A stretch of 37,068 bases of DNA, taken from the IMG/VR virus record IMGVR_UViG_3300030102_006189, positions 1-37,068 of that record; one strand, written 5' to 3'. The stretch comes from a virus. The notes below the pieces were generated by a model. That model was not told the origin of the DNA. It searched no databases and saw only the letters and a list, made by a program, of their open reading frames with translations. Shown here one piece after another: positions 1 to 37,068 of the stretch. Every line of letters starts with the position of its first letter. Within the stretch, counting starts at the first letter, position 1. Made by a program: the position numbers and the translations under genes.

Positions 1-198
1 AGGCGCAAGAAAACTTTATTATAAAGAATACGGTTATGAGCTTGTCGGTGAAATGTCGAAAGATGGGCCTAATGTTACCAATAACTTTTTTACTTTAATC
101 AACCACCCGCTTGTCAACGGTCAGCGTGTTTTTTATATAGGAGGAACTGGTCTTAGTGGTGTTTCTCCAGGTGCTAGCAATGAATATTTTATCATTGG
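1..198 (+). repeat. Terminal direct repeat, left copy (circular overlap)
   Basis: This matches 36871-37068 in the same reading frame. The first 77 bases are identical. Mismatches then fall at 78, 115, 137, 142, 145, 146, 174, 175, 176, 178, 181 and 191. The simplest reading is a circular or terminally redundant genome whose contig ends came from different haplotypes. Confidence 0.9.
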
Positions 199-2158
199 CG
201 CAACTACAAACACTTTTAAGTTAGCATCCAGCGTTGGCGGTGATGAGATCGATATTAGTGGCACGGTTACAACCGAATTAAAATTCTACAAAAAATTCAT
301 TCCTGCCTACACCAAAATCACCCTAGAAGCTAGCTCGACCACAGGCATTAATGACGGCGATGGTTTCAAGTCCACAGATGTCGGCAGAATCATCCGCATG
401 AACACCGAAGTAGCACCACAAATCAAATGGGGCTATGTCGAAATCACCACACACACCGACACGAAAAATATCACCGCAGTTGTTTCAGAGCCACTGGCAT
501 ACACCGATGCAACAACGGAATGGCAGTTAGGAAGTTTTTCCTCGACCACAGGCCACCCAAGAACAGTCCAAATCTACCAGCAGCGCTTGGTGCTAGCAGG
601 CACATCCGAAGAACCGCAGACCGTTCACTTCAGTAAGACCGGAGACTTTGATAATTTTGCAGCCAGCGAACCGATTGGCGTGCAAACCGGCAACTTTAAT
701 TCTGCGGGCGCAAGCATCATGGGCGAGCAAATCTACAGTGACAATGCGTTTTCGCTCCTTATTTCATCCGACACGGTTGACAAGATTGAATGGATGAATG
801 AGGGCCGAAGATTATCGTTAGGAACATCTGGCGGGATTTACCAGATGTTTGGTAATCGTGATGATGTGACGATTACGCCGTTCAATTTTACCGTTGAGAA
901 AATATCGAACTGGTCTGCGCATGATTCTGCTACTCCCGCGCAGATCGGCAACAACGTGCTTTACGTCCAGCAGAATGGTCGCAAAGTGCGGGAACTGATT
1001 TTTGACCGCGAGCAGGAACAATACAGCGCCAAAGATATTACGTTGCGCGCAGAAGATATTACACAGACCGGAATCAAAGCGCTGGTGTTTCAAGATCAGC
1101 CTGCTTCTTTGCTCTGGGTGGTTCGCACCGATGGGAAAGTTGCGACATGCACCTATAACACAGACCTGAACATGTCCTCTTGGGCGCTTCATGTCATTGG
1201 CGGCGCGCACACTGATGCAACTTTTGGCAACCACGCCAAAGTCGAATCTGCTGCGGTGATTCCGCGTGGATCGGGAGCATCTGGGCATGATCAACTCTGG
1301 ATGGTTGTCAAGCGAGATGTCGATGAATATCTGACTCAGTTTCCCCACACAGATATAAACGCAAGCACCAATGTCATCACCATCGCATCACACGGCTTGA
1401 GTGATGGAGATGCCATCAAGTTCACTACCAGCGACACGATGCCTGCAAATGTCATCGCAGGGACCACATATTATGTGCGCGATAAAACTTCTACCACGTT
1501 CAAGATTGCAGCTTCTTCTGGAGGTTCAGCAATTGATATTGACCAGGGCAGCGGTACGCACACCATCTACAAAAAAGATGTTACACAGCGCTATGTCGAG
1601 TTTCTGGAGCAGTTTTACGACAATAGTATGCCTGCATCAGATGCGCATTTTGTTGACTGCGGCTCTAACTATTCCGGCAGCAGCGCCAGCACACTCACCA
1701 GCCTGCACTACGCCGAAGGTCAAACTTTTTCTGTTTTAGGAAATGATGCTGATCAGCCTGACAAAGTAATTACTGCGGGCGAACTTTCACTGGCACTTCC
1801 AGTAACTACTGCGCGCGTAGGATTTTCCTTTAATTCCGATATTCAAACTCTAGCACTTGCCATCGGTGATCCTAGCACGCAGACCAGCATCGGTAACAAG
1901 AAACGCATTCACCGGATTCATGTAAAGCTGCTGGACACGATGGGATTGAAATACGGCATCAGCGTGGATGATCTTAGCATAGAGACTTTTCGTCTGACCA
2001 GTGACTCGATTGGCACGGCGCTGCCGCTGTTTACCGGAGACAGAGAACTGACGATGCCTGGAGTCTATGACACTTCCGGCGAAATTTACTTGCGCCAGGA
2101 TCAGCCATTTCCAAGCAATATTTTAAATATCGCAATCGACTACGAAACTAACGAGTAA
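1..2158 (+). CDS. Tail tubular protein B-like tail protein, C-terminal part
   Basis: This is the C-terminal part of the large tail/nozzle protein whose N-terminus lies at 35858-37068. The reading frame is open from base 2, before the first internal ATG at 53, and continues the frame of the right-end fragment. Joined across the junction the protein is about 1056 residues. Around nt 68-294 and 1342-1578 it carries about 80-residue modules with a pattern like ITIASHGLSDGD...YYV...TFK...GGxxID...GTHT. These resemble the E1 FCCH-like modules common in podoviral tail proteins. The remainder looks like a beta-rich tail body. The stop is 2 bases before the next gene. Family assignment rests on gene order after tail tubular A and on the N-terminus. 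Confidence 0.8.
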   Translation, partial: GARKLYYKEYGYELVGEMSKDGPNVTNNFFTLINHPLVNGQRVFYIGGTGLSGVSPGASNEYFIIGATTNTFKLASSVGGDEIDISGTVTTELKFYKKFIPAYTKITLEASSTTGINDGDGFKSTDVGRIIRMNTEVAPQIKWGYVEITTHTDTKNITAVVSEPLAYTDATTEWQLGSFSSTTGHPRTVQIYQQRLVLAGTSEEPQTVHFSKTGDFDNFAASEPIGVQTGNFNSAGASIMGEQIYSDNAFSLLISSDTVDKIEWMNEGRRLSLGTSGGIYQMFGNRDDVTITPFNFTVEKISNWSAHDSATPAQIGNNVLYVQQNGRKVRELIFDREQEQYSAKDITLRAEDITQTGIKALVFQDQPASLLWVVRTDGKVATCTYNTDLNMSSWALHVIGGAHTDATFGNHAKVESAAVIPRGSGASGHDQLWMVVKRDVDEYLTQFPHTDINASTNVITIASHGLSDGDAIKFTTSDTMPANVIAGTTYYVRDKTSTTFKIAASSGGSAIDIDQGSGTHTIYKKDVTQRYVEFLEQFYDNSMPASDAHFVDCGSNYSGSSASTLTSLHYAEGQTFSVLGNDADQPDKVITAGELSLALPVTTARVGFSFNSDIQTLALAIGDPSTQTSIGNKKRIHRIHVKLLDTMGLKYGISVDDLSIETFRLTSDSIGTALPLFTGDRELTMPGVYDTSGEIYLRQDQPFPSNILNIAIDYETNE

Positions 2159-2160
2159 TT

Positions 2161-2823
2161 ATGATCCAATACGTTGGCTATCTGATGATGGCGAAGATGG
2201 CGCTGGATGGTATCGGCGGCTACATGCAAAGCGAAGCTGCTGAACGGCGTGCGAATCAACAAGCCAGTTTGTACCGGAAGCATGCTGATAAGCGATATAA
2301 CCTAGCACTGGAGAGTGCTGAACAAACCAAACAAGTAGGTGAAGAACAAGCACAGCTATTTGAGCGCCAAGGTGGGCTAGCTCTGACTTATGAAGCTAAC
2401 AAAGGACAGCAAAAAGTTTCCGATATTATTTCACGATCTGGCAGCAGCGGTGCTGTAGTCGGCTACGGCGCACCTCGATCACTAGCAATGACTCAAGCGC
2501 TTGCAAACAAATTTAACCAGGAAATCATGCGGGAGAATATTAATGCACGGGCCATGAACGCGCGCGTGACCGCATCCAGAAATGCTAGAGCCATTCGCCG
2601 GAATGCTGAACAGGAACGTGAATATTACTATGACATGGCTTCCATGCAGAACAGCGCTGCTAATAACATTGCACGCATGCGCCCACTAACCTTGTTGACC
2701 GGATTTGCAGACACTGGATCGCAGATGATGTCGATGGATTATTCCTCGCGCGTGCGAACTGGTGGTGGCGATCCCAGCAAAGGTAAAGGCATGTCTATTT
2801 TTGACTCTTTCTACACAAGCTAA
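2161..2823 (+). CDS. Internal virion protein (T7 gp14-like position)
   Basis: A 220-residue protein, rich in Ala, Arg, Glu and Gln. It has a short hydrophobic N-terminus (IQYVGYLMMAKMALDGIGGY) followed by long helical, probably coiled-coil sequence with many AERRANQQASLYRKHADKRY-type stretches. It directly follows the tail nozzle gene and overlaps the next start (TAATG). That is the position of the smallest ejection protein in T7-like phages (gp14, which makes a pore in the outer membrane). Function is inferred from position and composition; no catalytic motif is visible. Confidence 0.65.
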   Translation: MIQYVGYLMMAKMALDGIGGYMQSEAAERRANQQASLYRKHADKRYNLALESAEQTKQVGEEQAQLFERQGGLALTYEANKGQQKVSDIISRSGSSGAVVGYGAPRSLAMTQALANKFNQEIMRENINARAMNARVTASRNARAIRRNAEQEREYYYDMASMQNSAANNIARMRPLTLLTGFADTGSQMMSMDYSSRVRTGGGDPSKGKGMSIFDSFYTS

Positions 2824-5800
2824 TGCCACGACTACGATTTCAGCAAGCATCTCAGCAGCTAGAAGTTCCTAATATTGCTGCGCCTGCGCAATTGCGTGGC
2901 GGGCAAGTGCCGAATGTCATGCAGTTTCTCCAGTATGACATTGGACCGGCGCAAGCAGTGAGTAACTTGGGCAAGGTTGCAGGAAAAGCTGCTGACCGGT
3001 TATACGATCACTACATCTATGACCTGGAGCGTGGAGATCGCGAGCGCAGGCGTGATGAAGGCGATGTGACTAATTCTCTAGCAACTTCCATCAAAGGTTT
3101 TGTTTCAAACTTGGGGCGCGAAAGAACCGGTGAGTTTAGAGATCGCGGTATTGCTGCTGAAGATTTTGAAATCAGTGTGCAGAAGGAAATAGATGATCAG
3201 ATTGAAGTTCTATTAGGAAACGATTTAGTTGCGGCGCATATCGAAAGCCACAACTTATCAGAGAGCCAAGCAAAGAAGTTTAGAAATCGCCTGAAAAATT
3301 CACTGGAGAACGCATCGCTTGCAGGCGAAGACCGAATTATAGGTAGAAAATTTGACATAGAAGATCAACAAGTCGAAAACGACTACAATCAAGCAATCAT
3401 CGGTGCTAAACAGGATTTTGCGCAGGCAGTGCAAGACAAGGGCTTGCTTTTCAAATCGCAGTACACCGCAGAATCTAGCAGGCAGCAGCTTAGTCAGGAT
3501 ATTAATGATGAATTGTCTAGTGTAATAGAAGCAGCAAAAAATAATCTGCCGGAACGATTTCACACACGTTTAGAGCAAGAACTGCGCGGGCAATTTATTA
3601 ATCAAAACGGACAACTGCAACTTTGGGCTGTAAATAAAGAATTTAGTGAAGACCAGAAGAACAAAGTTAAAGATGTCAACCTAGCACGCAGGCAGGCAAG
3701 CATTGAGTTTCGTGATTACATGCGCGAGCAGGACTTAGAGAACAAGCTGAAAGAAACAAATGACCCTGAAGTTATAAACCAACTTTCCCAGCAAATTGTC
3801 AGCAAGGCTCAAGAGGTCGTCAGTAAAGCTGCGACAGCCAGAGGTATTAAAAATGAGCGCGACATAGCTTTAATCGGTCAGGATCTTCAAGCAATCGCCG
3901 GAGAAGGTGATTACAACATGAAAGTGCAGGCAATCAATCGGTTTCTGCGAGAAGAAGATGAGCTTGAGCGTGAAAACGAGCGTTTGCAGGCGTTGACAGA
4001 AGACCAAAGGCGTGCGGAAGCGCAGCGAGCTTACAATGAGCAAGTCGCGCCAATCATACAAAACTACAACAATAGAAACATTACGTTTAAAGAAGCGCAG
4101 GATCAATTAAAGGCTGCTTCTGAATCAGTGCAAAGCCAGTTTCTTCGCGTTGCGCCAATCGGTCAAGAATTAAGTCCAGAAGATAAAGTTTTCAACGGAT
4201 CAATTACCCAGAGCGTTGACGGCATATACTCTAGCATCAATCTTTCTATTTCCAGAGAAGAAGGAAACAGAGAAAATTCCCTTTCTCAAACACAAAAACT
4301 TGACAGAAAGCGACTAGAAGAAACACAGAAGGCTGCAATTATTGACGATGCCGCCATAGAATACCGCCGGAGACTCATTAATTTTAATGAGGACATGGTA
4401 AGAAAACCAAGTTCCGCACACACATCAGAATTCATCCAGCAAGAGCAGAATCGGCTGCTCAATGAAACTTTGGATGAATTTGCACCGCAAGATTTTGAAT
4501 CTCAGTTTCCTGTTCGTTCAGAAGTGAACAGAGCGCTTAGTAAAATCCAGATTTCACAAGCAGAACAAATCGTCAGATCAGTCACAGCCAACCAGATCCG
4601 GCTGAAGTCTGGCGGCGAAATGGGCAAATACTTGTCGGGCTTGCGTGAAAAGAGAAAAGAGCTAGAAGGCAAAGTTAAAGACCCAAACATCATGCTTAGC
4701 CCAATTGATGCTGGCGAACAATTTCAAGCATTTGCACAGACTTCCAGAGCTAGCATCGTTGAAACTTTGAAGCAAACGCCAGGAATGGGTGCGGTTGCAG
4801 AAGATTTTGAGTTTGCAGCAGAACACAAAATTACAGTGCCTAGCATGATTACTGGTTTTGTGAGCGAAATGGATCGCGAAAACGTCAAAATTACCAAAAC
4901 ACAACATGTCGCGCGTGCAGATGAGATTGCTGGGAACACTGGCGAGATCAATCTTTTCCAAGATATGTACCGCACGTTTGACAATGATCAAGATCCACGA
5001 ATCAATGCAATCCAGGATATTTATAGGCCCAGCGTTGGCTCGATTTACACCCAAGGAGAATACGATCAAATCATCCAAGGGTATTCGACAAAGATTGACA
5101 ATGCAGATGCTAACAATTTGCTGCTTAAAGGTGATAAAGAAAGCCTAGAACTTGGATATAAACTTTTGCAGGAACCAGGAGCCGCAGGCGCGGGTTTCCC
5201 AGGTCTTGTTGGTCAATCAAGGCGCGGGCTTAGAAACAATTTCAAAACTGCATTGGAGCAGCTTCAAGCCAACGACAGAATCGGGCTACAAATCCGTTTA
5301 GAAAACCACAATTTGTACGCTAGCACCGGCAGCGAAAACTTTAACCCTAATTTACTGGAATCGCTGCGTGATGAAAGCATGTTTAATGCTGATCCTGCCA
5401 TAAATCAGCGCATGTATCAGACTGCAAAAGCGCAGCAAAGATTCAGCCTATCTTTTTATTCTTTGACAAACGGCACTGAAGAAAATTTGCCAGAACAGTT
5501 TGAGCCTGGGATTCCGTTGAATAGAAAATCAGATGCCGCAATAAGCGCTGTGATGTCTGAACTTGAGCCGCAAAATTTTATGGGCAAGTATCTTCAGGAT
5601 ATTCCAAAAGATTCGGTCAGGCTTTCCGATTTAACTTCGCAATACGGTAAATTTCAGACATCAGTGGGCAAGGTGCTAGAAGATCGTGAAAACAACCCTT
5701 CGCGCGTGCATTCTCTTCAGTACAGAGCTTCGTTAAGCCCAGAATCACTGGTTCCTAAAAATGACGAAGAAATTTTTATCAGAGACACTTTCCCAGCGTT

Positions 5801-6764
5801 ATGGCAGAACCAAGTTTTTAGCTCTGACAGAATTAATTTTGTTAATGAAGAGCAAAGGCGCATACAGAAAAATCGTGTTCCATTGTCTTTTGACGATGGC
5901 GACATCGATCTCGTCAATGCTGCATGGGATCGCACAGCAGAAGACGGTCAGGCGCGTGCTGCATTAATTCAGATGATTGAATCTCAAGCTGGCGACAAAG
6001 CGGCTGAAGTATTTACCGAATTAGATACCAGAAGCAAAATCAAGATTCAGCATTCTTTGTATGCAGATTATGCGTTCAGTGGAACAGTTTTAACAAATCT
6101 TCATGCAGCGCTCACTGCAACGGATAAGCAACTGTATTCCAGAATCGGTGAAGAACCGCAGGATCGTTACACATTTAACCAGGATTTCAGAAATGATCCT
6201 GACGTAACTGCTTTTTCATCAGCATTTGCAGTGGACAGTAAAACACGCACGCAAATGGAGGTTGCTGTTAGAAAGTATGCATTAAATCTGATGTCGGTAA
6301 ATACAGATTTAGACCAAACCGATGCAATCACCCAAGCAAAACAGGATCTAATTTTTAACAAATATGTTTTAGTCCCAAGCGATTTTGGGAAAACGCATTT
6401 TCTAGCACATAGATCCGAAACAAATGCGCTGATTAAGGATCAACCAGAATTTATACAACGCGGTTTAAAAACCTACACAGATAATCTTGAGTTGAACGAA
6501 GCATCTAAACGTGTCTACGAAGATGAACAAACTTTTTTCGTGCGTGATAAAAACGGATCTCTAGTTTTATTTGGCATGTTTGCGGGCAAACCTTCTCCTG
6601 TCCAGGACAGCAACAATAAAATGATTGTGGTGGGCAAAAAGCAAATGAACCGGCTGGGTTTGGAAGCCTACAGTAATTTTTATCAAGAGCGAATAAATTT
6701 TAATCCAAATGTTTATAAGCAAGAAACGCTGGATGAAATTAACGCTGAAATGAAAAGGTACTGA
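2823..6764 (+). CDS. Large internal virion / DNA-ejection protein
   Basis: A 1313-residue protein and the longest gene in the window. It is predominantly helical and charged, with repeated Glu/Gln/Arg-rich segments throughout and almost no hydrophobic stretches. I see no transglycosylase or protease motif. The ATG overlaps the preceding stop (TAATG) and the TGA overlaps the next ATG (TGATG), so the ejection genes are translationally coupled. By size and position it corresponds to the large core proteins (gp15/gp16 type) that are ejected into the host ahead of the genome. The exact equivalence is uncertain. Confidence 0.65.
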   Translation: MPRLRFQQASQQLEVPNIAAPAQLRGGQVPNVMQFLQYDIGPAQAVSNLGKVAGKAADRLYDHYIYDLERGDRERRRDEGDVTNSLATSIKGFVSNLGRERTGEFRDRGIAAEDFEISVQKEIDDQIEVLLGNDLVAAHIESHNLSESQAKKFRNRLKNSLENASLAGEDRIIGRKFDIEDQQVENDYNQAIIGAKQDFAQAVQDKGLLFKSQYTAESSRQQLSQDINDELSSVIEAAKNNLPERFHTRLEQELRGQFINQNGQLQLWAVNKEFSEDQKNKVKDVNLARRQASIEFRDYMREQDLENKLKETNDPEVINQLSQQIVSKAQEVVSKAATARGIKNERDIALIGQDLQAIAGEGDYNMKVQAINRFLREEDELERENERLQALTEDQRRAEAQRAYNEQVAPIIQNYNNRNITFKEAQDQLKAASESVQSQFLRVAPIGQELSPEDKVFNGSITQSVDGIYSSINLSISREEGNRENSLSQTQKLDRKRLEETQKAAIIDDAAIEYRRRLINFNEDMVRKPSSAHTSEFIQQEQNRLLNETLDEFAPQDFESQFPVRSEVNRALSKIQISQAEQIVRSVTANQIRLKSGGEMGKYLSGLREKRKELEGKVKDPNIMLSPIDAGEQFQAFAQTSRASIVETLKQTPGMGAVAEDFEFAAEHKITVPSMITGFVSEMDRENVKITKTQHVARADEIAGNTGEINLFQDMYRTFDNDQDPRINAIQDIYRPSVGSIYTQGEYDQIIQGYSTKIDNADANNLLLKGDKESLELGYKLLQEPGAAGAGFPGLVGQSRRGLRNNFKTALEQLQANDRIGLQIRLENHNLYASTGSENFNPNLLESLRDESMFNADPAINQRMYQTAKAQQRFSLSFYSLTNGTEENLPEQFEPGIPLNRKSDAAISAVMSELEPQNFMGKYLQDIPKDSVRLSDLTSQYGKFQTSVGKVLEDRENNPSRVHSLQYRASLSPESLVPKNDEEIFIRDTFPALWQNQVFSSDRINFVNEEQRRIQKNRVPLSFDDGDIDLVNAAWDRTAEDGQARAALIQMIESQAGDKAAEVFTELDTRSKIKIQHSLYADYAFSGTVLTNLHAALTATDKQLYSRIGEEPQDRYTFNQDFRNDPDVTAFSSAFAVDSKTRTQMEVAVRKYALNLMSVNTDLDQTDAITQAKQDLIFNKYVLVPSDFGKTHFLAHRSETNALIKDQPEFIQRGLKTYTDNLELNEASKRVYEDEQTFFVRDKNGSLVLFGMFAGKPSPVQDSNNKMIVVGKKQMNRLGLEAYSNFYQERINFNPNVYKQETLDEINAEMKRY

Positions 6765-8188
6765 TGCGGCTACCTAGCAGCTTATTTCGACCAGATCCGC
6801 TGGCTCAACAATCCTACCTGGAAAACTACAGCCCAGGTTTTATGCAGATGGCTGGGCGTGCTTTTGATGATAGTTTTGGCACTAGCAGTTTAGGCTTGGT
6901 TGAAAGTATTACAGAGATGCAGCAAGCAGAATCTACTGGCATGCCGTTGGTTGAAGAAGAATGGCGCGCATCTGGCGACTATCGCCCTGGTCTGGAATAT
7001 AAGGATGGTTTGACCGATGCAGCAGCAAAGCTTCTAGCAGATCGTTACGACCAAGCACGGCAAACTGAATTTTTGATGGAACGCTCTGGCGCGCTAGCAT
7101 GGTTTGGTTATGCCACCGGCACAATCATGGGCGCGATCCCTGACCCTGTGAACTTGATCCCATTTGGGTTTTTGGTCAAAGGTCGATACCTGACAAAACT
7201 AGGACAAGTCGCAACCAAGATTCACAAATCTGCAAACAAACACACCGAAAAGGCTCTGGGGCGCATCGTCATGTCTGGTGCTGAAGGGGGATTAGGCGCG
7301 GCAGCGCTCCAGCCTGCTCTTGCATTTGAACGCAAAAGCTACCAAGAAGAATGGGATGCCAAAAGCGCATCACTTGATATTCTTGCCGGCGTGGGCGCAG
7401 GAATGTTTTTTGGTGCGGGTATTGAGGGCGGGCGTGCGTTGCTAGGTCGCAGGCGATTAGTCATCGAAGGTGATGCAACCGATCCCGATGCAGTCATCAC
7501 CACGCGCGCAGATGGTGAGCCACCGATCCGCGAGCGCATTGTCGAGGAATTGACACCCAGCGAAATGACTGCGGCTGCACGGCATTCCATCCAGCGCTTT
7601 GACGATGGCGAGCCGCCTGACGTTGCATCCGTGATTGGTGACAAAGCAAGCGATGGAACGGAGCCGGTAGCAGATCCGGTGCGGGATATTCCAGAGGATG
7701 AATATTATTTGTTGGATGAAGACGGCAATTATCTGGGCAGTGTAAGCGGGCGTGGGGCGGTGCAGTTTTTAAAAGAAGAAGCATCTTCCAGCATTGAAGA
7801 TCAAATGAACTGGAAGTACAAAAAGAAAATGAAGCTGCACGAATTTATAGATCAAGAAAGCGGGCGTGCGCTCTACATTGGCAAAAAAGACAACCTAGTT
7901 GCTGGTGGGTATGAAGAAACATTTAATCCAGCAATAAAACCTAAATACACCACAGCGCAGCCAGAACCTGAAGTAACACCGGCAGCCGCCAAACTAGACG
8001 AAGCAGGAGTTGATCAAGAAGCTGCGCTAGTTGACCAGGAATATCAAAACCAGATGGCAGAAAAGCCGGAAACAGCAGAAGAAACAGAAACAATTCGCGT
8101 AGCCGAAACAGAATCACAAGCACACGACCAAGCAGCAGACATTATTGAAGATGCCGCAAACTGTGTAATGAAAACATCAGCAGCATAA
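6764..8188 (+). CDS. Internal virion protein with hydrophobic segments
   Basis: A 474-residue protein. The first half has glycine- and alanine-rich hydrophobic stretches at about residues 110-140 (WFGYATGTIMGAIPDP, NLIPFGFLV) and 200-225 (DILAGVGAGMFFGAGI), which could insert into a membrane during ejection. The last 150 residues are acidic and low in complexity (Glu/Ala/Pro-rich), ending in QAADIIEDAANCVMKTSAA. It sits between two other ejection-protein genes and is coupled to both by overlapping stop and start codons. A role in the trans-envelope ejection channel is inferred from position and composition. Confidence 0.55.
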   Translation: MRLPSSLFRPDPLAQQSYLENYSPGFMQMAGRAFDDSFGTSSLGLVESITEMQQAESTGMPLVEEEWRASGDYRPGLEYKDGLTDAAAKLLADRYDQARQTEFLMERSGALAWFGYATGTIMGAIPDPVNLIPFGFLVKGRYLTKLGQVATKIHKSANKHTEKALGRIVMSGAEGGLGAAALQPALAFERKSYQEEWDAKSASLDILAGVGAGMFFGAGIEGGRALLGRRRLVIEGDATDPDAVITTRADGEPPIRERIVEELTPSEMTAAARHSIQRFDDGEPPDVASVIGDKASDGTEPVADPVRDIPEDEYYLLDEDGNYLGSVSGRGAVQFLKEEASSSIEDQMNWKYKKKMKLHEFIDQESGRALYIGKKDNLVAGGYEETFNPAIKPKYTTAQPEPEVTPAAAKLDEAGVDQEAALVDQEYQNQMAEKPETAEETETIRVAETESQAHDQAADIIEDAANCVMKTSAA

Positions 8189-10770
8189 TGGCAGACACAA
8201 ACTGCGGGCGAGTTATCGCCAAAAAATACAATCTAGCACAAGAGGATGCTGATCAACTGGTAGCTGAAATCAGTCAGCGCGCTACTTCATTTCGTGAAGG
8301 TGATGTGCGTGTGACGATTAAGAAGCTGACCAAGATTATGACCGCAGAGCAGAAATTTTTTGCCAAGCAGAAAAAGCTAGCTGCGAAAAAGAACATTCTA
8401 AAAGAGCGATCTATCAACTACCTAGTGGATCAGATGGGCAAGCTCACGCCCAAGAGTAATCTTCAGAAGCTGTTTGCCAAGATGAACATCCGTGATGAAG
8501 GCTGGCTTGATGCGAACCTGAAAGCATTTCTAGCAGGCAGCACACATGAACGCTTCGCAGGACTTGACAGTATCGCAGGCCGGCAACTTGCCAAGTTCAA
8601 ACAGAACTACACCGATGTTTTTCGCAACGTGTCCAAGACGATGGGCATGAAGAACAAAGCGCTGATGAAATGGATTCAGGACGAGCGCAACGTGGAAGAT
8701 ATCGTTACAGAGCTTTTCGGGCCGAATGGCGAAGGTTTCAGCCTAGAGAATCCAGTGCAGCGCACCCAGAACAAAACAGCATTTGAGTTTGCGCGCGGGT
8801 ACGTCCAGGCCAAGCGGAACCTAGTGGATGAAGCAAACAGCGAAGGTGCTGCTATCGGCTGGCTCGAAGATCATGTGACCACGCAGTATCACGATCCTAC
8901 GCTGATCCGCAAGATGAGCCGTGACGATTGGTCAAAGATGATGCTAGATGATTACGTCAACCATGAAAGAACTTTCGGCGCAGGCGTTTCTGAAGAAGAG
9001 AAGCTGAAGTTTATGAAGCATGTCTACGATAATATCCTAGATGGCAAACGCCGCGTGGTAGACGATGCACCGATCATGAAATCATCGCAGGCGCTAGCAA
9101 CCCGCATGGCGCAGCATCGTAAACTACATTTCCGCACAGCAGATCGCTGGCTTGCCTATCAACGTGAATTTGGTCACGGAGACATCAAGACTGCGCTGAT
9201 CAATGGTTTGAAGAATCTATCGGATGAAGTGGTGCTGATTCAGCGCCTGGGAACGAATCCCGATCTGATGATGGAAAAGCTGATCAAGCGTGCTAAGAAA
9301 GTTCACAATCGCGCTCAAGTAGGCTTTGACGAAGCCGGTATCCGGTCACGCTACATGCAAGTCACCGGTGAGAGTTACCATGTCGATTCTAACTATGCAA
9401 ACGCACCTTCTGTCGCACGCATCACACACAACATCAAGACCCTGAACAATATGTCATCGCTGGGCGGTGCGACCATTGCCAGTTTCAGCGATCTTGCGAG
9501 CGTGATTCAAACGGCTGCCTACAACGGCATGAACATCTTTGAATCCATCCACAATCATTTCGGTAACGTCTTGCGCCGGTATGACCAGAACGAACTGAAC
9601 GAGGTGCTGTCGTACCTGGGCGAAGGTTTTGACGATGTGATTGGCGGGTTTCACGCGCGCTTTAGCTCTGATGATTTTGTTGCCGGCAGGCTTTCCAACA
9701 TGCAGGACACGTTCTTCCGTCTTAACTTTCTTCAGCAATGGACAACCTCGCACCGAAATGCGTTTAGCTTGATGCTCTCCAGCCATCTCGCCAAGCAGAT
9801 CGGCAAGCGCTACGACCAGCTTGACGAAGTGATGCAGCGCGCCATGCGCCAATATGGGATTGAAGAAGCAGATTGGAAAACGATCCAGCGTGCCGGCATA
9901 AAAGAAGTTAAAGGGCCAAAAGGTGAGAAGCGAACCTACGTGACACCGGATGCCCTGGATGAATTAGCTGCTAGCTCGCCAGTAGCAGAGCGTGCAGGCA
10001 TCAAGGATCTGGCTTTGCGCATGCGAACCTATTTTGCAGAAGAAGCTCGCACGGCAGTCCCAGAACCAGGAGCGAACCAGCGCGCCTTCATGTACGGTGG
10101 CAGCAAGCGTGGAACACCTTGGCGCACGACCATGGATCTGTTCTGGCAGTTTCGGAGTTTCGGTTTGACCTACGTTATGAAGATGTTCCCGCGCTATCAG
10201 CAGATGGGTAAAGGCTTCACAATGGCAAACATGGTCGCCATGACGATGCTAGGCTACATCTCTCTTAGCATTAAAGACATCATCCAGGGTAAGAAACCGC
10301 GCCCTGTCGATCCGACTGATCCTGCATTCATTAAGACAGCCACAGCCGCCCTGGTTTACAGCGGAACCGGTGGCGTGTTTGCAGACTTCATCATGAATGA
10401 TTTCGGTAAATATGGAGTAAGCGTGGGTCAAGTCATAGGCGGGCGAACTATGGCGACTGCGCAAGACATTGCGCGTGCGGGATCAGCCCTTGTCACTAAA
10501 GGCGATGCGGCTTCCGAAACCTTCAATGCGATCATTAGAAATGCGCCGTATGCAAATCTTTTTTGGGCTAGGACTGCATTAAACTACGCTTTTTTGTATA
10601 ATATCCAGGAAGCATTTAATCCAGGCTACTTAAAACGCATGGAACGGCGAGTTCAGAAAGAATACGGTCAGGAATTTATTCGCGAGCCGATTGACATGAA
10701 ACCAACAACTAGCCCGCTAAGAAAAGCGACATGGCCGGCTTTTGAACCTATTCAGGATTTGATGCGATGA
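8188..10770 (+). CDS. Large internal virion / ejection protein
   Basis: An 860-residue protein. The N-terminus (about 1-110) is lysine-rich. The middle is helical, and near residues 685-715 there is a hydrophobic patch (MANMVAMTMLGYISLSI) followed by IQGKKPRPVDPTDP. This layout resembles the large C-terminal ejection proteins of marine podoviruses. I see no lysozyme-type catalytic motif, so I do not call it a transglycosylase. The start overlaps the previous stop (TAATG) and the TGA overlaps the fibre start (ATGA). It completes the four-gene ejection cassette beginning at 2161. Confidence 0.6.
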   Translation: MADTNCGRVIAKKYNLAQEDADQLVAEISQRATSFREGDVRVTIKKLTKIMTAEQKFFAKQKKLAAKKNILKERSINYLVDQMGKLTPKSNLQKLFAKMNIRDEGWLDANLKAFLAGSTHERFAGLDSIAGRQLAKFKQNYTDVFRNVSKTMGMKNKALMKWIQDERNVEDIVTELFGPNGEGFSLENPVQRTQNKTAFEFARGYVQAKRNLVDEANSEGAAIGWLEDHVTTQYHDPTLIRKMSRDDWSKMMLDDYVNHERTFGAGVSEEEKLKFMKHVYDNILDGKRRVVDDAPIMKSSQALATRMAQHRKLHFRTADRWLAYQREFGHGDIKTALINGLKNLSDEVVLIQRLGTNPDLMMEKLIKRAKKVHNRAQVGFDEAGIRSRYMQVTGESYHVDSNYANAPSVARITHNIKTLNNMSSLGGATIASFSDLASVIQTAAYNGMNIFESIHNHFGNVLRRYDQNELNEVLSYLGEGFDDVIGGFHARFSSDDFVAGRLSNMQDTFFRLNFLQQWTTSHRNAFSLMLSSHLAKQIGKRYDQLDEVMQRAMRQYGIEEADWKTIQRAGIKEVKGPKGEKRTYVTPDALDELAASSPVAERAGIKDLALRMRTYFAEEARTAVPEPGANQRAFMYGGSKRGTPWRTTMDLFWQFRSFGLTYVMKMFPRYQQMGKGFTMANMVAMTMLGYISLSIKDIIQGKKPRPVDPTDPAFIKTATAALVYSGTGGVFADFIMNDFGKYGVSVGQVIGGRTMATAQDIARAGSALVTKGDAASETFNAIIRNAPYANLFWARTALNYAFLYNIQEAFNPGYLKRMERRVQKEYGQEFIREPIDMKPTTSPLRKATWPAFEPIQDLMR

Positions 10771-11573
10771 CGGTTACAGCAACATCAGAAACCAGAAAGC
10801 AATATACTGGAAACTCTGGCTACACGACTAGCACGGATTTTACTGCTAGCTTTAAATATCTAGCAACTTCAGAGATCCAGGTCGTTCACACCAACACATC
10901 TACTAGCACCGATACTAACTACGTTGAAGGAACACACTACACAGTCACTTCAGGTGCGAGCGCTGACAGTGTAACAATCCGCTTCCTTTCTAGTCACGTT
11001 CCCACTGCTGCCACGGAATACATTACTATTTCGCGGAACATGGCGTTCTCCCAGGAAACAGATTACACCGAAGGGAGCGCGCTAGATGCTGAAACGCTGG
11101 AGCAGAACTTTGACAAAGCAATTATGATTGCGCAGCAGATTAATAATAATCTGACTGACTTGAACATAAGTTTTACAGCAACCAACGATTTTAACACCAC
11201 CGCCGCCGCAGCCAGCGATATTTCTGTTAGCAAAGCAAATCGCGCGGGCAAAGCATTAAAGTTTGATTCTAACGGTGATATTGGAGTTAGCACCCACGAT
11301 CCAGATACCCAGGTTGCTGATGCTACAACTCAGGCAACTAATGCTGCTAGTTCAGCGACAGCGGCAGCAACATCTGCTACGGCTGCTGCGACATCTGCGA
11401 CAGCAGCAGCAAGTTCTCAAACGGCAGCAGCAACTTCTGCTACAAATGCGGCATCATCAGCAACCAGTGCTGCTTCTTCAGCTACAGCGGCTGCTAGTTC
11501 TGCAACCAGTGCATCGGCTTCAGCCGCTACTGCACAAGCAACCTCAATTGCTATGGCGATAGCTTTAAGTTAG
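10767..11573 (+). CDS. Tail fibre protein, T7 gp17-type N-terminus, short
   Basis: A 268-residue protein. Residues 1 to about 140 match the virion-anchoring N-terminal domain of T7-like fibres: FTASFKYLATSEIQVVHTN, then YTVTSGASADSVTIRFL, then ISRNMAFSQETDYTEGSALD and AETLEQNFDKAIMIAQQI. From about residue 192 the sequence becomes a seven-residue Ala/Ser/Thr repeat and ends ten residues after it. There is no receptor-binding tip in the same chain, so either the fibre is truncated or the tip is supplied by the small genes downstream. Start overlaps the previous stop (ATGA). Confidence 0.85.
   Translation: MTVTATSETRKQYTGNSGYTTSTDFTASFKYLATSEIQVVHTNTSTSTDTNYVEGTHYTVTSGASADSVTIRFLSSHVPTAATEYITISRNMAFSQETDYTEGSALDAETLEQNFDKAIMIAQQINNNLTDLNISFTATNDFNTTAAAASDISVSKANRAGKALKFDSNGDIGVSTHDPDTQVADATTQATNAASSATAAATSATAAATSATAAASSQTAAATSATNAASSATSAASSATAAASSATSASASAATAQATSIAMAIALS
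11343..11534 (+). repeat. Ala/Ser/Thr heptad repeats in the fibre gene
   Basis: About nine consecutive seven-codon units of the type AASSATA / AATSATA give a 21-base periodicity. Such heptads form trimeric coiled-coil shafts in many phage fibres. They are prone to unit gain or loss by slippage. Confidence 0.85.
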
Positions 11574-11580
11574 GAAAAAC

Positions 11581-11907
11581 ATGGCTTCATTTGAACGATA
11601 CACAAAGAACGATGTGACTTCTGTCCAAACAGTACATACATCGAATGCTTCTGATGCAGCACAAGCTGACATCTTGATTGGTTTTTCTATAGCCAATACA
11701 CACGCATCTAACACCGCGACAGTCGATGCCTACATCAATGATGGATCAAACGATATCTATCTAGCGAAAGGCGCGCAAATTCCTGCTGGTGGTGGAATTG
11801 AAGTAATTCAAGGAAAAATTGTTCTTGATAATAATGATGCAGTTAAAGTTAGTTCTGATGTCGCAGTCGATTGCTGGCTCTCTGTATTAGACAACGCAAG
11901 TGCTTAA
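11581..11907 (+). CDS. Small beta-rich tail-associated protein
   Basis: A 108-residue protein. The ATG is five bases after AGGA and eight after the fibre stop. The sequence reads as alternating short beta strands (ILIGFSIANTHASNTATVDA, NDGSNDIYLAKGAQIPAGGG, IEVIQGKIVLDNNDAVKVSS) with no hydrophobic helix or catalytic motif. Proteins of this pattern commonly lie beside fibre genes in marine phages. It could be a tip, collar or decoration subunit of the fibre. No function is assigned with confidence. Confidence 0.6.
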   Translation: MASFERYTKNDVTSVQTVHTSNASDAAQADILIGFSIANTHASNTATVDAYINDGSNDIYLAKGAQIPAGGGIEVIQGKIVLDNNDAVKVSSDVAVDCWLSVLDNASA

Positions 11908-11908
11908 T

Positions 11909-12178
11909 ATGAAGAAAACAGGAACTTTAAATACTGGTGTTCAAGAAACAACTAAGAACAAGCTTGACGTAAGAGCAGACAATAAAACTGTTCTTCAAGC
12001 AGATTCTTCAGGATTAACAGGACATGTATCGTCATCGGAATCAGGCATATTTAGAAACCCAGCAACTATAAATTCTACTGTAACCATAAGTGCAGATGAA
12101 AATGCGGTAATGGCAGGACCAGTGACAATTTCTAGCACTGGAAGTTTAGTTGTAGAAGGAACTTTGGTGATCGTATGA
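11909..12178 (+). CDS. Small tail-region protein, beta-repeat
   Basis: An 89-residue protein from the ATG directly after the previous stop; an in-frame GTG at 11900 would overlap that stop. It contains TLNTGVQETTKNKLDVRADN, a polar linker and a C-terminal run of short strands (TVTISADENAVMAGPVTISS) ending in GTLVIV. This looks like a turn of beta-helix or an attachment domain of a tail appendage. Its last codons overlap the next start (ATGA), so it is probably co-translated with the C1q-like protein. Function unknown. Confidence 0.55.
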   Translation: MKKTGTLNTGVQETTKNKLDVRADNKTVLQADSSGLTGHVSSSESGIFRNPATINSTVTISADENAVMAGPVTISSTGSLVVEGTLVIV

Positions 12179-12759
12179 GTGTCGTACAAAACAATACAAT
12201 AAGCACTAATTCTATAACAGAAGCAACAAGTGCAAATGGTGTATCAGTCGATGGTCTTAAAATAAAAGACTACTCGTTGATGTATGGGAGTAATATTGGG
12301 TTGACGATTACTTCAGAGGGATATGTTACTAAACCAAACCTGCCATCCTTCGTAGCACATTCAAATACCCCAGGATCTGGTTACCAAAGTACAACAGGGG
12401 TTTTCCCTGCCAATGCGACAAATCATAATTTAGGAAATCATTTTAACACTGGTTCGTCAGGTAGTAGTAATCATGCTTTTACTGCTCCTGTTGATGGTGT
12501 TTATCTTTTTACATTTTCTTCACTACACAGTAATGAAACTGCTACATCAAGACCTATGTTTTACGTTAATGGCTCTTCGGACTTCAACGGCGTAAAACAT
12601 GGAATAAGCAATGTTGATAGTGAAGGCTCAAACTCAAATACCACATCATCTTTAATAAAATTATCTGCTAATGATTACGTTCAAGTTAAATCGCAAAGTG
12701 GTAGTATGTACTATTATGATCAATATCACAGCACATTTACTGGTTGTTTAATAGGATAA
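12175..12759 (+). CDS. Tail appendage protein with C1q/TNF-like C-terminal domain
   Basis: A 194-residue protein. The N-terminus (VVQNNTISTNSITEATSANG, then VDGLKIKDYSL) is the anchor motif common in marine phage tail fibres. Residues from about 60 (PSFVAHSNTPGSG) to the end follow a C1q/TNF-like jelly-roll pattern: HAFTAPVDGVYLFTFSSLHS, MFYVNGSSDFNGVKHG, SSLIKLSANDYVQVKSQSG, then STFTGCLIG. C1q-like heads are trimeric binding domains used by some phages for receptor or polysaccharide contact. It lies in the AT-richer block and is a candidate receptor-binding protein. Confidence 0.7.
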   Translation: MSVVQNNTISTNSITEATSANGVSVDGLKIKDYSLMYGSNIGLTITSEGYVTKPNLPSFVAHSNTPGSGYQSTTGVFPANATNHNLGNHFNTGSSGSSNHAFTAPVDGVYLFTFSSLHSNETATSRPMFYVNGSSDFNGVKHGISNVDSEGSNSNTTSSLIKLSANDYVQVKSQSGSMYYYDQYHSTFTGCLIG

Positions 12760-12763
12760 AAAA

Positions 12764-13033
12764 ATGAATTACAAAATTACATTAACAGATACAGAAGATA
12801 AAGCACTTAGTTACGCTAGTTTATCACAACAAGATTGGATTGATAATGCAGTGCATAACCGATGTAGAATTGCTATTGATGAAATAGTAGATATTTATAC
12901 TAAACGTGCGTTAGATGAAGGTGTTCAGATACCTAATACTAGAGAACTAATAGTTGCTGATGCATTTACAAAAGGTTGGGTAAAAACAGCAAAACAACGC
13001 AATGAAGAAGCAGAAAAAAATAAACCAGAATAA
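12764..13033 (+). CDS. Small helical protein between the tail appendage genes
   Basis: An 89-residue protein starting MNYKITLTDTEDKALSYASL, with QDWIDNAVHNRCRIAIDEIV following and a charged C-terminus. It is mainly helical and soluble. Short proteins of this type (a TxxxxKAL...W...A..R...A pattern) recur beside fibre genes in marine phages. They may be assembly factors or structural subunits. I do not recognise a named family with certainty. Confidence 0.6.
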   Translation: MNYKITLTDTEDKALSYASLSQQDWIDNAVHNRCRIAIDEIVDIYTKRALDEGVQIPNTRELIVADAFTKGWVKTAKQRNEEAEKNKPE

Positions 13034-13038
13034 GCATC

Positions 13039-13662
13039 ATGAGTTCTCAAATAAAAGTATCATCTGTAAAAGCAAAAGACGGAACTGCTGGAATTTCAAT
13101 TGCTGATTCTACTGGTAATGTTTCTTTAAGCGGAACTTTAAGTGCAGGGACTATTGGGGATAATGTAACCTTAACTAATAACTATTGGGCTTCAGGTGAT
13201 ATTGCCGCAAACATAGGTTTAGGAGGTAACACAGATCATTACGTTAATTTTGATGGAAGCACAAATCCTTATTTTAATTGGGCTTCAGGCAGTCATGCGG
13301 TAAACAGTACAACTGTTGGTTCAAATGCATTTTATCAAGGTTCACAGGCAAATCATTTAAAATTTGTAAGAGCAGGTATTTATTTAATAACTTGGACTGT
13401 TACTGGTTATGTAACAAGTGAGGGTTCGGAGAGAATATTAAAAGCATTTATACATACTACCTCTGGTGGAGAAGTAGCTTCTGCTATTGATCAGATAGCA
13501 AACACCACAAGCGGAACAGACTTTGGTAGTGCACACGTTACTCTTATAAAGCAAATTAGTGCAGATGAGGAATTGAAATTTGGAGTTAATTCAGCAGATG
13601 ATGGTTTTGCTTTGCAAGCTGACACTACTAGATTAAACCTTGCGTTATTAAGACCATTATAA
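13039..13662 (+). CDS. Tail appendage protein with C1q-like C-terminal domain
   Basis: A 207-residue protein. The N-terminus (SSQIKVSSVKAKDGTAGISI, then ADSTGNVSLSGTLSAGTIG) is the fibre-anchor type also seen in the gene at 13695. The C-terminal 130 residues have jelly-roll strands (NHLKFVRAGIYLITWTVTGY, SERILKAFIHTTSGGE, GSAHVTLIKQISADEELKFG, TTRLNLALLRPL) typical of C1q-like heads. It is a second candidate receptor-binding protein next to the one at 12175. The two share domain layout but little sequence. Confidence 0.7.
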   Translation: MSSQIKVSSVKAKDGTAGISIADSTGNVSLSGTLSAGTIGDNVTLTNNYWASGDIAANIGLGGNTDHYVNFDGSTNPYFNWASGSHAVNSTTVGSNAFYQGSQANHLKFVRAGIYLITWTVTGYVTSEGSERILKAFIHTTSGGEVASAIDQIANTTSGTDFGSAHVTLIKQISADEELKFGVNSADDGFALQADTTRLNLALLRPL

Positions 13663-13694
13663 GATAGCCCACTAAACCAGAATAAGGAGGCAAC

Positions 13695-14327
13695 ATCCCG
13701 TCAATTATCGAAGTAGATACTATAAAAAACAAAACAGGAACCCAGAACACTGTTTTGAGTACCGATGGTTCTGGGAATGTGACGATTGGAAATAGCACTT
13801 TTAGTGGGACTATAGGGAGTAATGCGACTTTTCCATTTGACGGGACCACTGATGCAGGAAGGGTCATTCAGATTAAATACATTGATAGCGAAGAAACCAA
13901 TGCTTTAGACACTACTTATACAGTCAGGTGGAATTATTCAATTACACTAAAATCTGGTGATTCTAAAATACTGATTATTCATACTGATAACCCACATTTG
14001 CATCAAAGTGGTGGTCTTGGCAGATTAATTTACAGACACAGTTCTGCGTTTAGTGATGGATCAACAACTCAGACTGGGACAAAAATAAGTGACAAAGCAC
14101 CTGCCGATGGAAGTGGGCCATATATGGGTTATGCAGGATCATCAAATGGTTATCCGGTGTTAACTGATATTGTACTTGATGATGTGTCCTCTTCGTTTAA
14201 TGCAGGAGATACAGTTTATTATGGTCACTATTACAGACGTTATACTACTGCCACAGTTGAACTCCCTGCATCTGGAGTTAATCGAAATGGTAATTTTAGC
14301 ACGATAGTCATGGAGCTAGAAAAATGA
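13695..14327 (+). CDS. Tail appendage protein whose start codon is ATC
   Basis: The coding frame begins within a perfect ribosome-binding context: AAGGAGG at 13684-13690, four bases, then ATC at 13695. Reading from ATC gives PSIIEVDTIKNKTGTQNTVL, then STDGSGNVTIGNSTFSG, the usual N-terminus of marine phage fibre proteins that normally start MP or MS. An in-frame TAA at 13683 excludes an earlier start. The next conventional start is TTG at 13755, which would delete the anchor. The C-terminal part contains strands such as TYTVRWNYSITLKSGDSKIL and TDIVLDDVSSSFNAGDTVYY. About 210 residues if ATC is used. Confidence 0.65.
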   Translation: MPSIIEVDTIKNKTGTQNTVLSTDGSGNVTIGNSTFSGTIGSNATFPFDGTTDAGRVIQIKYIDSEETNALDTTYTVRWNYSITLKSGDSKILIIHTDNPHLHQSGGLGRLIYRHSSAFSDGSTTQTGTKISDKAPADGSGPYMGYAGSSNGYPVLTDIVLDDVSSSFNAGDTVYYGHYYRRYTTATVELPASGVNRNGNFSTIVMELEK

Positions 14328-14632
14328 GACCTACAATTAATGATGCTCTTTTCGCCCTTGGATGTGATGGAGGTTGGAAAGTAAAAAATGGAGTCATTAG
14401 TGGATGGACTTGTAAAACTCCGCAACCAAATGATGAGGCTATTGAGGCAAAGTTAAAAGAACTCCAAGCCGACTACGATTCCAAATCCTACGCTAGGGCA
14501 AGGGAAGCCCAATACCCAAGCATCACCGATGTAGTAGTCGCATTAGCAGAAAAACAAGAGGGCGATGATACGATGTGGAAAGAGATCACTGCTTTAAGGC
14601 AAAAAGTAAAATCCGATAATCCAAAGCCTTAA
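14324..14632 (+). CDS. Tail fibre assembly chaperone-like protein
   Basis: A 102-residue protein whose ATG overlaps the preceding stop (ATGA). The C-terminal half (YARAREAQYPSITDVVVALA, then EKQEGDDTMWKEITALRQKV) matches the R/Y-AxxYPSI-x-(D/E)-x(4)-L pattern of small XkdW-like proteins that follow fibre genes and are thought to help fibre assembly. The N-terminal half (LFALGCDGGWKVKNGVISGW) is less conserved. Position directly after three tail appendage genes supports the call; no biochemical role can be read from sequence. Confidence 0.6.
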   Translation: MRPTINDALFALGCDGGWKVKNGVISGWTCKTPQPNDEAIEAKLKELQADYDSKSYARAREAQYPSITDVVVALAEKQEGDDTMWKEITALRQKVKSDNPKP

Positions 14633-14992
14633 ATGGATCATCACTTCCCACCGCCTAATCCAGCGGATGCACAATACTACAACTATCCCACACCCCCACC
14701 GGAATCGCTTATGGGAGTAGATCAAATTGTAACCCTGGTTGAGCGCGTAGGCTTGCCGGCAGTAATCATCGCCGCTGCGTTCTGGTTTATTCGCTATCAG
14801 TCAGAACAGTCTAAAGTTGAGCGCGAAGAGATGTGGGCTAAAGACTCGTCAAACGATGAACGGCTGATGAAGTTAGTAGAAACCTCAACGACCATCATGC
14901 AGGAAATGCGCGCTAGCATTGATAAGAATAGCGAAACCATGAAAGAGCTAATTACTGAATTCAGATTTATTCAGAACAGGAAAAATGGCTGA
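14633..14992 (+). CDS. Single-pass membrane protein, holin/accessory lysis candidate
   Basis: A 119-residue protein. A Pro-rich N-terminus (HHFPPPNPADAQ) is followed by one transmembrane segment at about residues 39-58 (VGLPAVIIAAAFWFIRYQ) and then a charged helical tail with TTIMQEMRASIDKNSETMKE. It starts the lysis cassette and overlaps the next membrane-protein gene by 8 bases. The one-segment-plus-coiled-tail design is like small lysis or anchor proteins. Which of this and the next protein is the holin cannot be decided. Confidence 0.6.
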   Translation: MDHHFPPPNPADAQYYNYPTPPPESLMGVDQIVTLVERVGLPAVIIAAAFWFIRYQSEQSKVEREEMWAKDSSNDERLMKLVETSTTIMQEMRASIDKNSETMKELITEFRFIQNRKNG

Positions 14993-15329
14993 AACAATAG
15001 AGAAGATCACCAGGACTGACCCTGGTAATGGCAAAAGAGAATTCACCGTCACAGAAAAGATTGTTCTGCGGCGTGCTAGCTTCCGGTTCCTGCTAGCAAT
15101 ATTAATTCTAGGCATCTACGCCTTTACCATCTATTCGCTGATGTACCATCCAACCCAAATGGATGACAAAACTAGCACGCTGCTAGTTAGTGTGATTGGC
15201 GCGCTCACAGTTTTAATATCGCAGATTGGCAGCTTCATGTATGGCGATCCCAAGAGCGACACTTCTGACAACAACGACAATAACAACGGTAAAGAACAGA
15301 AAGAAGCAGATGCTCCAGCTAAACCTTAA
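14985..15329 (+). CDS. Two-segment membrane protein, probable holin
   Basis: A 114-residue protein. Two hydrophobic segments lie at about residues 33-53 (FRFLLAILILGIYAFTIYSL) and 65-86 (TLLVSVIGALTVLISQIGSF), separated by a short loop. A very hydrophilic Asp/Asn/Lys-rich tail of about 28 residues follows. Two transmembrane segments with a charged C-terminus is the class II holin layout. It lies two genes before the endolysin. A holin would make the inner-membrane lesion that releases the endolysin. Confidence 0.65.
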   Translation: MAETIEKITRTDPGNGKREFTVTEKIVLRRASFRFLLAILILGIYAFTIYSLMYHPTQMDDKTSTLLVSVIGALTVLISQIGSFMYGDPKSDTSDNNDNNNGKEQKEADAPAKP

Positions 15330-15372
15330 ATTCTTCTATGACTTTTTTAACCCTAAACAAGAAAGGAGCGAC

Positions 15373-15570
15373 ATGCTCAACCTCATCCTGCCCGCTGTGG
15401 CTAACATGCTCAAAGGCATGGTGCTAGACAAAGCCCAGAGCCTAGCAAGCGAACACCTAGAACAACATCTTGACCAGCTTCCTAAAGAAGTTAAAGAAGC
15501 GCTGGATAATGCTGTCAATGATGATGGCAGTCATGCACACAAATCCCTCATGGATCTGGTCAAGGGATGA
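15373..15570 (+). CDS. Small helical protein of the lysis cassette
   Basis: A 65-residue protein. The start is the ATG at 15373, preceded at a normal distance by AAAGGAG. An upstream in-frame extension would overlap the holin-like gene in another frame and is rejected. The sequence starts MLNLILPAVANMLKGMVLDK and continues with a charged amphipathic helix (EHLEQHLDQLPKEVKEALDN). The weakly hydrophobic N-terminus could touch the membrane but is too short and polar for a clear transmembrane segment. Function unknown. Confidence 0.6.
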   Translation: MLNLILPAVANMLKGMVLDKAQSLASEHLEQHLDQLPKEVKEALDNAVNDDGSHAHKSLMDLVKG

Positions 15571-15580
15571 TCTATTAGCA

Positions 15581-16108
15581 ATGCGGATCACCAAGAACTT
15601 CAGTCTTCAAGAACTGGTCTACAGCCCTACTGCTCTGCACGCGGGCATAGACCAGGAAGAGCATCTGGACAACAACGCGGTTGCTAGGTTGACCACGTTG
15701 ACAATTGAGGTGCTGCAAAAAATACGAGATCAGTTTGGCCCGACTAAAGTGAATTCTTGTTTCAGATCCAGGCCGCTGAACGATCTTGTCAACGGATCAC
15801 CGAATTCACAGCATTGCTGTTTTGGCGATCATACTGGCGCAGCAGCCGATATTGAAATCGTTAGTGAAGATGTTAGCAACCTGGAGCTAGCAGAATGGAT
15901 TCGCGACAATCTGGAATTTGATCAGCTTATCCTGGAAAACTATCAGCCGAATCGGGTCAGCAAGATCACCGGCAAGCCGGAAGGACCGAATAGTGGCTGG
16001 GTGCATATTTCCTACAACGCTGTCGGTGAGAACCGGAAAGAAGTTCTCCGCATGGTCAAGAATCCCAAGACAAAAAAAGCAGAGTATTTTCCAGGTCTAA
16101 CCGAATAG
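15581..16108 (+). CDS. Endolysin, M15-type (D-Ala-D-Ala carboxypeptidase-like) peptidase
   Basis: A 175-residue protein of the Peptidase_M15_3 type, which cleaves peptidoglycan stem peptides. The N-terminus (ITKNFSLQELVYSPTALHAG) is the usual beginning of this family. SCFRSRPLNDLVNGSPNSQH and the following GAAAD give the zinc ligands His78 and Asp90, and GWVHISY supplies His142. The spacing SQH...GAAAD is longer than the common SxHxxGxAxD form, an insertion of a few residues. The only in-frame ATG before the domain is 15581. It lacks a signal peptide, so export should need the holin. Confidence 0.85.
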   Translation: MRITKNFSLQELVYSPTALHAGIDQEEHLDNNAVARLTTLTIEVLQKIRDQFGPTKVNSCFRSRPLNDLVNGSPNSQHCCFGDHTGAAADIEIVSEDVSNLELAEWIRDNLEFDQLILENYQPNRVSKITGKPEGPNSGWVHISYNAVGENRKEVLRMVKNPKTKKAEYFPGLTE

Positions 16109-16159
16109 GGGCAATCCCAAGCGCCAGGTTTTTCTGCTCATCCTTCCCTGGCGCGCCCC
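16108..16159. terminator. Strong hairpin after the late operon
   Basis: GCGCCAGG at 16121-16128 pairs with CCTGGCGC at 16147-16154 (18-base loop). GGGGC at 16108-16112 pairs with GCCCC at 16155-16159, extending the stem across an 8-base bulge. It starts on the last base of the endolysin stop. There is no T-run on either strand, so it may be a Rho-independent-like pause, an RNA-stability element or an attachment-region structure. Confidence 0.5.
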
Positions 16160-16166
16160 ACTTCAC

Positions 16167-16219
16167 AGCGCAAAAACTACCTTCACAGACACCCACAGCG
16201 CAGATTGAGCGCAAAAACT
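16167..16219 (+). repeat. Direct repeats beside attP (candidate integrase arm sites)
   Basis: AGCGCAAAAACT occurs at 16167-16178 and 16208-16219, and a partial copy (CAGCGCAGA) lies between them. On the other side of the core, GCATAAACT is repeated at 16344-16352 and 16356-16364. Short direct repeats flanking a core are typical arm-type binding sites of lambda-family integrases. Confidence 0.55.
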
Positions 16220-16237
16220 TTTCAAGCTTGTGGTGGG

Positions 16238-16335
16238 CGCAAGCCCTTGTAAATACTGGTGGCCAGAGGTGGAATCGAACCACCGACACACGGATTTTCA
16301 GTCCGCGGAGATCACTGTATTTGTAAGGACTTGCG
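16238..16335. other. attP: tRNA-Phe 3' half flanked by 19-bp inverted repeats
   Basis: Bases 16257-16306, read on the minus strand, are the 3' half of a tRNA-Phe gene: anticodon arm GCGGA/CTGAAAA/TCCGT with anticodon GAA, variable loop GTGTC, T-arm GGTGG/TTCGATT/CCACC, acceptor strand TCTGGCC, discriminator A and encoded CCA. The D-arm and 5' half are absent, so it is not a functional tRNA. It is flanked by CGCAAGCCCTTGTAAATAC (16238-16256) and the inverted GTATTTGTAAGGACTTGCG (16317-16335), which match at 16 of 19 positions. It lies next to the integrase gene. Integration here would restore the host tRNA-Phe. Confidence 0.85.
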
Positions 16336-16362
16336 AGTGGAGAGCATAAACTGGTGCATAAA

Positions 16363-17475
16363 CTAGGAGATTTTGGCTAGAGCTTGCGATCCTTCTAGCG
16401 CGGAGCGATTAACATAGTGACCAAGTGTGGTTGCTATGTTCCGGTGTCCTGCAATTGCCATAACCTTGACCGCAGGAACTTCAGCAGCAAGCATTTCCGT
16501 GATGCCGGTGCGGCGTAAACAGTGCAGCGGATCGCCGGTCAAGCCCGCTTTATCACGCAGCTTCCGCATCGCAGCACAGATGCTTCCTTTTACCATGTAC
16601 GCTGGTCTTCCATGACCGTCATCCAGAAACCATTGCTCGCCTGGATTCCTTGACATCATATCGTAGCGTAATCTTTGCAGCAAAGTCGGATGTATTTCAA
16701 TCTTCCTGGTCTGCTTCTTTTTCACGCGCACAATTTTTCCTGGCTTCGGGAAATCGTTTACGTGGTGGATTTCAATGAAGCCGTTCTTCAGATCAATCCG
16801 CGACAAGGGCAGACTCCATATCTCACCCAGGCGCATGATTTGATAGCGTGCTAGCAGATAGACCCGCTCTAAGTTTCCGTTGCCGCTTTGTTCAACCTGA
16901 AACCTATAACGATTGATTTCATCAGCACTCCACACAGTCGGCTCACCGTTAGGCTGCTTGATGCGTGTGTGGACTATCTGTTTTTGGATTTTGATGGGTT
17001 TTCCCAGCAAGTCACTACGAAACTCTGCCAACCAATTGAAGCATGATTGCAAATGCCGCTGATGCTTATTGATAGTTGACTCTGTAAGACCTTGGCGCTC
17101 GCACGCCAGAACAAATCGTTTGTTCAGACTGTTATCCCATGTGGCTAGTTCAAAATCTCCCACGGCTTCCATCAGTTTTTTAAAACTTGTTTCATATTCT
17201 ACAGTGCTGCCTGTCCAGATTTTTTCTTCCAGGTAGCAGCGTGAAGCAGAACTAAACAAAGTTTTACTGATTTTTATTTGCCCGCCTTCATACTTCAGAA
17301 GTGCTTTCTGATACCGCTCTGCCAGCAGCAGGCTCACTTCTTGTTCCGACAGACTCTCTAGTTCCTTGAGAAGCGCCAGCGTTGGGCGGGCGGCCGGTTT
17401 CCCCTCTCTGTGGATGTATCCGACTACCCGATTGCGCGCTTTCTCCACCTTCCATCGCTTTTTCGGTCTGCTCAT
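16363..17475 (-). CDS. int: Tyrosine-recombinase integrase
   Basis: A 370-residue phage integrase. Catalytic residues are visible: Arg215 in YQIMRLGEI, a Lys in the KKKQTRKIEIHP hairpin, His318 and Arg321 in HCLRRTGITEML, His344 in AIAGHRNIATTLGHY, and the nucleophile Tyr354. Residues about 70-170 form the core-binding domain, and the first 65 are a basic arm-binding region. The ATG has AAGGA seven bases upstream. The 3' end abuts attP. The enzyme should integrate the phage into the 3' end of a host tRNA-Phe gene. It is transcribed leftward behind the repressor-like gene, which would allow expression during establishment of lysogeny. Confidence 0.95.
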   Translation of the reverse strand: MSRPKKRWKVEKARNRVVGYIHREGKPAARPTLALLKELESLSEQEVSLLLAERYQKALLKYEGGQIKISKTLFSSASRCYLEEKIWTGSTVEYETSFKKLMEAVGDFELATWDNSLNKRFVLACERQGLTESTINKHQRHLQSCFNWLAEFRSDLLGKPIKIQKQIVHTRIKQPNGEPTVWSADEINRYRFQVEQSGNGNLERVYLLARYQIMRLGEIWSLPLSRIDLKNGFIEIHHVNDFPKPGKIVRVKKKQTRKIEIHPTLLQRLRYDMMSRNPGEQWFLDDGHGRPAYMVKGSICAAMRKLRDKAGLTGDPLHCLRRTGITEMLAAEVPAVKVMAIAGHRNIATTLGHYVNRSALEGSQALAKIS

Positions 17476-17554
17476 TTTGTTTCCTTTCGTAAAAGATTAA
17501 TGCTTTTCGGGCAATTGATACTGATTTATCGCAACATGATTGTTTCATTGCACC

Positions 17555-17854
17555 TCATTTCTTAGCTATTGTCTCCAGTGCAGCTTTAAAGACGTTTATA
17601 ATTTCCCGCTGATCTTCTAGCTGCTTTTCTAAATCAGCGATTCTTTGCTTCAAGAAATCAACTTCTGACTTCTCTCCAGCAGTTTGTTTGCCATCGAACA
17701 AATCGCGCAGTGCTGCGATATATTTGGCGCTGGGACGATTCTCGCCTTTTTCCCAGCGGTGTACGGCGCTGTAAGGCGCGCCAAGTTTTTTACTGACATC
17801 TTGTACAGTTAATCCTAAAGCCATCCTGGCTTCACGGATTTCGTTTGGTTTCAT
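17555..17854 (-). CDS. Repressor-like Xre-family HTH protein with coiled-coil tail
   Basis: A 99-residue protein. Residues 4-55 are a Cro/CI-type helix-turn-helix: IREARMALGLTVQDVSKKLG, then APYSAVHRWEKGENRPSAKY. Residues about 65-95 form a coiled coil (VDFLKQRIADLEKQLEDQRE) likely to dimerise it. There is no LexA-like autoproteolysis domain, so induction by RecA cleavage is not expected. It is divergent from the early operon across a 91-base region with three TTGCAA boxes and upstream of the integrase on the same strand. It is the best candidate for the lysogeny repressor, although an early antirepressor-type role cannot be excluded. Confidence 0.75.
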   Translation of the reverse strand: MKPNEIREARMALGLTVQDVSKKLGAPYSAVHRWEKGENRPSAKYIAALRDLFDGKQTAGEKSEVDFLKQRIADLEKQLEDQREIINVFKAALETIAKK

Positions 17855-17867
17855 GCTCTAAAAAAAG

Positions 17868-17897
17868 TTGTTGACAATCGCGTAACTTCGCTATAGC
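17868..17897 (+). promoter_or_regulatory. Rightward early promoter
   Basis: TTGACA at 17871-17876 is 15 bases from TATAGC at 17892-17897; the overlapping TTGTTG at 17868-17873 gives an 18-base spacer. The -10 lies in the palindrome GCTATAGC (17890-17897). It would drive 17946 and the early operon. Confidence 0.55.
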
Positions 17898-17919
17898 TTT
17901 ATTGCAAATCATTTTGCAA
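17890..17919 (-). promoter_or_regulatory. Leftward repressor promoter
   Basis: On the minus strand TTGCAA (17914-17919) is 18 bases from TATAGC (17890-17895). The same GCTATAGC palindrome serves as -10 for both directions, so the two divergent promoters overlap and should exclude one another. Confidence 0.45.
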
Positions 17920-17937
17920 CAAGCTTTGCAACTTTAT
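17902..17937. promoter_or_regulatory. Operator: three TTGCAA boxes with 12-base period
   Basis: The palindromic hexamer TTGCAA occurs at 17902, 17914 and 17926, exactly 12 bases apart. The array lies between the rightward -10 and the first early start codon, and the middle box coincides with the leftward -35. A protein binding here would control both promoters. Confidence 0.65.
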
Positions 17938-17945
17938 AAATCATC

Positions 17946-18188
17946 ATGGAATTAACAGTCAAGCAAATCTTAAAACAGTCAGGAATTACGCTGCAGGATG
18001 TAGCGAATTCTTGTGACTCGACAGTGCCGGAAGTCAGCCGTGCGCTGAATGAAGCTTTTATCCATCGCGTGCGCCGTGCTGCGTTGGATTTGATTGCTCG
18101 TCGTTCTCAGGCACTCCAGGCGGCAAGCAAAAGCATGGATAGCAATAGAGCTATGGATGGCTCGTTCCAAAACCAATCCGCTGCGTAA
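17946..18188 (+). CDS. First early gene, Cro-like HTH protein
   Basis: An 80-residue protein. Residues 5-45 form a helix-turn-helix (VKQILKQSGITLQDVANSCD, then STVPEVSRALNEAFIHRVRR), and the C-terminus is polar and low in complexity. It is the first gene of the rightward operon, directly behind the three operator boxes, the position of Cro in lambdoid phages. There is no clear Shine-Dalgarno sequence between the operator and ATG, so initiation may be weak or nearly leaderless. It likely competes with the divergent repressor for the TTGCAA boxes. Confidence 0.65.
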   Translation: MELTVKQILKQSGITLQDVANSCDSTVPEVSRALNEAFIHRVRRAALDLIARRSQALQAASKSMDSNRAMDGSFQNQSAA

Positions 18189-18555
18189 ACGCGCGGATAA
18201 GCTAGGGCTATCCTGCTCGACATTATCTAAGGCTACTGGCATTCCTACGCCCACGATCAAGGGCTGGTTGCGCGGTAGCCATTATCCAAGGCCAAAGTTT
18301 CATGAAGCTTTGGCTGAAGGGCTGAAGGTAACTAAGAAAACACTGGATCGCTGGCTGGAGAAGATGTTTCCAAGCCGCTTCCAGGGTTTTTCTGCATACA
18401 TAGAAAAGGAAGCAACAATGAAAAAAAAACGCACACGCACACCGAAGACCAGAGCAGAGATCAAGGATGCAGTAGCAGCTTATCTGGAGCGCGGTGGAAC
18501 GATAACTGTGCTGCCGGATGAAGCAGAGTACACCATCTGGAGCGAGGATCTTTAA
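18157..18555 (+). CDS. HTH regulator with a C-terminal KTRAEI module
   Basis: A 132-residue protein from the ATG at 18157, overlapping the previous gene by 32 bases. Residues 10-70 form a Cro/CI-type HTH (ADKLGLSCSTLSKATGIPTP, then TIKGWLRGSHYPRPK). Residues 88-132 are a distinct module: MKKKRTRTPKTRAEIKDAVA, then AYLERGGTITVLP. An internal in-frame ATG at 18418 has AAGGA eight bases upstream, and stand-alone small phage proteins of this KTRAEI...GG.(I/V)T type are common. The gene may therefore yield both the full protein and a 45-residue C-terminal product. The stop overlaps the nuclease start (TAATG). Confidence 0.6.
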   Translation: MARSKTNPLRKRADKLGLSCSTLSKATGIPTPTIKGWLRGSHYPRPKFHEALAEGLKVTKKTLDRWLEKMFPSRFQGFSAYIEKEATMKKKRTRTPKTRAEIKDAVAAYLERGGTITVLPDEAEYTIWSEDL

Positions 18556-19388
18556 TGGATCACTACAGCCCTAGTCAGTTTCGCAAATACCAGGACTGCG
18601 GGCAGCAGTACCAGTACCGGTACGTGAAGAAGCTGCACGAAAAAACCAAAGAAGCATTGATCATTGGCCGCGCAGTCGATGAAGCAATCAATAGTATACA
18701 CACAAATGTTATGGAACCATCGCTGCCGGCAAAGCCTGAAGTTTTTCTTTTCCAGACAATAGAATCAGAGCGCTTTACGCACGGCGATGAACTGAAGGCA
18801 GAGGAATGGGACAGCATCGATGAGATGGCAACGCGCTTTGTCGAGCATGATATTTTTGAACAATACAAGAGCATGATTGACTACAAGGTGCGCGCCATTC
18901 AGCACGATATGGTTCTGCGCGTTCATGGTCTTGATCGCAAAATTGTTGGCATCGCAGATTGCATCGCAGAGCGCTCTGTATTTGGTCAGAAAGAACACTA
19001 TGAATCTGCGCTGATTCTGGATGTCAAGACAGCCGCGCGCTCAGTTTCTCCAAAACCCAGCTACAGCTATCGGTTTCAGTTATCAGTCTACGCCCTTGCC
19101 TGGATGTGCATGCAGGGTACGGAGATCATTCCGCAGTGCGAAGTGCGCGTGCTGGTTAAGAAGAAGAAACCCGAATGGCAAGTGCAAGTTGTGCCAATCA
19201 CGGAGAACGACCTAGCACATGTGCTAGAAGTTGCGCGAATGCACGAACGATCTGTCAAGGCACAGTATTTCCCGATCAATCGGGATTCTAAGTTCTGTAG
19301 TGAAAAGAACTGTAGTTATTTCGAGCGCTGCCATGAAGAACATGGCGGCCGGCTTACGGACGTTTTAGCTCAGTGCATCCGTGGCTGA
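18555..19388 (+). CDS. PD-(D/E)XK nuclease with a Cas4/AddB-like Fe-S cysteine set
   Basis: A 277-residue RecB/Cas4-type nuclease. It starts like AddB/Cas4 with HYSPSQFRKYQDCGQQYQYR (Cys15). Core motifs are GIADCIAERS, then LILDVKTAAR (Asp and Lys of the active site) and RFQLSVYAL (QxxxY motif). Three further cysteines (248, 253, 259, in KFCSEKNCSYFERC) complete the Cys...Cys-Cys-Cys set that holds a 4Fe-4S cluster in Cas4 and AddB. It should resect DNA ends for recombination by the ATPase and SSB-like proteins encoded downstream. No CRISPR repeats are present, so an adaptation role is not supported. Confidence 0.85.
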   Translation: MDHYSPSQFRKYQDCGQQYQYRYVKKLHEKTKEALIIGRAVDEAINSIHTNVMEPSLPAKPEVFLFQTIESERFTHGDELKAEEWDSIDEMATRFVEHDIFEQYKSMIDYKVRAIQHDMVLRVHGLDRKIVGIADCIAERSVFGQKEHYESALILDVKTAARSVSPKPSYSYRFQLSVYALAWMCMQGTEIIPQCEVRVLVKKKKPEWQVQVVPITENDLAHVLEVARMHERSVKAQYFPINRDSKFCSEKNCSYFERCHEEHGGRLTDVLAQCIRG

Positions 19389-19584
19389 AGAAGAACAACA
19401 TGAGCGGCTGATTACGGCGCTGGAAGAGAACACGCGAGCCATGCTGCTGTTAGTGCGCACCATGCCGGACTTCATCCAGGAGATGCAGTCAGCAGATGCA
19501 GTCACACGCGCCGGACTATCTAAGGATCAGCTTTTCGAGGAAGCAGCAGAGATCGCGAAACAAATAAAAAAGGAAGAGCAATGA
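19381..19584 (+). CDS. Small acidic helical protein of the recombination operon
   Basis: A 67-residue protein starting at GTG, overlapping the nuclease stop by 8 bases and the Sak4-like start by 4. It is Glu-rich and helical (HERLITALEENTRAMLLLVR, then SKDQLFEEAAEIAKQIKKEE). Tight coupling to both neighbours suggests an accessory subunit of the nuclease/ATPase module. No family is recognised. Confidence 0.6.
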   Translation: MAEEEQHERLITALEENTRAMLLLVRTMPDFIQEMQSADAVTRAGLSKDQLFEEAAEIAKQIKKEEQ

Positions 19585-20327
19585 GCTTACAAGAAAAAGT
19601 ATTGACCGGAAAGCAGCTACGGCCGCTTCGGGTCATCGTTTACGGCCCAGGCGGGATCGGTAAAAGCTTCTGGGCATCACAGTGGAAAGAGTCACTGATC
19701 CTGGATATAGAAGGCGGCTTGGGCGGCATCGACTGCGCGAGCATCCCGCTGATCGGCAAGCCCTGGTCAGAAATTTTAAGCACGCTGACAGAGCTAGCAA
19801 CCGAAGAGCATGGCTACAAAACCATTGTGCTGGATTCGCTCGATTGGCTTGAGCGCTTAATGCACATCGATATTTGTCAAGTGCGCGGCTGCATCAGCAT
19901 CGGTGATCTTCAGTACGGTGCAGGCTACGTGCAGGCACTCAGCTACTTTGAAGAGCTTGTTCAGCACATGGAAGCACTCCGCGCCAAAGGTATGAACATT
20001 GTCTTGATCTGCCACGCCAGCATCAAAGAAATGAAAGATCCCACCGCGCATCTTTACAGCAAGTACCAGCTAGCACTCAACGCAAAGGCCGCAGAGAAAA
20101 TGTACCAATGGGCTGACTGCGTTTTATTTGCGAAGCAGGAAATTTCAGTGACCACAGAGAAAAAGGATTTCGGCGGTGTCCGCAAGCGTGCGGGCGGGGG
20201 CGAGCGCCGAATGTATTGCAATGATTCGCCCACTTACCATGCGAAAAATCGATACGATCTGCCGGATGAAATGCCGCTGGATTACGAGGTTTTTCGGAAT
20301 CATATAACCGCTTATTTCGGAGAATAA
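19581..20327 (+). CDS. Sak4-like single-strand annealing / RecA-fold ATPase
   Basis: A 248-residue ATPase of the phage AAA_24 / Sak4 type. Walker A is VYGPGGIGKSFWAS near residue 20, and Walker B is TIVLDSLDWLERLM near residue 90. LICHASIKEM near residue 140 is a sensor-like strand. The C-terminal RMYCNDSPTYHAKNRYDLP pattern is typical of the family. Sak4 proteins bind ssDNA and promote annealing together with a phage SSB. Neighbours (Fe-S nuclease upstream, DUF669-like SSB two genes downstream, RusA later) form a standard phage recombination cassette. AAGGA precedes the ATG. Confidence 0.85.
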   Translation: MSLQEKVLTGKQLRPLRVIVYGPGGIGKSFWASQWKESLILDIEGGLGGIDCASIPLIGKPWSEILSTLTELATEEHGYKTIVLDSLDWLERLMHIDICQVRGCISIGDLQYGAGYVQALSYFEELVQHMEALRAKGMNIVLICHASIKEMKDPTAHLYSKYQLALNAKAAEKMYQWADCVLFAKQEISVTTEKKDFGGVRKRAGGGERRMYCNDSPTYHAKNRYDLPDEMPLDYEVFRNHITAYFGE

Positions 20328-20329
20328 TT

Positions 20330-20620
20330 ATGACAGGAGCGGAACTAGAGTTGTTGAGAAACACCATCGGTATGAGCCGGAAGGAATTCGCGGATGCAAC
20401 CGGTATAGACAACAACACGGTCTGGAATTGGGAAACCAAGCGCGCGCAGGACGAACTCAAGCCTTGGGTTCCTCTTGCCATTCAAGCGCTTGCTGGTGAC
20501 AAATTCCGCGTAATTGACGGTGAAATTTGGGTGCGTGCGATCACACTCGCGCAAGCCAAAGCCAACGGTAGCGCCACTCACACGCTGCCTAATTTTGATC
20601 AACCTACCTTGGAGATTTAA
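20330..20620 (+). CDS. HTH regulator within the recombination operon
   Basis: A 96-residue protein. Residues 5-45 are an Xre-like HTH (LELLRNTIGMSRKEFADATG, then IDNNTVWNWETKRAQ), followed by a small C-terminal region (FRVIDGEIWVRAITLAQAKA). It starts two bases after the Sak4-like stop and ends at the start of the SSB-like gene. It may autoregulate the recombination genes or modulate the early-to-late change. Its target is unknown. Confidence 0.65.
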   Translation: MTGAELELLRNTIGMSRKEFADATGIDNNTVWNWETKRAQDELKPWVPLAIQALAGDKFRVIDGEIWVRAITLAQAKANGSATHTLPNFDQPTLEI

Positions 20621-21112
20621 ATGCCATTTTTTGATCCACACGAAGAGCTAGCAGGGACGAACTACGATCCGATTCCTGACGGTGAACACACTTGCATTGT
20701 CAACTCAAGCGCCTGGAAAGATTCCGCAAGCGGCGGGAACTATCTGGAAATCGAATTCTCGATATTCGGCGGGCAGTTTGAAGGCCGCATGATCTGGGAC
20801 CGTCTGAACCTTGTCAACAAGAACGACATGGCCGTGCAGATCGCACGTGAAGGGCTAGCACGCTTCTGTCGTGTTTTTGAATGCACGCAGCCGCTCGAAA
20901 ACCCGCAGGAGTTGCAGTCCTTCATGTCGTCAACCTGGGGCAAGAAGTGTCTGGTCAAGGTCAAGAACCAGCCGCGCAAGAATAACCCAGATCAAATCGA
21001 CTTAGTGGTGAAAAACGTGCGCCGGTTGGAGCAGCCTGAAGCTGCGAAGCCAGCACCCAAATCCAGCAAGAAAGATGTCGATCCCAAAGACCCAGACAAG
21101 CTCCCTTTTTAG
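20621..21112 (+). CDS. DUF669-like single-stranded DNA-binding protein
   Basis: A 163-residue protein matching the phage DUF669 family: DPIPDGEHTCIVNSSAWKDS, then NYLEIEFSIFGGQFEGRMIW, then KCLVKVKNQPRKN. The C-terminus is charged and ends KDPDKLPF, acidic with a hydrophobic tip like the partner-binding tails of SSB proteins. DUF669 genes accompany Sak4 ATPases and are regarded as phage SSBs with an OB-like fold. It should coat ssDNA during recombination and replication. Confidence 0.8.
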   Translation: MPFFDPHEELAGTNYDPIPDGEHTCIVNSSAWKDSASGGNYLEIEFSIFGGQFEGRMIWDRLNLVNKNDMAVQIAREGLARFCRVFECTQPLENPQELQSFMSSTWGKKCLVKVKNQPRKNNPDQIDLVVKNVRRLEQPEAAKPAPKSSKKDVDPKDPDKLPF

Positions 21113-21116
21113 CACG

Positions 21117-21311
21117 GTGAGCTACGTCCAGAACTACCCTTATCATGGCTACAAGATTAAGCGCGATAGTTACATGGCGATGTATGAAGTCATTGAAACC
21201 ATCTCGCATCATGGAGCTACAGAAGTCGTCTGGCGCTGGTTTCCGACAAAAGACGATGCAGAAGAATTTATACGCGCCCAGCAGCGGGTGGCGCGCCCTC
21301 AGTCTCAGTAA
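21117..21311 (+). CDS. Small early protein, unknown function
   Basis: A 64-residue protein from GTG at 21117, the first start after the upstream stop; ATG at 21174 is an alternative. It reads SYVQNYPYHGYKIKRDSYMA, then MYEVIETISHHGATEVVWRW and FPTKDDAEEFIRAQQ. The pattern (substrate-like strands with a final KDDAEEFI helix) resembles small single-domain phage proteins, but no family is named here. The region after it has no coding ORF until 21386. Confidence 0.5.
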   Translation: MSYVQNYPYHGYKIKRDSYMAMYEVIETISHHGATEVVWRWFPTKDDAEEFIRAQQRVARPQSQ

Positions 21312-21343
21312 CTCGCTGCCTATTCTTTCATGTTTCCTCTCCG

Positions 21344-21378
21344 CGCGCCCGCTGTTGCTCCTAATGGCAGTGGGCGCG
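21344..21378 (+). other. RNA hairpin before the gene at 21386
   Basis: CGCGCCCGCTG (21344-21354) pairs along all 11 bases, one as G-U, with CAGTGGGCGCG (21368-21378) around a 13-base loop. It ends 7 bases before the next start codon, whose AGGA lies only 0-1 bases from ATG. There is no T-run, so translational control or RNA stabilisation is likelier than termination. Confidence 0.5.
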
Positions 21379-21385
21379 TTCAGGA

Positions 21386-21730
21386 ATGAAAACGCTTGAA
21401 GAACTAGCAGACATTATCATCAAGGATGCTCTTTCACGCGGGCATGCTTTGATGGTATGCGATAGCGCGGAGGAAGCCGGCGAACTGCTGGCTTACTTAG
21501 AAAAGCGCATACCCGCAAGCACTGATCCAGTTTGGCAGGATCTTTTCCCAAATGAGCGCCGGCACTTGGCAACGGCTCTGATTCGGAAAAAGGAAGTCAA
21601 CATTTACAGCGTTAGGTATTTCAAGAACCTGGATGATGCTGATCAAAATATTCGCGTGCAGCTATATAGTCGGAGTAATCGCCGGCGCGGTCCTAATGCT
21701 TCACGCGCTAAGAAAAAGAAAAAAGGATGA
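21386..21730 (+). CDS. Early protein of unknown function, basic C-terminus
   Basis: A 114-residue protein. The N-terminal part (LEELADIIIKDALSRGHALM, then VCDSAEEAGELLAYLEKRIP) looks like an alpha/beta unit, and the last 20 residues are strongly basic (SRSNRRRGPNASRAKKKKKG), suggesting nucleic-acid contact. Its stop overlaps the following ATG. Function is not recognised. Confidence 0.55.
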   Translation: MKTLEELADIIIKDALSRGHALMVCDSAEEAGELLAYLEKRIPASTDPVWQDLFPNERRHLATALIRKKEVNIYSVRYFKNLDDADQNIRVQLYSRSNRRRGPNASRAKKKKKG

Positions 21731-22101
21731 TGCTCAAATTTCTACGGTTTCACCATAGCAGGCTCGCCAAGCGCGGAACGAAAACCTATGACCTTTACGA
21801 GTGCGTGTGCGGCAACCAGAAAGTCATTCGCCGCGATCAAGTCAAAGCTGGAAACATCAAGTCATGCGGGTGCTTGCGCAGAGACATGGCGCGGGAAAAC
21901 TTAAAGAAGATTCGCAGGCTAAATTATAACAACGTCAACAACGGCGGCAGGAAACCAGGAACCAGCGTGCCAAGTGCTAACAAGGGCAAGGTCTGCATTT
22001 ACTTGACAAAGGGAAAGCATATCGGCTCGCGCAGAATGTATGTAACAGAAGAAGAGCTAACAGAAATTTACCTGGGCATACGTGATGATCCAGCGGCTTG
22101 A
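21730..22101 (+). CDS. Zinc-ribbon DNA-binding protein
   Basis: A 123-residue protein; the second ATG of ATGATG is preferred because it leaves three bases after AAAAGG. Residues 20-50 contain YECVCGNQKVIRRDQ, then VKAGNIKSCGCLRR: two CxC pairs about 20 residues apart. This zinc ribbon is frequent in phage AP2-like regulators and HNH-associated proteins. No HNH catalytic motif is visible. The basic C-terminal half includes VCIYLTKGKHIGSRRMYVTE. It overlaps the RusA gene by 17 bases. A DNA-binding role is inferred. Confidence 0.6.
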   Translation: MLKFLRFHHSRLAKRGTKTYDLYECVCGNQKVIRRDQVKAGNIKSCGCLRRDMARENLKKIRRLNYNNVNNGGRKPGTSVPSANKGKVCIYLTKGKHIGSRRMYVTEEELTEIYLGIRDDPAA

Positions 22102-22474
22102 AGCGTGGCTGCCTTACCCGCCGGCGCTGAACAAAATCTGGCGCATGCACAACAACAATATCTACCTATCGCCGGAGGCAAAGCAGTACAAGCAGAGCGT
22201 TGAAGAGATCCTGGGCTGGCAGGGAGAAACGATCTGGAAGTCAGAGATGCTAGTCGTTGACATCGTGAGCTATCCACCGGACCGGCGCACGCGTGACATA
22301 GACGGCATTCTCAAGTGCTTGATTGATGCGATCCCAAGCGGGCAAGGCGGTATCTGGGCAGATGATTCTCAGATTGCCGAACTGCATGTGCTACGGCTCT
22401 ACGGTTTTGAGCATAAAGGCAGCGTGCAGATCAAGATCAGCGAATGCAGAAAAGAAAACGTGAGGAAGCGATGA
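22085..22474 (+). CDS. rusA: RusA-family Holliday-junction resolvase
   Basis: A 129-residue protein. It has the family opening (WLPYPPALNKIWRMHNNNIY), the acidic catalytic segment PPDRRTRDIDGILKCLIDAI (Asp residues of RDID and LIDA) and the later Asp pair in GIWADDSQIAEL. RusA enzymes cut four-way junctions as homodimers and resolve recombination or packaging intermediates. An in-frame GTG lies at 22082. The TGA overlaps the next ATG (ATGA). It fits with the nuclease, ATPase and SSB genes upstream. Confidence 0.9.
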   Translation: MIQRLEAWLPYPPALNKIWRMHNNNIYLSPEAKQYKQSVEEILGWQGETIWKSEMLVVDIVSYPPDRRTRDIDGILKCLIDAIPSGQGGIWADDSQIAELHVLRLYGFEHKGSVQIKISECRKENVRKR

Positions 22475-22638
22475 GCTACGATCCAGTGGCCCGCGACATC
22501 TGGCTGACTACGGAGCCAGAAAAACCATATCTTTGCGACGTGTGTGGAGCAGAAGTCGATGAAGATGAAGAATATCAAGGCACATGGGTTTGTGAGGACT
22601 GTCTTGAAAAATACTCAGAATCAACGGAGAGCGAATGA
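22471..22638 (+). CDS. Small zinc-ribbon protein
   Basis: A 55-residue protein starting at ATG 22471 with GAGGAAG just upstream. Two CxxC pairs (YLCDVCGAE and WVCEDCLEK) separated by an acidic DEDEEYQGT loop form a zinc ribbon. It is coupled to RusA and to the replication gene by ATGA overlaps on both sides. It is likely a nucleic-acid or protein adaptor; partner unknown. Confidence 0.65.
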   Translation: MSYDPVARDIWLTTEPEKPYLCDVCGAEVDEDEEYQGTWVCEDCLEKYSESTESE

Positions 22639-23207
22639 AGCAGACAACTGGAAGGTTTCCCCTAGAGATTTTATATGATCGCAAGCTTGATGCGAATGAT
22701 CGCCTTATTGCGCTATGTTGCTATAGCTTTGCGAACTGGAAAACCGGTGAAGCGAACTTTTCTCTGAAAGGTTTAAGTCTTAGAGCCGGCATCAAAGACC
22801 AGAGAACGGTGCGTGCGCGGTTGAAAAACCTGGAGAAACAGGGCTGGCTCACAGTCGAAGCGCGCCCAGGAAAAAGATCGAGGTATACACTTCGACCCCT
22901 GACATCTGATGAAGGGACCATTGAAGAACATGGTAAAGGAAGAACAAACTCTAGCTTACACAGCACACACAGCCAGTATATAGCTACAGAAGCAGTAGAA
23001 GCTAATACTAGCCGTGCGCGCGATGATAATGAAAGGAATCATGGAAGATCAAGAACTGGACAAATTCACGCAGAAGATTCTGGCGAAGTTCAATCTCTAC
23101 CGGACGAAGAAGCAGGAGATCACGGACGATCTGTACCACGAGTGGAAGGAGATGCTTGGCAAATTGTTGGTGAGCTATGGCGCACCGGAAATCTTGAAGT
23201 CGGCTGA
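22635..23207 (+). CDS. Winged-helix replication-initiator-like protein (O-like)
   Basis: A 190-residue frame. Residues 5-90 form a winged helix as in phage replication initiators: RFPLEILYDRKLDANDRLIA, then FSLKGLSLRAGIKDQRTVRA and RLKNLEKQGWLTVE. After residue 95 it is hydrophilic and low in complexity. Its last 167 bases overlap the next gene in another frame, so the C-terminal 55 residues are either overprinted or not conserved. In lambda-like phages such a protein binds the origin, often within its own gene, and recruits the helicase loader. No clear iterons were seen inside this gene. Confidence 0.65.
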   Translation: MKQTTGRFPLEILYDRKLDANDRLIALCCYSFANWKTGEANFSLKGLSLRAGIKDQRTVRARLKNLEKQGWLTVEARPGKRSRYTLRPLTSDEGTIEEHGKGRTNSSLHSTHSQYIATEAVEANTSRARDDNERNHGRSRTGQIHAEDSGEVQSLPDEEAGDHGRSVPRVEGDAWQIVGELWRTGNLEVG

Positions 23208-23616
23208 CTCTTGCTGCATGCGCCTAAGTCATTTTCCTACGCCGCGTGATGTTTTTAATTATTTACCGGAAAAAGATGCGGGAATCAGCGGCTGGGCTGA
23301 TCGCTCGCTGCCTGACTACCGCCAAGCGATTTTTCAATATTCAGGATTTTGCAGGGATGCGTATCGCAAAATGGATGCGCGCACGCAGGGCTTACTCGAA
23401 GAAGTCATTCTGCTTTCAAAACAGAAAAACGTGAATCCCAGAGATGCCCTGCAAGGCGTGTTCAGATATTGCTTAAAGCCCGAACTGCTGACCGATGAAA
23501 GTGCCTTTGATCGCACCCAGCAACCGGATATTCATGGCGAGCAGGCGCGGGACCGGCCTGACACCGGATTCATAGCGCCAGAGCGAGTGAGCAGTGATGC
23601 CAATCAACTCAGCTAA
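23041..23616 (+). CDS. Possible helicase-loader-like replication protein (P-like)
   Basis: A 191-residue protein. The start is ATG 23041, which has AAAGGA at good spacing; GTG and two ATGs lie upstream without one. The segment DDLYHEWKEMLGKLLVSYGA, then CCMRLSHFPTPRDVFNYLPE resembles lambda P-type helicase loaders, in which a W...L....I..A pattern precedes FP(S/T)..(D/E)F. Its position after the winged-helix gene supports this. The last 144 bases overlap the convergent HTH gene. Sequence support is moderate; no ATPase motif is present. Confidence 0.5.
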   Translation: MEDQELDKFTQKILAKFNLYRTKKQEITDDLYHEWKEMLGKLLVSYGAPEILKSADSCCMRLSHFPTPRDVFNYLPEKDAGISGWADRSLPDYRQAIFQYSGFCRDAYRKMDARTQGLLEEVILLSKQKNVNPRDALQGVFRYCLKPELLTDESAFDRTQQPDIHGEQARDRPDTGFIAPERVSSDANQLS

Positions 23617-23715
23617 TTCCACGCGCTTGAGTTCTAGCACGTTCTCACGAATCGCACGGAAATCCGCACCGGTTATTGATTCCGGCGGGTCAAATCTTTT
23701 CGCTCGTTTTTTCAA
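23473..23715 (-). CDS. Xre-family HTH protein, TTG start
   Basis: An 80-residue protein. The HTH reads ADFRAIRENVLELKRVELAE, then LIGITAHSLWRYESGVRPVP. The TTG at 23715 is preferred to the ATG at 23721: the sister genes place their start 7-8 bases after GGAG, and the ATG is only one base after it. It is the last gene of the leftward accessory operon and overlaps the convergent P-like gene by 144 bases. Two CGTGCTAGC boxes lie upstream and are candidate operators. It probably regulates this operon or the facing early genes. Confidence 0.7.
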   Translation of the reverse strand: MKKRAKRFDPPESITGADFRAIRENVLELKRVELAELIGITAHSLWRYESGVRPVPRLLAMNIRLLGAIKGTFIGQQFGL

Positions 23716-23775
23716 CGTCATTCTCCTATTGTTGTTTGTTCCTACCCTGTCATTCTCCGATATGGTTAGGAATCG

Positions 23776-23807
23776 CGTGCTAGCCAGCTTGCGGCCGTGC
23801 TAGCACG
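23776..23807. promoter_or_regulatory. Paired CGTGCTAGC boxes, 20 bases apart
   Basis: CGTGCTAGC occurs at 23776-23784 and 23796-23804. The second extends to the perfect 12-base palindrome CGTGCTAGCACG. The 20-base phase (two helical turns) and position upstream of the HTH gene suggest an operator. Confidence 0.5.
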
Positions 23808-23823
23808 CACCAGGGTTTATTGA

Positions 23824-23979
23824 TTATTCTTCTTCTTGATTTTCTAGCCATTCGTTCATGGCTACTTCAAACCCAATCGGATCACCTTTTCGGAATAAAA
23901 GCGCATAGTTTGGCGCGTCATAGATCCCTTCCAGGTAGTCCATGTATTTAAGCTCATCATAAGTGAAATAATTACTCAT
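23824..23979 (-). CDS. Small acidic protein of the accessory operon
   Basis: A 51-residue protein preceded by the conserved leader. It starts MSNYFTYDELKYMDYLEGIY and ends in an acidic tail (NEWLENQEEE). It is rich in Tyr and Asp/Glu, soluble and probably helical. Small acidic phage proteins often bind and inhibit host DNA-binding proteins, but nothing here identifies a target. Confidence 0.55.
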   Translation of the reverse strand: MSNYFTYDELKYMDYLEGIYDAPNYALLFRKGDPIGFEVAMNEWLENQEEE

Positions 23980-23982
23980 AAG

Positions 23983-24216
23983 TCATTCTCCAATTGATTG
24001 ATTAGTTTTTTCGATTGTTTCTTGCCACAAAGCCAGTGCTAGTTTCGCCACCACAAAACATAAGCTTTTTCTCGTTGGCAGCCTGCGATCTGCTAGCTCT
24101 TCGCGGGCATGTTGTGCAACCTCGCGGATGCTTGATCGCGAGTACAATGCCCCAACCTCAAATGCCGGTTGAATAGCAATCGCTATTTCTTTGACAGTCT
24201 GATTATTTACAAACAT
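23983..24216 (-). CDS. Small helical protein of the accessory operon
   Basis: A 77-residue protein with the conserved leader upstream. It is helical and mildly basic (IAIAIQPAFEVGALYSRSSI, then REVAQHAREELADRRLPTRK, SLCFVVAKLALALWQETIEK). No catalytic or metal-binding motif. The spacing to the next gene holds only the shared leader. Function unknown. Confidence 0.55.
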   Translation of the reverse strand: MFVNNQTVKEIAIAIQPAFEVGALYSRSSIREVAQHAREELADRRLPTRKSLCFVVAKLALALWQETIEKTNQSIGE

Positions 24217-24245
24217 AAGTCATTCTCCGTTTGTTGGTTTGAGTG

Positions 24246-24263
24246 CGCCCCTCGAAAGGGGCG
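24246..24263. other. Intergenic hairpin in the accessory operon
   Basis: CGCCCCT and AGGGGCG form a perfect 7-bp stem around a CGAA tetraloop, between the 27-residue peptide gene and the gene at 24216. There is no T-run on the transcribed strand, so RNA processing or stability is likelier than termination. Confidence 0.45.
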
Positions 24264-24271
24264 TTGATGGA

Positions 24272-24355
24272 TTATTTTTTGACTAGCACGCGCTTGATAG
24301 CTGCTGCAATGATCTTGCGCTGCTGCGCGTCTGCCTGCATGTTGAGAGTGTTCAT
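24272..24355 (-). CDS. Translationally coupled 27-residue basic peptide
   Basis: A very short ORF whose ATG overlaps the preceding TGA (ATGA). It encodes MNTLNMQADAQQRKIIAAAI, then KRVLVKK, a predicted amphipathic basic helix. The coupling and codon use resembling the neighbours argue that it is made, but with 27 codons the support is limited. Confidence 0.4.
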   Translation of the reverse strand: MNTLNMQADAQQRKIIAAAIKRVLVKK

Positions 24356-24627
24356 GCGGCCCCCTGTTCTTCTGAAACATTGTCAAGCTCATGGCTGACA
24401 TGGACCTTGCCGGAACTATCAACCCAGGCAAGCCGCTTGCGCCCATGCCGCGCATTGGACCCGCCGGTGAGATAAACGACTATAATATCTTCACCGTTTG
24501 AGTGATAAGCCTCACAATCAATGCCAATATCCCAGGCATTGCATGTTGTGGTTAAGCCGTAGGTTTTGTGTCCAAGTCTCGATGCTTGGCCCCTGTTTCC
24601 TTCTACTGTTCCGCGAAATTGTGCCAT
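24352..24627 (-). CDS. Conserved small beta-rich phage protein (MAQFRG type)
   Basis: A 91-residue protein. The start is the second ATG (24627), 7 bases after GGAG; the ATG at 24633 is one base from it. The sequence MAQFRGTVEGNRGQASRLGH, then TTTCNAWDIGIDCEAY and IVVYLTGGSNARHG belongs to a pattern (MAQFRGTxxGxRGxASRLG...GLT....W..G) that I recognise from many phage and plasmid genomes, where it has no established function. It is compact and beta-rich. Confidence 0.65.
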   Translation of the reverse strand: MAQFRGTVEGNRGQASRLGHKTYGLTTTCNAWDIGIDCEAYHSNGEDIIVVYLTGGSNARHGRKRLAWVDSSGKVHVSHELDNVSEEQGAA

Positions 24628-24651
24628 AGTCATTCTCCTGATTAGGCATTG

Positions 24652-24673
24652 AAAAAGCGCGCTTGCGGGCGCG
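24652..24673 (-). terminator. Candidate Rho-independent terminator
   Basis: On the minus strand CGCGC, loop CCGCAA, GCGCG is followed by C and five T. It lies between the vWA-like gene and the small genes downstream, so it may attenuate their transcription. The stem is short (5 bp) but all G-C. Confidence 0.45.
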
Positions 24674-24702
24674 GATGCTGCAAGAATTAGCAGGCATCAG
24701 CC

Positions 24703-24725
24703 AGCGCACGCCGGCGGCATGCGCT
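24703..24725. other. Hairpin after the vWA-like gene
   Basis: AGCGCA (24703-24708) pairs with TGCGCT (24720-24725), and inner GCC/GGC extends the stem. It begins 12 bases after the vWA-like stop on the minus strand. With the terminator-like stem at 24652 it makes a tandem structure. Confidence 0.4.
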
Positions 24726-24736
24726 GATTGGACCGG

Positions 24737-25552
24737 CTAGTTTTCCAGGATGCTATCAAGCTGCTGCTGAATGCAGCGTTTTACTTGATCGGGGTTGAAG
24801 CTGTCTTTATCAACTTTGATCAGATTATCATCTTGCAAGCCGGCTTCAGCTAATTGGCTGCATGTAGGTTCACGGCTTGAACCGTAGCCGGAGCCGAAGC
24901 GCTCTTGAAATTCATCATAGCTGTATTGTTCTTTTGTGCTGAAATTAAGCCGGCGGTGCATGGAAGGATGAGCGGCGGCAAACACCATGCGCTCCAATTC
25001 AAGCGGCTCCTGGGCTGCTTTGATCTTCACCACGGTTGTGGTTGTGTATAAGCCATGCATTGTAGATTGATAAGCATAAAGCTCAACCCGCATGCCTGCA
25101 TTTTCAATATCATTGATAGCGCTTGCGATAGCAGCGCCGCGCGCCATTACTTGCGCTGATGTGATTTGCGCGTTGTAGCCAAAATTAAATGCTAGCTGTA
25201 TGATGCGCGGCTTGTTTGATTCTTGCGGCATGAAATAAAACATGTTTTCCGGTTGCCCTTGCAGCACTGCATCAAGATTGAAAGCTTCACCGCATACATC
25301 GAACACCGGCAGCACTTCAACCGCCGGCAGCGCTTCAATATCATCAAGCGCTTCCTGGATCATTGATAGACCTTCCGGCCATCCATGCAGCGCAAGCTTA
25401 ACAGCCTGCCGGAATGTTTTTGTTTTAGTAAATTTAGTCCTATCTGGGTTTTCCTGCCTGGAAGAATCGAAACGATTATCGTTGTTCACTTGATCAGCCT
25501 GATTAATGAATTCAAGCATGCTGTCATAGTAATGGTGGTTTCCAGTAAGCAT
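24737..25552 (-). CDS. vWA-like partner of the MoxR AAA+ ATPase, degenerate MIDAS
   Basis: A 271-residue protein, starting at the ATG two bases after the ATPase stop with GGAG five bases upstream. The segment PRIIQLAFNFGYNAQITSAQ, then VMARGAAIASAINDIENAGM and RVELYAYQS follows the strand/helix order of a von Willebrand A domain. FNFGYNA stands where DxSxS would be, so the metal site appears lost. Such vWA-like proteins (DUF7192 type, as I recall) pair with MoxR ATPases in phages. MVFAAAHPSMHRRLNFSTKE is a later conserved-looking block. In MoxR systems the vWA protein bridges ATPase and client. The client here is unknown. Confidence 0.55.
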   Translation of the reverse strand: MLTGNHHYYDSMLEFINQADQVNNDNRFDSSRQENPDRTKFTKTKTFRQAVKLALHGWPEGLSMIQEALDDIEALPAVEVLPVFDVCGEAFNLDAVLQGQPENMFYFMPQESNKPRIIQLAFNFGYNAQITSAQVMARGAAIASAINDIENAGMRVELYAYQSTMHGLYTTTTVVKIKAAQEPLELERMVFAAAHPSMHRRLNFSTKEQYSYDEFQERFGSGYGSSREPTCSQLAEAGLQDDNLIKVDKDSFNPDQVKRCIQQQLDSILEN

Positions 25553-25554
25553 GA

Positions 25555-26655
25555 TCACTCCCCTTTGATCTTGTTAATGGTTTGCTGATCAAGGCCCTTG
25601 AAGATCAGCATCTTCTCAACTTTATCCTGCTGCATGCCGGCTGCTAATAGTTGCGCACCGTTGATGCTAGCACGCGGGCTGATCACAACTTTTAAGCCAT
25701 GCTTTTCTGCATTGATGCGGTACATCTGGACAACATGATGCCAATGCTCATTCCCGCAAAGCTCAAGCTCAAGCGCGACATCATAATCCCATGCGATAAA
25801 GCAGAACCGGTCCAGGGTCGCAGCATCAAGTTGCGCGCGGCCAACGTATTGCCGATCAGCGCCCGTGCCGAAAGTATTAGCGCCGGCGATAAAAACAAAA
25901 TCATCATGCTTTTTGATCATGCCGGCCGGCGTAGCCATTTCGCCGTTAGCAAGGGCCATATTGATTGTTACTAGCACGGCCGCGCTTGCTGCGTCCATTT
26001 CATCACCTAAGAAAACACCGCCGTCTCTAAAGCACTTAACAAACAATGTTTCATGGTAAACGCCGTGCGCATCCTCGTAACCTAGTAACTGGCTTTGCAT
26101 AGTCATGGGACCGAAGGAAATGCTAGCGAAATCGCGCCCTAGCGCTTTTGCTATGTTCTTCGCCGCCGTAGTTTTGCCGGAGCCGGCCGGTCCTACTAGC
26201 ATGCTGTTAAGGCCTTGCGCGCTCACTGCTAGCAAATCGTCGAATGCTTTATGTTGGCGCTCTAAAGTTACTTTTGGTTTGTCAGCTACGCGAACAACTA
26301 TTTCGCGCGGTTCTGCTTTCGGCGCGTGCTGCTTGATCAAGTTAATCACTTGATTCTCATCAAGTTGCACTGCTTGCGGCTGCAAATGCTCCTGAATCGC
26401 ACCGGCTAGCACGCTAGCAAGATCACTGCTGCTGCTGCTTGCAGGAACAACCGGCGCGGGTTCAGGCTTCGAGGTGAGCGCTTCGGTAACGGATGCGGGA
26501 ATCTCCGGCGCGCTGCTGCTTTCCAGAATCCAATCTATTAACGTCGATTTATTTGCGCGCTCCCTAGCATCACCGGTTTGGCATTGAAGATAGCGTGCGA
26601 TTTCGCGTAACTGCTTTACTGTTTTTTGTTCTAGTTCTGCTTTATTGAATTGCAT
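25555..26655 (-). CDS. MoxR-family AAA+ ATPase (AAA_5, CobS/CbbQ-like)
   Basis: A 366-residue ATPase from ATG 26655, 7 bases after GGAG; upstream in-frame ATGs lack a ribosome site. Residues 5-45 look like a SAP/HeH-type helical domain (AELEQKTVKQLREIARYLQC). A Pro/Ser linker follows, then the AAA+ core: Walker A GPAGSGKT at 155-162, Walker B GGVFLGDEMD at 212-221, sensor 1 FIAGANT at 255-261, and TLDRF with the arginine finger at about 280-284. It heads the leftward operon and is coupled to the vWA-like gene. MoxR ATPases remodel or activate protein complexes. Here they could act in host takeover or superinfection exclusion; this is inference. Confidence 0.8.
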   Translation of the reverse strand: MQFNKAELEQKTVKQLREIARYLQCQTGDARERANKSTLIDWILESSSAPEIPASVTEALTSKPEPAPVVPASSSSSDLASVLAGAIQEHLQPQAVQLDENQVINLIKQHAPKAEPREIVVRVADKPKVTLERQHKAFDDLLAVSAQGLNSMLVGPAGSGKTTAAKNIAKALGRDFASISFGPMTMQSQLLGYEDAHGVYHETLFVKCFRDGGVFLGDEMDAASAAVLVTINMALANGEMATPAGMIKKHDDFVFIAGANTFGTGADRQYVGRAQLDAATLDRFCFIAWDYDVALELELCGNEHWHHVVQMYRINAEKHGLKVVISPRASINGAQLLAAGMQQDKVEKMLIFKGLDQQTINKIKGE

Positions 26656-26686
26656 AATCATGCTCCGATATGGATTTGAATTATCA

Positions 26687-26724
26687 GCGCTTTGCGGAGC
26701 GCCGCCGCGTTGCTGATCAACGCG
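26687..26724 (-). promoter_or_regulatory. Structured 5' leader of the AAA+ operon
   Basis: Two adjacent hairpins lie in the leader: CGCGTTG/CAACGCG with a 5-base loop (26706-26724) and GCGCT/AGCGC with a 6-base loop (26687-26702). They lie between the predicted promoter and the start codon. Confidence 0.5.
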
Positions 26725-26731
26725 AAACAAT

Positions 26732-26761
26732 ACTATAAACGATATGCCAAAAGGCACGCAA
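26732..26761 (-). promoter_or_regulatory. Candidate promoter of the accessory operon
   Basis: On the minus strand TTGCGT (26756-26761) is 18 bases from TATAGT (26732-26737). An A-run lies just upstream of the -35, as in UP elements. Confidence 0.4.
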
Positions 26762-26993
26762 GCTTTTTTTTGCAACTTTTATCAAACTAGCATGAAGAAA
26801 GCGCATAAAAGCAGAATACGTGCGGGTTGATCATGGTTGATGAAGGAGCGCGCGTGCGGGTGAAATAATTGTTTTTGTCTTGGCGCATTTCCAAGCAGCA
26901 AAACCGGCGCGCACCGGACAGCTAGTCCGATATGATCGCAGCATCATCAATGCCTAGCATGCAACAGCGCAAGAATGAGCGCATCCAGGATGC

Positions 26994-27021
26994 TTGACAG
27001 CGCACCGCTGGATGAATTAAT
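26994..27021 (+). promoter_or_regulatory. Candidate promoter for the packaging genes
   Basis: A perfect TTGACA at 26994-26999 is 16 bases from ATTAAT at 27016-27021 (4 of 6 consensus bases). It would read into TerS and the late operon. Confidence 0.35.
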
Positions 27022-27200
27022 GAAACAGCTAGCAGGCCAGCCAAACAGCCAGCCAGCCAGGGAGCCAGCAGGCCGCAAACCGTTGCAAATGCTAGGCTGC
27101 CGGCTGCTAGGGGGGCCTCAACAAAATGGACCGCGCGATGTTGTAGGTTGTCCCACTCCCACATTCGGGGGCGAAAAACACGCGCACACCACAACCAGGA

Positions 27201-27626
27201 ATGTCAAGCAAGCCTACACGCACCAGCACCGAAGTTTTAGAAGAAGCAATGCAGATGCCGGTAGAGGATCGCAAGCTTCTAGTAAATCCGAATGATCGCG
27301 CAAAGATGCAAAAGATGAAGCGCGCGATTCAGGATCAAGTCTCAGCAGATTTAGGATTATCAGCGAAGCAGATGCTGGACAACATCAAGAGTTTAGCACT
27401 GACAGGAAAATCAGAGGGCGTGCGCCTGAAGGCCAGCATGGATTGGCTGGATCGCGCAGGCTTTAAGCCAGCGGAGCGCATTGAGCATACGAAGGTAGCG
27501 CGCACGGTAGAACAGATTGAAGCGGAACTGGTTTCGATGCTAGGGCGCGAGACAGCAGATTTACTGACCGGCAAGCGCAAGATCATAAGCCGGCAGGATA
27601 TTTCAGAGGGGGAGGTAGTGAACTGA
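27201..27626 (+). CDS. Terminase small subunit
   Basis: A 141-residue protein before the small basic genes and TerL. It is helical, with KMQKMKRAIQDQVSADLGLS, then AKQMLDNIKSLALTGKSEGV and RLKASMDWLDRAGFKPAERI, the pattern of small terminase subunits with an N-terminal DNA-binding helical part and the GFKPAERIE stretch seen in podoviral TerS. It should recognise the packaging site, probably in the gene-free region upstream, and load TerL. AGGA precedes ATG closely. Confidence 0.75.
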   Translation: MSSKPTRTSTEVLEEAMQMPVEDRKLLVNPNDRAKMQKMKRAIQDQVSADLGLSAKQMLDNIKSLALTGKSEGVRLKASMDWLDRAGFKPAERIEHTKVARTVEQIEAELVSMLGRETADLLTGKRKIISRQDISEGEVVN

Positions 27627-27630
27627 TGAC

Positions 27631-27906
27631 ATGAGCGCGAAGAAAAAGAAAACCCCTGCGTGGCAGCGGAAAGAAGGTCAGAAGAAAAGTGGCGGGCTTA
27701 ATGCGAAAGGCAGGGCGAGCTATAAGAAGCAAACTGGCGGCACGCTGAAGCCACCGGCTCCGAATCCGAAGAGCAAGAAAGCGAAGGCGAGGAAGAAAAG
27801 TTTTTGTGCGCGCATGCAAGGAATGAAGAAGAAGCTGACTTCCAAGAAGACGGCGCGCGATCCTAATTCACGAATCAATAAGGCGTTACGCGCCTGGAAA
27901 TGTTGA
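27631..27906 (+). CDS. Very basic DUF6321-type protein
   Basis: A 91-residue protein rich in Lys and Arg. The motif TPAWQRKEGQKKSGGLNAKG, then RASYKKQTGGTLKPP and FCARMQGMKKKLTSKK is that of a conserved podoviral protein (DUF6321, as I recall) found next to terminase genes. Its charge suggests nucleic-acid binding during packaging, but the function is not established. The start lies five bases after the TerS stop. Confidence 0.75.
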   Translation: MSAKKKKTPAWQRKEGQKKSGGLNAKGRASYKKQTGGTLKPPAPNPKSKKAKARKKSFCARMQGMKKKLTSKKTARDPNSRINKALRAWKC

Positions 27907-27907
27907 C

Positions 27908-28018
27908 ATGGCTAAGAAACTATCACCGAAGCAGAAGAAGATTGCTTCACAAGCAGCACCTAAGAACAAAATCACAGGAGCGGATTTCAAAAAGCTTCGC
28001 TCCAGAAAGAAGAAGTAA
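27908..28018 (+). CDS. 36-residue basic protein (KITGADFKKLR type)
   Basis: A short ORF starting one base after the previous stop and overlapping the next start (TAATG). It encodes MAKKLSPKQKKIASQAAPKN followed by KITGADFKKLRSRKKK. Small proteins with the NKIT.ADFK.LR ending are common in marine podoviruses. The ADF(K/R)K tail recurs in the next gene. Confidence 0.65.
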   Translation: MAKKLSPKQKKIASQAAPKNKITGADFKKLRSRKKK

Positions 28019-28179
28019 TGGCGAAACGTGGATTGTACGCGAACATACATGCGAAGCGCAAAAGAATCAAAGCTGGTTCGGGTGAGAAGATGCGCAAGCC
28101 TGGATCTAAAGGCGCGCCATCGGCAGCCGACTTTCGCAAAAGTGCTAAAACAGCAAAGAAAAAACCTAAACGCAAATGA
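28018..28179 (+). CDS. 53-residue basic protein (GLYANIHAKRKRI type)
   Basis: A short ORF coupled to the preceding one. It encodes MAKRGLYANIHAKRKRIKAG, then SGEKMRKPGSKGAPSAADFR and KSAKTAKKKPKRK. The GLYANIH.KR.RI..GSGEKMR.PG.KGAP motif is a strongly conserved signature in many unrelated tailed phages, always in very small basic proteins near packaging or structural genes. Function unknown. Confidence 0.75.
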   Translation: MAKRGLYANIHAKRKRIKAGSGEKMRKPGSKGAPSAADFRKSAKTAKKKPKRK

Positions 28180-28205
28180 TGCTCCCTGACCCAAGAAAGG
28201 AATCT

Positions 28206-28283
28206 ATGGCATACGGAAAAGCAATGAAGAAGAAGAAAGTTCCTGCTGGAATGAAACCGATGCGCGGGCGCAAGAAAAAGTGA
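28206..28283 (+). CDS. 25-residue lysine-rich peptide
   Basis: ATG at 28206 with AAAGGA five bases upstream. It encodes MAYGKAMKKKKVPAGMKPMR, then GRKKK, and its TGA overlaps the TerL GTG (GTGA). The good ribosome site and the coupling make it a probable real gene despite its length. Eleven of its 25 residues are Lys or Arg. Confidence 0.55.
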   Translation: MAYGKAMKKKKVPAGMKPMRGRKKK

Positions 28284-29746
28284 TCAACGATCCTTCTGCT
28301 AACCGCATATCGGATGACACGCTCAAGGGTCAAGTAGCAGAACTCTTGAGCGAGCGCGCAGAGATCCTGGAAACCAACAAGCTGCTAGCATACGCGCCGT
28401 ATGACTATCAGCGGAGTTTTCATGGTGCAAAGGATCAGACGGCGAAGCATGCGCGCCAGCGAATGTTGATGGCGGCAAACAAAGTCGGCAAGACGTTCTG
28501 TGGTGCTGCGGAGATGTCGTATCATCTCACTGGCTTGTATCCAGAGTGGTGGGAAGGAATTAAGTTTGATCGGGCTACGCTGGCGTGGGCAGCAGGAAAC
28601 ACTGCATATAACACGCGCGATATTGTTCAGGCAGAGCTTCTAGGTGAACCAGGAGATCCAGAAGATTTCGGCAAGGGCGCAATTCCGAAGGAACTGATTG
28701 TGCGCACGGATCGAAGTCCTGGCATTCCGAATGGGCTTAGTGCTGTGATCGTGAAGCATACAAGCGGAAAACATTCCAAGTTGTTCTTCAAAGCCTACGA
28801 ACAGGGCAAGCAAGCATGGATGGGTAAAGCCGTGGATGTGTGCTGGCTGGATGAGGAACCACCGCAGGATATTTATTCACAAACGCTGCGTGCGACCTTG
28901 AAAACCGGTGGGATCACCTACATGACGTTTACGCCGGAGAGCGGAGTCACGGATGTTGTCAGCCAATTCATGAACGAACTGCGACCTGGGCAGGCACTGT
29001 TCCAGGCGACATGGAATGATGCAAAACATCTTTCAGAAGAGATCAAAGATGAAATCCTTGCAGCACTACCGCCGCATGAGCGCGAGATGCGTTCAAAAGG
29101 AATTCCGATACTTGGCAGCGGTCTGGTGTTCCCTGTGCCGGAAGATCAGATCATCACGCCTTCTTTTAGCATTCCAACGCATTGGGCGCGCATTGCAGCA
29201 ATTGATTTCGGGTGGGACCACCCTACTGCTGTGGTGTGGCTTGCCCATGATCGTGACAATGATTGTGTTTATGTCGTTGATGCTTATCGTGTCAGCGCAG
29301 CTACACCGGTGGTTCACGCGCAAGCTATCAAGGATCGAGGTTCCTGGATTCCGGTGGCTTGGCCGCACGATGGCATGCAGGCAGACAAGGGTAGCGGAAC
29401 TCCGCTTGCGGCTCAGTACCGCCGTCTGGGAGTTGAGATGCTGGGCAAGCACTTTGAAAATCCCGAAGGTGGGCTTTCGATAGAACCTGGGATCATGGAA
29501 ATACTTCAGCGTTTGCAGTCAGGCAGGCTCAAAGTCTTTAACCATCTCGATCAATTTCTTCAGGAATACCGTCAATATCACCGGCAGGATGGTAAGATCA
29601 TTAAGAAGAATGATGACTTGATGTCAGCAGCACGCTACGCAATTCAGTCTCTTCGCTATGCGCGCACGCTTTCGTTTGAACCACGGCCGGAGTTTGCGAT
29701 TGGCGCGCAGGAATGGCAACCCTTTGAAACCCAGCTAGCATCATGA
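28280..29746 (+). CDS. Terminase large subunit
   Basis: A 488-residue DNA-packaging motor and nuclease starting at GTG. ATPase motifs: Walker A AANKVGKT at residues 65-72 and Walker B VDVCWLDEE at 186-193, with MTFTPE near 215 as the coupling motif. The RNase-H-fold nuclease begins with IAAIDFGWDHPTAVVW (Asp309) and includes AWPHDGMQADKGSG later. It resembles the T7/BPP-1-type terminases. It pumps DNA through the portal into the capsid and cuts concatemers. Its stop overlaps the next ATG. Confidence 0.95.
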   Translation: MINDPSANRISDDTLKGQVAELLSERAEILETNKLLAYAPYDYQRSFHGAKDQTAKHARQRMLMAANKVGKTFCGAAEMSYHLTGLYPEWWEGIKFDRATLAWAAGNTAYNTRDIVQAELLGEPGDPEDFGKGAIPKELIVRTDRSPGIPNGLSAVIVKHTSGKHSKLFFKAYEQGKQAWMGKAVDVCWLDEEPPQDIYSQTLRATLKTGGITYMTFTPESGVTDVVSQFMNELRPGQALFQATWNDAKHLSEEIKDEILAALPPHEREMRSKGIPILGSGLVFPVPEDQIITPSFSIPTHWARIAAIDFGWDHPTAVVWLAHDRDNDCVYVVDAYRVSAATPVVHAQAIKDRGSWIPVAWPHDGMQADKGSGTPLAAQYRRLGVEMLGKHFENPEGGLSIEPGIMEILQRLQSGRLKVFNHLDQFLQEYRQYHRQDGKIIKKNDDLMSAARYAIQSLRYARTLSFEPRPEFAIGAQEWQPFETQLAS

Positions 29747-30438
29747 GTTTACTGACCAGGATTTATAATTTAAAAGCAAAGTACCGCGAGACTTCCGGTG
29801 CGATCAATACGGAGCGCGCAGCATTAGGTGATATTATGCGCCAGCGCAGTCAAGCCGTAACGAAAGCAGAAGGTTTGATGAGTGATTACAGAAGCGGTAG
29901 AAGAAGTCTTGTTGAAACCTACGGCACTCAGGAAGACATCGATTCCTACAGCGATGATACGGATTTAAGTGGGATGGCCCAATCATTTTATGATCGTAGA
30001 TACGACCAGTTTAAGCAGACTGAAGGATACGGTGCTTTTGCAGATTACATGTCTTTTACGGAACGCATGCTAAATAAACCATCTGGCTTTAATTCAGGGC
30101 TTTTGATGCAGCAATATCGTGAAAGGGCAAAACAAGGCATCGCAGACTTTAACAGAATTGTTTACAACCCTTACCAAGAACTTACTGCTAAAGCAGAAGA
30201 CCTTTCCTCAGTTTTTCAAAACTATGAATCTGCTGCTTCTGAAGTAGAAGGTTTTGATTCAGACATCAGTGCTTCGCAGCAGCGACTTGAAAGTTTTGGC
30301 GCTTCGCAGCAAGAGATCCAGAGCATGCTTTCTTCAGCACAACGTCAATACGGTTTATCAGTGGAACAACGTAAACGTGGAACGCGCGGCAACGTGCAGC
30401 GGCGAACCGCGCTCACCAGCAGATCATCTTTCGCATAG
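29743..30438 (+). CDS. Coiled-coil protein between terminase and portal
   Basis: A 231-residue, helical and polar protein. AINTERAALGDIMRQRSQAV is near the N-terminus, and the C-terminal third has heptad-like Gln/Ser/Glu stretches (SDISASQQRLESFGASQQEI). The basic end reads GTRGNVQRRTALTSR. No enzyme motif. Position between TerL and portal suggests a head or internal protein. Not recognised. Confidence 0.55.
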   Translation: MSLLTRIYNLKAKYRETSGAINTERAALGDIMRQRSQAVTKAEGLMSDYRSGRRSLVETYGTQEDIDSYSDDTDLSGMAQSFYDRRYDQFKQTEGYGAFADYMSFTERMLNKPSGFNSGLLMQQYRERAKQGIADFNRIVYNPYQELTAKAEDLSSVFQNYESAASEVEGFDSDISASQQRLESFGASQQEIQSMLSSAQRQYGLSVEQRKRGTRGNVQRRTALTSRSSFA

Positions 30439-30446
30439 GAGTCACC

Positions 30447-31007
30447 ATGAGCATGTTTTCAGATTTTATAAATAGAGCTACAAGTCAAACCGGTGGTTAC
30501 CTAGCAGCCCGCACCGGCTTTGATGGCAGGCCGCCGACTTTACCGACACCGAATCTTCCTACACCGAATGACCGCAATTTATTCAATGTTGCCTTAGAGG
30601 GTTTTTCTGGGCGCATGTCAGAATTAACAGGACCGGATTCAGGTTTAATGCTTCTAGGAAACAATCTCGCAGAAGCAGGAAAAGGTTTATACAGAGGAAT
30701 TGAAAATCCTGAAAAAACATTTAACGAAAGCTTTGGCGGCGGTAACTATATGAACCGTCTTGGAATGGGCAGCGGTGATGATGACGACAGCGGCAGCAGT
30801 AGTTCATCTGCTGGTTCAGGTAGCGGCAATAACACACCCACCAGCACCACCGACCTAGCACAAAACGATGCCGAAGAAGAGCGTGCGCGACTAGATGCGA
30901 TCCGGCGCATGCTTGCAGGAAGATACGGCCGCGCAGAAACGAACTTAACCGGCGGTGCAGGATACGGAAGCGGAAGCGGCCGAACCATCGGAGGATATAG
31001 TGGTTAA
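30447..31007 (+). CDS. Gly/Ser-rich protein between terminase and portal
   Basis: A 186-residue protein. The middle is low in complexity and acidic (GSGDDDDSGSSSSSAGSGSG), and the end is Gly-rich (NLTGGAGYGSGSGRTIGGYS). It probably has little fixed structure. Its last 8 bases overlap the portal start at 31000. It may be a minor virion component. Function unknown. Confidence 0.55.
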   Translation: MSMFSDFINRATSQTGGYLAARTGFDGRPPTLPTPNLPTPNDRNLFNVALEGFSGRMSELTGPDSGLMLLGNNLAEAGKGLYRGIENPEKTFNESFGGGNYMNRLGMGSGDDDDSGSSSSSAGSGSGNNTPTSTTDLAQNDAEEERARLDAIRRMLAGRYGRAETNLTGGAGYGSGSGRTIGGYSG

Positions 31008-32688
31008 TGACCCGCAAGTGCGAGACTTCACCAAGGAACTGGTCACGGAGTTTCAGCAGCTAGAAACCGACCGGCGTAATTGGGAAAACTACTGGCAGGA
31101 GATTAGCGAGTACATGCTTCCCAGGCGTGCTGACTTCATCTCCGAATACTCACCTGGAGAGAAGCGCCGCAACAAAATCTATGAAGGAACTGCGGTGCGC
31201 GCGCTGACAAGGTTCTCCAGCGGCATCCATAACACCCTGACCAATGCCAGCATCCCCTGGTTCCAGTTGACGGTTGAGCGTGATCTGATGCAGGACCGGC
31301 AAGTGCAGCTATGGCTTGAAGAAGCACAGCGGCGCGCAGCCATGTTATTCAATTCACCAGAATCCAATTTCCATCCCGCCGCACACGAATATTACAGTGA
31401 CCTGGGCGCATTCGGAACTGGTGTGATGATGGTGCTAGACATGCCTGGGCAGGGTCCGATGTTCCGTACTTTCTCCCTTGCAGAATGCTATCTCCAAGTC
31501 AATTACTTGGGGCGCGTGGATACCGTGTTCCGCAAAATCAAGATGACGGCGAAGCAGCTTGTTGAAGAGTTTGGCATTGACAATCTTTCTGAATCGGTAG
31601 TCAAAGCATTTACAGACGGCAAACAGTATGAAGAATTTGAGTGCTTGCATGTCGTCAAACCTCGGAAGGAGCGTGCATTTGGTGATCAGTCTGCGATGAA
31701 CATGCCGTTCATGTCAGTCTACATCTGCCCGCTCAAGGAAAGTCACATCGTTAACATTTCCGGCTTTGAAACTTTTCCATACGTGTGCAGCCGCTGGGAA
31801 CGGAACAGCCAAGAAATCTATGGGCGCGGGCCTGGGATCGAAGCACTAGCAGATACCAAGATGCTCAACAAGATGGAAGAGCTAGGATTGAAAGCGCTTG
31901 CCAAACTGGTTGATCCTCCGCTGATGGTTCCTGACGATGGATTTCTTTCACCGATACGAACCACTCCAGGCGGTTTAAATTTTTTCCGCGCAGGCTTGTC
32001 TCCGAATGACAGGATCATTCCTTTACAAACCACAGGCCGGCCGGATCTGAATGAAGCCAAAATGGGCATGGTGAAAGATTCAATTAACCGTGCATTCTAT
32101 CTCGATATGCTGGAGCTTCCTGGGCCGGTTGCGCCCGATGGTGATGTGCTGCGTTTTAGTGCCACCGAAGTCAACCAGCGCCAGCGGGACCGTCTTAGCA
32201 TCCTGGGACCGATTGTCGCACGCCAGGAAGTTGAGTTTCTGGGACCACTGGTTGAGCGCACACTGAACATCATGATTAAGAACCGGATGCTTCCAGACCC
32301 CCCAGAGGCCCTTGTGGAAGCAAACTTCAACATTGAGTACACTAATCCGGTTGGGATTTCGATGCGAACCGGCGAGCTTACCAGCGTGAGCGCGCTGATC
32401 CAGTTTCTGATTCCGATGGCGCAGATCGATCCAAACATTCTGCGCAGGCTCGATACTGGTAGAGTTGCATCACTGGCGGCTGAAATACTGCGCGTGCCAC
32501 CTTCTGTTTTCAAAACTGACGAAGAGATTCAGGAAGAAATCGAAGCAGAAGCAGAACAAGTGGCGCGACAGCAGCAGCTTCAAGAACAAATGGCGGTAGC
32601 GCAAGCCAACAACCTTATATCGATGGCAGACCGCAATCGCTCACAAGCATCATTAGCTAATGCTAAAGCGGCAGGAGAAGGAGCGTAA
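31000..32688 (+). CDS. Portal (head-to-tail connector) protein
   Basis: A 562-residue portal. GTG at 31000 is chosen because GGAGG lies five bases upstream; the frame stays open to 30955 but that start has no ribosome site. Typical T7-like portal segments: ENYWQEISEYMLPRRADFIS, then ALTRFSSGIHNTLTNASIPW, and FGTGVMMVLD. The C-terminus is a Gln/Glu-rich helix. Twelve copies form the ring at the capsid vertex through which DNA enters and leaves, working with TerL during packaging and tail tubular A afterwards. Confidence 0.9.
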   Translation: MVNDPQVRDFTKELVTEFQQLETDRRNWENYWQEISEYMLPRRADFISEYSPGEKRRNKIYEGTAVRALTRFSSGIHNTLTNASIPWFQLTVERDLMQDRQVQLWLEEAQRRAAMLFNSPESNFHPAAHEYYSDLGAFGTGVMMVLDMPGQGPMFRTFSLAECYLQVNYLGRVDTVFRKIKMTAKQLVEEFGIDNLSESVVKAFTDGKQYEEFECLHVVKPRKERAFGDQSAMNMPFMSVYICPLKESHIVNISGFETFPYVCSRWERNSQEIYGRGPGIEALADTKMLNKMEELGLKALAKLVDPPLMVPDDGFLSPIRTTPGGLNFFRAGLSPNDRIIPLQTTGRPDLNEAKMGMVKDSINRAFYLDMLELPGPVAPDGDVLRFSATEVNQRQRDRLSILGPIVARQEVEFLGPLVERTLNIMIKNRMLPDPPEALVEANFNIEYTNPVGISMRTGELTSVSALIQFLIPMAQIDPNILRRLDTGRVASLAAEILRVPPSVFKTDEEIQEEIEAEAEQVARQQQLQEQMAVAQANNLISMADRNRSQASLANAKAAGEGA

Positions 32689-32935
32689 AGCGCTCTATGA
32701 ACGTGTCTTTGACACGGAAGATGGCAAAAGCGTGCTGTCAGATTTATGCGCGCGCAACTTCATCTTCAGTCCTTGTATGGTTGCGGGCGATCCGTACCAT
32801 ACGCATTTCAACGATGGCAGGCGCTCTGTAGTAGCGGATCTGCTGTCATACTTAAACATCAGCATCGCTGACCTGGAACGCATGGAGCGAGAATCCTATG
32901 AGCGAAGTAGAACAAACCTCGACAACGAATACTGA
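32660..32935 (+). CDS. Bbp19-like small phage protein
   Basis: A 91-residue protein overlapping the portal end by 29 bases. ALYERVFDTEDGKSVLSDLC, then ARNFIFSPCM and THFNDGRRSVVADLLSYLNI match the Bbp19-like domain (named after Bordetella phage BPP-1), which lies between portal and scaffold or capsid genes in podoviruses. A head-assembly role is assumed. It also overlaps the scaffold start by 38 bases. Confidence 0.75.
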   Translation: MLKRQEKERKALYERVFDTEDGKSVLSDLCARNFIFSPCMVAGDPYHTHFNDGRRSVVADLLSYLNISIADLERMERESYERSRTNLDNEY

Positions 32936-33719
32936 AGTAGCACCGGAACCTAGCACCATCTTAGGTGGTGGAGGACAACCCGAACCTACTGGAAACTTTG
33001 ATCCGACCACGCTTCCTGGCGAGTTGGCAAACGAACCTAGTCTGCGTAACTTTGACAGCATCGAAAAGCTGGCAAAAAGCTACGTTCACGCGGTTCGCAA
33101 GCTAGGCGCACCAGGAGAAGAGCTTGTCCGAATCAACGGTGAATCCGACAAAGGAGAAATCTATAACCGGCTAGGCCGGCCTGAATCTCCAGACGGATAC
33201 AGCTTTGATGGTGAGACACCGGATCATTTTAAGAAAACCGCACACGATATTGGATTAAACCAAGATCAAGCAAACAAACTGCGGAGCTATCTGGTTGACA
33301 TTGCACAGCAAGATGACAAGAGCGTGCGTGATAATTTCGACAGGCAACAAGTCGAGTATCAGCAGCAGCTTCAGCAGGAATTTGGCGGTGACTACAACAA
33401 AAACGTGGAGCTAGCACGGCGCGCATTCTTGCGCTACGGCGATGCAGACACAGTACAGTTTCTGGAACAGTCCGGCTTGGGCAACCATCCTGGTCTGATC
33501 AAAACCTTCAGCAAGATCGGCCAAGCGCTTTCTGAAGATGGTTCTGTCATGCTTGGCACAGGCGAGCAGCTAGGCGGCATGTCGCCAGCCACGGCAAGCT
33601 CAACGATGGAAGACTTGCGCGCAGATGCAGATTTCATGGAAGCGTATCGCGATGCGTATCATCCGAAGCATACTGAAGCTGTAAAGCGCATGCAGGATCT
33701 TTATCAATACATGGGTTAA
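32898..33719 (+). CDS. Capsid scaffolding protein
   Basis: A 273-residue, acidic and largely helical protein directly before the major capsid gene. The N-terminus is disordered (STTNTEVAPEPSTILGGGG). The middle contains LRNFDSIEKLAKSYVHAVRK, then RLGRPESPDGYSFDG, the GxPxSPDxY signature of podoviral scaffolds. The C-terminal part is helical with ATASSTMEDLRADADFMEAY and YHPKHTEAVKRMQDLY, the usual capsid-binding end. It guides procapsid assembly and then leaves. Confidence 0.85.
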   Translation: MSEVEQTSTTNTEVAPEPSTILGGGGQPEPTGNFDPTTLPGELANEPSLRNFDSIEKLAKSYVHAVRKLGAPGEELVRINGESDKGEIYNRLGRPESPDGYSFDGETPDHFKKTAHDIGLNQDQANKLRSYLVDIAQQDDKSVRDNFDRQQVEYQQQLQQEFGGDYNKNVELARRAFLRYGDADTVQFLEQSGLGNHPGLIKTFSKIGQALSEDGSVMLGTGEQLGGMSPATASSTMEDLRADADFMEAYRDAYHPKHTEAVKRMQDLYQYMG

Positions 33720-33729
33720 ATGATATAAT
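33701..33729 (+). promoter_or_regulatory. Capsid-gene promoter
   Basis: TTATCA (33701-33706), a 17-base spacer and a perfect TATAAT (33724-33729). It overlaps the scaffold stop and would give the capsid gene its own transcript with a leader of about 145 bases. Confidence 0.55.
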
Positions 33730-33823
33730 TAACCTAAGAAATTCATCCACCTTGCTTGCCTAGCATAGCTTGAGGATAACGCGCGAGCGCCCAAGTAGCT
33801 AGCAGGCCGGAACCCCACTTTTC

Positions 33824-33879
33824 GGGATAACTCCAATTGTTACGCAAGGGATCAAAACCTTTGTTTTTGGAGTTATTCC
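33824..33879 (+). promoter_or_regulatory. Capsid leader hairpin masking the ribosome site
   Basis: GGGATAACTCCA (33824-33835) pairs over 12 bases, one as G-U, with TGGAGTTATTCC (33868-33879), which ends exactly at the capsid ATG (33880). The GGAG ribosome site is inside the second arm, so the stem would block initiation when formed. The loop is 32 bases. Confidence 0.6.
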
Positions 33880-34821
33880 ATGTCTACACAGATTACCACT
33901 GCATTTGTTAAGCAGTACACGGATAACGTGATGCTGCTAGTGCAACAGCAAGGTTCGCGTTTGCGAAATGCTGTGCGCTTAGAAACCGGTAAAGTCGGTG
34001 AAGAAGTCTTCATGGAGCGTATTGGAAGCACCAACGCGCAAGAAGTTACTTCACGCCACGCGGATTCTCCGCTCATTGATACCCCGCATGATCGCAGGCG
34101 CGTAGTGCCGAAATCATACGATTGGGGAGATTTAATCGACAATTCCGACAAACTTCGCATGTTGATTGATCCAGCATCACCTTATGCCGTCAACGCAGCC
34201 TATGCGATGGGAAGAGCAATGGATGATCTGATCATCTCTGAAGCACTTGGAACTGCTTTCACTGGAAAGTCTGGTTCAACTTCTCAGACACTTCCCGCAG
34301 GGCAGAAAGTCGCCGTTGATTTCGCCGCCTACGATTCAGGTTCAGGCGATAGAGGTTTGACCATCGGCAAGCTAATCGAAGCAAGAAGGATCTTAGGATC
34401 TGGAGAAGCAGACGATTATGATATTGGTGGTCGCCCGAATATGTTCGTGGTTGCAAATGCCAAGCAGTTGGCAAAGCTTCTTACTGACACTTCATTAGGT
34501 GGAACTTCTGGTTCAGGCGGCATCAGTGCTGCTAGCGCTGACTTTAACAGCGTGCGCGCCCTGGTAGCTGGTGAACTCGACACCTTCATGGGTTTCCAGT
34601 TTATCAGAAGCGAGCGGATCACCACTGATGGAAACAGCGATGACCAAGTGATCGCATTCCACCGTGACGGCATCGGCCTTTGTCTTTGGGAAGATGTGCG
34701 CGCGAGAATCACAGAGCGGGCTGACAAGCGATTCAGCACCTACGTCTATCTGAACATGACCATCGGATCGGTGCGATTGGAAGAAGAGCGTGTGGTTGAA
34801 ATTGCTTGCGATCCTTCTTAA
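33880..34821 (+). CDS. Major capsid protein
   Basis: A 313-residue capsid protein of the BPP-1-like podoviral type. It starts QITTAFVKQYTDNVMLLVQQ with QGSRLRNAVR following. The middle has DTPHDRRRVVPKSYDWGDLI and VNAAYAMGRAMDDLIISEAL, and later FVVANAKQLAKLL and FIRSERITTDGN. The end IAC.PS is usual. It lies after the scaffold and has its own promoter and leader. About 400 copies would build a T=7 shell; that number is family knowledge, not read from sequence. Confidence 0.9.
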   Translation: MSTQITTAFVKQYTDNVMLLVQQQGSRLRNAVRLETGKVGEEVFMERIGSTNAQEVTSRHADSPLIDTPHDRRRVVPKSYDWGDLIDNSDKLRMLIDPASPYAVNAAYAMGRAMDDLIISEALGTAFTGKSGSTSQTLPAGQKVAVDFAAYDSGSGDRGLTIGKLIEARRILGSGEADDYDIGGRPNMFVVANAKQLAKLLTDTSLGGTSGSGGISAASADFNSVRALVAGELDTFMGFQFIRSERITTDGNSDDQVIAFHRDGIGLCLWEDVRARITERADKRFSTYVYLNMTIGSVRLEEERVVEIACDPS

Positions 34822-34847
34822 TTAACCACTAGCCACTAAGGAGTCTT

Positions 34848-35288
34848 ATGGCAAATTTATACGGTGTAAACTACACCGCTCAAGATCCCGTTGCGGCTGG
34901 AGACACTAGCGGCGCTCTTGCTGCTAACATCGATGTCGCAGAGTGGGGTGGGCGTGTGCGTGTGTGCTACGATTCATTCACGGCTTCCGGTGCTACTGGA
35001 GCTACGGATGTAATCTACCTTGGCAAGATCCCGAATAATGCCACCATTCTTTACGGTGTCATGATTCACGACAACACCAATGGATCTGCAAAATATCAAG
35101 TTAAAGTCGGCTCTACAGAGTTGCGTGCTTCTGCAACAATGACAGCAGATACTTTGACTTTGATTACAAAGCAAGCATCCATTGCTTCTAAAACCACTGC
35201 TTTGTCAGATGTAACGGTCACTCTTGCTACTGCTGCTCTAGCAGATACCAAGAGCATTAAGTTGATGATCTATTACACCATTGACTAA
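34848..35288 (+). CDS. Capsid decoration / head protein
   Basis: A 146-residue, beta-rich protein directly after the capsid gene: YDSFTASGATGATDVIYLGK, then IPNNATILYGVMIHDNTNGS and TSIKLMIYYTID-like ending. GGAG precedes the ATG. Its position matches the small head-stabilising protein of BPP-1-like phages. A decoration role is inferred from position. Confidence 0.65.
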   Translation: MANLYGVNYTAQDPVAAGDTSGALAANIDVAEWGGRVRVCYDSFTASGATGATDVIYLGKIPNNATILYGVMIHDNTNGSAKYQVKVGSTELRASATMTADTLTLITKQASIASKTTALSDVTVTLATAALADTKSIKLMIYYTID

Positions 35289-35296
35289 GCAGCACT

Positions 35297-35857
35297 ATGG
35301 CAAGCGTAGTTGATATTTGTAATATCGCTTTGAGCAATCTGGGCGACCAGAAAATATCTAGCTTGTCGGATGCCAACGAGCGGGCCAGGGTCTGCAATCT
35401 CCGGTACGATGATGTCAGAGATTCAGTCCTGCGCTCGCATCCTTGGTCATGCGCCATCAAGCGCACCCAGCTAGCACGTAACGACACCGCGCCAGTATGG
35501 GGTTTCGATTATGCTTATTCGTTACCTAGTGACTGTTTGCGCGTTCTTGACGTTGAAGAATGGGAGACACCATTCCGCATCGAAAACGGCAACATTGTCA
35601 CCGATGCAGAAAAAGTTCTTCTTAAATACATCAAACAAGTTCTTGATCCCAACGAATTTGACAGTCTGATCATCCAGGCGATTGCGCTGAAGCTCGCATC
35701 AGAGATCGCAGAATCTTTGACCGGCAGACCGGAACTGCGCAACAACATGCTTTCCAAGTTTCTCAGCGTTGTTGCAGAAGCGCGTTCCATCGATTCGGCA
35801 GAGCGTGCGAATGTTGACACCCTTTGGAGTGATGTTTTTCTTGAAGCAAGGAGATAG
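35297..35857 (+). CDS. Tail tubular protein A-like (gp11-type) adaptor
   Basis: A 186-residue protein with the family opening VVDICNIALSNLGDQKISSL, then SDANERARVCNLRYDDVRDS and VLRSHPWSCA. This is the signature of tail tubular A / gp11-type adaptors that ring the portal and connect it with the nozzle. It is followed without a gap by the tail tubular B-like gene, whose start is directly behind its stop. Confidence 0.9.
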   Translation: MASVVDICNIALSNLGDQKISSLSDANERARVCNLRYDDVRDSVLRSHPWSCAIKRTQLARNDTAPVWGFDYAYSLPSDCLRVLDVEEWETPFRIENGNIVTDAEKVLLKYIKQVLDPNEFDSLIIQAIALKLASEIAESLTGRPELRNNMLSKFLSVVAEARSIDSAERANVDTLWSDVFLEARR

Positions 35858-37068
35858 ATGGCGCGCATTCAGAGCGTTCAAACCAGCTTCGCAGACGGTC
35901 AAATCAGCCCGCGCATGCAGGGCTATGTCGATCTTCCTTCATACCGTACCAGCTTAAAAACTTGTCAGAACTATGTTCCTTTGCCGCAAGGTTCAGTTGC
36001 GCGCAGGCCAGGATCGTTCTTTGTTTCTCGATCTAAAGATAATGCTGCGGTTCGTTTAGTTCCTTTCAACTTTGGAAGCGGCCAAAGCTATATCCTGGAA
36101 TTTGGTAATAACCATATCCGGTTTTACAGAGAAGATTCTATTGTCACTACCGATGCGACTACAATCTCCAGCTTCAACCACAGCACGAACACCATCACGG
36201 TTGCGAGCGGAACTTCTTTGAGCGTGGGCGATGATATTTATTTTACAACCACAGGAACGCTTCCAGGCGGGCTGCTGACAAATCAGCGGTATTTCATAAA
36301 AACCAAGAGTACCAATGACATAACACTTTCATTGGCTGACAATACGATTGGAGCAGCACTGGATTTAACTTCAGCAGCCGGTTCTGGAACGCACACCGTC
36401 AAATCTGTTTATGAACGGTCAACTACCTACACCACATCACAGATTGATGATCTGTTCTTCACGCAGTCTGCGGATGTTCTCTTCATCGCACACCCTGACC
36501 ACAAGATTGCAGAACTGAAACGCCTAGCAGATACGAACTGGACACTCACGGATCTGACTTTGAAAGACGGTCCTTATCTGCCGCTGAACACAGAAGATAC
36601 TACCCTGACAGTCGCAACCAGCATCAGCAGTAATTCAGATCGCGGGCTGATTGCAGAACTGGAAAACACAAACATCGATGCTTCTGGGAACAAATTTAAA
36701 ATACCGAATCATGGACTTGTTGATAACAGCTTGGTTTGCTTTGACGGTGCTGATCTACCTGACGGGATCGCTGCTTCTACTGACTATCACGTAATCAATG
36801 CCACGCTTGATGAATTTCAGGTTTCTTTAAGTCAAGGCGGTGGAGCAGACACATTTACTGATGCCGGCACAGGCGCAAGAAAACTTTATTATAAAGAATA
36901 CGGTTATGAGCTTGTCGGTGAAATGTCGAAAGATGGGCCTAATGTTAGCAATAACTTTTTTACTTTAATCAACCACCCGCTTGTTAACGGTCAGCGTGTT
37001 TTTTATCTAGGCGGCTCTGGTCTTAGTGGTGTTTCTCCAGGTGAAGGTAACGAATATTTTGTCATTGG
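35858..37068 (+). CDS. Tail tubular protein B-like tail protein, N-terminal part
   Basis: This is the N-terminal part (403 codons) of the tail/nozzle protein continued at base 1. The ATG follows the tail tubular A stop directly, with AAGGAG four bases upstream. It begins MARIQSVQTSFADGQISPRM and has YVPLPQGSVARRPGSFFV soon after, a beginning typical of podoviral tail tubular B / stabilisation proteins. Two FCCH-like modules occupy about nt 36158-36411 and 36667-36894. A third begins near 36938 and is cut by the window edge. Tail tubular A and B form the lower tail and nozzle through which DNA is ejected. The last 198 bases are a divergent copy of the window start. Confidence 0.85.
   Translation, partial: MARIQSVQTSFADGQISPRMQGYVDLPSYRTSLKTCQNYVPLPQGSVARRPGSFFVSRSKDNAAVRLVPFNFGSGQSYILEFGNNHIRFYREDSIVTTDATTISSFNHSTNTITVASGTSLSVGDDIYFTTTGTLPGGLLTNQRYFIKTKSTNDITLSLADNTIGAALDLTSAAGSGTHTVKSVYERSTTYTTSQIDDLFFTQSADVLFIAHPDHKIAELKRLADTNWTLTDLTLKDGPYLPLNTEDTTLTVATSISSNSDRGLIAELENTNIDASGNKFKIPNHGLVDNSLVCFDGADLPDGIAASTDYHVINATLDEFQVSLSQGGGADTFTDAGTGARKLYYKEYGYELVGEMSKDGPNVSNNFFTLINHPLVNGQRVFYLGGSGLSGVSPGEGNEYFVI
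36871..37068 (+). repeat. Terminal direct repeat, right copy (circular overlap)
   Basis: This is the right-hand copy of 1-198, about 94% identical, with identity lost progressively toward the window edge. Compared with the left copy it has six amino-acid replacements (T to S twice, I to L, A to E, S to G, I to V) and four synonymous codon changes. Confidence 0.9.

Follow-up and report, generated by a model that had tools for sequence, protein, structure and literature searches.

The leftward operon at 23.5–26.7 kb of the window (the whole stretch of viral DNA analysed here, 37,068 nt) has two large genes, and the question which it raises is what kind of machine their products would form and on what it would act. 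According to the original prediction, these genes encode a MoxR-type ATPase with intact motifs and a vWA-like partner, and both ORFs were indeed found on the minus strand with the motifs present. The coordinates of the two genes, of their parts and of the smaller genes of the operon are collected in table 1.

Table 1. Features of the leftward operon, in positions of the window
Feature	Position	Strand	Length	Remarks
AAA+ ATPase, MoxR/CGN type	25555..26655	-	366 aa	CbbQ/NorQ/CobS-like; PHROG 249
N-terminal helical segment of the ATPase	26515..26655	-	47 residues	lineage-specific
DUF7192 / PHROG 1909 protein (partner)	24737..25552	-	271 aa	predicted vWA-like domain with degenerate MIDAS
FNFGYNA of the partner	25169..25189	-	residues 122–128	at the position of the DxSxS metal-binding loop
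Partner segment DVCGEAFNLDAVLQGQPENM	25241..25300	-	residues 85–104	candidate pore "finger", just before core strand 1
Small downstream gene	24355..24627	-	91 aa	PHROG 5927, 4e-22
Small downstream ORF	23983..24216	-	77 aa	no family in Pfam or PHROG
Small helix-turn-helix (HTH) protein, distal operon end	23473..23721	-		HTH_31, 4e-5, just under the Pfam cut-off

The ATPase of the window is intact and of the CbbQ/NorQ AAA+ type. It consists of the N-terminal segment, a linker and the AAA+ core, which starts at about residue 130. Translation was placed at the ATG at 26655, which is preferred to an alternative ATG at 26661 (giving two more residues) because GGAG lies immediately upstream of it. 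The profile matches are PHROG 249 (5e-60), a family labeled "porphyrin biosynthesis," and Pfam AAA_5 (4e-13). Numbered from the ATG at 26661, the motifs are Walker A (157–164), Walker B (D220/E221), sensor 1 (N262), the arginine finger (R285) and sensor 2 (R330). Among 68 homologues, residues G157, G160, K163, E221, N262, R285, and R330 are invariant and D220 nearly so. The model, predicted separately from the partner (pLDDT 86.5), has its best PDB matches in CbbQ (6l1q; Z 21.6, rmsd 2.5, 231 aligned residues) and NorQ (Z 21.0), and the sequence profile matches the solved CobS at 5e-21 and Midasin modules as well. The helix-2 insert, judged from sequence only, is GYEDAHGVYHET (residues 194–205). 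The helix-2-insert (H2i) motif of NorQ is GRxLL/IxxxxT, and its conserved residues touch the finger of NorD (PMC13036017). This motif is absent from the ATPase family and G[FY]xDAxGxYxxT stands in its place, thus the interface at the helix-2 insert has changed.

The partner belongs to Pfam DUF7192 (PF23822; 2e-38, 132.7 bits against a cut-off of 27) and PHROG 1909 (2e-36). A sequence-profile search of DUF7192 against the PDB gave nothing meaningful, and the link to NorD is visible by fold comparison only. The AlphaFold2 model, built on an alignment of 82 sequences (81 of them homologues from viral contigs), has a mean pLDDT of 93.2 and a pTM of 0.87, with β1 at 117–123, α1 at 132–151, β2 at 155–166, β3 at 169–178, and a C-terminal helix at 254–270. 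In a Foldseek comparison with the whole PDB, the best five matches are all NorD chains of NorQ–NorD complexes (E 6e-5 to 9e-3) and the sixth is unrelated (E 0.12). Similarly, VIA-align places NorD (Z 9.3, 8.8, 8.7, 8.1, and 8.0) and the MIDAS domain of Rea1 (Z 8.2) before further vWA-type domains with Z 5–6. The 271-residue protein is therefore by prediction vWA-like, as originally proposed, and closest to NorD. With a TM of about 0.3 and an rmsd of 4–5 Å, the overall likeness to NorD is modest, which argues for a shared vWA-like fold only and stops short of proving descent from NorD. Since the partner model leads to NorD and the ATPase model to CbbQ/NorQ, both proteins appear to be halves of the same kind of AAA+–vWA machine.

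About 115 residues precede core strand 1 of the partner, and an N-terminal domain and linker of the NorD/CbbO type are absent. Separately, the DUF7192 proteins of two Rhizobium phage loci (L011, 3629–4807, and L012, 3530–4675) are extended at the N-terminus by a domain of roughly 100 residues, which in L011 shows a weak DUF5710 match; in both loci two small genes separate the ATPase from the partner.

FNFGYNA had been pointed out as standing where the DxSxS metal site belongs. In the confident model of the partner it is located in the loop between strand 1 and helix 1, with N123-F-G125-Y-N127 at the DxSxS place. The pattern D-x-[ST]-x-[ST] is kept in 4 out of 82 partner sequences; 43 of them have N or D at position 123, and 51 have S or T at position 127. 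The partner of the window lacks the full MIDAS motif DxSxS...T...D, its T and D positions having been judged by eye. Judging from the alignment, the metal site looks decayed throughout the DUF7192 family and not in the window protein alone. As vWA domains without the MIDAS aspartates are known in other MoxR–vWA systems (PMC7159879), this loss is compatible with a vWA fold.

Segment 85–104 is among the most conserved parts of the partner (G88 in 82/82 sequences, G99 in 74/82, P101 in 72/82, and M104 in 67/82). Other conserved residues are K178 at the end of strand 3, H195-P196, R200, and Y223-G224. In NorD, the pore finger comprises residues 403–448 (PMC13036017), early in the vWA region, and the vWA part aligned to the partner model begins near residues 363–382. 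By analogy, the segment may be a pore finger, as its place is comparable to that of the finger of NorD.

The two genes are inherited as a unit. In the window, 2 nt lie between the ATPase stop codon and the partner ATG, and the ribosome-binding site of the partner is inside the end of the ATPase gene. The search that started from the ATPase gave 80 viral loci, with 66 strong family matches, and DUF7192 is adjacent on the same strand in 65 of these. The exception (L079), scored as being without DUF7192, has an adjacent ORF of 276 aa with the look of a diverged DUF7192 by eye. The remaining 14 loci contain weaker CobS-like matches, none of them with DUF7192, and the cyanophage Syn30 is likewise without it. 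The search that started from the partner found the ATPase alongside in 49/49 DUF7192 loci (in 48 within the locus itself, and in the 49th, which is cut at the locus edge, in the whole contig). Thus, the genes are not separated in related phages, in agreement with what had been expected of a coupled pair. Most loci were obtained by searches seeded with pair-bearing phages, so these percentages hold for that clade. Two alignments of 12 sequences were too diverse for a pattern search and narrower seeds were used; when viral contigs were searched directly and with P0002 as the only query, no relative was obtained.

In the duplicate-free set the ATPase gene comes first in 96 cases and the partner gene in 19, and the nearest relatives share the same order in 114 out of 115. 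The distance matrices of the ATPase and DUF7192 are correlated (r 0.78; 999 permutations gave no value above 0.10), which is partly due to shared phage ancestry.

The known AAA+–vWA pairs remodel a target: NorQD acts on nitric oxide reductase, CbbQO on Rubisco, and Rea1 on pre-60S ribosomes (PMC13036017). The same mode is therefore proposed for the phage pair, and the cassette is read here, with a probability of about 0.68, as an early-expressed protein-remodelling motor of the MoxR/CGN AAA+–vWA kind. By analogy with NorQ–NorD, the ATPase would form a hexameric ring in which the partner would dock, its C-terminal helix resting on the post-sensor-1 loop. The conserved segment before core strand 1 would sit in the pore, and ATP hydrolysis would turn or pull the partner so that the target is remodelled. 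Given the degenerate metal site, a classical MIDAS ligand is probably not what holds the target. Targeting may come from the conserved surface of the partner (K178, H195-P196, R200, Y223-G224) or from the ATPase, by way of its variable N-terminal segment. A search for experiments on any member of the family found none.

The positions of the pair in phage genomes indicate when the motor would act. In phage phiM5, the pair has the right terminal repeat on one side and the leftward early genes on the other, and the note "detected in phage particle proteome," given for structural proteins, is missing from both products. In the crAss-like phage cr118_1, it is found among DNA polymerase and helicase genes, and non-structural regions house it in most of the phages viewed. 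Against a place outside the virion, a 65-codon ORF of phiM5 (ORF65; MF074189, 42460–42657; L004, 1349–1546), which lies out of frame within the ATPase gene, has an annotation of detection in the particle proteome, possibly an oddity of annotation or of peptide assignment. The main text of the Kayvirus transcriptome papers makes no statement on the pair genes.

In the window, on the other hand, the pair adjoins the packaging genes (terminase), within what is a variable accessory operon. Among three loci with a 99% identical terminase, two keep the ATPase start in place, and their contigs stop there, short of the partner. Where the terminase is 84–85% identical (two loci), position and orientation of the pair are unchanged, with an ATPase core 50% identical and a DUF7192 about 30% identical. 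The HTH gene at the distal end of the operon has the same place in relatives. Those with a terminase of 71–73% identity keep this boundary gene and the terminase genes, with other small genes between them, including GP88, SprT-like, and DUF6884 proteins. The pair is absent from two such contigs searched whole (27.6 and 37.3 kb, possibly incomplete), and seems dispensable across the lineage of the window. Between the HTH gene and a terminase small-subunit-like gene, loci L159, L160, L163, and L165 have differing small leftward genes (GP88, a SprT-like protease, DUF6884, and unknowns).

Concerning the sequence of the operon itself, a 10-mer (GGAGAATGAC) occurs in five copies on the minus strand (23717–24638), in the leftward operon only, with 0.08 expected in the window. 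The copies are mostly located just 5′ of small ORFs and represent a repeated translation-start context, of which the ATPase start carries a variant (GGAGCATGATTATG). A promoter scan gave results no better than shuffles. CTAG is mildly enriched in the operon (26 observed vs. 16.5 expected).

A location beside packaging genes would suit a chaperone pair that helps to fold or assemble tail or head proteins, and viral precedents exist: the MoxR/vWA pair p618/p892 of the archaeal virus ATV has been linked to the development of tails (PMC4124505), and for a jumbo-phage MoxR–vWA pair a role in virion assembly has been proposed (PMC7824862). In view of these precedents, the original statement that nothing in packaging needs such a pair was too strong. 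Nevertheless, a virion-assembly role is improbable for the present family. The phiM5 products are without a virion-proteome note, most of the phages viewed have the pair in non-structural regions, and relatives whose terminase and portal are about 72% identical gave no pair (their contigs may be incomplete), which makes it probably dispensable for that type of virion. Taken together, the early-end position in phiM5 with no proteome note, the replication module of cr118_1 and the seeming dispensability make it more likely that the machine acts early in infection on a host or early phage complex rather than on the virion. Host remodelling is the leading guess for the class of target.

The pair is widely distributed. 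In GenBank, 236 records of Staphylococcus phages (Kayvirus-type) have a match to the ATPase, and the count for the DUF7192 of phage 812 is also 236. Annotated carriers include Mycobacterium, Sinorhizobium, Listeria, Acinetobacter, crAss-like, Tunturiibacter, and Rhizobium phages. The Kayvirus-type staphylococcal and the Listeria carriers are lytic, and neither these nor the crAss-like carriers are known to form lysogens. No DUF7192 was found in plasmids. Bacterial species genomes gave five loci, three with strong ATPase matches, and in two of these three DUF7192 is adjacent, whereas the third contig stops at the ATPase. Three contigs of bacterial MAGs (L144–L146) contain the ATPase, two of them (L145 and L146) with the full pair; they are probably stray viral contigs or prophages.

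The window, for its part, is probably a temperate podovirus-like phage, since it has a tyrosine-type integrase (16363–17475, minus strand) and an HTH_3 repressor-like gene (17555–17854, minus strand). The closest isolates by terminase are Pelagibacter phage Baldr and Vibrio phages, and a recombination module on the plus strand (18555–22474) comprises a PD-(D/E)XK/Cas4-like nuclease, an AAA_24 (Sak4-like) ATPase, DUF669, and a RusA resolvase.

A prophage-expressed exclusion machine had been proposed, and superinfection exclusion or another anti-phage defence would be in accordance with the integrase and repressor-like gene, with the varying content of the operon among relatives, with the divergence of the pair, as conflict genes are often divergent, and with a weak local likeness of the ATPase to the defence ATPase IetA (1e-5). 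This proposal did not hold up and is very unlikely. The pair is kept in phages that are not known to form lysogens, and carriers among lytic Staphylococcus and Listeria phages, crAss-like phages, mycobacteriophages, and rhizobiophages argue against a lysogen-specific role. In PADLOC, the operon has no specific defence match and only weak generic ones: DUF7192 gave no match, the small operon proteins no convincing one, and the ATPase matches are short and weak, that to IetA covering mainly the P-loop part. The operon occupants of relatives (GP88, SprT-like, DUF6884) are not known defence genes, and a literature search on the IteA anti-phage ATPase gave nothing useful.

Least probable of all is a CobST-like chelatase helper that teams with host CobN-type subunits and raises cobalamin production, as the "porphyrin biosynthesis" label of the ATPase would suggest. 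In its favour are the CobS profile match and the proposal that the CobST of tailed viruses hijacks host CobN (PMC8651126), but all that ties the pair to cobalamin is the label of the ATPase. The partner is short and stand-alone and its MIDAS is not intact, whereas CobT has a MIDAS in a C-terminal vWA domain. The partner also has no Pfam CobT match and CobT-like viral proteins are remote fold matches only, the cyanophage CobS group is without DUF7192, and the hosts are as unlike as Staphylococcus, Listeria, and Mycobacterium.

The N-terminal segment of the ATPase had been described as SAP/HeH-like and thus as a possible DNA-binding part, and it does have a SAP/Rho_N-like appearance; nevertheless, no SAP or HeH profile matches it, and the best match, Rho_N (E 0.009), is below its cut-off. 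The model gives two low-confidence helices (2–26 and 38–48). Among the loci compared, the segment is present only in the phage lineage of the window. Its 47 residues are 70% identical to those of L154 and 21% to those of L095, whereas the ATPase core shows 50% identity to L154 and 73% to L095. DUF7192 tracks the core (about 31% and 55%, respectively). As the segment and the core with DUF7192 point to different relatives, the simplest account is that core and partner were apparently swapped as one unit behind a lineage-specific N-terminus, which provides a concrete hypothesis on targeting. A rather unlikely extension of the motor reading is that DUF7192 marks a phage-specific MIDAS-degenerate motor that takes apart or re-sets a host complex early in infection, aimed by a swappable N-terminal adaptor of the ATPase. 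If true, the target could be for instance a polymerase, a ribosome, or a defence complex, and one core engine would be re-aimed in each phage lineage.

The description of the cassette as an undescribed system applies to its function and not to its gene families, as both proteins are already in Pfam/PHROG. MoxR–vWA pairs are likewise already known in viruses, namely in ATV (p618/p892) and in jumbo phages (PMC7824862). As far as the searched literature shows, what is new is the assignment of DUF7192 as the vWA-like member that completes the PHROG 249 pair, the apparently family-wide degeneration of the metal site, and the joint travel of core and partner; no mention of DUF7192 was found in the open-access literature searched. 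Hundreds of phage genomes carry the pair as "porphyrin biosynthesis" and "hypothetical protein." If DUF7192 is taken as the vWA-like partner of the ATPase next to it, two unknowns become a single machine that can be tested, and a misleading metabolic label falls away. This view would also offer a small, MIDAS-poor system for probing the role of the vWA partner in MoxR machines.

Among the known systems, NorQ–NorD, which matures nitric oxide reductase in Paracoccus and Jhaorihella, resembles the phage pair in its AAA+ protein of the same clade, its vWA-like partner and its paired genes. NorD differs, as it is a protein of about 69 kDa (PMC13036017) with an N-terminal domain, a linker, and an intact MIDAS, whereas DUF7192 has 271 aa and a degenerate MIDAS; the helix-2-insert motif is also unlike that of the phage ATPase, and phages are without a NOR target. 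CbbQ–CbbO, the Rubisco activase, shares the ATPase fold (Z 21.6 to 6l1q) and the logic of a vWA partner, but CbbO differs from DUF7192 as NorD does and its known target is Rubisco. Rea1/Midasin (Mdn1) joins a MoxR-clade AAA+ with a MIDAS domain and resembles both proteins (partner Z 8.2; ATPase matches to Midasin modules); in contrast to the pair, it is a single very large eukaryotic protein chain that contains six AAA+ modules and acts in ribosome assembly. CobS–CobT is related through the sequence of the ATPase (5e-21) and occurs as two-gene pairs in tailed viruses (PMC8651126), but CobT is larger with an intact MIDAS, and the cyanophage CobS-like loci are without DUF7192. Finally, ATV p618–p892 and the jumbo-phage MoxR pairs are, by their published descriptions, likewise a virus-encoded MoxR ATPase with a vWA partner (PMC4124505, PMC7824862), and the jumbo-phage vWA differs from DUF7192 in being fused to a metallopeptidase.
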